From NCBI GenBank assembly GCA_947572385.1, contig CANPBX010000017.1, positions 1-44,777 on the forward strand: a stretch of DNA of 44,777 nt, written 5' to 3'. Shown here one piece after another: positions 1 to 44,777 of this stretch. Position numbers and translations under genes: made by a program. The notes under the pieces were generated by a model, which did not search any database, was not told the DNA's origin, and worked only from the letters and a program-made list of their open reading frames with translations. Each line of letters opens with the position of its first letter. The first letter of the stretch is position 1. The DNA is from an uncultured Clostridia bacterium (GTDB taxonomy: Bacteria; Bacillota; Clostridia; Oscillospirales; Acutalibacteraceae).

Positions 1-52
1 CATGCGGCTGTTAACCGCAGGGTCGTTGGTTCGAGTCCAACAGGGGGAGCCA
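1..52 (+). tRNA. tRNA-Asn (GTT), 5' part outside the window
   Basis: The anticodon stem TGCGG/CCGCA (3-7 and 15-19) encloses a seven-base loop with anticodon GTT at 10-12, which reads Asn codons. The T arm GTTGG/CCAAC follows, then the 3' acceptor strand AGGGGGA, discriminator G49 and an encoded CCA (50-52). The acceptor 5' strand and the D arm lie before the window. Confidence 0.93.
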
Positions 53-90
53 AAACTGTCTGTAAGTTTTTGCAGACAGTTTTATTTTTA
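52..90 (+). terminator. Rho-independent terminator of the tRNA-Asn unit
   Basis: An 11-bp perfect stem (52-62 with 73-83, core ACTGTCTG/CAGACAGT) encloses a 10-base loop and is followed by a T-rich tail. It lies directly behind the tRNA 3' end and ahead of the next gene's ribosome binding site. Confidence 0.8.
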
Positions 91-158
91 TTTTGGGGGT
101 GTATTTATGTGTGGCATATCGACCAATCGCAGATAATAAAACGATTGGAGGAGCTTAA

Positions 159-638
159 ATGAATATCAAAATCAACAGGCTTGAGACTGGAGAATACGCA
201 GTCCTGCGTCAGTTCCTGTATCTTGCGATCTTTGTCCCAAATGACGGACACCCGCCGGACCCAGCAGTTCTTAATATGCCGGAGCTTCAGGTCTATTTGG
301 ATGGCTTTGGCAGCTTGCCGGATGATATAGCTGTGGTGCTCCACCAGGACGGTGATATCCTTGGTGCCGCCTGGGCGCGGGTCATGGACGATTACGGTCA
401 TCTCTACGACGGAGTGCCCTCTCTGGCGATATCTCTTCTGCCGAACTACCGTGGGATGGGCCTTGGAAAGCGCCTGCTTTCCGGGCTCCTGGACGAGCTT
501 CGCAAAACCGGTCACTCCATGGTGACCTTGGCGGTACAGAAGGAAAATCATGCAGCCTATGGGCTATACACCAGGCTGGGTTTTAAGACCGTTGGTGAGA
601 ACGATGAAGAATTTCTCATGCTAAAAGATATCATATAA
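159..638 (+). CDS. GNAT family N-acetyltransferase
   Basis: The 159-residue product has the length of a single GNAT domain. The acetyl-CoA pyrophosphate-binding loop is RGMGLG at residues 98-103, preceded by the beta strand SLAISLLP. The typical C-terminal motif N-HAAYGLYTRLGF lies at residues 130-142. GNAT enzymes transfer an acetyl group from acetyl-CoA to an amine; the acceptor cannot be told from sequence. The start is fixed by GGAGGA seven bases upstream of ATG. The gene stands alone between two terminators, so its neighbours give no hint of substrate. It is probably a cytoplasmic enzyme acting on a small molecule or on a protein N terminus. Confidence 0.88.
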   Translation: MNIKINRLETGEYAVLRQFLYLAIFVPNDGHPPDPAVLNMPELQVYLDGFGSLPDDIAVVLHQDGDILGAAWARVMDDYGHLYDGVPSLAISLLPNYRGMGLGKRLLSGLLDELRKTGHSMVTLAVQKENHAAYGLYTRLGFKTVGENDEEFLMLKDII

Positions 639-644
639 ATAAAA

Positions 645-676
645 AAGGACTGCTCAATGAGCAGTCCTTAACTTTT
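645..676. terminator. Bidirectional terminator between converging genes
   Basis: An 11-bp perfect stem (645-655 with 659-669, AAGGACTGCTC and its complement) has a three-base AAT loop. An A run precedes it and TTAACTTTT follows, so it can stop transcription from the acetyltransferase on the plus strand and from the aldo/keto reductase on the minus strand. Confidence 0.88.
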
Positions 677-680
677 ACCC

Positions 681-1802
681 TCAGCCCAGCTTCTCAGCCG
701 CATTCTTTAGCAGCTCGATTATCTCCAGATGCTGGGGGCAGTGGCTCTGGCAGGCACCGCACTGGATGCAGTCCCCGGCCTTGCCGCCGTCCTTTGTAGC
801 GTTATTATACTGGCCCTTGGCGCGGCCCTCATCTCCATACAGTGTCAGCTGATTTATAGCGCCGAATACGCCGGGAATATTTATCTTCTGGGGGCAGCCG
901 TCCACGCAGTATTTGCAGGAGGTGCAGGGAATAGTGGGCAGGCTGTTCAGCACCTCCACCACCTGTGCCACGACCTTCTGCTCGCCCTCGTCCAGGGGCT
1001 TGAAGTTTTCCATATAGCTCAGGTTGTCGCTCATCTGGGCCTCGTCGCTCATGCCTGAGAGCACTGTTACAAGGCCGTCAAGAGAGGCACAGTACCGCAC
1101 CGCCCAGGAGGCTACAGAGGCCTCAGGGGCTGCCTTCTTGAATATCTCCTGGACCTCAGGGGTCATGGTAGCCAGGGCTCCGCCCTTTACCGGCTCCATA
1201 ATGATAACAGCCTTGCCGTACTTTCTGGCTACCTCATAGCACTTGCGGGACTGTACGCCCTCGCTGTCCCAGTCGGCGTAATTGATCTGTAGCTGAACAA
1301 ACTCAGCCTCCGGGTGCTTAGAGAGGATGTCCTCCAGTACCTCTGCGGAGTCGTGGAAGGAGAAGCCTATATGCCTGGCCTTACCCTGCTCCTTGAGCTC
1401 CTTCAAAAACTCCCAGGCCCCCAGGTCCTCAGATTTCTGAGCGCTCTCCTTGCCAAGTGCGTGGAGCAGGTAGAAGTCGTAATAGCTAAGATGAGCCCTG
1501 TCAAGGGACTCCTGGAAAATACGCTCCATATCTGCCCTATCCTTCAAGTCCCAGATAGGCAGCTTTGTGGCGCACTGGAAGCTCTCCCGGGGGTAGCGGT
1601 CCACCACGGCCTCGCCCAAGGCAACCTCGGACTTGCCGCCGATGTACACATAGGCGGTGTCAAAGTATGTAAAGCCCTTTGACATGAAGCTGTCCACCAT
1701 CTTCTTGGTCTGCTCCATGTCGATCTCCTCGCCGTTCATTGGCAGGCGCATCAGGCCGAAGCCCAGCTTTTTGATAGACTCGCCTAAATATTTCTCAGAC
1801 AT
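681..1802 (-). CDS. Aldo/keto reductase with C-terminal [4Fe-4S] ferredoxin domain
   Basis: The 373-residue protein begins with an aldo/keto reductase barrel. The catalytic tetrad is visible as D48, Y53, K80 and H114 (FDTAYVY, ATK and YLLHAL contexts). The C terminus adds two cysteine clusters, CTSCKYCVDGC and CIQCGACQSHC, as in the ferredoxin-type members of this family that are common in anaerobic Firmicutes. Such proteins are cytoplasmic oxidoreductases presumed to move electrons between a carbonyl substrate and ferredoxin or NAD(P)H; the natural substrate is unknown. The start ATG is preceded by AGGAGGTC. The gene is monocistronic and converges on the acetyltransferase. Confidence 0.92.
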   Translation of the reverse strand: MSEKYLGESIKKLGFGLMRLPMNGEEIDMEQTKKMVDSFMSKGFTYFDTAYVYIGGKSEVALGEAVVDRYPRESFQCATKLPIWDLKDRADMERIFQESLDRAHLSYYDFYLLHALGKESAQKSEDLGAWEFLKELKEQGKARHIGFSFHDSAEVLEDILSKHPEAEFVQLQINYADWDSEGVQSRKCYEVARKYGKAVIIMEPVKGGALATMTPEVQEIFKKAAPEASVASWAVRYCASLDGLVTVLSGMSDEAQMSDNLSYMENFKPLDEGEQKVVAQVVEVLNSLPTIPCTSCKYCVDGCPQKINIPGVFGAINQLTLYGDEGRAKGQYNNATKDGGKAGDCIQCGACQSHCPQHLEIIELLKNAAEKLG

Positions 1803-1877
1803 TTTTGACCTCCTGAAATTGCAGTATTTTTATAATTATAACATATGAAGCCCGCTCCATGTCAAGGACAATTTTTC

Positions 1878-1906
1878 TTGACAACAGCAGTAAGACGTGA
1901 TATACT
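1878..1906 (+). promoter_or_regulatory. Sigma-A promoter for the methyltransferase unit
   Basis: The -35 box TTGACA (1878-1883) and -10 box TATACT (1901-1906) are separated by exactly 17 bases. Transcription would start near 1913, leaving a leader of about 110 bases before the methyltransferase. Confidence 0.8.
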
Positions 1907-1937
1907 GAGGCAAATTTAAACGAAGGGACGGATCGCA

Positions 1938-1994
1938 ATGAAAAATACAATTTATCTTAACAACAAAGAACCCGGGAGGGCGACTATACTTTGA
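1938..1994 (+). CDS. Possible 18-codon leader peptide overlapping a hairpin
   Basis: An ATG frame of 18 codons encodes MKNTIYLNNKEPGRATIL and ends with TGA at 1992-1994. A purine-rich AAGGGAC lies 10-14 bases upstream, which is a weak ribosome binding site. The 3' end overlaps a hairpin with stem GGGAGGG (1974-1980)/CCCTCCC (1995-2001) and a 14-base loop, and the methyltransferase GGAGG follows at 2010. A short frame plus hairpin ahead of a methyltransferase resembles translational attenuation leaders such as those of erm genes. That role is inference; the frame could also be chance. Confidence 0.35.
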   Translation: MKNTIYLNNKEPGRATIL

Positions 1995-2021
1995 CCCTCC
2001 CCTAAAAACGGAGGAAAAGCT

Positions 2022-2798
2022 TTGAATAAAGATGGATCAGTTATTGCAAAATGGAATGCCGATATGTATGACCAGAATGAGACCGGGACCAGGGACGTTG
2101 AGTTTGCCCTGTCGGTCATCGGCGGCACACCCAGGAATATCCTAGAGATCGCCTGTGGAAGCGGGCGCTTCCTGGTTCCCTTGGCAAGAGCCGGGCACAT
2201 AGTTACAGGCCTCGACTTCGACGAGTATATGCTGGAGAAAATCAGCAAAAAGGCAGCGGGGCTCATCAATATTACCTGGCGCAGGGCCGACGCGGTAAAG
2301 GATGAGTGGGGGACCGGCTTCGACGTTGTAATGCTGGCGGGGAACTTCCTCTTTAACCTGATTTCCGATATGGACTACGAAAAGGCCCAGGAGCTGCTTA
2401 TAAGAAAGGCCGCAGACTCCCTAAAGCCCGGGGGCAGCGTCTACATCGACTACAGCTATACTGTGCACCCTGAGGCCTGGTTTGATAACCCCGGCGAAGT
2501 CCTTATATGGGAGGGCGCCGACAGCGGTGGCAATACAGGCCGTATGCTTCTGCTGGGCAGCAGCTTTGACAGGGAGAGCGGTATGACCTATTTCACCCGC
2601 AGGTTTGAGCTCACGCTTGCCGACGGCAGTGAGATCAAAGAAGACATACCGCAGTCCAAGCATTTCGCAACCCTTGAGCAGATACATAGCTGGCTCTCCG
2701 CCAGCGGCTTTACCATAGAGGAGGAATACGGCGGCTACAGCCGCGAGCCGGTCAGCGAGAGCACGGACAGGGCCATTATATGGGCGCGTAAAAACTGA
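2022..2798 (+). CDS. Class I SAM-dependent methyltransferase
   Basis: The 258-residue protein has a Rossmann-type SAM-binding core. Motif I is ILEIACGSGRF (residues 40-50), the strand-2 acidic residue lies in GLDFDEYML, and motif III-like LKPGGSVYIDYSY follows. The start is TTG at 2022, set by GGAGG at 2010-2014. No signal peptide or membrane segment is seen, so it is cytoplasmic. The acceptor cannot be predicted: proteins of this type methylate small metabolites, lipids or macromolecules. The leader described upstream would allow control after transcription starts. A strong terminator follows the stop codon. Confidence 0.85.
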   Translation: MNKDGSVIAKWNADMYDQNETGTRDVEFALSVIGGTPRNILEIACGSGRFLVPLARAGHIVTGLDFDEYMLEKISKKAAGLINITWRRADAVKDEWGTGFDVVMLAGNFLFNLISDMDYEKAQELLIRKAADSLKPGGSVYIDYSYTVHPEAWFDNPGEVLIWEGADSGGNTGRMLLLGSSFDRESGMTYFTRRFELTLADGSEIKEDIPQSKHFATLEQIHSWLSASGFTIEEEYGGYSREPVSESTDRAIIWARKN

Positions 2799-2804
2799 TA
2801 TAAT

Positions 2805-2840
2805 AAGAGAGTCCAGAAGCGTGAGCTTTTGGACTCTCTC
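2805..2840. terminator. Bidirectional terminator, end of the long minus-strand operon
   Basis: A stem of about 15 bp (2805-2820 with 2825-2839, AGAGAGTCCA pairing TGGACTCTCT, one G-T wobble) has a GTGA tetraloop. It lies between the converging methyltransferase and DUF4129 genes and can serve both strands. Confidence 0.85.
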
Positions 2841-2854
2841 TGTCTTTCCTATAG

Positions 2855-4063
2855 TCAGCGCAGCTCCTTTAAATCCTCCCCTGTGCACTGCTCTCCGCTG
2901 TATCTGGCCTTCTCATACAGCCTGTGCAGGGCGGGGACATCCACCCCCACAGCCCGCTCGGCCTCGGCGGGGCTCATCCACCTCTCAGGAGGCTCCCCGG
3001 CCTTTAGGAGAGTCCGGCGGTACTTCCGGCGTATAACAGCCTCAGGAGACCGGTCCCAGAGCCTCGGACGGCGCAGGGCCTCTGTAAGCTCCCGGGCTTG
3101 CTCTCGCTCGTCATGGCCCAGGTACTGCACCACGTCCCGGCTGTCGGTAAAGCTCCTTTTAAAGTCCCTGAAAAGGTGGACTATAGCCAGGAACATCCCG
3201 GCTAAAAGCAGGGCGGTTATGAGCCCGAAGAAGATATAGCCCACAATGGGGGGTATCTGGAGGGAGCTGCTTTCTCCCCCGGTAAGCTCTGAGAGGTCGA
3301 GCTCAGGCTGGGCGGGCGGGGGAGTAGGGGACGTGAAGTCAATGCCCGGGTTGCCGCCGCTTTTAAACTCGGGCAGCTTCAGGCGCACAAAGCCGGTATT
3401 GCCTATGGCCATAGGCAGGAGCAGCACGGCGGCAAGGAACACCCCCGCTAAAAGGGCCGAGCCGGCGATACGCTGGATACGCTTTGCGGGCAGGCCGTAC
3501 ATATCCCTGTTCAGCGTGAGGTAACTGTCTAGCCGGTCCAGGCCGTTATACCCAAGGCACACCAGCAGGTACAGCACCGCCCCCAGCACGCACAGCCATT
3601 GCAGCCGCGGCAGCCCGTCCGAGACCCCGGCGCTGAACAGGAACAGCAGCACAAACACGCAGAGACCGAAGTAGCTGGGGGTATCAAACAGGGAGCGCAC
3701 CGGCCCCTGCTCCTCCTCTGCAATCCGGGAGCGCACCCGGATAAGGCACATTATAAACATAATCAGGGCCCCTCCTGGGTGGCCCGTCAACAGCCAGGAG
3801 AGCCCGCAGAGGGCAATATCAGCCAGGAAGAACTGCCAAAGGGTACGCAGCCGCTTTATGGCAAGGAAGCTCAGCCCGGTGGGTACGGCGAAAAGCAGCC
3901 CCCGGAAGAAGGCTTCATAGGGGGACATGAACTCCAGCTTTGCAAAGCCATAGAGCATGTCGAAGAACATGGCAAAAATTATTCCCATGAGCAGCCCCCA
4001 GTGGAGCCACCCCAGCGCCAGCAGCGCGGCGCTCCGGGGCTTTGAGATACGTATTTTTTTCAT
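2855..4063 (-). CDS. Multi-pass membrane protein with C-terminal DUF4129-like domain
   Basis: The 402-residue protein has several hydrophobic helices in the first 220 residues, a Pro/Ser-rich extracytoplasmic stretch near 235-260, one more helix near 270-295, and a charged cytoplasmic C terminus. The tail (IRRKYRRTLL...SPAEAE...LYEKARYS) matches the DUF4129 pattern found at the end of TgpA-type proteins. The transglutaminase core itself is absent. It is the last gene after moxR-like and DUF58 genes, the usual order for these sets, which are thought to assemble or mature envelope or secreted proteins. The exact job here is unknown. Confidence 0.75.
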   Translation of the reverse strand: MKKIRISKPRSAALLALGWLHWGLLMGIIFAMFFDMLYGFAKLEFMSPYEAFFRGLLFAVPTGLSFLAIKRLRTLWQFFLADIALCGLSWLLTGHPGGALIMFIMCLIRVRSRIAEEEQGPVRSLFDTPSYFGLCVFVLLFLFSAGVSDGLPRLQWLCVLGAVLYLLVCLGYNGLDRLDSYLTLNRDMYGLPAKRIQRIAGSALLAGVFLAAVLLLPMAIGNTGFVRLKLPEFKSGGNPGIDFTSPTPPPAQPELDLSELTGGESSSLQIPPIVGYIFFGLITALLLAGMFLAIVHLFRDFKRSFTDSRDVVQYLGHDEREQARELTEALRRPRLWDRSPEAVIRRKYRRTLLKAGEPPERWMSPAEAERAVGVDVPALHRLYEKARYSGEQCTGEDLKELR

Positions 4064-4072
4064 ATGTGCCCC

Positions 4073-5170
4073 CTAAAACTCTATCCAGACATTTTCGGTA
4101 TTTTTGAAGGCCTCCAGCTTGCCGCGCTGGCCCTCGCTGGTCCCAAGGCCGCAGGGGATTACCCTTATGCCTCGGCCCTTGCCCACAAGCTCCGAGAAGG
4201 CACGGCCCAGGTCGTCCCGGGTGTTCCGGGACAGCAGCACCGTCAAATCGTCTCCGGGAGGAGGCGCGCAGCTGCATACAGGCCCCTGGCCAGTCTGTAG
4301 GCAGGCCAGCTTTTTCTTTAAGGTGAGCAGGCTCCCGGAGCCGGAGACCCCCTCCAGAAGCCAGGGTTCACCGGTCTGCGTGTCCGTGCCGTTGCTGTAG
4401 AGGCTCAGCTCAATGCCCTCGGCAAGCAGCCTTTCCGCAAGGGAGCAGGCCAGGCGCACCGCGCACTCATTGAGGAAATCCCCTCCGGGCTCCATGTCAA
4501 TAAGGAATATGACCCGCTGGGAGAGGGTGGATCCATGTATGTTGATAAGCAGCCTCCCCGCCCTCGCGGTAGCCTTCCAGTTGATGTACTTCATGGGGTC
4601 CCCCATGGAATACTCACGGAGCCCACCGAACTCAAACGGGTCGTCGCAGACCCTCCTGCGGCTGAGGACCTCGCCCATTATCCGGGCATAGGGTATATGT
4701 ACCTGGTAGGCGGGGATAGTGCGGGGAAGCACGTAAAACTCTGTGTTCTGGGGCATATGGGATACATATTTCCTTGTGAGGAACAGGTTCTGGGCGATAA
4801 GCCCGGCCTCGTTTATACGGAAGTACCCCCGTCCGGCGCACTTAAAGGGGAGGGTGCGGGTTATTTTCTGGCGGGACCCGGCGGTGAACACATCCCGGCG
4901 GTAGGACTGGTCGCTTAGGGAGGAGTTTTCCTCGCTGGAAAAATGGAGCCGCCTATCCATATGGAAGCTTATCTCTAAAACAGGCAGGGGCAGGAGCTTC
5001 CGGTTTACTATGACCTCGGACAGGCTGGAGGTCTCGTCCTCCACGGCGTACTCCTGGGTAAAGGACAGGCGGCAGCCCAGCCCCTTGTCCCAGAAGCGGT
5101 CATATAAGAGGCGCAGGGCTGTAAACAGAATCAGCAGTACCGCCGCAGCTATGAGGATGGGGATAAGCAT
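4073..5170 (-). CDS. DUF58 domain protein
   Basis: The 365-residue protein has an N-terminal membrane helix (residues 2-20), a beta-rich middle, and the DUF58 signature at residues 177-205 (DPFEFGGLREYSMGDPMKYINWKA split over this span). A vWA-like segment follows (RVIFLIDMEP). DUF58 proteins are near-constant partners of MoxR AAA ATPases. The start ATG lies two bases after the moxR stop codon, so translation is probably coupled. Its role is presumably to link the cytoplasmic ATPase to a membrane complex; this is family-level inference. Confidence 0.86.
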   Translation of the reverse strand: MLIPILIAAAVLLILFTALRLLYDRFWDKGLGCRLSFTQEYAVEDETSSLSEVIVNRKLLPLPVLEISFHMDRRLHFSSEENSSLSDQSYRRDVFTAGSRQKITRTLPFKCAGRGYFRINEAGLIAQNLFLTRKYVSHMPQNTEFYVLPRTIPAYQVHIPYARIMGEVLSRRRVCDDPFEFGGLREYSMGDPMKYINWKATARAGRLLINIHGSTLSQRVIFLIDMEPGGDFLNECAVRLACSLAERLLAEGIELSLYSNGTDTQTGEPWLLEGVSGSGSLLTLKKKLACLQTGQGPVCSCAPPPGDDLTVLLSRNTRDDLGRAFSELVGKGRGIRVIPCGLGTSEGQRGKLEAFKNTENVWIEF

Positions 5171-5172
5171 GG

Positions 5173-6111
5173 CTATCTGTTCCCCCAGTCCTCGGTGGGG
5201 ACGGTGACAGAGCTAAGAAGGTCCTCTGCCGCCTTCTTCTGCCCGGCGGTGCCTGTGACGCCGCTTACACTGAGCCTATGGGCGATTACCGGCGCTGCCA
5301 CAGCCTTCACGTCCTCAGGGGACACAAATTCCCGGCCCTGCACCAGGGCATAGGACTGGGAGGCCCTCAGCAGGGCCAGGGTGCCCCGGGGGCTTACCCC
5401 CAGCTCCACGCCCTTCATACCCCGGGAGGCCTGGGAGAGGGAGGCGATATAGGAAAGCATGGCCTTGTGCACAAAGATTTCCCTGGCCTGCTTCTGGAGG
5501 GACAGGATATCCTCCTGGGTGCAGACCGGCTGGAGCTCCATAAGCGGCTCAGAGGACCTGAAGCGCTCAAGTATTGCGACCTCCTGCTCCTGGGAGGGCG
5601 GGGCCATGGAGATGCGCATTAAAAAGCGGTCCAGCTGGGCCTCGGGCAGGGGATAGGTGCCAAGGGTCTCCACCGGGTTTTGGGTGGCGATAACGAAGAA
5701 TGGCGGGGGCAGCTCCCGGGTGACCCCATCCACGGTGACGGTGCCCTCGGCCATGCACTCGAGCAGGCTGGACTGTGTGCGCGGGGTGGCGCGGTTTATC
5801 TCGTCTGCAAGGAGGATATTGCAGAACACCGGGCCGGGGCTGAACACAAACTCGGACCTCTGCTGGTCGAAGAAGTTAAGGCCGGTCACGTCCGAGGGCA
5901 GCAGGTCCGGTGTGAACTGCACCCGCCCGAACCCGGCGCTTATAGACCGGGCCAGGGCCCTTGCCATCACCGTCTTGCCCATGCCGGGCACATCCTCCAC
6001 AAGAACATGCCCCCCGGCCAGCAAGGCCGTGAGCAGCAGGTCGGTCACCACCTCCTGCCCCACCAGGACCTTTTCGATATTCTGTTTTATGGCTGCGATC
6101 GGGGTCTGCAT
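5173..6111 (-). CDS. MoxR-type AAA+ ATPase
   Basis: The 312-residue protein has Walker A PGMGKT (residues 42-47), Walker B LLADEINR (D103, E104) and the AAA_3 features GPVFCNILLADE and ATQNPVETLGTYPLPEAQLDRF with the sensor-1 Asn. MoxR ATPases act as chaperone-like remodelling enzymes for partner protein complexes. AAAGGAG precedes the ATG. It begins 28 bases after the GT4-CsaB gene and is followed by DUF58 and DUF4129 genes, giving the standard MoxR module. Confidence 0.94.
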   Translation of the reverse strand: MQTPIAAIKQNIEKVLVGQEVVTDLLLTALLAGGHVLVEDVPGMGKTVMARALARSISAGFGRVQFTPDLLPSDVTGLNFFDQQRSEFVFSPGPVFCNILLADEINRATPRTQSSLLECMAEGTVTVDGVTRELPPPFFVIATQNPVETLGTYPLPEAQLDRFLMRISMAPPSQEQEVAILERFRSSEPLMELQPVCTQEDILSLQKQAREIFVHKAMLSYIASLSQASRGMKGVELGVSPRGTLALLRASQSYALVQGREFVSPEDVKAVAAPVIAHRLSVSGVTGTAGQKKAAEDLLSSVTVPTEDWGNR

Positions 6112-6139
6112 TGTATTTTGCTCCTTTCAAGTGTGGTTA

Positions 6140-8377
6140 CTATAAAAGCTCCTTCACGGCCTGGGCGTTCACCTTCTCCATATCTATGAGCCGGAGGGTC
6201 TTCTCCTTGAGCTCCTGGCGCTTGGGCAGCAGCTCTACTGCGCCGTCTATGGCGGTCCGAAGCCATTCCTCGGTCACAGCGCTTAAATCGATCCACTCGC
6301 CATAGTCAAGGTACCGGATAAAGGACCCGATCTTCGGGTCGTAGCTGACCCCCACCAGCGGAGCCCCTGAGAGGGAGGAGAATATCAGGCCGTGCAGGCG
6401 CATGGAGACTACGACGCTCATGCGGCCCAAAAGGGAGATGAGCAGCTCCGGGCTCTGAATGCTGTCGAGAAGTATGCCGGGCTTCTTCATCTTGTCCATG
6501 ACCGCCCTTGCCGCCGCGCCGTCCTGGAGGGGGTTGATGGAGAGGAAGACCGGGGTCAGCCCCAGCCTGTCCCTGGCGTACTCAGCCGCCGCCGCAAGCA
6601 CTGGGGCTTTCCCGGAAAAGCCCCACCAGGTGCGAAGCAAAAAGCAGATATATTTTCCCTCTGGGTCCAGGCCGTGGTCAGTGAGCAGCTTGTCTGCCTG
6701 GGAGACAGGGGCGGGCTTCAGCACCAGCGCGGGGTCGCTGCCAAGGCGTATCCTGGGCCTGCTGACGCCGTAGCGCCCAAGCTCAGAAACGGAGTCCGGC
6801 TCCCTAAGGGTGATGGAGTCCACAGAGCTGTTCAGGACCCAGCTTGCAAGCTTTATATTCCTCCTGCCCTTCACGGGCCCAATGCCGCAGCCGTACATTG
6901 CCACCTTGCACCCGCAGCGTTTGGCGGCCCAGAGGGTGAACAGATAGTACCAGAGGCTCCTATGGCTGGTGACGTTCTGTATAAGCGTGCCGCCGCCGTT
7001 GATATAGAGCAGGGCCCCGCGCATATGCCAGAGTATCTTCGGTATATTGAAGGTATAGACGGCGTTGACCCTGTAGCGCTCCTTTATGCTGAGGGTGTTC
7101 TTCGCCAGCACCGTGATGGGCACATACTCGTCCAGCTCCCGCACAGAGTGGAGGATGGACTTGAGTATGGCGTCGTCCCCGGCGTTGCCGTGCCCGTAGG
7201 CCCCGCAGACCACTACGCCGTCCCGGCGCTCCTTCCGGGTCTTGCACCGGCGCTCCTTTCGGGCCTCGCGCTCCAATATCCGGTCGTATATCTCCAGCTG
7301 CCGCCGGACCATGCTTTCAATGGAATATTCCTCCCGGGCCTTCTCATACAGCCGGTCCCCCAGCTCGCGGCGGCGCTCCGGGTCCCCGGCAAGGTCCAGA
7401 AGGTGCCGTGAGAGGGCCTTTTCGTCCCGGGGGGTGAAGAGTATGCCGGTCTCACCGTCCTTTATCAGCGCCGGTATGCCGCCGACGTTTGTGGAGATAG
7501 TGGCCTTATGCATTCTCGCGCCCTCAGTGAGGGAGTAGGGGAAGCCCTCGCTGAGGGAGGTGAGCAGGGCAATGTCGATGGCGTTAAAGAAGGAGTTCAC
7601 ATCCTTCACCCAGCCGGCAAAGCACACCCTGCCAAGGAGCCCCAGCTCCCCGGTGAGCTGGGTGAGCTTGTCCTTCTCCTCGCCGTCGCCGGCTATGGCG
7701 AGCTTGAGCCGTGGCTCCTTCTCGCAGGCCAGCTTCATGGCCCTTAGAAGGGTCGGGATGTCTTTTACAGGGGATAGCCTGGCAACTATCCCGGCAACCA
7801 CATCGCCGGGCTGCACATCCATGCCTATGGAGCGCAGGAATTCCTCCCTTGGGACGCAGCTGATGGGGGTGGTGAAGTCTATGCCGTTGTGTATATTCTC
7901 AATGCGGTCAACATGGAAGTTGCGCTGTATCAGCAGATCCGTGATATTGTCCGAGACCCCGATATAATAGTTCATCCGTCTCAGAGCCACAAGATTGGTG
8001 GTGCCGTAGCTGAGCCTTGCCACGGGACGGCCCAGATAGTCCAGCCTGTAGTCGCTGTGGACGGTGGTGACCACGGGGGCCTTGATAAAGTGCTTTAGAA
8101 GGTTTCCCATCAGGTTCCCCCTGGCCCCGTGGCAGTGGATAATATCGACCCTCTGGCCCTCCAGAAGCTTTCTCAGCTCCCGAAGGCCGGTAAGGGGGTT
8201 GCCGCTCTCTATCACATGGATGGGCACGCCCATGCGCTGGGCGTCGTCTGAGAACTCCCCGCGCCGGAAGCATACAAGCTGGGCGTCGATAGAGCGGTTC
8301 AGCTCCCGCAGAAGGTGGAGCACATGGGTCTTGGCGCCGCCGGTGTCGCCGCCGCCGATAAGGTGGATAACTCGCAT
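6140..8377 (-). CDS. csaB: GT4 glycosyltransferase fused to CsaB-type polysaccharide pyruvyl transferase
   Basis: The protein of about 745 residues is a two-enzyme fusion. Residues 1 to about 370 form a GT-B glycosyltransferase of family GT4: the GGGDTGGAKTHV loop at the N terminus, HNGIDF, and SEGFPYSLTEGAR before the nucleotide-sugar site. After a basic linker (about 370-385), the rest is a CsaB-like polysaccharide pyruvyl transferase: GAYGHGNAGDDAIL, INGGGTLIQ, YGCGIGPV and SMRLHGLIFSSLSGAPLVG. CsaB adds ketal pyruvate to a secondary cell-wall polymer, the known ligand of SLH domains, and two SLH proteins are encoded in this window. The start at 8377 (M4 of the longer frame) is chosen because AAGGA is nine bases away; ATG at 8386 touches it directly. 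Confidence 0.9.
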   Translation of the reverse strand: MRVIHLIGGGDTGGAKTHVLHLLRELNRSIDAQLVCFRRGEFSDDAQRMGVPIHVIESGNPLTGLRELRKLLEGQRVDIIHCHGARGNLMGNLLKHFIKAPVVTTVHSDYRLDYLGRPVARLSYGTTNLVALRRMNYYIGVSDNITDLLIQRNFHVDRIENIHNGIDFTTPISCVPREEFLRSIGMDVQPGDVVAGIVARLSPVKDIPTLLRAMKLACEKEPRLKLAIAGDGEEKDKLTQLTGELGLLGRVCFAGWVKDVNSFFNAIDIALLTSLSEGFPYSLTEGARMHKATISTNVGGIPALIKDGETGILFTPRDEKALSRHLLDLAGDPERRRELGDRLYEKAREEYSIESMVRRQLEIYDRILEREARKERRCKTRKERRDGVVVCGAYGHGNAGDDAILKSILHSVRELDEYVPITVLAKNTLSIKERYRVNAVYTFNIPKILWHMRGALLYINGGGTLIQNVTSHRSLWYYLFTLWAAKRCGCKVAMYGCGIGPVKGRRNIKLASWVLNSSVDSITLREPDSVSELGRYGVSRPRIRLGSDPALVLKPAPVSQADKLLTDHGLDPEGKYICFLLRTWWGFSGKAPVLAAAAEYARDRLGLTPVFLSINPLQDGAAARAVMDKMKKPGILLDSIQSPELLISLLGRMSVVVSMRLHGLIFSSLSGAPLVGVSYDPKIGSFIRYLDYGEWIDLSAVTEEWLRTAIDGAVELLPKRQELKEKTLRLIDMEKVNAQAVKELL

Positions 8378-8382
8378 TTTGC

Positions 8383-8826
8383 TCATTCCTTTATACCCGC
8401 CGGAGCCTTGCCCAGCAGTTTCTCCATGTCCACATGGGGGCAGTGCTCGTCAAGGTACTCCTCCCCCACCTGGACATAGCCCAGCTTCCTGTAAAAGCCC
8501 GCGGCCTGTACCTGGGCCGAGAGCACAGCCTTTTTAGCGCCCTTCAGGGACAGGGCGGCCTCGGCCCCCTCCATGACAGCCGCCCCCAGGCGATGGCCCC
8601 GGCGGTCCTTTTTCACCGCCACCCGGCCTATATGCCAGGAGTCGGGCCCGTCGGGGAACATACGGCAGCAGGCCACGGCCTCCCCGCCGTCAAAAAGCAC
8701 CAGGTGCAGGGCGGCGTTGTCTGTCTCGTCGAACTCATAGGAAAACCCCTGTTCCTCCATAAAGACCTCCTGGCGCAGGGCCTGGGCGGCGGGGGGCAGG
8801 ACAGCGGACATTTCAAATCTCAGCAT
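8383..8826 (-). CDS. GNAT family N-acetyltransferase
   Basis: With the start at 8826 the protein has 147 residues. It carries the GNAT acetyl-CoA loop RRGHRLG (residues 75-81), the strand HIGRVAVKKD before it, and AAGFYRKLGY near the end. The overall look is like ElaA/YjcF-type acetyltransferases, whose substrates are mostly unknown. AGGAGCGATAAAATG places the ribosome binding site just before this ATG, so an earlier in-frame ATG at 8853 inside the preceding gene is rejected. The stop codon overlaps the region of the next gene's start, consistent with translational coupling. Confidence 0.88.
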   Translation of the reverse strand: MLRFEMSAVLPPAAQALRQEVFMEEQGFSYEFDETDNAALHLVLFDGGEAVACCRMFPDGPDSWHIGRVAVKKDRRGHRLGAAVMEGAEAALSLKGAKKAVLSAQVQAAGFYRKLGYVQVGEEYLDEHCPHVDMEKLLGKAPAGIKE

Positions 8827-8827
8827 T

Positions 8828-9796
8828 TTATCGCTCCTTTCTGTAAAATTCATCTAAGAACCATACCTTCGGCACAGTGAAGTCCCGGCCGTTAAGGTAC
8901 TCAAGGCAGCCGGCGGGGCTGGTAAACCGGAAGCCCAGCTTATAGGAATACAGCGCCTGCCACTTGAGCCCGAGGCTTTTGTTTACGCTGTTCCTGCCAT
9001 ACTTGCCGTCCCCGGCCAGGGGGTGCCCTATTGAGGCCATATGGGCCCGTATCTGGTGGGTGCGCCCGGTGAGCAGGCTGACCTCCAGTAGGGACAGCCC
9101 GCCCCGCTCCTCCAGCACCCGGTACTGGGTGCGTATGGTCTTTGCCCCCGGGGAGGGCTCCGGGTCTATATATACCCTGTTCTGTGCCTCGTTCTTTACA
9201 AGATAGCCTGTTAAGAGCGCGGACTTCTCTTTAAGACTGCCGCAGACTATGCAGAGGTACAGCTTCACAAGCTCCCTGTCCTTTACCTTCTGGTTCAGCA
9301 CCCTGAGGGACTCGGCGTTCTTTGCCGCCATCACTATGCCGCCGGTGTTCCTGTCTATGCGGTTTACTAGGGCGGGGGCGAAGGAGTTCTCGTCCTCGGG
9401 ATTATACTCCCCCTTATCGTAGAGGTAGTGCTGCACCCGGGCAATAAGGGAGTCAAAGTGGTAGTTTTCGTCCGGATGGACTATAAGCCCGGGCTGCTTG
9501 TCCAGAAGCATTATATTGCCGTCCTCGTAGACGACGGAGAGCTTCTTGGGGGCCTTGAGAAAGTCATAGTCCCGGGGCCCCACCTGGAAATATTCCTCCT
9601 GCCAGAAGACAGTGAGCAGGTCCCCCGGGATGAGCCGGGAATCCGGCTTGCAGCGCGCGCCGTTTAGCTTCACGTCTTTAGTCCGTATGCACTTATACAG
9701 CACCTTCTGGGGCAGGTTCGGGTAAGCCTTCAGGAGGAAGCGGTCAAGGCGCTGGCCCCCGTCGTTTTTTGTAATCTCTATTATCCTGCGGGGCAA
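8828..9796 (-). CDS. RluA-family pseudouridine synthase
   Basis: The 322-residue protein has an N-terminal S4-like RNA-binding domain (residues 15-75) and the RluA catalytic domain. The active-site Asp is D149 in NRIDRNTGG, and the later motif GRTHQIRAHMASIGHPLAGD is present. These enzymes isomerise specific uridines in rRNA or tRNA; RluC/RluD-like 23S rRNA specificity is plausible but not provable here. It overlaps the acetyltransferase's ribosome binding site and starts four bases after the ThrE_2-type gene. Confidence 0.93.
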   Translation of the reverse strand: MPRRIIEITKNDGGQRLDRFLLKAYPNLPQKVLYKCIRTKDVKLNGARCKPDSRLIPGDLLTVFWQEEYFQVGPRDYDFLKAPKKLSVVYEDGNIMLLDKQPGLIVHPDENYHFDSLIARVQHYLYDKGEYNPEDENSFAPALVNRIDRNTGGIVMAAKNAESLRVLNQKVKDRELVKLYLCIVCGSLKEKSALLTGYLVKNEAQNRVYIDPEPSPGAKTIRTQYRVLEERGGLSLLEVSLLTGRTHQIRAHMASIGHPLAGDGKYGRNSVNKSLGLKWQALYSYKLGFRFTSPAGCLEYLNGRDFTVPKVWFLDEFYRKER

Positions 9797-9800
9797 GGTA

Positions 9801-10256
9801 TCACCTCTTTTTACGGTGGAATAAAAACGGCGGCAGAGACTGGACTATGCCTGTGCCCAGGGCTATGGCGACGGCTATCTTGATAGTCTCAAGGCCCTTT
9901 TCAAGGGCCAGGGCGTCGTTGCCCATAAAGAAATTATAGCCGGTATAATATATCCCCGCCCCGGGCACAAGCGGGAAGATGCCGCAGATAAGGAAGACTG
10001 TCACCGGGGCCCTGCGGGAGAAGGAGAAGGCCCTTGAGAGCCAGGCCAGGGCCAGGGTAGCCAGAAACGAGGAGGCAACAACGCCGCTGCCTAGGGCCCC
10101 CGCCAGAAGGTACACAAGCCAGCCAATCCCCCCGGTAAGGCCGGTAAAGAACAGCTCCTTTTTTGGGGCGTGGAATATGACGGCGAAGGCGATGGTGGAG
10201 ATAAAGGCCACCAGCACCTGCAGAGCGCCCCCGGCTATAGCCATAAGCTCGGTCAC
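9801..10256 (-). CDS. ThrE_2 (YjjB-like) subunit of a threonine/serine exporter
   Basis: The 151-residue protein is almost entirely hydrophobic with four to five membrane helices. It matches the small half of split ThrE exporters: GIFPLVPGAGIYYTGYNFFMGN is the typical conserved core. It overlaps the next upstream gene, the large half, by four bases (ATGA). The pair would export threonine/serine or small dicarboxylates such as succinate, as known for YjjP/YjjB. The cargo is not determinable from sequence. Confidence 0.87.
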   Translation of the reverse strand: MTELMAIAGGALQVLVAFISTIAFAVIFHAPKKELFFTGLTGGIGWLVYLLAGALGSGVVASSFLATLALAWLSRAFSFSRRAPVTVFLICGIFPLVPGAGIYYTGYNFFMGNDALALEKGLETIKIAVAIALGTGIVQSLPPFLFHRKKR

Positions 10257-11023
10257 AGCAGCGCACCCCCTGTCAGCAAAGAGAGCACCCGGATTATAAA
10301 GCCGACCCCGACGGCTATGCAGCCGCCCACAAGCAGGGCGTCAAGCATCCTTATTGCCCCGGAGAGGTAGTCGCCGCTGAAGAAGTCACGGATAGAGTTG
10401 GTGAGGGCAACCCCTGGCACCAGTCGAATGATCGAGCCGATTATTATTTTGTCCATATTATTCCCAAGGCCCAGGAGGAAAAATGCCGCGCCGCAGAGTG
10501 TCACAAGGGCGCTTGCGGACAGGTTCGTCAGAAACTTTGAAAGCTTTTTCCCCGCCGTAAAGTCCAGGTACGCCTCAAGCACCAGCCCGCAGAAGAAGGC
10601 GACCACAGCGTCTACCCAGCCGCCCCCAAACAGGAAGCTGAAGGCTGCGCTGCCCACGGCGCAGCAGAGCATCCGGGAGAGGAATGGGGAATAGGGGAGG
10701 GTCCGGATGTCCGAGAGCCGCTCCATAGCCTCCCCGGGTGTGTGCAGGCCCTCGGCTATCTCCCTTGACAGCTGGTTCACAGCCATTATCCTGCCCAGGT
10801 GCACCGTCGTGCCGGGGACATACCTGAAGGTGGTGCTGTGGCTCACGCCGTCCTCGGTAGCTGTGGCGAAGATGGAGTTTGTGAGCACATATACGTCAAA
10901 GCCCTCTATATCATAGGCCAGGGCCACACGCTCCATAGTCTCCTGGACCCGGGATATTTCGGCGCCGTTTTCCAAAAGGACCTGGCCCATCTGAAAGGGC
11001 AGCTCCAAAGGGGATGAAGGCAT
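10253..11023 (-). CDS. ThrE (YjjP-like) subunit of a threonine/serine exporter
   Basis: The 256-residue protein has a soluble N-terminal third with the conserved pattern LLENGAEISRVQETMERVA, and four to five membrane helices after residue 115. GTTVHLGRIMAVNQLSREI and RLVPGVALTNSIRDFFSGDYLSG are typical of the DUF1212/ThrE large half. The start at 11023 is chosen because AAAGGAG lies eight bases upstream; an earlier ATG at 11041 has no such site. It forms a pair with the YjjB-like gene downstream. Confidence 0.88.
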   Translation of the reverse strand: MPSSPLELPFQMGQVLLENGAEISRVQETMERVALAYDIEGFDVYVLTNSIFATATEDGVSHSTTFRYVPGTTVHLGRIMAVNQLSREIAEGLHTPGEAMERLSDIRTLPYSPFLSRMLCCAVGSAAFSFLFGGGWVDAVVAFFCGLVLEAYLDFTAGKKLSKFLTNLSASALVTLCGAAFFLLGLGNNMDKIIIGSIIRLVPGVALTNSIRDFFSGDYLSGAIRMLDALLVGGCIAVGVGFIIRVLSLLTGGALL

Positions 11024-11045
11024 AGATCCACTCCTTTTCATTTTC

Positions 11046-12872
11046 TCAGCCTCTTAGAAGCCGGAAGGCCGCCTGGAAGGCCTCGGCCTGGCCGCTGCGA
11101 AGGTACTCCCTGAGCTCCGGCTCCATCTTTATAAGCAGCCCGCACCAGACCGGGGAGAGACGGGTGCCGGACTCGGATCTCAGCTTGGCCAGGGCCTCGT
11201 CCAAGGGCAGGGACCCGTCGGGGCCTGTGCCCCTGTCGTCCATGAGCCGCACAAGATGAATGGCGGCGCTCACAAGGTCCGTAAGCATTACGTTCGGGTC
11301 CTCCGACCGGTGGTATTCCGCCGGATAGCCGCCGATGCCGTCAAAAAAGCGGTGGTGCCCCAGGGCGGCGTATACATACGGCCTGGTAGACGGGCTCTGG
11401 CTGAGGAGCTTCGCCCCGGCGTAGACATGGCAGCGGATCAAATTCTCGTCCTCCTCCAGAAGGCTGCGGCCTATGCGCCGCCGGAAGTTGCTGAAGGCCA
11501 TATCCCCCACGTTGTGCAGCAGGCAGGCTTCGTATACAAACTCCTCAAGGCTGCCCCTTTGTGCCCGAAGGGACTCAGCGTCATTTAAGCCCAGGGCCCC
11601 GAGCAGCGCCTCGGGGCAGTCCTTTAGGGCCCTTTTCACCATCCTTCTGGCTATCTGCGCCGCCATATAGGAGGCGGCGTAGCCGTCCGGGCTGCGGCAG
11701 ACCACAAGGGTCATGATAAAATCCTTCTCCTGTATGCCGTCGGGGTACTCCACAAAGCTCTGCAGGCAGGCCAGAAGATTGCTGAGGGTGGACTCGCTGA
11801 GCTGGTGGTCCGGCATTCTGCGCACGTATTTCTCAAGGCGGCGGTACATGAAGCTGAGCACGTACTTTTTGCTGTACAGGTCCTCCCGGCTATGGTCAAG
11901 ATATGAGGCGTACAGGGCCGGAAGGAACATATTGCAGTAAAAGCCCTCGGGGGAGTAGTCCTGTTCGTCCCGCTCCATATACACCCCCTCAAGCCAGTTG
12001 AGCAGGTATGACAGGGTGCGCACGCCGCAGTGGTACTGGGCAGCCTCATAGGCATAGCGCCAGCGCAGGGGCACCTGGCCTCCAGGACGGCGGCTGAATT
12101 CGTCCATAACATATTCGGCGGAGACCATGACCTCGTGCTGTATCTGCGGGTCAGCTACCCCGGCCCTCAGCACTCCCAGGGCGGTGGTGCGCTCCTGGTG
12201 CGACTTTGTGATGTACAGCTTCCAGGGGAGGCCAGGGGATTTCTCATGGTACACAGGGTCCTCAAGTATCTGAAGGGATCGGCGTATGGCGGAGAGCTTT
12301 CGCCGGCCGTCGGCCTCGTCGAGCCCGGCGTAGGCGAGGGCCAGATTGCCCATGGCCCGGTGGATATAGCCCCTGGTCTCCATATCCTCTATCTGGTCGT
12401 ACTGCCTGATATAGGACGCCGCCTCCCCAAAGAGCAGGCTCATCTTCCGGCAGTGATCCGTGCGCTCGGCCCGGCGGAGTATCTCCTGCATATAGAACAG
12501 GGACATGGCCCCGTGGTACAGGTGCCTTATCAAAAGGTCGCGCTCGCCCCAGTGGCGGGCGTAGGTTATTATGGCGTTGTGCAGATACCAGCAGAGCCCC
12601 AGGTCCAGGTACATCCCCCTGTCGTTCATGCTGGCGGCAAACTCCTCCAGGTTCTGGATCTCCCCGGGCAGCGCGGTGATAATATTGTCAAGCAGGGGGA
12701 ACAGCTCCCGGCGGAGCATGGCGGTATTCTCCTCCTTGAGCTTTTGGAGCTCCCGGGACCTGAGGGCGCGCTCGGAGGCATACTCCCTGGGGTCTGGTAG
12801 CCCGGCGGGGATGGCGCTGAGCTCATAGACCCTGCGGAGGTTTTTCAGGTACTTCTCCTGGTATTCCCTCAT
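11046..12872 (-). CDS. Helical repeat protein with degenerate HD-GYP-like C-terminal domain
   Basis: The 608-residue protein has a long alpha-helical N-terminal part (residues 1-400) resembling a sensor or scaffold. A C-terminal region looks like an HD-GYP domain: HNVGD (453-457) stands where HDIGK is expected, followed by CHVYAGAKLL (481-490) and HHRFFDGIGGYP (506-517). HD-GYP enzymes hydrolyse cyclic di-GMP, but the metal-binding Asp of HD is Asn here and the Lys of GK is Asp, so catalysis may be lost. It overlaps the histidine kinase gene by four bases, suggesting it is that kinase's output partner or a signal effector. No membrane helix is seen. Confidence 0.7.
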   Translation of the reverse strand: MREYQEKYLKNLRRVYELSAIPAGLPDPREYASERALRSRELQKLKEENTAMLRRELFPLLDNIITALPGEIQNLEEFAASMNDRGMYLDLGLCWYLHNAIITYARHWGERDLLIRHLYHGAMSLFYMQEILRRAERTDHCRKMSLLFGEAASYIRQYDQIEDMETRGYIHRAMGNLALAYAGLDEADGRRKLSAIRRSLQILEDPVYHEKSPGLPWKLYITKSHQERTTALGVLRAGVADPQIQHEVMVSAEYVMDEFSRRPGGQVPLRWRYAYEAAQYHCGVRTLSYLLNWLEGVYMERDEQDYSPEGFYCNMFLPALYASYLDHSREDLYSKKYVLSFMYRRLEKYVRRMPDHQLSESTLSNLLACLQSFVEYPDGIQEKDFIMTLVVCRSPDGYAASYMAAQIARRMVKRALKDCPEALLGALGLNDAESLRAQRGSLEEFVYEACLLHNVGDMAFSNFRRRIGRSLLEEDENLIRCHVYAGAKLLSQSPSTRPYVYAALGHHRFFDGIGGYPAEYHRSEDPNVMLTDLVSAAIHLVRLMDDRGTGPDGSLPLDEALAKLRSESGTRLSPVWCGLLIKMEPELREYLRSGQAEAFQAAFRLLRG

Positions 12873-14689
12873 GTCTGCCGCCCCCTTGTGAGGCCGTCTA
12901 TGGTGGAGAGGACCTTATCAATGTCCAGAGGCTTTGACAGGTGGGCATTCATACCGGCCTCCAGGGACTTCTTCACATCCTCTACAAAGGCGTTGGCAGT
13001 CATGGCGATTATGGGTACAGTCCTGGCGTCCGGCCTCTGGAGGGACCTGAGCCGGGCCGTGGCCTCAAGGCCGTTCATTACCGGCATCTGCACATCCATA
13101 AGTATTGCGTCATAGGTCCCGGGCCCGCTGGCTGCGAACATGTCAACGGCCTGCTGCCCGTCCTCGGCAAAGTCGATCTCGGCCCCCGCGTCCCCGATGA
13201 GCTCCCCGGCTATCTCCCGGTTCAGCTCGTTATCCTCTGCAAGCAGCAGCTTAAGGCCGCTTAGATCACAGCGGGCGGGCTCGGCTATGGCCTGGCGGCT
13301 GCCGCCGCCGAGATGGGCTGACAGGGACTGGGCAAGCTTGCTCTTGAAAAGCGGCAGGGGTATAAAGCCGTCGACACCGGAGCGGGTGAACACATACTCT
13401 ATCTGGCTCCAGTCGCTGGCGGTGAGCAGCAGTATGGGGAGCTGAGGCCCAAGCCTGCCCCGCAGCTCCGAGAGCAGTATGGTCATCTCCGCCCCCTGGA
13501 GCTTATCCGCCGTGAGCAGGAACTGGTACTCCGTGCCCAGGATACCGCTGTCGTTTACAAGCATTACCGCGTCGTCGGCGCTGGAGGCCCAGTCACAGCT
13601 AAGCCCCAGCTCCTCCAGCAGAGCCAGGGTAAGCCCCGCCTGCCGCTCGTCGCTGTCAAGGAGCAGGACTCTGCAGCCCTTCAGGGAGCCGTCAGGCTCC
13701 GGGTCGGACCCTGCGGGGAAGGGGATATCCAGTGTAAAGCAGCTGCCCTTGTCAGTCTCGCTCTCCACCTGGATCTGCCCGCCCATAAGCTCCACCAGGT
13801 TCTTTGTGATCGTCATTCCAAGGCCCGTGCCCTGTATCTTGTGTACGGAGCTCTTTTCCTCCCGCTCAAAGGGAGTGAAGAGCTTCATCAGGAACTCCCG
13901 GCTCATGCCAATGCCGCTGTCCTTTACCTGCACGTGCATGGTGACGGTATCATCACCCGCCGGCAGCACGGCAAAGCTCAGCTCTATCCGGCCCCCTTTG
14001 GGGGTATACTTCACGGCGTTTGACAAAAGGTTCAGGCAGACCTGCTTCAGGCGCACAGCGTCCAGGATGAGGTTTTCACAGGCTATCCGGCCCATATCCA
14101 GCACGAACTGGAGCCCCCCGGAAGCTGCCTGGGGCTTTGCCACAATGAGTATCTCGTGGAGGAGGTCCGCTATATTGGTGGGCTCGGCCTGTATCTGCAC
14201 CCGCCCGCTCTCAATGCGGGACATATCCAGGACCTCGTTCAAAAGGGACATCATATGCCCCGAGGCGACCTTTATCTTTTCAAGGCACTCGCTGACCTTG
14301 GTGGGCGCCCCCTCCTGGGCCAGGGCTATGTCCGTAAGCCCCACTATGGCCCCCATAGGAGTCCTGATATCGTGGGACATCTCGGAGAGAAAGGTAGTCT
14401 TGGCCTGGCTGGCCATAATAGCCTGGTCCAGGGTGTCCCGGGTGCGGTTATAGTAGCCGGTGACCTTCTGGAACAGGCAGCAGACGGCGCTGTCCCCCGG
14501 GACAGGCAGCAGGTCATATACCTCCTCGCCCACGTGCAGAAAGACAGGGGCCTCTGGGGAGCCGTCCAAAGCGGCGGAAAAGGCCCCGGCTTCAGGGGCT
14601 GTCAGGCTCTCAAAAAGAGTTTCGGGGTCAAGAGGGGAGGCGGCGCTGTTATGATAGATAAGGGCGTGGGAGCCGCGGGCGAAGGCCAT
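12869..14689 (-). CDS. Hybrid sensor histidine kinase with two receiver domains
   Basis: Numbered from ATG 14689 (606 residues), a short PAS-like N terminus leads to HisKA with phospho-acceptor H106 in FLSEMSHDIRTP, HATPase with N224, DSGIGM (257-262) and GTGLGM (287-292), a degenerate receiver (338-455) lacking the standard Asp, and an intact receiver (479-597) with acidic E485/D486, phospho-Asp D532 in ILMDVQMP, and K586. No membrane segment is present, so it is probably cytoplasmic. The ATG at 14689 has no ribosome binding site. The same frame stays open upstream to 14749 and reads like protein, so the true N terminus is probably longer or shifted. The helical HD-GYP-like protein is translated next. 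Confidence 0.9.
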   Translation of the reverse strand: MAFARGSHALIYHNSAASPLDPETLFESLTAPEAGAFSAALDGSPEAPVFLHVGEEVYDLLPVPGDSAVCCLFQKVTGYYNRTRDTLDQAIMASQAKTTFLSEMSHDIRTPMGAIVGLTDIALAQEGAPTKVSECLEKIKVASGHMMSLLNEVLDMSRIESGRVQIQAEPTNIADLLHEILIVAKPQAASGGLQFVLDMGRIACENLILDAVRLKQVCLNLLSNAVKYTPKGGRIELSFAVLPAGDDTVTMHVQVKDSGIGMSREFLMKLFTPFEREEKSSVHKIQGTGLGMTITKNLVELMGGQIQVESETDKGSCFTLDIPFPAGSDPEPDGSLKGCRVLLLDSDERQAGLTLALLEELGLSCDWASSADDAVMLVNDSGILGTEYQFLLTADKLQGAEMTILLSELRGRLGPQLPILLLTASDWSQIEYVFTRSGVDGFIPLPLFKSKLAQSLSAHLGGGSRQAIAEPARCDLSGLKLLLAEDNELNREIAGELIGDAGAEIDFAEDGQQAVDMFAASGPGTYDAILMDVQMPVMNGLEATARLRSLQRPDARTVPIIAMTANAFVEDVKKSLEAGMNAHLSKPLDIDKVLSTIDGLTRGRQT

Positions 14690-14780
14690 GACCGGCAGGG
14701 GGGAGGAGTCCCACTGGGCAAAGGGTTGTTTTTCGGGCGTCAGAGGGCATCAATCCTTAGTCTATAATATATCAACCAAC

Positions 14781-14809
14781 ATTATAATACGTATCCTAAA
14801 TAATTACAA
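14781..14809 (-). promoter_or_regulatory. Sigma-A promoter for the histidine kinase operon
   Basis: On the minus strand, -35 TTGTAA (14809-14804) and -10 TATAAT (14786-14781) are spaced by 17 bases. The predicted start near 14774 gives a leader with AAGGA at 14758-14754. That site fits a start around 14750-14741 better than the ATG at 14689. Confidence 0.65.
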
Positions 14810-14946
14810 GCCTAAAGTTGCCTGGGACAGGTATTGCAGGAAAGGCATGGCGAACTTTCAAAACTGTAAAAATGCACAAAAAAGCACATACATTTTTGTA
14901 TTTTGCGTTATTGTATCTCAATTTGGCCTATTCATAAGGAAAAAGC

Positions 14947-14975
14947 TTGACAGTGCCGCTATGTGGGTTTATAAT
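14947..14975 (+). promoter_or_regulatory. Consensus sigma-A promoter of the oligopeptide operon
   Basis: The -35 TTGACA (14947-14952) and -10 TATAAT (14970-14975) are perfect hexamers with a 17-base spacer. This predicts strong transcription from about 14982, as expected for an abundant binding lipoprotein. Confidence 0.9.
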
Positions 14976-14981
14976 TTGTTC

Positions 14982-15111
14982 ATACAATATTTTGTACAGT
15001 CTTTTGGAACAGCCGCAAAAATGAAAGTTCCGGGAGGGAAATATGCGTGGTTGCAGGAGTTGAGGCCGGAGCCTTAACTCTCAACATATATTAGCAGAAG
15101 AAAGGACGACG
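14982..15111 (+). other. 5' leader of the binding-protein mRNA with stem-loops
   Basis: The roughly 130-base leader contains a stem of eight pairs (15059-15066 GTTGAGGC with 15071-15078 GCCTTAAC, loop CGGA) and a weaker GGAAC/GTTCC stem farther upstream. AAAGGA precedes ATG 15112. No known riboswitch is recognised. Confidence 0.4.
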
Positions 15112-17400
15112 ATGAACATGAACAAGACAGTTAAGCGCGCTTTGGCGCTGATGCTGGCTATGCTGATGCTGGTCACCGTGTTTGCCGCCTGCGGCAACGA
15201 CAGCGGCAATTCCTCCGGCTCATCATCAGAGGAAAGCGGCCAGAGCAGTGAAGCGTCTAACAGCGGCACTGAGGAGAGCAGCGATGTAGGCGGGGAGGAC
15301 GAGGAGCCCACCGACACCGGCTGGACCATCCCCAGCATTGACAGCGACGACTACGACGAGATTTCCGACTACTACTATGAGTTCAATCTGAGTGAGTTCC
15401 ACGAGCTCTGCGAGGCTTACGCCGCGGAGATCGAGGACCAGAACCGCCGCTGGGCCCTGGAGGCTCTGGCCGAGGCGAAGCTGATGGCTTCCGGCGTTAT
15501 GCAGCCCACCAGCTGCAACGGCGGACAGTACCAGATAAGCGCCGTTGCCCCCGGCTCAGTTACCTCCAACGGCTGGGGCGCCGACGACACCCGTTATCAG
15601 TACGCCCTTATCACCGACAAGGTTTTGAAGACCGAGGACCGCGACGCCCTGAAGAAGCTGCTCAACGAGAAGCGCGGCACCGGCGAGTACCGTGCGGCAG
15701 CTACCGAGTACCTGACCTCTCACGGCTATCAGCTGAAGGACAGCCTGAACCTGGCCTTCGGTGAGATGCCCACCACCTATGACATGGTGAATACCAGCCG
15801 CGCAGGCGACGCCACCTACTCCATCGGCAGCGTGGACAGCCTCCTGTACTACGACGGCGAGGACCGCGAGCTCCCCGCGCTGGCTGAAAGCTATGATGTT
15901 TCCGAGGACGGCCTGACCTACACCTTCCACATCCGCAAGGGCGTGAAGTGGGTGGACAGCCAGGGCCGTGAGATCGGCGACGTTATCGCTGACGACTGGG
16001 TTGCCGGTATGCAGCATATGCTGGACTCCCAGGCGGGCCTTGAGACCCTGTTCATCGGCTATGTTGTGGGCGTGGGCGACTACGTTGACGGCAAGTGCGA
16101 TATTGACGGCGTAGGGATCAAGGCTATCGACGACTACACCCTGGAGTACACCCTGGAGAAGAAGACTCCTTACTTCACCTCCATGCTCCACTACGGCATC
16201 TCCCTGCCCCTGAGCCGCAGCTACTACACCTCCCAGGGCGGCAAGTTCGGCGACGACTTTGACGACGCCGACGAGAACTATATGTACGGCCGCGACCCCG
16301 ACCATATCGCCTACTGCGGTCCCTTCCTTATCACCAATGTTACCGAGAACAACTCCATCACCTACAAGGCCAACCCCCTGTACTGGGATGCTGAGAATGT
16401 TACCATTAAGTCCATGTCCTATCTGTTCAACGATGGCTCCGACCCCACCAAGGGCTATAACGATGTGAAGGCCCGCACCATCGACAACTATGGTATCAAC
16501 AGCTCCACCCTGGTCATGGCTAAGGAGGAGAAGATGGACGGCGACGAGAAGAGCGTGTTCGACACCTACGTATACGTTTCCGCCACCGGCTCCGCTTCCT
16601 ACTTCAACTTCCTGAACATCAACCGCGCGGCCTGGGCCAACAGCAACAATGCCTCTGACGCTGTCTCCAAGCAGACCGACGAGCAGAAGGAAGTTACCCA
16701 TGCGGCCATGAACAACGTGCATTTCCGCCGCGCCCTTGCCTGCTCTGTTGACCGCGTGACCTGGAACGCTCAGAACGTGGGCGACGACATTGCAGAGCTC
16801 TGCCTGCGCAACACCTACACCCCCGCCACCTTCGTCACCCTCAGCGAGGACGTGACCGTGCCTGTGAACGGCGTGGACACCACCTTCCCCGCGGGCACCG
16901 ACTACGGCAAGATCATGCAGGCCCAGCTGGACGCTGACGGCGTGAAGATCACCGTTTATAAGGATGACCCCAATGCTGAGAACGGGCGCGGCACCGGCGA
17001 CGGCTTCGACGGCTGGTTCAACGTGGAGTACGCCCAGTCCGAGCTGGAGATAGCTCTTGAGGAGCTGGCTGCCAACGGCATTACCGTTGACGAGAGCAAC
17101 CCCGTACACCTGGACTTCGTGTACCCCTCCCAGAGCCCCACCAGGACCAACGCCGTGAACGCTTTCAAGCAGCAGGTTGAGAAGAACCTGGGCGGCAAGG
17201 TCATCATCGACCTGGTTGACTGCCCCGATAACAAGGTTTGGTACGCCACCGGCTACAACATCGAGCGCGGCTATGAGGCTAACTATGACCTGTTCGACCT
17301 CTCCGGCTGGTCTCCTGACTATCAGGACCCCTGCTCCTATGTTGACACCTTCCTGCCGAACTACAACGGCTATATGACCAAGTGCATTGGTATTTACTAA
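15112..17400 (+). CDS. Oligopeptide-binding lipoprotein (AmiA/OppA-like), apparently circularly permuted
   Basis: The 762-residue protein starts with a lipoprotein signal (lipobox VFAAC, Cys27) and a Ser/Glu-rich linker (28-68). The SBP_bac_5 core begins only near residue 212 (LNLAFGEMPTTYD) and continues through DGLTYTFHIRKGVKW and LSGWSPDYQDP, then ends 21 residues later at KCIGIY. Family members such as pneumococcal AliA continue for roughly 110 or more residues after this point. That missing segment appears to lie at residues 90-185: RRWALEALAEAKLM, QPTSCNGGQY, VAPGS and YQYALITDKVLKTEDRD match the order of the canonical tail (AQAWLTDS, PTTS..G, VPF, YKYLELQDKAVT). The protein would capture peptides outside the membrane for the permeases encoded downstream. 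Its codons are strongly biased, fitting high expression. The permutation is my reading and needs a structural check. Confidence 0.88.
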   Translation: MNMNKTVKRALALMLAMLMLVTVFAACGNDSGNSSGSSSEESGQSSEASNSGTEESSDVGGEDEEPTDTGWTIPSIDSDDYDEISDYYYEFNLSEFHELCEAYAAEIEDQNRRWALEALAEAKLMASGVMQPTSCNGGQYQISAVAPGSVTSNGWGADDTRYQYALITDKVLKTEDRDALKKLLNEKRGTGEYRAAATEYLTSHGYQLKDSLNLAFGEMPTTYDMVNTSRAGDATYSIGSVDSLLYYDGEDRELPALAESYDVSEDGLTYTFHIRKGVKWVDSQGREIGDVIADDWVAGMQHMLDSQAGLETLFIGYVVGVGDYVDGKCDIDGVGIKAIDDYTLEYTLEKKTPYFTSMLHYGISLPLSRSYYTSQGGKFGDDFDDADENYMYGRDPDHIAYCGPFLITNVTENNSITYKANPLYWDAENVTIKSMSYLFNDGSDPTKGYNDVKARTIDNYGINSSTLVMAKEEKMDGDEKSVFDTYVYVSATGSASYFNFLNINRAAWANSNNASDAVSKQTDEQKEVTHAAMNNVHFRRALACSVDRVTWNAQNVGDDIAELCLRNTYTPATFVTLSEDVTVPVNGVDTTFPAGTDYGKIMQAQLDADGVKITVYKDDPNAENGRGTGDGFDGWFNVEYAQSELEIALEELAANGITVDESNPVHLDFVYPSQSPTRTNAVNAFKQQVEKNLGGKVIIDLVDCPDNKVWYATGYNIERGYEANYDLFDLSGWSPDYQDPCSYVDTFLPNYNGYMTKCIGIY

Positions 17401-17688
17401 TTGCAAAGCAATTAGTAAATACACACGGATTTGAACTTCGTTCAAATCCTAGGGATATACAAGAATTTGAACCACATTCAAATTCTAGGGATCTTATATG
17501 TCCCGGGGCTTTACTAATATAGTAAAGGCTAAGGCATGCTATCACAGATAGCATGATGGACTGCTGAGAAAGAAGCCGGGCTCGCCCGGCCGAGCATAAC
17601 GATAGACTTAGAGGGTCTATCCGCTTATGAGAGTGGGCGATGGGGCCGTATGGCTCCATCCCCAATCTCTATATTTACAAGAAATATA
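17391..17688 (+). repeat. Array of nine consecutive stem-loops in the binding protein-permease intergenic region
   Basis: Nine short-loop inverted repeats follow one another. (1) 17391-17404/17408-17421, 14 bp, loop AAA, containing the stop codon. (2) 17427-17436/17440-17449, 10 bp, loop TTC. (3) 17462-17471/17477-17486, 10 bp. (4) 17509-17516/17520-17527, 8 bp, loop ATA. (5) 17535-17543/17547-17555, 9 bp, loop ACA. (6) 17575-17580/17585-17590, 6 bp GC. (7) 17601-17608/17614-17621, 8 bp with one wobble. (8) 17639-17647/17652-17660, 9 bp, extendable by GGG/CCC. (9) 17670-17676/17682-17688, 7 bp. None has a T tail, so these are not simple terminators. Stem-loops after binding-protein genes are known to protect the upstream mRNA and lower permease expression, as in malE-malF. 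Nine in a row is unusual. Confidence 0.85.
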
Positions 17689-17704
17689 AAAGAAAGCAAA
17701 CCGC

Positions 17705-17737
17705 AGATGATAATATGAAAAAGTAGATGATAATATG
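17705..17737 (+). repeat. Tandem 13-bp repeat carrying two start codons before the permease gene
   Basis: AGATGATAATATG occurs at 17705-17717 and again at 17725-17737. The second copy ends in the permease start codon (17735). The first contains ATG 17715, which opens a three-codon frame ATG AAA AAG TAG. No AGGAGG-like site lies upstream of either. Confidence 0.7.
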
Positions 17738-19309
17738 GCAAAATATATTCTAAAAAGATTTTTACACGGCCTTATCTCTATCGTCATAGTGGTGGCGATA
17801 GTCATGATGCTGATATACTCTCTGCTGGACCGCACGACCATCTTTTCGGAGGACGAGGTCTACCGCAAGCTGCAGAACAACGCCCGCACCACCTATACCT
17901 ACCGCCGCTGGCAGGACTACGGCTACCTTCACTATGTGAACTATAACGACTGGCTCAACGAGCAGGTCAGGGAGGGCAAGCTCGACCCCGAGACCAAGGA
18001 CGAGGCCACGGACTTGGGCCGCAAGCCCGAGGACGACGAGGGCGTCGTGGCCCAGTACGTCAAGGAGTTCACAGACTACTACGAGAGCCAGGGCTATAAA
18101 GTGGAGCGCCTCAAGGCCGTGACCTCCAGGCGCAAGGTCGCCGCGGGGGGCCAGGCGGAGCTTTTCGCCCATAAGGACAGGCCGCTGGTCTCAAGGCTAT
18201 GGAGCTATTTTTCCAGCATCGTCACTATCGACACCATCCACTATGTGGACGAGGACGTTGACATCGGCAAGCGCGAGCTTACCTTCACCACCCATGACCC
18301 GGTCTACGGCGGGGAGAAGTTCTCCCCGGCAATAATGGGCAACGGCACAAAGCATAAGTACCTGCTGTACTTTGACGACAAGTTCCCGTACCTGCACCAA
18401 AACCTCATCACCATAAACCTGGGCACATCATACTCGGTGAACAAGGACCACGATGTTCTTGAGACCATGCTCCAGAGCCAGGGCTCCTATGTTACAAGGC
18501 CCACGGTATTCCCAAGCGGCCACGTGGAGGAGAGCGCCGACGACCTGCACACTGCAATCTATCTTGAGGGCTCCCTTGCAGGCTCCGAGCTGCTCCAGTC
18601 CCGCTTCACGGACGACTATACCAACGTCCTTACAAGAAGGGGCGGGCGCTCCAAGGTCGCCTTCTCCTTCAGCATCGGCATTTTAGCCAGTATCATGGCA
18701 TATGCCCTGGGCCTGCCCCTTGGCGTGTTCATGGCAAGGCATAAGGACGGCATTGTGGATAAGCTGGGCACCTTCTATATCGTGTTCATCATGGCGGTGC
18801 CGAGCCTTGCCTATATCTTCCTGTTCAAGGCCATAGGCGGCTCAATGGGCCTGCCTACCACCTTCGACGTGAACAACGGCACCGCGCTTATGTATGTGCT
18901 GCCCATTGTGTCCCTGGCGCTGCCTTCGGTGGCGAACCTGATGAAGTGGCTCAGAAGGTACATGATAGACCAGATGAACTCGGACTATGTGAAGTTCGCC
19001 CGGTCCGGGGGACTGTCTGAGAACGAGATATTCGCAAAGCATATCCTGAAGAATGCGGCTATACCCATCGTCCACGCTATCCCCGGGACAATACTGGGCG
19101 CGCTCACCGGCGCCATCATCACCGAGCGCGTGTACGTGGTCCCCGGAACCGGCAACCTGCTGACCCAGGCCATCAACTTCTACGATAACGGTGTTATCGT
19201 AGGCGTGGCGATGTTCTACGGTATGCTGTCGGTGGTGGCCATCATCCTGGGCGACGTGCTCATGTCAGTGGTAGACCCGCGCATCTCGTTCTCGTCCGAG
19301 AGCCGCTAA
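17735..19309 (+). CDS. Oligopeptide ABC transporter permease, AmiC/OppB-like with large ectodomain
   Basis: The 524-residue protein has one N-terminal membrane helix (residues 9-29), an extracytoplasmic segment of about 270 residues, and the usual BPD_transp_1 core after residue 300. The coupling EAA-like loop is GLSENEIFAKHILKNAA. Canonical OppB has about 305 residues; pneumococcal AmiC, near 500, has a comparable enlarged ectodomain, so this one is Ami-like. It forms half of the membrane channel with the next gene product. The start is fixed only by the repeated ATG at 17735; there is no clear ribosome binding site, and the stem-loop array lies upstream. Confidence 0.9.
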   Translation: MAKYILKRFLHGLISIVIVVAIVMMLIYSLLDRTTIFSEDEVYRKLQNNARTTYTYRRWQDYGYLHYVNYNDWLNEQVREGKLDPETKDEATDLGRKPEDDEGVVAQYVKEFTDYYESQGYKVERLKAVTSRRKVAAGGQAELFAHKDRPLVSRLWSYFSSIVTIDTIHYVDEDVDIGKRELTFTTHDPVYGGEKFSPAIMGNGTKHKYLLYFDDKFPYLHQNLITINLGTSYSVNKDHDVLETMLQSQGSYVTRPTVFPSGHVEESADDLHTAIYLEGSLAGSELLQSRFTDDYTNVLTRRGGRSKVAFSFSIGILASIMAYALGLPLGVFMARHKDGIVDKLGTFYIVFIMAVPSLAYIFLFKAIGGSMGLPTTFDVNNGTALMYVLPIVSLALPSVANLMKWLRRYMIDQMNSDYVKFARSGGLSENEIFAKHILKNAAIPIVHAIPGTILGALTGAIITERVYVVPGTGNLLTQAINFYDNGVIVGVAMFYGMLSVVAIILGDVLMSVVDPRISFSSESR

Positions 19310-19324
19310 TGAGGAGGTAGAGAG

Positions 19325-20302
19325 ATGAAATCTGAACTTACGAATCTTAAAGAACTGGGCCTGCCAGAGGAGGAGCTGTTCTCCTTCGTGGAGCACAGCG
19401 ACACGGAGGCCGAAAAAATAACTGCCCCCAGGTACTCCTACTGGCAGTCGGTGTTCCGGGTGTTCTTTAAAAAGAAGATAAACATTATCATGCTGGGGCT
19501 GTTGGTGCTGATAATTATTTTCGCCTATGTATACCCCACCCTGATAACCTATGACCGCTACGCAAATATAACCGACTCCACCACAAAGCACCTTATGCCA
19601 GGGGCGGCAATAGAGAAGTTCGGCTTCAGCCTGAGCTGGATACTGGGCTCCGGCGGCTCCGGCGAGCCCACCTTCGACACCGTCTGGGTGGGGTCCAGGA
19701 TATCCATATCCCTGGCGCTTATGTGCGCTGTAATAAACCTCAGCATCGGCGTTATAGTGGGGGCCGTGTGGGGCTTCTCCAAGAAGATGGACATGATCAT
19801 GATGGAGGTCTACAATACCCTCTACAACATCCCATATGTGCTGCTGATATCCGTGCTGGTGCTGACCCTTACGGCCAGCTTCTGGACGATGGTCTTCGCA
19901 TTGACCGTTGTTGGATGGCTGGGCGTCGCGTACTTCATACGAACGCAGGTCATTATAATCCGGGATAGAGAGTATAACCTTGCCTCAAGGTGCCTTGGCA
20001 CCCCTATAAGGCGCATTGCCTTCAGGAATATCCTGCCCTTCATGACCTCTGTTATCGTGACCCTGTCCGCGACCGAGATACCCTCATACATCTCCTATGA
20101 GGTGTTCCTGTCCTATATCGGCGTGGGCCTCAAGGATATGTCCCTGGGCCGCCTGATATACGAGGCCGAGCCCGCCATGGTCACCAACGGCTGGCAGTTC
20201 GAGTTCTGGAGCCCGGTGGCGGTGGCTTCCATCATCGCAGTGGTGTTGTACGTTGTCGGCCAGAACCTGGGCGACGCGTCCGACCCCAGGACCCATATGT
20301 AA
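19325..20302 (+). CDS. Oligopeptide ABC transporter permease, AmiD/OppC-like
   Basis: The 325-residue protein has an OppC-type N-terminal helix (about 50-70), an extracytoplasmic stretch with YDRYANITDSTTKHLMPG, and the BPD_transp_1 domain (about 120-310). The EAA-like loop NLASRCLGTPIRRIAFRNILP contacts the ATPases. GAGGTAGAGAG precedes the ATG, 15 bases after the previous stop. It partners the AmiC-like permease in the import channel for peptides. Confidence 0.93.
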   Translation: MKSELTNLKELGLPEEELFSFVEHSDTEAEKITAPRYSYWQSVFRVFFKKKINIIMLGLLVLIIIFAYVYPTLITYDRYANITDSTTKHLMPGAAIEKFGFSLSWILGSGGSGEPTFDTVWVGSRISISLALMCAVINLSIGVIVGAVWGFSKKMDMIMMEVYNTLYNIPYVLLISVLVLTLTASFWTMVFALTVVGWLGVAYFIRTQVIIIRDREYNLASRCLGTPIRRIAFRNILPFMTSVIVTLSATEIPSYISYEVFLSYIGVGLKDMSLGRLIYEAEPAMVTNGWQFEFWSPVAVASIIAVVLYVVGQNLGDASDPRTHM

Positions 20303-20314
20303 GGAGGGCTTCCC

Positions 20315-22057
20315 ATGGAAATGAATAACAGGAAAGTCCTGCTGTCTATAAAGGACCTGGAGGTAAAGTTCCGGGTGCGCGGGCGCATACTCACCGCCAT
20401 CAGGGGCATAGACCTTGACATCTACGAGAACGAGTCCATTGCCATAGTTGGCGAGTCCGGCTCAGGCAAGTCCGTCTTTACAAAGACCTTTGCAGGCATG
20501 CTGGATTCCAACGGCTTCATAGATAACGGCAAGATCATCTTTAACGACGATGAGTTGGCCGACACCCACGTAAGGCTCATGGGCACCGCCCGCAATACCA
20601 TTGCCAACACCAGAAAGAAGCTGGACGAGTACGCAAAGCTCGAGCACGGCTCCGCCACCTACAGGAGGATACTGGAGCTGGAGAGCGAGCGTAAGCAGAA
20701 GATGAGCGTCAGCGACCAGGAGGCCGGGGAGCATAAGAGGCGCATAGAGGAGCTTCGCTTTAAGCGGGCCGAGACCTTCAACCTGCGCCAGACACTGGAC
20801 TCCCGGACCGACAAGGAGCAGATAAAGAAGCTCGGCAACGAGATAAAGGGCCTTGACAACCAGATAAAGCGCCTGCAGCAGGAATATGAGGCAAGGGTAA
20901 AGAAGAACGCCGCCGACGTGAAGGCCGACGGCAGCTACCAGGCCAGCTTCAATAAGCGCATGGAGGAGCTGAAGGCCCAGTACGTCAAGGAGACCTCTGT
21001 GGAGATAAGCGCCGAGCAGAAGAAGCGCAACGAGATCCTCGCCAAGGAGATATACCTCTCCGTTGGGCGCTACCCCTTCCATAGGCGCATAAGCCTTATA
21101 AGGGGGCTCCTAAAGGAGATAAGGAAGGCCATGCAGCTGGGCGTTGACCCGATGGACGACGCTGTTTTCGACAAGGTGGTCTTTAGGGTGCGGTATATTG
21201 ACGAAACTGCCGACGCGCTCCATGGCACCTGTACCCTAAACCTTGCCAACGTGAAATTTGCCGGGGACTGGGCCCAGATCCGGGGCCGCAGGATCGCCAC
21301 CGTCTTCCAGGACCCCATGACCTCCTTAAACCCCATTATCACCATCGGCAAGCAGATAACCTCCATTATCCTGAAGCACCAGAACTGCTCAGAGGTGGAG
21401 GCCCGGGCCAGGGCAATAGAGCTCATGCACAAGGTGGGCATACCCAACGCCGATGCCCGCTTCGACGACTACCCCTTCCAGTATTCCGGAGGCATGCGCC
21501 AGCGCATAGTTATAGCCATCGCCCTTTCGTGCCAGCCTAAGATACTAATATGCGACGAGCCCACAACGGCCCTGGACGTTACCATCCAGGCCCAGATAAT
21601 CAAGCTCATCAAGGACCTGCAGAAGGAGTTCGGCTATACCATCGTGTTTATCACCCATGACCTGGGGGTAGTGGCGAATATAGCCGACCGCGTGGCGGTG
21701 CTGTATGCCGGGCAGATAGTGGAGCTGGGCCAGGTCGAGGAGGTATTCTACGACCCGCGGCACCCCTATACCTGGGCGCTGCTCTCAAGCTTGCCACAGC
21801 TGGCGCGGCGAAATACAAAGCTCTACTCCATAACCGGCACGCCGCCCTCGCTCTATAACCAGATAGTGGGCGACCCCTTCGCACCCAGGAACCCCTACTG
21901 CCTGAAGCTGGATACCCTCATGGAGCCCCCGATGTTCCCGGTGACAGAGACCCACTTCGCCAAGACCTGGCTCCTGGACCCCAGGGCCCCCAAGGTGGAG
22001 AAGCCCGAGCTTATACAGGACATCCACGAGAAGCTCATGCGAGCGTTCAATATATAG
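20315..22057 (+). CDS. Oligopeptide ABC transporter ATPase, AmiE/OppD-like with a long insertion
   Basis: Walker A is GESGSGKS (residues 46-53), the Q-loop is FQDP (331-334), the signature SGGMRQR (391-397), Walker B LICDEP (411-416) and the switch His is H448. The C terminus keeps the OppD/AmiE peptide-transporter extension ([23 protein letters not shown] and TWLLDP). At 580 residues it exceeds AmiE (about 355) by about 225. The extra part lies between residues about 85 and 315, directly after the strand following Walker A, and is rich in Lys, Glu and Arg with heptad-like helices. The reading frame is open through it, so this is a real insertion, not an assembly artefact visible here. It supplies ATP hydrolysis for import together with the AmiF-like protein. 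Confidence 0.93.
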
Positions 22058-22069
22058 GAGGGACAGCAT

Positions 22070-23374
22070 ATGGCAACCACAACTGTTGATACCGGCGCCA
22101 AAACGCGCCATCTGCCGGAGCACGGGCCCATAGACCCTGCCACCGGCCGGGAGGTGCTGCTGTCCATCCGTAACGTGGACATCACCTTCGGCAAGGGGGA
22201 CAGCGCCGTTAAAGCGGTGCAGAACGCCTCCTTCGATATCTATAAGGGGGAGACCTTCTCCCTGGTGGGAGAGTCGGGTTCCGGCAAGACCACCATCGGC
22301 AGGGCCGTTATCAGGGTAAACCCCTGCGCGGCAGGGCAGATACTCTATAAGGGCGTGCCCATCAACGGCAAAATACCCCGCTCACTGGACCGTGAGGTGA
22401 TCCGCAATATCCAGATGGTCTTCCAGGACCCGGCGGCCTCACTGAACGAAAGGGCCACCGTTGACTATATCGTCTCAGAGGGCCTATATAACTTCCATCT
22501 TTTTGAGAACGAGGCCGACCGCGTGGAGAAGGTCAAGAACATGATAACCGAGGTGGGCCTGCTCCCTGAGCACCTGACCCGCTATCCGCACGAGTTTTCC
22601 GGCGGCCAGCGCCAGCGCATAGGCCTGGCTCGGGCCATGGTAATGGAGCCGGAGCTGGTAGTGGCGGACGAGCCGATCTCAGCCCTGGACGTTTCAATAC
22701 GCGCCCAGGTCTTGAACCTCCTGAAGAAATTCCAGCAGGAGCGGGACGTGACCTATCTGTTCATCGCCCACGACCTTTCAATAGTGCGCTTTATCTCGGA
22801 CAGGATAGGCGTTATCTATAAGGGCAAGATCGTAGAGATAGCCGAGGCCGATGAGCTTTTCAACTTCCCGCTGCACCCCTACACGCGCTCCCTTATCTCA
22901 GCGATACCCATACCGGACCCTATCCTTGAGAAAAACAAGGTGCTATTTACCTACGACCCCTCCATACACGACTACAGCACCGACCAGCCGGAGCTTACAG
23001 ACATAGGGCATAACCACTTTGTCTACGGCAATAAGAAGGAGCTTGAGGAGTATAGAGCCATCCGGGAGAAGGGCGTGCCCATGAAGTCCATCACGATCCG
23101 GGACGGCAGCGCTCCCCAGGAGCACGAGGAAGAGGACACGGTCGACACCAGCGGCATTTTGGACACGCCACTGCATGATACCGGCAGTATCTGGTATATG
23201 ATACTCTCCCTGCTGCTGCCGATACTGGGCATAATTGCCGCGGTCATCTTTAAAAAGAAAAACTATATCAGAAACTATAAGGCCTGCAAAAAGGGAGCGG
23301 TCATCAGCTTCTGCATAATCGGAGCGGTGATAGCCCTGTTCCTGCTCGCACTGCTGTTTGCCGTCATATTCTGA
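22070..23374 (+). CDS. Oligopeptide ABC transporter ATPase, AmiF/OppF-like with C-terminal membrane anchor
   Basis: The 434-residue protein has Walker A GESGSGKT (67-74), Q-loop FQDP (118-121), signature FSGGQRQR (177-184), Walker B ADEP (199-202) and H234. The AmiF-type tail ([26 protein letters not shown]) ends near residue 330, where AmiF normally stops. About 100 further residues follow: an acidic linker and two hydrophobic helices (about 374-395 and 409-434). That would anchor one ATPase directly in the membrane, which is not standard for OppF. AGGAGGG precedes the ATG. The stop codon overlaps the next start (TGATG). Confidence 0.93.
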
Positions 23375-24432
23375 TGGGGAACAGGGAAAAAAGGCCCCCC
23401 GCGCTGCCTAAGGTGGAGCGGGTGGAGCTCAACGAGACCCATATAGGACGAAAGTTCATTGCCTTTGTCCTATGCCTTGCCCTGGGGCTTAGCGCCCTGG
23501 GGTTCGGCATTTACAGCCTGCTCACCACAGAGCCGGGCTGGGCGAAGATAGAGGCCAGCTCTACCGAGGCCCGCTGTGCCGCGGACTTTAACTTTCAGTA
23601 TTACTTCCAAAAGGACGCCACAGCCCAGCGCAAGGCCCTCACCACCCTCTATACCCAGGAGTGCATGAGGCTCACAAAGCTTCTCGATACCACGGGATCC
23701 TATGAGGACAGCCCGGGAAACCTTCACGACATCAACGCCCACCCCAATGAGGAAATAGAGGTGGACCCGCTGCTGTATAAGGTCCTGGAGCTCCTTATGG
23801 ACCGGGGGGATGTAACTATGTACCAGGGCCTGCTGAATGCCTACAGCCTGAACCTATACTACGACGGTGATGGTGAAGACCCCTTTGCAGACCGCACAGA
23901 GCTGGCTGACATAGCTTTGGACAGGACGGCCCTGGATCTCCGGCTGCTTGGGGAGGATACCCTGAGGCTGGAGGTCTCCGCCGGGTGCGAGGCAGTGGCC
24001 GCCGAGCTTGGCCTCGACTGCTACCTGGACCTGGGCTGGCTGAAAAACGCCCTCATCCTGGACAGCCTGGCAGAAACCCTCGGCTCCCAGGGCTTTACAG
24101 ACGGCATAATATCCAGCCGGGACGGCTTTGTCCGTTCGCTTGGCGGGGAAGTGGGGACGGTAGGCCTGAGCCTGTATAAGTGGGAGAACGATACCGCTGT
24201 CGAGACAGGCAGGAAGGAACTGAGTACCCCCATAAACGCCGCTTCCCTTACCTGCTTTCCGCTTCCGGGGGACGACGGCAGGGCTTTCGTCTCACAGAAC
24301 GCGCTCAGGGCCCAGCGCCCAGGGGAATATGCCAGTGCCCCAGCGGAGACCATGCTGCTCACTTCAGAGGACAAGGGCTGCCTTGAGCTGGCCCTTGAGG
24401 CCGGAGACCGCCTGCTGGATAGTGAACGATAA
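23374..24432 (+). CDS. Membrane-anchored degenerate ApbE-like protein
   Basis: The 352-residue protein has a short cytoplasmic N terminus, one membrane helix (about 28-50) and an extracytoplasmic domain. Several stretches recall ApbE (FAD:protein FMN transferase): LTKLLDTTGSYEDSPGNLHDIN resembles the early ApbE Asn segment, and YLDLGWLKNALILDSLAE then LGSQGFTDGIISS resembles the ApbE core where GGIAKGYAVD is usual. The glycine-rich flavin-binding residues are changed, so catalysis is doubtful. Its start overlaps the AmiF-like stop codon, so it is translated with the transporter. It might be an accessory or a flavin- or peptide-binding subunit. The family assignment is tentative. Confidence 0.5.
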   Translation: MGNREKRPPALPKVERVELNETHIGRKFIAFVLCLALGLSALGFGIYSLLTTEPGWAKIEASSTEARCAADFNFQYYFQKDATAQRKALTTLYTQECMRLTKLLDTTGSYEDSPGNLHDINAHPNEEIEVDPLLYKVLELLMDRGDVTMYQGLLNAYSLNLYYDGDGEDPFADRTELADIALDRTALDLRLLGEDTLRLEVSAGCEAVAAELGLDCYLDLGWLKNALILDSLAETLGSQGFTDGIISSRDGFVRSLGGEVGTVGLSLYKWENDTAVETGRKELSTPINAASLTCFPLPGDDGRAFVSQNALRAQRPGEYASAPAETMLLTSEDKGCLELALEAGDRLLDSER

Positions 24433-24441
24433 AACCAAAAC

Positions 24442-24473
24442 AAAAGCCATTGCAGGAAACTGCAATGGCTTTT
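24442..24473. terminator. Terminator at the end of the oligopeptide operon
   Basis: A perfect 14-bp stem (24442-24455 with 24460-24473, core AGCCATTGCAG) with GAAA tetraloop, an A-rich 5' flank and a T-rich 3' end. It sits between converging genes and can act on both strands. Confidence 0.9.
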
Positions 24474-24506
24474 ACTATGACCGCCCCAAGTTATCAGGAG
24501 GGATGA

Positions 24507-26336
24507 TCAGGTGTTTGGTACGATGGCTTTATCGTGGAAGAGCACAGCCACAACGCTTGCGGCGCACCGCTCAGAGGTGCCCTTGGGGTCAAAGCTGTTA
24601 TTGCCGTTGCCGCTGACAATGCCCAGGGCGCGCATACGGTATACGGCCTCCTTTGCGTAGCCGCTGATCTTTTTGTCATCGGAGAACTTGTCCACCTGGG
24701 AGACGTCAATATCCGTAACGCCCAGCACATTGGTGAGATACCTGTCCATCATGGAGCACATCTGCTCCCTGGGCAGCTCCTGGTTGGGGTCGAACTTGTC
24801 CCCTGAGGAGACTACGCCGTTAGCCACAGCCCAGGCCAGGTGCTTTGCATAATAGGCGCTGTTTGAAACATCGGAGAAGCCGGGGATATCTTCGCCAAAG
24901 CTGTAGGAGCTGAGGTCTTCGCCTGAGAGGTTTGCAAGCACTATGACGAACTGGGCCCTGGTGATGTACCCATAGGGGTCAAATTTGCCGTTGCCTATGC
25001 CGTTGAGGATGCCCATCTCAACAGCCCTGTCCACCTTATCGGCAAACCATGCCTTATAGGTGAAGTCGGTGAAGATCATGCCGTTGCTCATGACCGTGGC
25101 GGTGGTGACAGGCCCCATGAGCCCGTTCTTTATAACGGCGGCTTTATATGTGCAGGAGACTTGAGCCACAGGGGAGACATAGGGGGTGGTGCTGATAGTC
25201 AGGTCGCCGTTTTCATCAAGGCCTGGGTCGGTATAGTCAACGGTGTAATATATGTCGTCAGAGGAGCCAGCGGCTGTCATGGTGACGGTCTCGCCGTCGG
25301 AGGTGATCTCTGGGGCACTGAGGTGCAGCTCAACATAGGCCTCGGACACATACCCCTCAAGGCCGGTAACTGTAGTGACCGGGTACCACATGAGGTAGCT
25401 GCTTCCGTGAGCTGTGACCGGTTCGCCCTCAACAGGGCTGCCTGCCTGGAGCTTGGTGCCCTTGGAGAGCAGGCCCATAACACTGGAGCTAGTGCTGGGC
25501 TCAGAGCGGAGGTTTACGTTGGAGGCATTGACGGTGGCATTATAGTCGAAGGGGATATCGTTGGGGTCGTCGCTGCCGGTCCAGCCCTGGCTCTCCAGAT
25601 ACCCCGCGACCTCTGTGGCGGAGACCCAGACATTGCTTAAAAGCTCATTGTCGATAGGGGCGGCGGTACCGTCCTCAAGATATGCAAAGCCGTCGCTGCC
25701 TATAAAATAGCCGTCTATCTCAGTGTCAACATCATATTCGTAATTGGTATAGTGGACCATCCTGCCGTCAAACTCATACCAGCCGTCTTTGGGATACATG
25801 GTGCCGATATCAAAGACATGCCAGCCGTCCCAGTGGCGTTCCTGTACAGAGGCCCGCACCATGTTCACGCCCTCCATAGAGTTGTCGCAGGACTCGTTAT
25901 TGCCGATATAAATGCCGATATGGGAGTAGCCGCCGGGCTCGGAATTGGTGAGGGCAAGGCCGTGGATCCTGGGCAGCCCCAGGCTGACGGGCCCCGAGAA
26001 GACCGTGTTCTGGCGCACCTGGCTGGTGGCGCCGCCCGCGCAGCCGGACACGCCGCAGTCGGAGTAGTAGGAGTAGAGGAGCCCCGCGCAGTCCGTGCCG
26101 CGGACGCCCCCGACCATGCCGCCCTTGCCGCCGTAAACATACACCCAGCCCTCGTCGTAAGCCGTGATACCCTGCATTGCAAGGCCGAAGCTGGTGGGTG
26201 TAGTGGCGGCCCGGGCCCCGAGGCTCCAGGTCGGCAGGCTCACGCAGACGAGCAGAGCTGCCATCATCAGGCCCAGAAGCCCTATGCCATTTTTGGTAAC
26301 GCGCATATGCCTTGAACGGTAGTGACTATGTAACAT
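24507..26336 (-). CDS. Secreted NlpC/P60-like protein with SH3, chitobiase-like and SLH domains
   Basis: The 609-residue protein has a signal peptide (about 1-44), an NlpC/P60-like domain (50-200) with likely catalytic C83 (GTDCAGLLYSYY) and H139 (YSHIGIYIG), a bacterial SH3 segment (265-337, NVNLRSEPSTSSSVMGLLSKG), a chitobiase C-terminal-like beta domain (340-420), and three SLH repeats (about 423-475, 485-540, 550-602). Such proteins are held on the wall by SLH binding to pyruvylated polymer and cut peptidoglycan peptides. AGAGG lies nine bases before the ATG. It is divergent from a second SLH protein gene. Confidence 0.87.
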   Translation of the reverse strand: MLHSHYRSRHMRVTKNGIGLLGLMMAALLVCVSLPTWSLGARAATTPTSFGLAMQGITAYDEGWVYVYGGKGGMVGGVRGTDCAGLLYSYYSDCGVSGCAGGATSQVRQNTVFSGPVSLGLPRIHGLALTNSEPGGYSHIGIYIGNNESCDNSMEGVNMVRASVQERHWDGWHVFDIGTMYPKDGWYEFDGRMVHYTNYEYDVDTEIDGYFIGSDGFAYLEDGTAAPIDNELLSNVWVSATEVAGYLESQGWTGSDDPNDIPFDYNATVNASNVNLRSEPSTSSSVMGLLSKGTKLQAGSPVEGEPVTAHGSSYLMWYPVTTVTGLEGYVSEAYVELHLSAPEITSDGETVTMTAAGSSDDIYYTVDYTDPGLDENGDLTISTTPYVSPVAQVSCTYKAAVIKNGLMGPVTTATVMSNGMIFTDFTYKAWFADKVDRAVEMGILNGIGNGKFDPYGYITRAQFVIVLANLSGEDLSSYSFGEDIPGFSDVSNSAYYAKHLAWAVANGVVSSGDKFDPNQELPREQMCSMMDRYLTNVLGVTDIDVSQVDKFSDDKKISGYAKEAVYRMRALGIVSGNGNNSFDPKGTSERCAASVVAVLFHDKAIVPNT

Positions 26337-26405
26337 AAAATGTACCTCTCAATCAAAATCAGATAAGTAATGGGACAAAAGCTATAATAGTTACAAAACG
26401 GTAAC

Positions 26406-26434
26406 ATTTTAACATACTTCGGGGGATTTTGCAA
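26406..26434 (-). promoter_or_regulatory. Predicted sigma-A promoter of the NlpC/SLH gene
   Basis: On the minus strand, -35 TTGCAA (26434-26429) and -10 TAAAAT (26411-26406) are spaced by 17 bases, about 70 bases upstream of the start codon. Confidence 0.5.
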
Positions 26435-26493
26435 GCCCGGGGAAGGGATATTCACAGCTTATTAACATAGTGTTCATATTTGAGAATTTCCCA

Positions 26494-26522
26494 TTGACAA
26501 GACGGCCGGTTTGGGGGATAAT
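26494..26522 (+). promoter_or_regulatory. Sigma-A promoter of the transglutaminase-like/SLH gene
   Basis: The -35 TTGACA (26494-26499) and -10 GATAAT (26517-26522) have a 17-base spacer and lie 38 bases upstream of the GTG start. Confidence 0.8.
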
Positions 26523-26559
26523 GTATAAGTGATATTGTAAGCTTTAGGAGGAATGAGTT

Positions 26560-28227
26560 GTGAAAAAGATATCCAAAGAGCTGTTGTCAGTTCTGTTAGC
26601 AGTCCTGCTTTTTGTAGCCCAGCCGGTGAGCGCCGGGGCGCTGGAGGATGGGGGCGCAGTTACCCTTACCGACCAGCAGACCCTTGTAGACAGCTTCGAG
26701 AGCGTACAGCTGACGGTACAGAGCTACGAGAGCACCGCAAACGGCACCGGTTCCCTGTACAGCGGCCTGAACGCCCGGCAGAAGGCGGCTTATAAGGCCC
26801 TAGAGAATATATCCTGGAGCAGGATAATCAGCTCCGGCGGCAATACCGTGCCGGTAAGCGTGCAGGGCATAAACGGCACCGTGCTGACCGGCATGAACAG
26901 CGGCGGCACCTTTGTGCCCACAGGCTCCTCCTCTGTGACAGAGTACAGGAACATACAAAACGATGTAAACGTGGCGATAACAGCCCTTCGCTACGACAGG
27001 CCGGACCTTATATGGCTTGACGCCAGCGTGGGCAGCTACTATAACTTCCGGGGCACCGGCGGCAGGTACGTGATAACCCAGTTCAGCTTCTACTTCTCCC
27101 TGCCCTATGGCGGACAGGAGAACACAATGCGCGACAGGATGATGGAGGCGGCCAGGAGCATAGCAAATGAGGCCTCCCGCCAGCCGGACACCTACAGCAG
27201 GGTAAAGCGTGCCCACGACCTTATCGCCGCCCGCAGCACCTATAATAACGGAGCCGCCAGCCGCCCGGGCAGCAGCAGTATGGGCGACCGCCTGGCCCAT
27301 AACGCCTACAGCGCCCTAATCGGCGGGGACAGCTTCGAGCCAGTGTGCGACGGCTACTCCAAGGCCTTTAAGATAGTCCTGAACCTTATGGACATCCCCT
27401 GCACGGTGGCTATAAGCCATAATCATATGTGGAACAATGTAAAGATGGACGACGGCCTATGGTACAACGTGGACCTCACATGGGATGACGGCGGCAATAA
27501 CGGCAGCCTGGATTATTTCCTGGTGGGCTCGGGGACCGTAATTTGGGGCACAGCCTTCAGCGCCCAGCAGGACCATATCGAGCGGGACCCCTTTAACGAG
27601 AACACGGTAAGCGGTGCCAGATACCCCAGGAAGAACACCGTGGCATATAAATATACAGGCGCGGACTACCCCAAGACGACTTATCCCGACGTGCCCCGCT
27701 CGGACTATGCCTATGAATATATTGAGAAGGTGTCGAAGCTTGGGTACTTCTCCGGCGACAACGCCGGATATTTTAACCCGGGCAGGAATATAACCAGGGT
27801 CGAGTTCGCCACGGTCATGGCGAAAGCCATGGGTGTGGATCTGGAGGCGTATAAGGGTATGTACAGCTTCTCCGACGTTGGGACCACAAAATGGTACTCC
27901 GGCGCGGCATACTGGGCCAAGGAGAGCGGCCTGATGGTGGGCTCAGGGGACAGGTTCAGGCCCGAGGCCCCTATATCCCGCCAGGAGATGTGCGCGGTGC
28001 TTGCCAGGGCCCTGGACCTTGACGGCGTGCAGTCCGGCATATTTGCCGACGACAAAAGCATAGACAGCTGGGCCAGGGAGGGCGTGTACGCCTGCTATGC
28101 CGCCGGGCTCGTGGCCGGCAACAACGGCAGATTTGACCCCAAGAAAAATACGTTGCGCCGTGACGCGGCCATAGTCTTCTCAAAGTATGCCGAGAGGGTA
28201 GGCGCGGTCCCCTCCGGGGGACAATAA
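26560..28227 (+). CDS. Secreted transglutaminase-like protein with SLH repeats
   Basis: The 555-residue protein starts with a signal peptide (about 1-25). A transglutaminase-like domain spans about 180-330, with the triad C263 (EPVCDGYSKAF), H289 (NHMWNNV) and D305 (VDLTWDDG). Three SLH repeats follow (about 380-435, 440-490, 500-550), which would hold it on the wall polymer. Domains of this fold in surface proteins act as cysteine proteases, transamidases or cross-linkers; the substrate is unknown. The start is GTG, with AGGAGG eight bases upstream. It is divergent from the NlpC/SLH gene, and both likely act on the envelope. Confidence 0.87.
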   Translation: MKKISKELLSVLLAVLLFVAQPVSAGALEDGGAVTLTDQQTLVDSFESVQLTVQSYESTANGTGSLYSGLNARQKAAYKALENISWSRIISSGGNTVPVSVQGINGTVLTGMNSGGTFVPTGSSSVTEYRNIQNDVNVAITALRYDRPDLIWLDASVGSYYNFRGTGGRYVITQFSFYFSLPYGGQENTMRDRMMEAARSIANEASRQPDTYSRVKRAHDLIAARSTYNNGAASRPGSSSMGDRLAHNAYSALIGGDSFEPVCDGYSKAFKIVLNLMDIPCTVAISHNHMWNNVKMDDGLWYNVDLTWDDGGNNGSLDYFLVGSGTVIWGTAFSAQQDHIERDPFNENTVSGARYPRKNTVAYKYTGADYPKTTYPDVPRSDYAYEYIEKVSKLGYFSGDNAGYFNPGRNITRVEFATVMAKAMGVDLEAYKGMYSFSDVGTTKWYSGAAYWAKESGLMVGSGDRFRPEAPISRQEMCAVLARALDLDGVQSGIFADDKSIDSWAREGVYACYAAGLVAGNNGRFDPKKNTLRRDAAIVFSKYAERVGAVPSGGQ

Positions 28228-28306
28228 GCTGACCCTTAAACCATGCCATATATTTATAGTTTGAATTGTTTAAAATGTAAAGTTATAAAAGAAGGGATGA
28301 TATAAA

Positions 28307-30928
28307 ATGAGCAAGGAGCTTGCAAAGGCCTATGAGCCCAAAGAGGTGGAGGGCCGGATATATGATTTCTGGCTGAAAAATAAATACTTCCACGCCGAGG
28401 CCGACCCTGATAAGAAACCCTATACTATTATGATGCCCCCGCCCAATGTTACCGACCAGCTGCACGTGGGCCACGCCATGACGATGACTACCCAGGACGT
28501 CCTGATACGCTGGAAGCGTATGCAGGGCTACAGCGCCCTCTGGCTCCCCGGCACCGACCATGCGGCCCTCGCTACCGAGGTGAAGATAGTTGAGGCCATG
28601 GCAAAGGAGGGCATAAAGAAGGAGGACCTGGGACGGGATAAGTTCATGGAGCGGGCCTGGGCCTGGAATGAGAAGTACGGCGGCAGGATAACCGAACAGC
28701 TAAAGCTTCTGGGCAGCTCAGCCGACTGGGACCGCCAGCGCTTCACCTTGGACGAGGGCTGCTCAAGGGCAGTGCGCCATGTGTTCGTGAAGCTCTACGA
28801 GAAGGGCCTGATATACCGTGGGGAGCGCATGACAAACTACTGCGCCCACTGCGGCACGGCCCTCTCCGACGCGGAGGTGGAGTTCGAGGAGAAGGAGGGC
28901 AGCTTCTGGCACCTGAAGTACCCCCTTGCCGACGGTTCAGGCTATGTGGAGCTGGCTACCACCCGCCCCGAGACCATGCTGGGGGATACTGCCGTGGCGG
29001 TGCACCCCGAGGACGAGCGCTATAAGAATATTATTGGAAAGAAAGTCATTTTACCACTGGTGAATAAAGAGATCCCAGTGGTAGCCGACGAGTACGTGGA
29101 GATGGACTTCGGCACCGGAGTTGTGAAGATAACCCCCGCCCACGACCCCAACGACTTTTTAGTGGGCCAGCGCCACAGCCTGCCGGTCATCACCATCATG
29201 GACGAGGCCGGGAACATCAACGAGAACGGCGGCAGGTACCAGGGCCTCAGTATGCTTGAAGCCAGAAAGCAGATCGTTAAGGATCTTGAGGAGGCTGGCT
29301 GCCTTATTAAAGTGGAGCCCATCAAGCATAATGTGGGCACCTGCCACCGCTGCCATACCCCTGTGGAGCCGAGAGTTTCCACCCAGTGGTTTGTAAAGAT
29401 GGAGTCGATGGCAAAGCCCGCTATCGAGGCCGTGCGTGAGAAGAAGATAAAGATCATCCCCGAGCGCATGGAAAAGGTCTACTATAACTGGATGGAGAAC
29501 ATCAAGGACTGGTGTATTTCCCGGCAGATATGGTGGGGGCACCAGATACCCGCCTGGTACTGCGACAGCTGCGGGGAGATATCCGTCAGCGAGGAGGACC
29601 TGACCGTCTGCCCCAAGTGCGGCAAACCGTTAAGACGCGACGAGGACACCCTGGACACCTGGTTCAGCTCCGCCCTCTGGCCCTTCTCGACTCTGGGCTG
29701 GCCTGAGGACACAGAGGACCTCAGGTACTTCTACCCCACCAACACCCTGGTCACCGGCTGGGACATCATCTTCTTCTGGGTGGCGAGGATGATATTCTCC
29801 GGCATCGAGCAGGTGGGGGAGATACCCTTTGACACGGTGTTCTTCCACGGCCTGGTGCGTGACGCCCAGGGACGCAAGATGAGTAAGTCCCTTGGCAACG
29901 GCGTGGATCCGGTGAAGGTCATCGACAAGTACGGCGCGGACGCCCTGCGCCTTACCATCATCACCGGCACCAGCCCCGGCAACGATACCCGCTACTCCGA
30001 CGAGAAGGTTGCCGCCAGCCGGAACTTTGCCAACAAGATCTGGAATGCCGCCCGGTTTATCCATATGAACATCGACGGCCACGAGGTGTCCCCGCAGCTT
30101 CCTGAGGAGCTGACCCTTGAGGACAAGTGGATAGTCAGCAAGTTCAACCGCGTAGCCAGGGACATGACCGAGAACCTGGAGAAGTTCGAGCTGGGCGTGG
30201 CGGTACAGAAGGTGTACGACTTCATGTGGGGCGACTTCTGCGACTGGTATATCGAGCTCTCAAAAGGCCGCATGAGCGGCGGCAGCGAAGGCTCGGCCCA
30301 GGGAGCCAGGCAGGTGCTGGTATGGGTGCTGAGCAGCACACTGAAGCTGCTGCACCCCTTCATGCCATTCATCACTGAGGAGATCTGGCAGAGCCTACCC
30401 CATAAGGGCGAGGCCCTGATGATATCAGAGTGGCCGGAGTTTGACAAGAGCCTGGACTTCCCCGCGGAGGAGGCCGAGATGGAAAAGGTGATGGAGCTTA
30501 TCACCGCTGTGCGCACCAGAAGGAGCGAGATGAACGTGCCGCCCAGCCGCCGGGCCCACCTGTATATCGAGACAGACAGACCGGAGGCATTTGACATCGA
30601 GCGAGAGTCCATCGCGCGCCTGGCTTATTGCAGCGGCGTCGGGACCGGCGGCAGCTTCGACCTGCCGGGGGCCGTCACCGTGGTGACATCGGGCTGCAGG
30701 GCCTATCTCCCCATGGACGACCTTATCGACCGGGAGGCCGAGCGCCGGCGCCTTTCAAAGGAGCTGGAGTCCGCAAGGAAGCAGCTGGCTACAGTTGAGA
30801 GCAAGCTAACCAACGATACCTTCATGAGCAAGGCCCCCCAGAATGTTATAGACGGCGTGAGGGCAAACGGCGAGAAGCTCAGGGAGAAGGTACAGCGCAT
30901 TGAGGAGTCCCTGGATCAACTAAAATAA
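28307..30928 (+). CDS. valS: Valyl-tRNA synthetase
   Basis: The 873-residue class I aminoacyl-tRNA synthetase attaches valine to tRNA-Val in the cytoplasm. The HIGH motif is HVGH (residues 53-56) within PPPNVTDQLHVGH, and KMSKS is at 524-528. The editing domain (about 195-340), a zinc-binding-like CDSCGE..CPKCGK stretch, the anticodon-binding region, and the C-terminal coiled coil typical of ValRS (about 805-870) are all present. AAGGGA lies nine bases before the ATG. The next gene starts 13 bases after the stop, so metY is probably cotranscribed. Confidence 0.97.
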   Translation: MSKELAKAYEPKEVEGRIYDFWLKNKYFHAEADPDKKPYTIMMPPPNVTDQLHVGHAMTMTTQDVLIRWKRMQGYSALWLPGTDHAALATEVKIVEAMAKEGIKKEDLGRDKFMERAWAWNEKYGGRITEQLKLLGSSADWDRQRFTLDEGCSRAVRHVFVKLYEKGLIYRGERMTNYCAHCGTALSDAEVEFEEKEGSFWHLKYPLADGSGYVELATTRPETMLGDTAVAVHPEDERYKNIIGKKVILPLVNKEIPVVADEYVEMDFGTGVVKITPAHDPNDFLVGQRHSLPVITIMDEAGNINENGGRYQGLSMLEARKQIVKDLEEAGCLIKVEPIKHNVGTCHRCHTPVEPRVSTQWFVKMESMAKPAIEAVREKKIKIIPERMEKVYYNWMENIKDWCISRQIWWGHQIPAWYCDSCGEISVSEEDLTVCPKCGKPLRRDEDTLDTWFSSALWPFSTLGWPEDTEDLRYFYPTNTLVTGWDIIFFWVARMIFSGIEQVGEIPFDTVFFHGLVRDAQGRKMSKSLGNGVDPVKVIDKYGADALRLTIITGTSPGNDTRYSDEKVAASRNFANKIWNAARFIHMNIDGHEVSPQLPEELTLEDKWIVSKFNRVARDMTENLEKFELGVAVQKVYDFMWGDFCDWYIELSKGRMSGGSEGSAQGARQVLVWVLSSTLKLLHPFMPFITEEIWQSLPHKGEALMISEWPEFDKSLDFPAEEAEMEKVMELITAVRTRRSEMNVPPSRRAHLYIETDRPEAFDIERESIARLAYCSGVGTGGSFDLPGAVTVVTSGCRAYLPMDDLIDREAERRRLSKELESARKQLATVESKLTNDTFMSKAPQNVIDGVRANGEKLREKVQRIEESLDQLK

Positions 30929-30941
30929 AGGAGACAAGAAT

Positions 30942-32204
30942 ATGAGAGACGAGACCAAGTGCCTGCACTCGGGCTATACCCCTAAAAACGGCGAGCCCCG
31001 GGTGCTGCCGATAGTCCAGAGCACCACCTATGTGTACGACTCCGCGGCGGAGGTAGCCGCGATATTTGACGATCCCACCAGAGGCCTCTGCTACTCCCGC
31101 TTCGGCAACCCCACTGTGATGGCTGTAGAAGCTAAGATAGCCGACCTGGAGGGGGGCGTTGGCGCCATGTGCACCACCTCAGGCCAGGCGGCGACCCTGC
31201 TATCTATACTGAATATCTGCAAGGCCGGGGACAGTATCGTGAGCCTGCCCACAATATATGGGGGCACAATAAACCTCTTCAGCTTTACCCTGAAAAAGCT
31301 TGGCATAGAGTGCATATATGTTGACGGCAATTCCAGCGACGAGGAGATAAAGGCCCAGTTCAAGGAGAACACAAAGCTTTTCTTCGGGGAAACTATAGCA
31401 AACCCAGCCCTGAAGGTCCTGGATATAGAGCGCTTTGCCAATATCGCCCACCAGATGGGGGTGCCCATGATAGTTGACAACACCTTCGCCACCCCCATCC
31501 TCTGCAAGCCATTTGATTTCGGCGCGGATATTATCATACACTCCACCTCAAAGTATATGGACGGGCACGCTGTGCAGGTGGGCGGCGTTATTGTGGACAG
31601 CGGCAGGTTCGACTGGACCAATGGGAAATTCCCCGAGCTCACCGAGCCCGACGAGTCCTACCACGGCATTTCCTACACCGGGAGCTATGGCAAGATGGCT
31701 TATATAATCAAGGCCCGTATGCAGCTAATGCGTGACTTCGGCGTGTACCCCGCGGCCCACTCAGCCTTCCTTCTGAACTTAGGGCTCGAGACCCTCCCGG
31801 TGCGCATGAAGCAGTACTGTGAGAACGCCCAGGCCGTGGCTGAGCTCTTGGAGGGCTCGGACAAGGTCGAGAGCGTTATTTATCCCGGCCTCAAGTCCAG
31901 CCCTGACTATGAACTGGCAAAGAAATACCTGAAGGGCTCCAGCGGAGTCATCTCCTTTATTATCAAGGGCGGCAGGGGGGCCGCAGCCAAGTTTATGGAC
32001 GCTGTGACCCTGGCCTCAAACCAGGTACACGTGGCGGATATCCGTACCTGCGTGCTGCACCCCGCCAGCGAGACCCACCGCCAGCTTACAGACGAGCAGC
32101 TCGTAGCGGCAGGTATCAACGGCGGTATGATACGCCTGTCAGTGGGCCTTGAGAATGTTGAGGATATTGTAGCCGACCTGGAAGCGGCCCTGGCAGCTGT
32201 TTAA
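30942..32204 (+). CDS. metY: O-acetylhomoserine sulfhydrylase (Cys/Met metabolism PLP enzyme)
   Basis: The 420-residue protein is a PLP-dependent gamma-family enzyme. The PLP lysine is K204 in STSKYMDGHA, with the cofactor-binding TSGQAA loop near residue 83 and the Asp of VDNTFATP. The length, and the insert around FDWTNGKFPELTEPDESYHG, match MetY-type O-acetylhomoserine sulfhydrylases rather than cystathionine gamma-synthase. It would make homocysteine from O-acetylhomoserine and sulfide. GGAGACAAG precedes the ATG. It sits directly behind valS, with no S-box or T-box visible in the 13-base gap. Confidence 0.9.
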   Translation: MRDETKCLHSGYTPKNGEPRVLPIVQSTTYVYDSAAEVAAIFDDPTRGLCYSRFGNPTVMAVEAKIADLEGGVGAMCTTSGQAATLLSILNICKAGDSIVSLPTIYGGTINLFSFTLKKLGIECIYVDGNSSDEEIKAQFKENTKLFFGETIANPALKVLDIERFANIAHQMGVPMIVDNTFATPILCKPFDFGADIIIHSTSKYMDGHAVQVGGVIVDSGRFDWTNGKFPELTEPDESYHGISYTGSYGKMAYIIKARMQLMRDFGVYPAAHSAFLLNLGLETLPVRMKQYCENAQAVAELLEGSDKVESVIYPGLKSSPDYELAKKYLKGSSGVISFIIKGGRGAAAKFMDAVTLASNQVHVADIRTCVLHPASETHRQLTDEQLVAAGINGGMIRLSVGLENVEDIVADLEAALAAV

Positions 32205-32220
32205 GAGCTTTTTAGAGCCA

Positions 32221-33156
32221 TTACAGGTGCCGGAGGTTTTCCCGGTGATCCCGCAGCCGCCCCTCGCCTACAGTGCCAATGATCCAATCAATTCCCTCAA
32301 GCAATGCGTCCCTGTCCTCAGGCAGAGAGCCCTGGAGCTGGAACGCGTTGGAAGCGCCCAGGGCGGCAAACCTGGCGGGGATCTCCAGGCTCCCGATCAG
32401 CGTGCGCATTTCCCGGTATTTCTCCACTTCCCCCGCCTCATGCCAGCGGCCCTGCTGTATCTCCTGATATAGCTCTGAGCCGGGATAGACAGTCAGCATA
32501 TTGGCGCCAATGAGCCGCGGATGGAGCTTATTGCATATGGCGGCGGTGGCCTTCGCCCCGAGCTCCCCCCGGCCGGCGCCGGATATGCCTGCCAGATAGA
32601 AAAAGCTGTAGCCAATGCCGGCCCGGTCAAGCCTGCCGCACTGCTCCAAAATATCGGCGGCTGAACAGCCCTTGTTCATGAAACTTAGGGCTTCATCGTC
32701 GCCGGTCTCAATGCCGATAGTAAGGCCGTCATACCCGGCCCCAGCCAGCGCTGTGAGCTCGCTGTCCGACTTCACGGATATATCCGTCACCCTGGCAAAG
32801 CAGCCGATAGTCCTGACAGCGGAGATATATTCGCGGATAAGCCCGGCAATAGCCAGCAGGCGCGATGCCTTCAGCACAAAGGGGTTGGCCCCGGTGAGAA
32901 AGGCCCGCCGGAAGCCCTTGGGCCTAGACAGACCCTGCAGGCGTGCAGCCATGGAGGCGAATGGGTCCGTGTTCCATAGCTGAGCCTCCTGCAGGTCGCG
33001 CTCAATATCTTCAAGAGGGGACATCCTGAACTTAAAGGGCAGGTCGTCATATAGGGTGCAGAATTTGCACCGGTGATGTGTACAGCCAGCGGTGGCCTCC
33101 AGCAGCAGGCTGTCCGCCTCGTAGGGCGGCCGCCATATAGTTCCTGTAAAATGCAT
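32221..33156 (-). CDS. Radical SAM protein
   Basis: With the start at 33156 the protein has 311 residues. Near the N terminus it has the cluster-binding cysteines C25, C30 and C33 (GCTHHRCKFC), i.e. CX4CX2C, a spacing found in COG1032-like radical SAM proteins. TIGIETGDDEALSFMNKG is the usual SAM-binding strand pattern of the barrel. It would bind a [4Fe-4S] cluster and split SAM to form a radical; the substrate is unknown. AAAGGAGG lies before ATG 33156, so the longer upstream frame to 33357 is rejected. It is divergent from an HxlR-type regulator with a palindromic operator between them. Confidence 0.88.
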   Translation of the reverse strand: MHFTGTIWRPPYEADSLLLEATAGCTHHRCKFCTLYDDLPFKFRMSPLEDIERDLQEAQLWNTDPFASMAARLQGLSRPKGFRRAFLTGANPFVLKASRLLAIAGLIREYISAVRTIGCFARVTDISVKSDSELTALAGAGYDGLTIGIETGDDEALSFMNKGCSAADILEQCGRLDRAGIGYSFFYLAGISGAGRGELGAKATAAICNKLHPRLIGANMLTVYPGSELYQEIQQGRWHEAGEVEKYREMRTLIGSLEIPARFAALGASNAFQLQGSLPEDRDALLEGIDWIIGTVGEGRLRDHRENLRHL

Positions 33157-33181
33157 AGTAAAAACCTCCTTTGTTTTCCCA

Positions 33182-33209
33182 ATTATACCTCTGTACCAGG
33201 ATAATTCAA
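33182..33209 (-). promoter_or_regulatory. Predicted promoter of the radical SAM gene
   Basis: On the minus strand, -35 TTGAAT (33209-33204) and -10 TATAAT (33187-33182) are separated by 16 bases. The -35 box touches the palindrome at 33208-33220. Confidence 0.6.
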
Positions 33210-33232
33210 GTACGGTACTTTTTTGCAGTACC
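33208..33232. promoter_or_regulatory. Candidate HxlR-type operator between the divergent genes
   Basis: Two overlapping inverted repeats are seen: AAGTAC-G-GTACTT (33208-33220), and GGTACT (33214-33219) with AGTACC (33227-33232) spaced by seven bases. GTAC-type palindromes of this size are typical targets of dimeric HxlR/YodB-like repressors. The site overlaps the -35 of the radical SAM promoter and abuts the -35 of the regulator promoter. Confidence 0.55.
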
Positions 33233-33261
33233 TTGATTATCCCGGAACAAAGAGCTATAAT
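33233..33261 (+). promoter_or_regulatory. Promoter of the HxlR-type regulator gene
   Basis: The -35 TTGATT (33233-33238) and -10 TATAAT (33256-33261) are spaced by 17 bases, ending 25 bases before the start codon. Confidence 0.75.
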
Positions 33262-33286
33262 GAGTTTAAGAGAGGAGGTTTTGTAT

Positions 33287-33709
33287 ATGAGAAAAACAGA
33301 GCAGTCCATAGAGCGCTGTAAAACAATGTCAGCGCTCCAGAGGATATTAGGGGGCAAGTGGAAGCTGGAGATACTCTACTATATAGCATTTCACGGTATC
33401 AACAGGTTTGGAGCGCTGAGGCGGCAGCTGGGGGAGATAACGGAGTCCTCGCTGACAAAGCAGCTGCGGGAGCTTGAAGCGGATGGGTTTCTCGAACGCC
33501 GTGACTTCCATGAGGTGCCGCCGAGAGTGGAGTACACATTAACTGGCCTTGGCAGGAGCTTTATGGACGTGATCGCCTATATGAAGGCGTGGGGTGACGA
33601 AAACCTGCCGGGGGAGAAATGGCGGAGCCGCGGGAGCTCACAAGAGAGTATGCGGGAGGAAAAGCGGCGGGACGGAAATTATTCCGCGCCAGGGCAAAAT
33701 TTTTCTTGA
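33287..33709 (+). CDS. HxlR family winged-helix transcriptional regulator
   Basis: The 140-residue protein is a single HxlR domain: LGGKWKLEILYYIAFHGINRFGALRR starts the helix-turn-helix, followed by ITESSLTKQLRELEADGFLERRDFHEVPPRVEYTLTGLG, the recognition helix and wing. HxlR proteins are dimeric DNA-binding regulators that often respond to thiol or aldehyde stress. AGGAGG lies eight bases before ATG 33287; an upstream TTG frame start would fall in the -35 box. It probably represses itself and the divergent radical SAM gene. The C-terminal tail is charged and not conserved in the family. Confidence 0.9.
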   Translation: MRKTEQSIERCKTMSALQRILGGKWKLEILYYIAFHGINRFGALRRQLGEITESSLTKQLRELEADGFLERRDFHEVPPRVEYTLTGLGRSFMDVIAYMKAWGDENLPGEKWRSRGSSQESMREEKRRDGNYSAPGQNFS

Positions 33710-33734
33710 CGAACAGACGGGTTTATGCTATAAT
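33706..33734 (+). promoter_or_regulatory. Promoter of the tRNA cluster
   Basis: The -35 TTGACG (33706-33711) overlaps the stop codon of the HxlR-type gene; the -10 TATAAT (33729-33734) follows after 17 bases. Transcription would start about 43 bases before tRNA-Gly. Confidence 0.8.
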
Positions 33735-33783
33735 ATCACGGTGGACAAGGGGAGCAGTCCGCGCGGCTTGCCTGCCGGTAGCT

Positions 33784-33857
33784 GCGGGTGTAGTTCAGTG
33801 GTAGAACTCCAGCCTTCCAAGCTGGTCGTGTGGGTTCGATTCCCATCACCCGCTCCA
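33784..33857 (+). tRNA. tRNA-Gly (TCC)
   Basis: A complete cloverleaf: acceptor GCGGGTG/CACCCGC, anticodon stem CCAGC/GCTGG with loop CTTCCAA (anticodon TCC), T arm GTGGG/CCCAT-like with TTCGATT, discriminator T and encoded CCA (33855-33857). Confidence 0.97.
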
Positions 33858-33907
33858 AAGCCCCAAGAGGGCAAATATAATCGTGGGCCAAGGGGTGCCC
33901 CGAACAT

Positions 33908-33984
33908 GCGCCAATAGCTCAGCTGGATAGAGCAACTGCCTTCTAAGCAGTAGGCCAGGGGTTCGAGTCCCTTTTGGCGCGCCA
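33908..33984 (+). tRNA. tRNA-Arg (TCT)
   Basis: Acceptor GCGCCAA pairs with TTGGCGC; the anticodon loop CTTCTAA gives anticodon TCT, reading AGA/AGG. T loop TTCGAGT, discriminator G and encoded CCA are present. Confidence 0.97.
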
Positions 33985-33987
33985 TAT

Positions 33988-34065
33988 GGTGGACGTAGCT
34001 TAGCTGGTCAAAGCGCCAGATTGTGGCTCTGGAGACCGTGGGTTCGAATCCCACCGCCCACCCCA
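33988..34065 (+). tRNA. tRNA-His (GTG)
   Basis: The anticodon stem CCAGA/TCTGG carries loop TTGTGGC (anticodon GTG). The extra 5' G (33988) opposite discriminator C73 is the His identity feature. The acceptor GTGGACG/CGCCCAC has one A-C mismatch at pair 5-68. CCA is encoded (34063-34065). Confidence 0.95.
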
Positions 34066-34117
34066 CGCAAAAGGCACGGAGTTTAATTCTTGAAATTAGG
34101 CTCCGTGTCTGCCATAT

Positions 34118-34193
34118 TGGGCTGTCGCCAAGCGGTAAGGCAACGGACTTTGACTCCGTCATCCCGTGGGTTCGAATCCCGCCAGCCCAGCCA
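34118..34193 (+). tRNA. tRNA-Gln (TTG)
   Basis: Acceptor TGGGCTG pairs with CAGCCCA; anticodon loop CTTTGAC gives anticodon TTG. The U1-A72 pair is typical of tRNA-Gln. Discriminator G and encoded CCA follow. Confidence 0.97.
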
Positions 34194-34220
34194 TCCTAGG
34201 AAAACCAAAAAGATATTTGG

Positions 34221-34256
34221 GCAAAAAACCGCGTAAACCCGCGGTTTTTTGCATCT
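34221..34256 (+). terminator. Terminator of the tRNA cluster
   Basis: A 13-bp stem (34221-34233 GCAAAAAACCGCG with 34240-34252) with a six-base loop; the 3' arm contains the T run needed for release. Confidence 0.88.
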
Positions 34257-34363
34257 CGAAAGCCTGGATTCCAAAAGTGCGAAAACGTGGATGGCAACAG
34301 CGTTTTGGCTTTCCGGCAGGAAGTGGACCCTCACAACAACAAAAAAGAATGTGAAGGCAACAG

Positions 34364-34550
34364 ACATGGGCAAAGACGATCATTGACATGCAGGCGCAGG
34401 AACACTTTGAAAGGCTCATAGAGTACACGAAACAGGCACAGGGTATAACGGAACGCCTAAAGGAAAAACACCCTAGAATGGGTACAACACTTAAATAACA
34501 TAAGGGCATGTGCAAGGGAGATTGTGAACGAGGAAATTATATACGCATAG
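34364..34550 (+). pseudogene. Frameshifted TnpV-like remnant
   Basis: Two adjacent frames together resemble the C-terminal half of TnpV, a small protein of Tn4451-type elements. The first (34364-34475) reads MQAQEHFERLIEYTKQAQG and ITERLKEKHP. After a +1 shift near 34476 the second reads EWVQHLNNIRACAREIVNE and EIIYA, ending with TAG at 34548-34550. No start codon with a ribosome binding site is present. It marks a decayed mobile element beside the tRNA cluster. Confidence 0.6.
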
Positions 34551-34642
34551 GCAACACAGTGGCAGAGGGTAAAAGCTCTGCGCTTTTCTTTTCGGGATGT
34601 TCATATAAAGCTAACGGCTAAAGGCAATATGTTTGTGAACAT

Positions 34643-35330
34643 TCAGCAAGATGCATTGACAAAGTGCATTTTTGTTATTTTATAATAATATTTATTGAAA
34701 ATCTGGTTGATTCTCGAAGCAGTCAGCTTCTCGCTCTGCCTGCTGACAAAGAAGCAGGGGCTGTCAGAGTTTCGTTCCTTAAGGTACTCATATAAAGCAT
34801 ACACGATTTTATCGTTGATATAGACCAGCCGCTGTTTGCCGCCATTACCGATGACGCGGATATCCCTGGCAGTCAAGTCAACCCTGGTCCAGCTTGAGTC
34901 CGGCGCACTCACTCATCCGGATGCCGGAGTAGGCGAACAGGGTCACGATGGCATAGTCGCGCTTACTGCCGCTCTCAAGCAGGCGTTGCCGGAACGCTTC
35001 TGCATCCTTCTTTGTAACGGTGCCGGGGCTGGCGTACTGCAACTGGATCTTCATAAAGTCGTTCTTCAGCACAACCGCCTCGGTCTGCTGTCCGGATCCT
35101 ATGAGCCAGTCGTTGTAGCTCCGTAGAGATGGCAGGTGGTGATCGACGGTTTTGGGGCTGTAGCCTTTGGTGTTGCGCATACAGGAAATGTATTTCAGTA
35201 CGTTGGCCCGGTAGCGCTGGGTTGGACGCTCGCCAAATGTCTCCTCGCACCACCGGAGATACTGCAAGATGTTTTGGCTGTAAGCTGAAACTGTGCCGGG
35301 GATCTCCTCATAGTGTGCAGGTAGAGAGAA
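34643..35330 (-). pseudogene. Frameshifted and truncated tyrosine recombinase (phage-type integrase)
   Basis: The N-terminal SAM-like core-binding part (YLRWCEETFGERPTQRYRAN) and the start of the catalytic domain with Arg in FAYSGIRMSECAGLKLDQ are in one frame. A single extra base in the run at 34882-34884 shifts the rest (VDLTARDIRVIGNGGKQRLV and SRINQIFNKY) to the next frame. The sequence then ends before the HxxR and Tyr motifs, so the nucleophile is lost. The N terminus, from about 35330 (HYEEIPGTVSAYSQNILQYL), has no clear start. An integrase beside a tRNA cluster suggests a former integration event there. Confidence 0.8.
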
Positions 35331-35345
35331 AATGATTTTAACATA

Positions 35346-35386
35346 GAATCGCCTCCAAGCTATATCTCACAGCTTGGAGGCGATTC
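35346..35386. repeat. 15-bp perfect inverted repeat upstream of the integrase remnant
   Basis: GAATCGCCTCCAAGC (35346-35360) and its exact complement (35372-35386) are separated by 11 bases. It lacks a long T run, so termination is only possible. It lies where the integrase leader would be. Confidence 0.75.
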
Positions 35387-35597
35387 TTGCAACCGAAATA
35401 TTTGCTCAGGCTTACCGATTATAAAATCTTTTAGGTAAATATCGCCTCTTGAGGGCGAATTTTATTTTGAATAACTCGTTTCATGCCTGTCTCCTTACGA
35501 TTTGGACAAACTCAAAGGGATATAGGATGTTATTTGAATGGCTGGGCTAAATAAAATTATTATTGCACAAGTCCCGCTGCCGCGAGAAGTTTTCCCA

Positions 35598-35788
35598 GTG
35601 TAAATACCGGAGCAGGAGCCACAGCTGCATGCGGTTTTAGGATCTTCTTCAATTCCCAGTATCTAATACGTTCATAGACCATAAAATCCAGGCCGCATCG
35701 AGGGTCAGATCCATTACAACAAAATCTACTGATAATTGAAGAAGAGTATCTTCCTCCGTGCATACGCGGCTCCTGCTCCGGCGTTTAC
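35598..35788. repeat. Long imperfect inverted repeat in an otherwise gene-poor stretch
   Basis: The left arm (about 35598-35654) and right arm (about 35734-35788) are inverted copies over roughly 55 bases. Exact blocks are CCGGAGCAGGAGCC with GGCTCCTGCTCCGG, and CTTCTTCAATT with AATTGAAGAAG. Both arms read, in opposite directions, as similar short peptides (KK-IL-PHAAVAPAPVFT against KKSIFLRAYAAPAPAFT). Apart from this repeat and a weak CG-rich hairpin near 35443-35458, I see no gene between 35387 and 35856. Confidence 0.6.
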
Positions 35789-35856
35789 AGCCTCGAACCG
35801 CGGCACGTGGCGCTCATTGGCCGGTATTTTGCACCTATCTCGTAATACTTTACGCA

Positions 35857-37761
35857 CTACTCTTTTTCCCTTGTGCTCAACAAATAGATTGGATCAGTGC
35901 GGAAGCTTACAGCCATCAGTAGCAAAGCCGAGACCAGCACCACCAAACTCAAACCCAACGGCACAGCATAGTACACCGCCATGGGTGCTTCCACCTTTAT
36001 TTCTGTCTTCTCCGCCAGCTCACGGCCTGCGGCCCAGTCGCTGTACCGTGTGTCATAGTCGTACATGCTGTCCCGCTCCTCCGCCGTCTTAGCCACGACC
36101 TGGGGCTCGCTCACCTTGTCCAGGGCCAGCGCCCCGCACACGCTCCCCACCGACGCCGAGAGCACCGTCAGTATTATCAGCGCCGACAGCAGGGACACTC
36201 TGCACTGGGCCTTCGTCATGCCCAAGCTGCGCTCCACAGCTGTGCGTTTCTTCTCCTTCACCACGAAGAAGTACAGCAGCAGCGCCATAATGGACAGCGC
36301 CGCCATGATGCCGCCCATAAGCAGCAGGAACGCCATAGCCCGGCTGTTATTCAGGGACTTCATAATCTCCGAGTACCCCCGGTCGTCATAGGTGATAATG
36401 AGCCGCTCTGCCTCGGGGACATTCTTGTGGAGGGCCTCGTTGAATTTCTGGATGGTGCCGTTGGGTATCTGAAAGGATGCGGTACGTCGGGCCATGGGCC
36501 TGTAGTAGGCTATACTGCCTTCCTCACTGGCCGTGACAGACTTTATAGGGATAATAAACGTGTCCTGGCCCACCTCCACATCGTACATATCCTGACATCC
36601 TAGCAGTCCTACTATCTCATACTCCTGCTCGAAGAAAGGCTCGTAAAACTCACCGTTCTCGTCCAAGAGGCTGAACGAGGCGTGGGGTCTGCCGCCTATC
36701 GTGCTCAAGTCAGTATACATGGCGCAGACAAAGGGCATATTTACCTTGTCACCAACATGGAGTCCGTTCCTGCCCGCAAAATCTTTTGATATCATGCACA
36801 CCGGCGCGCCGGATTCAAACTCCTCTGGGGTAATCTCTCTGCCATCCTGAAGAAGTACCTTCCTCTCGTGCCAGCTGGGAAGAGTCTCCAGGGTACTGGT
36901 TGCAAGAGCGCAGAAGCTGTGCTCCCGCTGCTCCACGTTCTTTGCCCACTGAAGAAAATTATATCCGATATTTCCCTTTTCATAGAAATCTTCGCCGGTA
37001 ACGCGGGCTATCTGGGCATGATCTGGCTGCCTATAGTCCCAGTCGATATCGTCCGGGAAATTCTCTTTGCCGAGATAATTTCCTTCCCGGTCTGTCCGGC
37101 CCGAATGGGGGCGGCTGTATACCACATACTCGTCCACATTATGCTCCGGGCAGTTCCACCACTTTGCCAACTCTGCCACATACCTTTGCCCCAGTTCCAT
37201 GGGATAACATGTGGTTTTCCAGCACTGGCACACAGTGATGTGGTCACCCTCGTGCAGAGCGATGTCCGGGGTATTGCAGGTGTTCTGACCCTCGTTGTCT
37301 TTGGAGAACAGCACTTTTGTTATCTCCACCTCGACCGGCGCGCCATCGTCTACCGATCCAAGGGGCGTAAACTCCACAACATGAAAAGTGTCGTCATCAC
37401 CAAATTGTGAAAACTCGGGCTCATTGAAAACAAAGTACGGCCTATACTCCGGCTCCACCACGTAATCAGCTCCTGGAAACTTCAAGATGTCCGGGGTCAG
37501 GTAATCGCCATAGTCGGTGGTAGTGATAAAGTTGACCCCGCCGCAGGCGTTTGGAACCGGCACGCTCTCCGTGCTGACAGCAGGCTGCTCCACAAAGCCC
37601 ACGGTTGAGTATGTCTCGTCCACTATCCTTATCCGATCACTGTTCTCTATGGTCAGCACGGCCCCGGTGGCCACCAGCGCGGTGCTGGCCGCCATGAGCA
37701 GGAAGAACAGCAGGGTCTTTCCCGGCTGCCGGAGCAGCTGCTTTATGCTGAAATTAAACAT
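35857..37761 (-). CDS. FtsX-like ABC transporter permease (large)
   Basis: The 634-residue protein has one N-terminal membrane helix (about 15-38), an extracytoplasmic region of about 420 residues with an MacB periplasmic-core-like pattern (ALHEGDHITV and KDFAGRNGLHVGDKV), and the FtsX domain at the C terminus with three helices (about 480-502, 525-548, 600-622). Such permeases usually do not translocate ions through a pore but couple ATP hydrolysis to extracytoplasmic movements or export. It is the last gene of a three-gene operon with a smaller permease and an ATPase. The ectodomain is Cys-containing and unusually long, so the substrate is open. Confidence 0.88.
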   Translation of the reverse strand: MFNFSIKQLLRQPGKTLLFFLLMAASTALVATGAVLTIENSDRIRIVDETYSTVGFVEQPAVSTESVPVPNACGGVNFITTTDYGDYLTPDILKFPGADYVVEPEYRPYFVFNEPEFSQFGDDDTFHVVEFTPLGSVDDGAPVEVEITKVLFSKDNEGQNTCNTPDIALHEGDHITVCQCWKTTCYPMELGQRYVAELAKWWNCPEHNVDEYVVYSRPHSGRTDREGNYLGKENFPDDIDWDYRQPDHAQIARVTGEDFYEKGNIGYNFLQWAKNVEQREHSFCALATSTLETLPSWHERKVLLQDGREITPEEFESGAPVCMISKDFAGRNGLHVGDKVNMPFVCAMYTDLSTIGGRPHASFSLLDENGEFYEPFFEQEYEIVGLLGCQDMYDVEVGQDTFIIPIKSVTASEEGSIAYYRPMARRTASFQIPNGTIQKFNEALHKNVPEAERLIITYDDRGYSEIMKSLNNSRAMAFLLLMGGIMAALSIMALLLYFFVVKEKKRTAVERSLGMTKAQCRVSLLSALIILTVLSASVGSVCGALALDKVSEPQVVAKTAEERDSMYDYDTRYSDWAAGRELAEKTEIKVEAPMAVYYAVPLGLSLVVLVSALLLMAVSFRTDPIYLLSTREKE

Positions 37762-37771
37762 ATTTTACCCC

Positions 37772-38977
37772 CTATTCTACCGCTGTCAGCAGTGTGAATG
37801 CGTTAAAGCGCAGTAACAACAGCAGCGCCACGATGTTCCCCGCGCAGGCGCACAACAGGAACGCCCCGCATATCATCAGCCCGCCGGAGATGGATATTCC
37901 CGCCGCCAGTACCATCACCGGCAGTACCAGCACACAGCCTATAAGCTCCGCTATGAACGCCGCCAGGAAGCACCCCAGCGCGCACAGGGACCTTGGCCTC
38001 CCAAGGGAGACAGATATGGCTATCACCCGCCGGGAGCCGCGCATAATAAGGAAGATGGCGAGGATTATCATGCCTATTAACAGAGCGAAGAAGGGGACTT
38101 GGAAACGCCTAAAGAGCACCACGACCTGGCCCATGGTTTCTGCGGAGGTAATATATTCTTCGTCATTCACTACTATGGCTGCGCCTGTATAGTCCTCATA
38201 GGTAGCCGGAGCGGCCTCCATGAAATTGAGGCCTTGTATGCTTTCCTTAAAGACACTGAGGTGACGAGGATCCTTCAGTACAGCACTTAGCTCGTTATAG
38301 CATACCTCTATACCCTGGGACTCCATCACGCCCCGGATCCAGCTCGCCGGGACCATAAATTCCCAAGGGTCTACACGGGAAAAACAGGTGCCCACCACTT
38401 TTATGGTCTGCTCGCCCAGTGGGGTATAGATAATATTTTTCCCCACCTCATAGGATATGGAGTAGATGGGCATGGAAATCTCGTCTCCCACCTCAATGCC
38501 GTTTCGCTCGGCAAAATCCTGGCTCACAAGGCATATGGGCTCGTTAGTTTGGAACATACTATCGTCATAGCCATCTGAGTAGGTAAACTCGCCGTCGGAC
38601 ATCCAGATGTTTTCTACGCTGCTGACAGCACCTAGGGAGCAGTCAGCCATGGCTGTTTCGCTCTGCCGTAACTCTGGGTTGTACACGCCTTCACAGTAGA
38701 TACGAGCATAAAAATCTTTCAGGTATGGACTCGTAAGAAAGCTATCATGTCTAAAAGCATTGATGTCCAGCATAGAATCCCTATCCCCGCCAGGATCCGT
38801 CACAGTCACCACCACAGGTGTTTCCTCAGACAGCCTATCTATCGCTTCCTCATTGGCCCGAATGTTGCCCAAATAAAAGGCCACGCACCCGGCAAGCATG
38901 GCTGATGCCATCACCAGTATCAGGGTGCGCCCCTTGTTGCGGGCAAGCTGCCATATGGTTTCCTGCAATGTCAGCAT
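37772..38977 (-). CDS. FtsX-like ABC transporter permease (small)
   Basis: The 401-residue protein repeats the same plan: N-terminal helix (about 18-36), ectodomain (about 40-285) with ICLVSQDFAERNGIEVGDEI, which parallels the larger permease, and three C-terminal helices forming the FtsX domain. The two permeases probably form a heterodimer. The start overlaps the end of the ATPase gene by seven bases, so translation is coupled; the larger permease starts 10 bases after its stop. Confidence 0.88.
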   Translation of the reverse strand: MLTLQETIWQLARNKGRTLILVMASAMLAGCVAFYLGNIRANEEAIDRLSEETPVVVTVTDPGGDRDSMLDINAFRHDSFLTSPYLKDFYARIYCEGVYNPELRQSETAMADCSLGAVSSVENIWMSDGEFTYSDGYDDSMFQTNEPICLVSQDFAERNGIEVGDEISMPIYSISYEVGKNIIYTPLGEQTIKVVGTCFSRVDPWEFMVPASWIRGVMESQGIEVCYNELSAVLKDPRHLSVFKESIQGLNFMEAAPATYEDYTGAAIVVNDEEYITSAETMGQVVVLFRRFQVPFFALLIGMIILAIFLIMRGSRRVIAISVSLGRPRSLCALGCFLAAFIAELIGCVLVLPVMVLAAGISISGGLMICGAFLLCACAGNIVALLLLLRFNAFTLLTAVE

Positions 38978-39651
38978 TTTTCGCCCTCCCTCTCTATCCT
39001 GCCGTCGCGCATACGGTAGACAACGTCTGCCTGAGCGGCTATGTCCCGGTCGTGGGTGACGACGATCATACAGCGGTTTTCTTCTTTTGCCAGATATTTC
39101 AGCAGGTTGATTATGTTCTGACCGTTCTCACTGTCAAGATTTCCCGTGGGTTCATCTGCAAGGAGCACCTTCACCTCGCTTGCCAGAGCTCTGGCGATGG
39201 CAACCCTCTGCTGCTGCCCGCCGGAGAGCATGGCCGGGCGCTTTCTGGGATCCACGTCGTCCAGGCCCACCGCCGCCAGCAGCTCCTGGGCCCGGGGGAT
39301 GGCCTGGCGCATGGGCACCCGTACCACCCGCATGGGATAGGCCACATTTTCAAGAATAGTCAGGTGGGGGAACAGGTTAAAGGACTGATAGATGACCGAC
39401 ACATTCTCCCGCCTATGGCGCTCACTGCCAATATCCCGTACAGTGCTTCCACCGGAGACCACCTGTCCCTGGTCGGGGACTCCTAGCCCTGCCAGCATGG
39501 ACAGCAACGTAGTCTTTCCGCTGCCTGACTGCCCGACTATAGCATAGAACTTACCCAGCTCGAACTCACAGCACACATCGTCCAGGGCATGGACCTTCTG
39601 GTATTTGCTCTGGTAGGTGAACGATAGTTTTTCGGCACTTAACACACTCAT
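38971..39651 (-). CDS. ABC transporter ATPase (MacB/LolD type)
   Basis: The 226-residue ATPase has Walker [10 protein letters not shown], the Q-loop [12 protein letters not shown], the signature [15 protein letters not shown], Walker [13 protein letters not shown] and the switch His in VVTHDRD. The length and TGNLD motif are typical of MacB/LolD/SalX-type ATPases that pair with FtsX-like permeases. Such systems act in peptide-antibiotic export or resistance, or in cell-wall hydrolase control. GGGAGG precedes the ATG. A near-consensus promoter and a palindrome lie upstream. Confidence 0.94.
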
Positions 39652-39742
39652 GGCAAATCCTCCCGCGTCAAAAATAATATAATTTATCTATGTCATTTTG
39701 CAGAACTGATCCCTTCAAAATTCTGCGTATTTTAGCGCTTTT

Positions 39743-39771
39743 ATTATAACACACTATTTACAGTCCGTCAA
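39743..39771 (-). promoter_or_regulatory. Promoter of the FtsX-type ABC operon
   Basis: On the minus strand, -35 TTGACG (39771-39766) and -10 TATAAT (39748-39743) are spaced by 17 bases, giving a leader of about 85 bases. Confidence 0.8.
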
Positions 39772-39812
39772 TAAACGGCATAAAAAAATTGTGCTCTCCT
39801 ATTGAAAAGAGG

Positions 39813-39829
39813 CTATAGTATTACTATAG
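39813..39829. promoter_or_regulatory. 17-base palindrome upstream of the ABC promoter
   Basis: CTATAGTA-T-TACTATAG is a perfect inverted repeat with a one-base centre, about 42 bases upstream of the -35 box. Its position suits an activator or a distal repressor site. No regulator gene is present next to it. Confidence 0.5.
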
Positions 39830-39988
39830 TGTATATACCATGTTGAGACGGTTGTAATGCTTTCCCACAAAAAACCTGACAGCGTAATCAACGTAAAAGT
39901 CGAGTTTAGCGAGGGCAAAGTGCCGCTTGATAATATCGCAAAAGAGCCGAAGCGTACAAGCAGAAAGAGCGAGTTACATACTGGACGA

Positions 39989-40200
39989 TTATCGGGAAAA
40001 GCGTGTCAGAAGGATCAGCAAGCCGATAGTCTGGGAAACACCCGTGGCGATCGCCGCGCCCTTTGTTCCCATCTTGAGGGGGTAGATCAAGAGCCAGCCG
40101 CCAAGAATATTGCATATCGTTGTAACAACGACTACCATGCTCACCAGTCCGGGCGCATTGTCATTGCGGCAATAGTTCTGCAATCCGATCGACAGACCCG
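39989..40200 (-). pseudogene. MATE efflux protein fragment
   Basis: About 65 codons read like the middle of a MATE transporter: GLQNYCRNDNAPGLVS, then hydrophobic helix text, then PLKMGTKGAAIATGVSQTIG. Both ends lack the rest of a 450-residue MATE, and the frame ends with a stop at the left. The flanks (39840-39988 and 40200-40448) contain no convincing gene. It is a decayed copy unrelated in position to the intact MATE gene 1 kb away. Confidence 0.6.
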
Positions 40201-40448
40201 AGGGGATGATAAAATGGAGTATGGCGTTCTGGTGTCTGAGAAGCTGAACGGCCTTCTTGTGGCGGACCGCTGCTTTTCCTCTAGCGAGAAGGCAAGCCAA
40301 GAGGCCAACTGGATACCTCATTGTATCGCCTGAGGCCAAGCGGCAGGTACAGCCGCGTGAGGTCGAGCCAAAATCCCTACACGGCATACTGCGGGAGCGG
40401 GGAGTGTATTTATAAGTGCGCTTGTGAAGAAAAATAAGCTGCTTAACT

Positions 40449-40490
40449 AAGCCGCACCCTCAGAGCAAGAGGCTTTGAGGGTGCGGCTTT
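40449..40490. terminator. Strong hairpin, probable terminator
   Basis: A 12-bp perfect GC-rich stem (40451-40462 GCCGCACCCTCA with 40476-40487) with A/T flanks that extend pairing and a TTTCGCTTT tail. From here to 40686 I see only this hairpin and decayed sequence; a minus-strand frame near 40500-40580 is too short to name. Confidence 0.75.
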
Positions 40491-40686
40491 CGCTTTAAAA
40501 ATTTAACTGCCATTCGGTAATACAATTTATGATATGCAAAGCATTCTCTCCCGCAACACATTTTTCTAGTACGGCAGCACATATGTGTACCCACGAAAAT
40601 ATCCCAAAGGCTTTGCCGCTATGGACACCATAACCTCATGCGCCAAGTTTCAGGCGCTTGATAAAAGGCTCTGCAACAAGATGCTG

Positions 40687-41013
40687 TCAGTCTTCGCTCT
40701 CAAGCCCTGCCTCGGGCCCCTCCCACTGGCAAACCCGCAAATCGGCCCTTCCGTCCGGCAGAAAAGGGACACCCTCCGCCTCCAGCATCTGCTGCTGAAT
40801 TTCCTTGCCTCCAAAAGCTTTGTCACAGCACAGGGTACCGTCCCGGTAAACCACCCGGTGGCAGGGCAGCCCCTCCGGGGCGTGGAGCAGGGCCGCGCCT
40901 ACTATGCGCGAGGCCCGGGGCCTGCCGCACAGCGCCGCCAGCTGCCCGTATGTAGCCAGTTTCCCGGCAGGGAGGCGGCTTACCAGCTCATATACCTCGT
41001 CCCTAAAGCTCAT
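40687..41013 (-). CDS. Short MGMT/alkyltransferase-like DNA-binding protein
   Basis: The 108-residue protein matches only the C-terminal DNA-binding domain of O6-methylguanine-DNA methyltransferases: TYGQLAALCGRPRASRIVGAAL is the helix-turn-helix with the Arg finger, and LPCHRVVYRDGTL holds the acceptor Cys51. Family members of this length are often alkyltransferase-like proteins with Trp in place of Cys; here the Cys is kept. It would bind alkylated guanines for repair or signalling. It overlaps the MATE gene's end by four bases, suggesting a small stress-related operon. Confidence 0.85.
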   Translation of the reverse strand: MSFRDEVYELVSRLPAGKLATYGQLAALCGRPRASRIVGAALLHAPEGLPCHRVVYRDGTLCCDKAFGGKEIQQQMLEAEGVPFLPDGRADLRVCQWEGPEAGLESED

Positions 41014-42401
41014 ACCTTGCCCCCTCCCGCCAAGGGGGATCTTTTCTTTTCCAGGGTGCGGAAGATCCGCAGCAACATGATGACCGCCGCCGCCGACAGG
41101 ATGGCCTCTGCCACCAGCTGGGAATAGGCCAGCCCGTAGGGCGGGAAGAGCTTATCCAGCAGGAGCAGCGCGGGGATCTCCAGCACGATCTTCCTCAGCA
41201 CCGCGAACAGCAGGGCCCGCCTGCCCATGCCGCAGGACTGGAACACCCCCACGGCGGTGAAGTCAATGCACAAAAAGGGCTGGGCCAGACAGAGCCCCCG
41301 AAGGAAGGCCGCGCCGAAGGTGACTACCGACTGGTTCTGGATGAACAGCAGGGTAAACCACCTGGCCCCAAAGAACATGGCCCCCGTGGCCACTGCCATA
41401 AAGCCCAGAGCGATCGCTGTCAAAAAGATGACGGTCTCCTTCATGCGCTTTACGTTGCCGCTGGCGTAGTTATAGCCAATCAGGGGCATGATCCCCTGAG
41501 AGCCGCCCATGGCAATTTGCATGGCCACGGAGCTGATGGTGCTGGCAATGCCCATGGCCGCCACCGCATCCGGGCCGTAGGCGGCGGTGAAGTTGTTAAG
41601 CACCATGCGGCTGGTCACGTTCAGCAGATTTTGGATGGAGGCCGGCACGCCCACCCCGAGGATGCCCAGCACAATAGCCCGGCGGAACCCGAACATGGAG
41701 GGCTTCACGCACACGAAGGTCTTCCCCCGGCGCAGGAACAGCAGCACGAAGAAGTACAGGCAGGCCGCGCAGTTGGATAGGAAGGTGGCAAGGCCCGCGC
41801 CCGCCGCGCCCATATTCAGCCCCCAGGGCAAAATAAATACAGGGTCTAAGAGTATGTTCAGGAGACACCCGCTCATGGTGCCGATGCTGGCGTGGAGGGA
41901 CGCCCCCTCTGAGCGCACCAGATAGGCCAGCACCACGTTGAGGATGGCGGGAGCCGCCCCAAAGGTCACGGTCCAGAGCAGGTAATCGCTGGTGGCGGAG
42001 AGGGTGCTCTGCTGTGTGCCCATAACTTGGAGCAGCGGCCCTCGGAAGGCAGTGAAGGCCGCGGAAAACAGCACCCCGCTTATGAGGGAGCCGTAAAACC
42101 CAAAGGCGGAGCTTCTGTATACGGTATCGTAGTCTTTCGTTCCCAGGGCCCGACTCATCATGGAGGAGGTGCCCACGCCGAACAGGTTGTTCACCGCGTT
42201 AAAGGCCAGAAGTACGGGTCCGGAGAGGGTGAGGGCCGCGTTTTGGAGGGGGTCGTCCAGCATCCCCACAAAGAAGGTATCCGCCAGGTGGTAGAGTACC
42301 ATCACCAGGGAGCTGAGGACGGTGGGGAGGGCCAGGGTCATAACGGCCTTGGGAATGGGAGTGCGTTCAAATAATTCGGTCTTTTCGTTTTCTGCGGGCA
42401 T
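41010..42401 (-). CDS. MATE family efflux transporter
   Basis: The 463-residue protein has twelve predicted membrane helices in two related halves. The N-terminal motif TVLSSLVMVLYHLADTFFVGM, the middle GTMSGCLLNILLDPVFI and the second-half GVPASIQNLLNVTSRMVLNNF follow the MATE layout. These are Na+- or H+-driven exporters of drugs or metabolites. AAAGGAG precedes the ATG, and a TTGAAC-N17-TATACT promoter lies upstream. The alkyltransferase-like gene is translated behind it. Confidence 0.93.
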   Translation of the reverse strand: MPAENEKTELFERTPIPKAVMTLALPTVLSSLVMVLYHLADTFFVGMLDDPLQNAALTLSGPVLLAFNAVNNLFGVGTSSMMSRALGTKDYDTVYRSSAFGFYGSLISGVLFSAAFTAFRGPLLQVMGTQQSTLSATSDYLLWTVTFGAAPAILNVVLAYLVRSEGASLHASIGTMSGCLLNILLDPVFILPWGLNMGAAGAGLATFLSNCAACLYFFVLLFLRRGKTFVCVKPSMFGFRRAIVLGILGVGVPASIQNLLNVTSRMVLNNFTAAYGPDAVAAMGIASTISSVAMQIAMGGSQGIMPLIGYNYASGNVKRMKETVIFLTAIALGFMAVATGAMFFGARWFTLLFIQNQSVVTFGAAFLRGLCLAQPFLCIDFTAVGVFQSCGMGRRALLFAVLRKIVLEIPALLLLDKLFPPYGLAYSQLVAEAILSAAAVIMLLRIFRTLEKKRSPLAGGGKV

Positions 42402-42487
42402 GGAGGGCTCCTTTCCTTAGAACCTGTACTTTTTTCGGTTTGGTTTCGACCCTTTCAGAAAATAGGAGGGAAGTCTAATTGGTGTAT

Positions 42488-42516
42488 AGTATATCATAAG
42501 CTGCCTGGTTGTTCAA
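42488..42516 (-). promoter_or_regulatory. Promoter of the MATE-alkyltransferase operon
   Basis: On the minus strand, -35 TTGAAC (42516-42511) and -10 TATACT (42493-42488) are spaced by 17 bases, with a leader of about 80 bases. Confidence 0.7.
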
Positions 42517-42550
42517 CCGCCAATTTCATAACTTATCTACAAATCAAACG

Positions 42551-42603
42551 ACCCGACGTGGTACGCATCGTTGAGAGTCGTGCCACATCGGGTAATGTTA
42601 CTT
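42551..42603. repeat. Imperfect 15-bp inverted repeat
   Basis: ACCCGACGTGGTACG (42551-42565) pairs with CGTGCCACATCGGGT (42589-42603) with one mismatch and one wobble; the loop has 23 bases. It sits at the edge of the mobile-element remnants and could be a terminator or an element end. Confidence 0.55.
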
Positions 42604-42862
42604 GCATTATATTGCAGTTCAGAAGAAAAGAGCAGTGGGCACGTTGTATCCCGCCTGCTGAAGGGCCCCCATGGCCCCGAGAGGCGGCCTGCCTCATAAG
42701 GGTCTCCGCCATCTCCTATAGCCCTTTCTCTGCCAGAGCACGGCAATTCTCCAAGGACCCATAGAGGGGCCTTCAGCTTTTCGGGGGTAAAAGGGTTTAC
42801 CTTTCCAAAGGTCGGGCTGAGCTTGCCGTATTTATCCGTGGAAAAGCTGGAATGGGCTGCCC
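42604..42862 (-). other. Decayed coding-like stretch next to the relaxase remnant
   Basis: On the minus strand a frame reads DKYGKLSPTFGKVNPFTPEK then LKAPLWVLGELPCSG before losing any family character. It looks like part of a protein fused to nothing recognisable, without a start codon. I cannot assign a function; it may be the tail of an element gene brought beside the truncated relaxase. Confidence 0.25.
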
Positions 42863-43486
42863 TTACGGACGCACGAGGTGGGGATGGTGGCTCTCATTAT
42901 GAAACGCCGCGAACCACTTGAGGTGCCCCATAGGAATGCGCAGGTTTTCCGATAGCTCTTGGGTCTGAGTGCGCAGCATATCCCGCCAGCGGGAGCCGTT
43001 GTCAAAACCCAAACGCTCTGCATCCTTTCGGCGCAGTGATATAATTGCCGTCCATACATTGCCGCCGTATTCGTTGATCTCCCACGATACCTCTGCGAGA
43101 TTCACCTGCACACCATCATCTGTAAACAAACCGTGAGAACCGAACCGCTCCGCGCGGGGCCGGGTGGCGATATAGTCAGCATAGGTCTTAGCGTTCATAG
43201 CGTCGGACGCGGCGTTGTCCTCAATCGCACGGGAGATGAACTCGGAGGCGGATCCTATGGTCTGTTTCTGCCGGTAATCTTCGTACTCCAACATTTTTTT
43301 GGTGTCTGGAAAATCACGGAGAATTTTTGCAATCAATTTCTTCTGATTCCACGTCACCAGAGCAAACCGTTTGGTGTCATCAATTTTCTCCACGCCGTCA
43401 CGGGTAGCAATATATTTTGCGTACCCTCCGAGCCCCTGCCGGGCACCCGGCTTCAAGAACTTAAACTTCGTGACTAACTTTGCCAC
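42863..43486 (-). pseudogene. Truncated MobP3-type relaxase
   Basis: The 207 codons match the start of MobP3-like relaxases of integrative conjugative elements: KFLKPGARQGLGGYAKYIATRDGVE at the N terminus, then TRPRAERFGSHGLFTDDG, and MGHLKWFAAFHNESHHPH, where the metal-binding histidine motif begins. The frame breaks immediately after HHPH, and the rest of the roughly 450-residue relaxase is absent. The start overlaps the accessory gene upstream. The protein cannot be an active nicking enzyme. Confidence 0.75.
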
Positions 43487-43877
43487 TCGACCGCGTCCTC
43501 AAACCTGAAACTTCCGTTGAGCCTTTTGACCTCTTGAATGCACTCTCCGCGCAGGCGAGCCAGAGAAATTTCATCTATCTCGCTGCTGGCAGCTACCACG
43601 TTAATGAGCATGGCCAGCTCCACCGCCAATGTGAAAAGCATTTTGCTCTGGTGGTTATCGCTCTCGGCCACAATGCTTTTCATGTTTGACAGGAGCGCGT
43701 TGGGCAAGTACGAGGTATCCTAGTCAGCAGTGATATGACCGACATAGTAGCAGATCGCCCGGTCGATGAACTCAGACTGGCTCTTGCTCTTGTCCTTGCG
43801 GTAGTTGTTTTTGACCAGCTCCAGCGTACTGGGGTACGCCATAGCAAGAACTTCTTCTTTCCTTTTGACGCAGGCAT
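43474..43877 (-). pseudogene. Broken relaxosome accessory gene (ribbon-helix-helix-like)
   Basis: One frame reads MAYPSTLELVKNNYRKDKSK then SQSEFIDRAICYYVGHITAD, is cut by TAG at 43722-43720, and continues as DTSYLPNALLSNMKSIV to the end at 43474. The upstream ATG (43877, MPASKGKKK) is in another frame. The Q/S-EFIDRAI pattern resembles MobC-like ribbon-helix-helix DNA-binding proteins that precede MobP3 relaxases. With an amber stop and an early shift, the full product is unlikely. A shorter ATG start at 43707 could still give a 77-residue C-terminal piece. Confidence 0.55.
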
Positions 43878-44214
43878 AATTTCACATCCTTTCAGCTGCA
43901 ACCCTACTCAAAACATCGCATTTCCGGCCTTTTTCAGCACTATAACTCACCCATACTGCTGATACCTCCAACAGCAACCCACCTCACTTTCTCCCGCTAT
44001 ACTTTAGACAGTCCCTCCAAAATGAATAATCATGCAAAGCTGGCAAACGAACTTCAGGTATCAACACCCTTGAGGGTGATGATATAATAGCCTCATGCAG
44101 ACAGAGCGCCTTCTTCTTTTCTCCCTGCGGCACAGCCCGCTTTAAGCAGCGTGAGGCCTCTATCTTATGAGATTCCATTTTTGAGCCGGATGCGGGAAAT
44201 TTTCTCCGCTAATA
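43878..44214. other. Non-coding stretch upstream of the mobilisation remnants, possible oriT
   Basis: I see no convincing gene here; a 64-codon minus-strand frame (44178-43984) has no family features. A small inverted repeat, TGCTG (43957-43961) with CAGCA (43972-43976), lies about 80 bases upstream of the mobilisation genes, where an origin of transfer would be expected. CACCCT/AGGGTG also forms a tight hairpin near 44070-44083. Confidence 0.3.
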
Positions 44215-44227
44215 TTGAAGCAGGGTT

Positions 44228-44275
44228 ATACTTCCCGTAATGATGTGTGCAAAGCCACATCATTACGGGAAGTAT
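44228..44275. repeat. Perfect 20-bp inverted repeat at the IS110 fragment boundary
   Basis: Arms 44228-44247 and 44256-44275 are exact reverse complements (core CTTCCCGTAATGATGTG) around the eight-base loop TGCAAAGC. The right arm is immediately followed by the transposase homology. IS110 ends normally lack inverted repeats, so this is not the element's own terminus. Confidence 0.85.
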
Positions 44276-44724
44276 TGCTCATCCAGACCAGCGCCATGCG
44301 GGAAATGTCCATCCGAAAAACAAAGACCGATTCCAAGGACTCCTTCCTCATTGCCGAGCTGATCCGTTTTGGCCGCTACGCACAGAGCAATGTGGCCCAG
44401 GACAAGCTTCTTGCTTTGAAGGAGCTGTGCCGGAACCGCTATTATCTCGTGGATATGGCCAGCGATTTGAAGCGGAAGGTGATCGCTCTGATTGACCGTA
44501 TTTTTCCTAAGTACGAAACCCAGCTTGAAACCATATTCTGTAGGTCCTCCATTGCTGTGCTAACGAAATATCCCACTCCGAAAAAGCTTGCCCACGCGAA
44601 CCTCTCCAAGCTTACGGAGATCCTTTGGGACAGCAGCAACGGGCGCTTCGGGGAATGGAAGGCTCAAGAACTAAAAAGCCTTGCCCATGACAGTTTTGGC
44701 GTGGAAGATCGTGAGGACATTTAG
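44256..44724 (+). pseudogene. Truncated IS110-family transposase
   Basis: Recognisable text starts at the right arm of the inverted repeat: QTSAMREMSIRKTKTDSKDSFL corresponds to the RKTKTD-D segment of the IS110 DEDD domain. AELIRFGRY, LLALKELCRNRYYLVD and DLKRKVIALIDRIFP follow, then KYPTPKKL and SSNGRFGEWKAQELKSLAHD. The N-terminal part with the first catalytic Asp and the C-terminal Ser-containing part are missing; TAG at 44722-44724 ends it. The open frame extends to 44215 but loses homology inside the repeat. Confidence 0.75.
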
Positions 44725-44777
44725 AAGCTGTATTCACAAGAGGAAGAGACAGTGGTAAAAAAGATATATGGAAGAAA

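Follow-up and report, generated by a model that had tools for sequence, protein, structure and literature searches.

The closest described systems are the oligopeptide importers of the Ami type. The pneumococcal substrate-binding proteins (SBPs) AmiA, AliB, AliC and AliD (PDB 8a42, 8qlj, 8qlh and 8qlc) have an SBP family 5 core, a GWxxDYxDP motif and a tail segment with helix α19 at the C-terminus, and the pneumococcal Ami importer has two permeases, one of them large, and two ATPases. According to passages of the AliD paper (PMC11192437), Domain I of AliD consists of residues 29–63, 191–296 and 583–617, Domain II of residues 64–190 and Domain III of residues 297–582, and the C-terminal helix α19 (residues 622–652) packs on Domains I and II. 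The paper defines Lobe 1 as Domains I and II and Lobe 2 as Domain III, a definition that we use throughout; other passages swap the lobe numbers. W498 and D501 are described there as holding the first residues of the peptide, with I603 and N608 among the contacts; in the model of that paper, one extracellular domain of AmiC is wedged between the lobes and a second touches Lobe 1 only, while AmiD touches Lobe 2.

Among ABC importers, the nearest precedent for a lipoprotein SBP with a natural circular permutation is TpMglB-2 (Tp0684) of Treponema pallidum. Passages of the paper on it (PMC4990184) describe a glucose-binding lipoprotein of cluster B that is permuted, is termed 'Type Ic' or 'Cluster Bc', has a fourth lobe crossing and shows little sequence conservation in its moved part; according to its authors, it has homologues in many Gram-positive bacteria. 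The initial annotation knew of no permuted member of the peptide-binding family. For the Opp/Ami type we likewise found none in the open-licence literature, which omits most subscription journals and preprints, but TpMglB-2 is a published permuted SBP of another cluster. The permuted form of the Ami/Ali type is apparently undescribed.

The window analysed here is the whole stretch of 44,777 nucleotides from an uncultured Clostridia bacterium. One of its genes very probably encodes an oligopeptide-binding protein that is lipid-anchored, serves an Ami/Opp-type ABC importer and has a circularly permuted chain. Its features are as follows:

15112..17400, forward strand: gene of the putative permuted oligopeptide-binding lipoprotein (open reading frame of 762 aa)
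15112..15192, forward strand: signal peptide with lipobox FAAC and lipid-anchor Cys27, predicted from the sequence
15193..15366, forward strand: Ser/Glu-rich (acidic) flexible linker, residues 28–85, predicted from the sequence
15367..15687, forward strand: relocated canonical C-terminal tail, residues 86–192 (phmmer, profile and hhalign matches)
15568..15594, forward strand: NGWGADDTR (consensus LWGNDxxR), aligned with the AliD ligand-contact loop I603–N608 (alignment read by eye, conservation)
15667..15783, forward strand: seam, residues 186–224, joining the former C-terminus to the former N-terminus (lengths in 71 rows)
15745..17397, forward strand: SBP family 5 core, residues 212–762 (PF00496, phmmer, hhalign)
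17305..17331, forward strand: GWSPDYQDP motif, residues 732–740 (aligned with AliD W498 and D501)
17368..17400, forward strand: new C-terminus GYMTKCIGIY and stop codon (end point conserved in 71 rows)

The window protein thus shares core, motif and tail segment with the pneumococcal proteins, but its tail is N-terminal and stands behind a long linker, and its new termini map to Domain III. A 629-aa open frame lies antisense to most of the gene (15556–17445, minus strand) and is probably an artefact of codon usage.

The profile score places the window protein in SBP family 5 (PF00496, cluster C), at residues 255–753 and above the curated cut-off (144.2 versus 32.4 bits); NCBIfam gave nothing above cut-offs for it. 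PF00496 is also the core fold family of the OppA-type SBPs (e.g. Salmonella OppA, 1b05), which have the canonical order, and the weaker OppA-like open reading frames (ORFs) in our data gave no tail-segment hit. Within the family, the Ami/Ali subfamily is the best match in the PDB (phmmer E 2.8e-65 to 5.6e-60; the next chain has E 1.9e-28). A family 5, cluster C sequence would not belong to the Type Ic/Cluster Bc group of TpMglB-2. That protein has a cluster B sugar fold, another cut and a fourth crossing, whereas the window protein would have two crossings, and its moved part is clearly homologous to the canonical one.

In a single-sequence phmmer search against the PDB, the core (residues 217–747) aligned with AmiA 21–497, and a second stretch (residues 89–192) aligned weakly with AmiA 520–627 (17.2 bits, independent E 0.013); the tail stretch was not significant by itself in AliB and AliD (E 21 and 3200). 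A profile of 71 sequences (alignment A2: the window protein and 70 of 78 extracted proteins, L071 being left out for a run of N) placed the tail region on the C-terminus in exchanged order, with independent E values of 3.7e-6 for AmiA, 3.1e-7 for AliC, 1.9e-7 for AliB and 2e-7 for AliD. From A2 we also drew A3 (the window and 63 relatives) and A4 (the window and 34). A profile of the segment only (window residues 84–209 in A3), run against 177,635 distinct PDB sequences, recovered the C-terminal tails of AliC, AliB, AliD and AmiA (E 5.7e-9 to 1.2e-7) and, beyond these four Ami-family C-termini, nothing below E 0.56; in none of its PDB hits did the segment stand at the N-terminus of the chain. 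By hhalign, the segment fell on columns 515–611 of a 630-column alignment of 17 canonical relatives (E 8.9e-15) and the core on columns 38–496 of the same alignment (E 1e-104). Both segments are homologous to one parent family and occur once each in exchanged order, which is what defines a circular permutation. The core-to-tail order that is canonical in Ami/Ali proteins is absent from the window protein and its permuted relatives, and the segment of the Ami-family C-terminal helix, predicted to be helical by homology, has a homologue that has moved. The tail-like pattern that the initial annotation saw behind lipobox and linker is real, and the HMM-HMM comparison it proposed with the C-termini of the family came out in its favour.

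At the other end, the protein stops at KCIGIY, 22 residues past GWSPDYQDP. The initial annotation rightly let the core end soon after the motif, but counted 21 residues. Nothing resembling a canonical tail was found behind the core in any of the three forward frames of 17201–17760, which excludes that a frameshift or an early stop has left the tail in a different frame. Tail and core are indeed exchanged where a single cut had been proposed. However, in canonical relatives such as L135 the core is connected to the first tail helix by a variable loop, so the cut lies within a lost loop and is not one exact bond. The new end is well conserved in the 71 A2 rows: the distance from W733 to the end is 28–32 residues, the third residue from the end is Gly in 70 of them, and the last is Y, F or W in 68.

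The seam from moved tail to core (E186 to D224) is 39–42 residues long in all 71 A2 rows, and the distance from the lipid Cys to position 89 is 23–80 residues in the 58 rows measured. This near-constant seam length, together with the alignment of the segment with the ligand-contact loop of AliD, argues against an independent domain. That the N-terminal segment could be such an accessory domain, carried outside the SBP fold by a truncated binding protein, is very improbable: all significant PDB matches of the segment profile are Ami-family C-termini, the canonical tail is missing at the C-terminus, and conserved residues of the segment align with the pocket loop I603–N608 described in passages of the AliD paper. 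It does stand behind a long flexible linker, as an extra domain would, Pfam SBP_bac_5 covers residues 255–753 only, and there is a sub-threshold Pfam match to frataxin. We rejected the latter (E 0.011, 16.3 bits, cut-off 21.3) because the Ami-tail profile is far stronger on the same residues.

Selection acts on the moved segment and the core to a similar degree in two of three comparisons. The dN/dS values of segment and core are 0.233 and 0.211 between the window and L006, and 0.256 and 0.258 between the window and L007; those for the 99%-identical L005 (0.145 and 0.036) rest on 3.5 and 5.5 nonsynonymous differences. The seam is not uniformly low (0, 0.10 and 0.44 in the three comparisons, on 39 codons each), and the lipid linker has values of 0.28–0.49. 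We argue that the moved segment would be integral to the protein rather than added on, and circular permutation is supported as by far the best-fitting reading. That the gene product is an Ami-type binding protein with a circularly permuted chain is established about as firmly as sequence allows, its fold being predicted from homology.

The lipobox regular expression was satisfied by 58 of the 71 A2 rows. The 13 failing rows were left out of the linker count; among them are three with a lipobox-like Cys and a disallowed next residue (L045, L093 and L095) and one with a late chosen start (L105). Read by eye, eight permuted proteins (L048, L052, L074, L076, L078, L080, L081 and L082) have a signal peptide without a lipobox, so they may be secreted or held otherwise, which is unusual for a Gram-positive binding protein. 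Another permuted protein, L133, has a twin-arginine-like signal (SRRDFMKG) ahead of its lipobox, which suggests export in folded form.

We then compared the order of tail and core across related loci. Classification with HMMs of 147 loci gave 146 core-matching ORFs: 106 with the tail before the core, 18 with the tail after it, none with both and 22 without a tail hit. The missing C-terminal tail and the absence of any ORF with both an N-terminal segment and a normal tail bear out the permutation proposed in the initial annotation. Because several loci repeat one genome, the 106 tail-before ORFs represent 95 distinct cores. Beyond the core match, 105 of these 106 have 0–2 residues left, compared with 115–267 in the 18 tail-after ORFs. 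The 22 ORFs without a tail hit comprise 20 loci with weaker OppA-like matches, L129, which is truncated at a contig end, and an additional weak ORF in L109. The canonical proteins (L125–L128, L130, L131, L135–L145 and L147) come from the same class or phylum and have the same core and tail pattern, but their tail is C-terminal and the permuted proteins separate from them on trees.

In the genus of the window, 10 of 29 genomes (the window's included) contain a full-length homologue with 42–100% identity, and all ten homologues, the window protein among them, are permuted. A contig scan with these ten proteins found at least 534 stretches encoding a relative, the best 80 of which were analysed. 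In these best 80 of at least 534, the tail precedes the core in every locus, all of them being counted among the 106 tail-before ORFs, and the ORF ends 20–24 residues past the motif in all 79 loci in which the motif was found; in the other (L108), masked bases hide the C-terminus, and the tail still stands before the core. As the loci were ranked by a permuted query, 80 of the best 80 of at least 534 gives no measure of how frequent canonical proteins are. Judging from record titles, these best 80 of at least 534 are mostly from Clostridia (Lachnospiraceae, Oscillospiraceae, Butyrivibrio and others), three of them (L064, L097 and L112) being titled Erysipelotrichaceae; most come from metagenome-assembled genomes, and Butyrivibrio hungatei DSM 14810 and Butyrivibrio sp. 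INlla14 are named strains.

Core-only searches, which give a fairer picture of frequency, found two permuted and seven canonical-like proteins (including L129, cut at a contig end) in 398 genomes of the phylum, and five permuted and 11 canonical proteins in 391 genomes of the class, the window being counted in both; canonical proteins are undercounted here because the profile was built from permuted cores and at most three candidates were scored per genome. Of 300 genomes sampled from the family, nine matched the full permuted profile at E 1e-60, and all nine proteins are permuted. One genome (G887) contains both forms, permuted L132 (C18:89382-91010) and canonical L145 (C13:97797-98777), and so offers a natural pair.

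The breadth of this distribution also bears on whether the gene could consist of half-genes or tandem SBP copies misjoined by assembly, or be a decaying frameshifted gene. The window's genome is in 84 contigs and most scan loci stem from metagenome-assembled genomes, as a misassembly would have it. Such an artefact is nevertheless ruled out for practical purposes by the same architecture in 95 distinct permuted cores, including those of the two named Butyrivibrio strains, and by dN/dS values of 0.04–0.26 for segment and core; nor does any downstream forward frame contain a tail. The permuted gene instead looks like a real, working but apparently undescribed variant, the same rearrangement having been kept in many related gut bacteria.

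Trees were built in canonical register from 60 permuted proteins (50 A2 rows including the window, and 10 further ones) and 17 canonical proteins; L129, cut at a contig end, and L147 were left out, and L128 and L141 entered with untrimmed starts. The permuted form occupies one side of a branch with SH-aLRT values of 99 for core and tail together, 99 for the core alone and 96 for the tail alone, the tail-only tree resting on 121 columns. These are quick trees, rooted on three sequences of genome G616, and they gave warnings of long canonical branches (L135 and L145) and uneven letter make-up. In the joint tree, L122 (from genome G097) branches first among the permuted proteins. A core-only search of 60 relatives of G097 found one permuted protein, that of G097 itself, and one canonical protein, and no tail-core-tail intermediate; likewise, none of the 146 core ORFs has the tail at each end that a duplication intermediate would show.

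That all permuted proteins share one cut supports one event. Duplication, fusion and trimming are the usual route to a permutation, and an Ami-type gene that was duplicated in tandem, fused and trimmed is probably the single origin of the permuted form. Since the Domain III loop is variable in canonical proteins, it might be a cut site that can be used repeatedly, and several independent permutations at this one loop would then be conceivable. We regard this as improbable in view of the single branch that separates the permuted proteins on the core-only, tail-only and joint trees, and of the same end point, 20–24 residues past the motif, in 79 of 79 loci with the motif (best 80 of at least 534).

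We also mapped the single permutation event favoured here onto AliD, as described in passages of PMC11192437. The alignments were read by eye with a chain-to-precursor offset of 25, and Y50, A52, D53, W498, D501, I603 and N608 fall on the right letters. W733 and D736 of the window protein align with AliD W498 and D501, and both are invariant in the 71 rows. In the sequence alignment, the cut maps near AliD 526–528, in Domain III, so that the new protein end corresponds to a canonically internal loop of that domain. By homology, the moved part (∼105 last residues) comprises the last stretch of Domain III, the C-terminal portion of Domain I, which includes I603–N608, and α19 or its start. The protein would have an ordinary two-lobed Venus-flytrap fold, in which W733 and D736 are expected to bind peptide N-termini and the relocated LWGNDxxR loop would complete the pocket. 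Because both old termini should lie on Lobe 1, their fusion would be local and the lobe crossings would still be two, with no new one. With the cut in Domain III, the lipid anchor and its long linker would be attached to Lobe 2 and no longer to Lobe 1. We hypothesize that a tether on Lobe 2 alters docking or function.

The genes behind the binding-protein gene are as follows:

17735..19309, forward strand: OppB/AmiC-type permease, 524 aa (PF00528 at residues 326–518)
19325..20302, forward strand: OppC/AmiD-type permease (Pfam, NCBIfam)
20315..22057, forward strand: OppD-type ATPase (Pfam, NCBIfam)
22070..23374, forward strand: OppF-type ATPase (Pfam, NCBIfam)

The window therefore holds the gene set of an importer, with a large permease that is AmiC-like by description, a second permease and two ATPases, all on the same strand as the binding-protein gene, as in the pneumococcal Ami system. 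The long region before the permease domain of 17735..19309 is likely an extracellular insert as in AmiC, and the first 222–235 residues of this 524-aa permease match genes beside the canonical loci L131 and L135. A permease homologue lies downstream in 79 of the 80 scan loci (best 80 of at least 534), L045 being the only one without such a homologue within 4 kb. The permuted protein might instead be a peptide sensor or scavenger that no longer takes part in transport, given that roles of AliC and AliD beyond uptake are reported in some papers and that some permuted relatives have no lipobox. Such a loss of transport is unlikely: the gene heads a complete importer operon in the window, and a permease gene directly follows in 79 of the best 80 of at least 534 scan loci.

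Several further observations were made in this neighbourhood. The gap between binding-protein and permease genes (17401–17734) is densely packed with RNA hairpins (-117 kcal/mol, z -8.4), and much of it is conserved at 83–98% in L005, L006/L034 and L007. A search of the genome found no further copy of the gap (the next match had E 0.19), and no Rfam model matched it at the gathering score. In 89 loci, all 86 measured gaps have a more stable fold than mononucleotide-shuffled sequences (z -2.7 to -16.5), and the hairpin gap may set a higher level of binding protein than of permease. Behind the ATPases, 23374–24432 encodes a protein of 352 aa with one apparent N-terminal membrane segment and no Pfam or NCBIfam family at E 0.001. 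In NCBIfam, the OppC-, OppD- and OppF-type proteins (19325–23374) scored best against models named after MMSYN1, below cut-offs; we take MMSYN1 to be a Mycoplasma-derived minimal cell. A cluster of four tRNAs lies at 33784–34190, and a fifth tRNA match, at 1–49, is cut off by the start of the window.

To our knowledge, it is uncommon for a natural permutation to have both forms alive, a single permuted group, a moved part of clear homology and an intact operon. Annotation has a blind spot here: the PF00496 match ends ahead of the tail, so a permuted and a canonical protein would be labelled alike. With the permutation, a different lobe of the flytrap should be tethered to the membrane, and the effect of tether position and chain topology on delivery to the ABC importer can therefore be tested with natural pairs. 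We consider it probable that a large clade, mostly of clostridial gut bacteria, for which we propose the name 'Cluster Cc', arose from one permutation that shifted the anchor from Lobe 1 to Lobe 2, with docking by the opposite lobe. If this is true, the binding protein of these importers would be presented and docked through the lobe opposite to the one used in the Opp/Ami systems studied so far.
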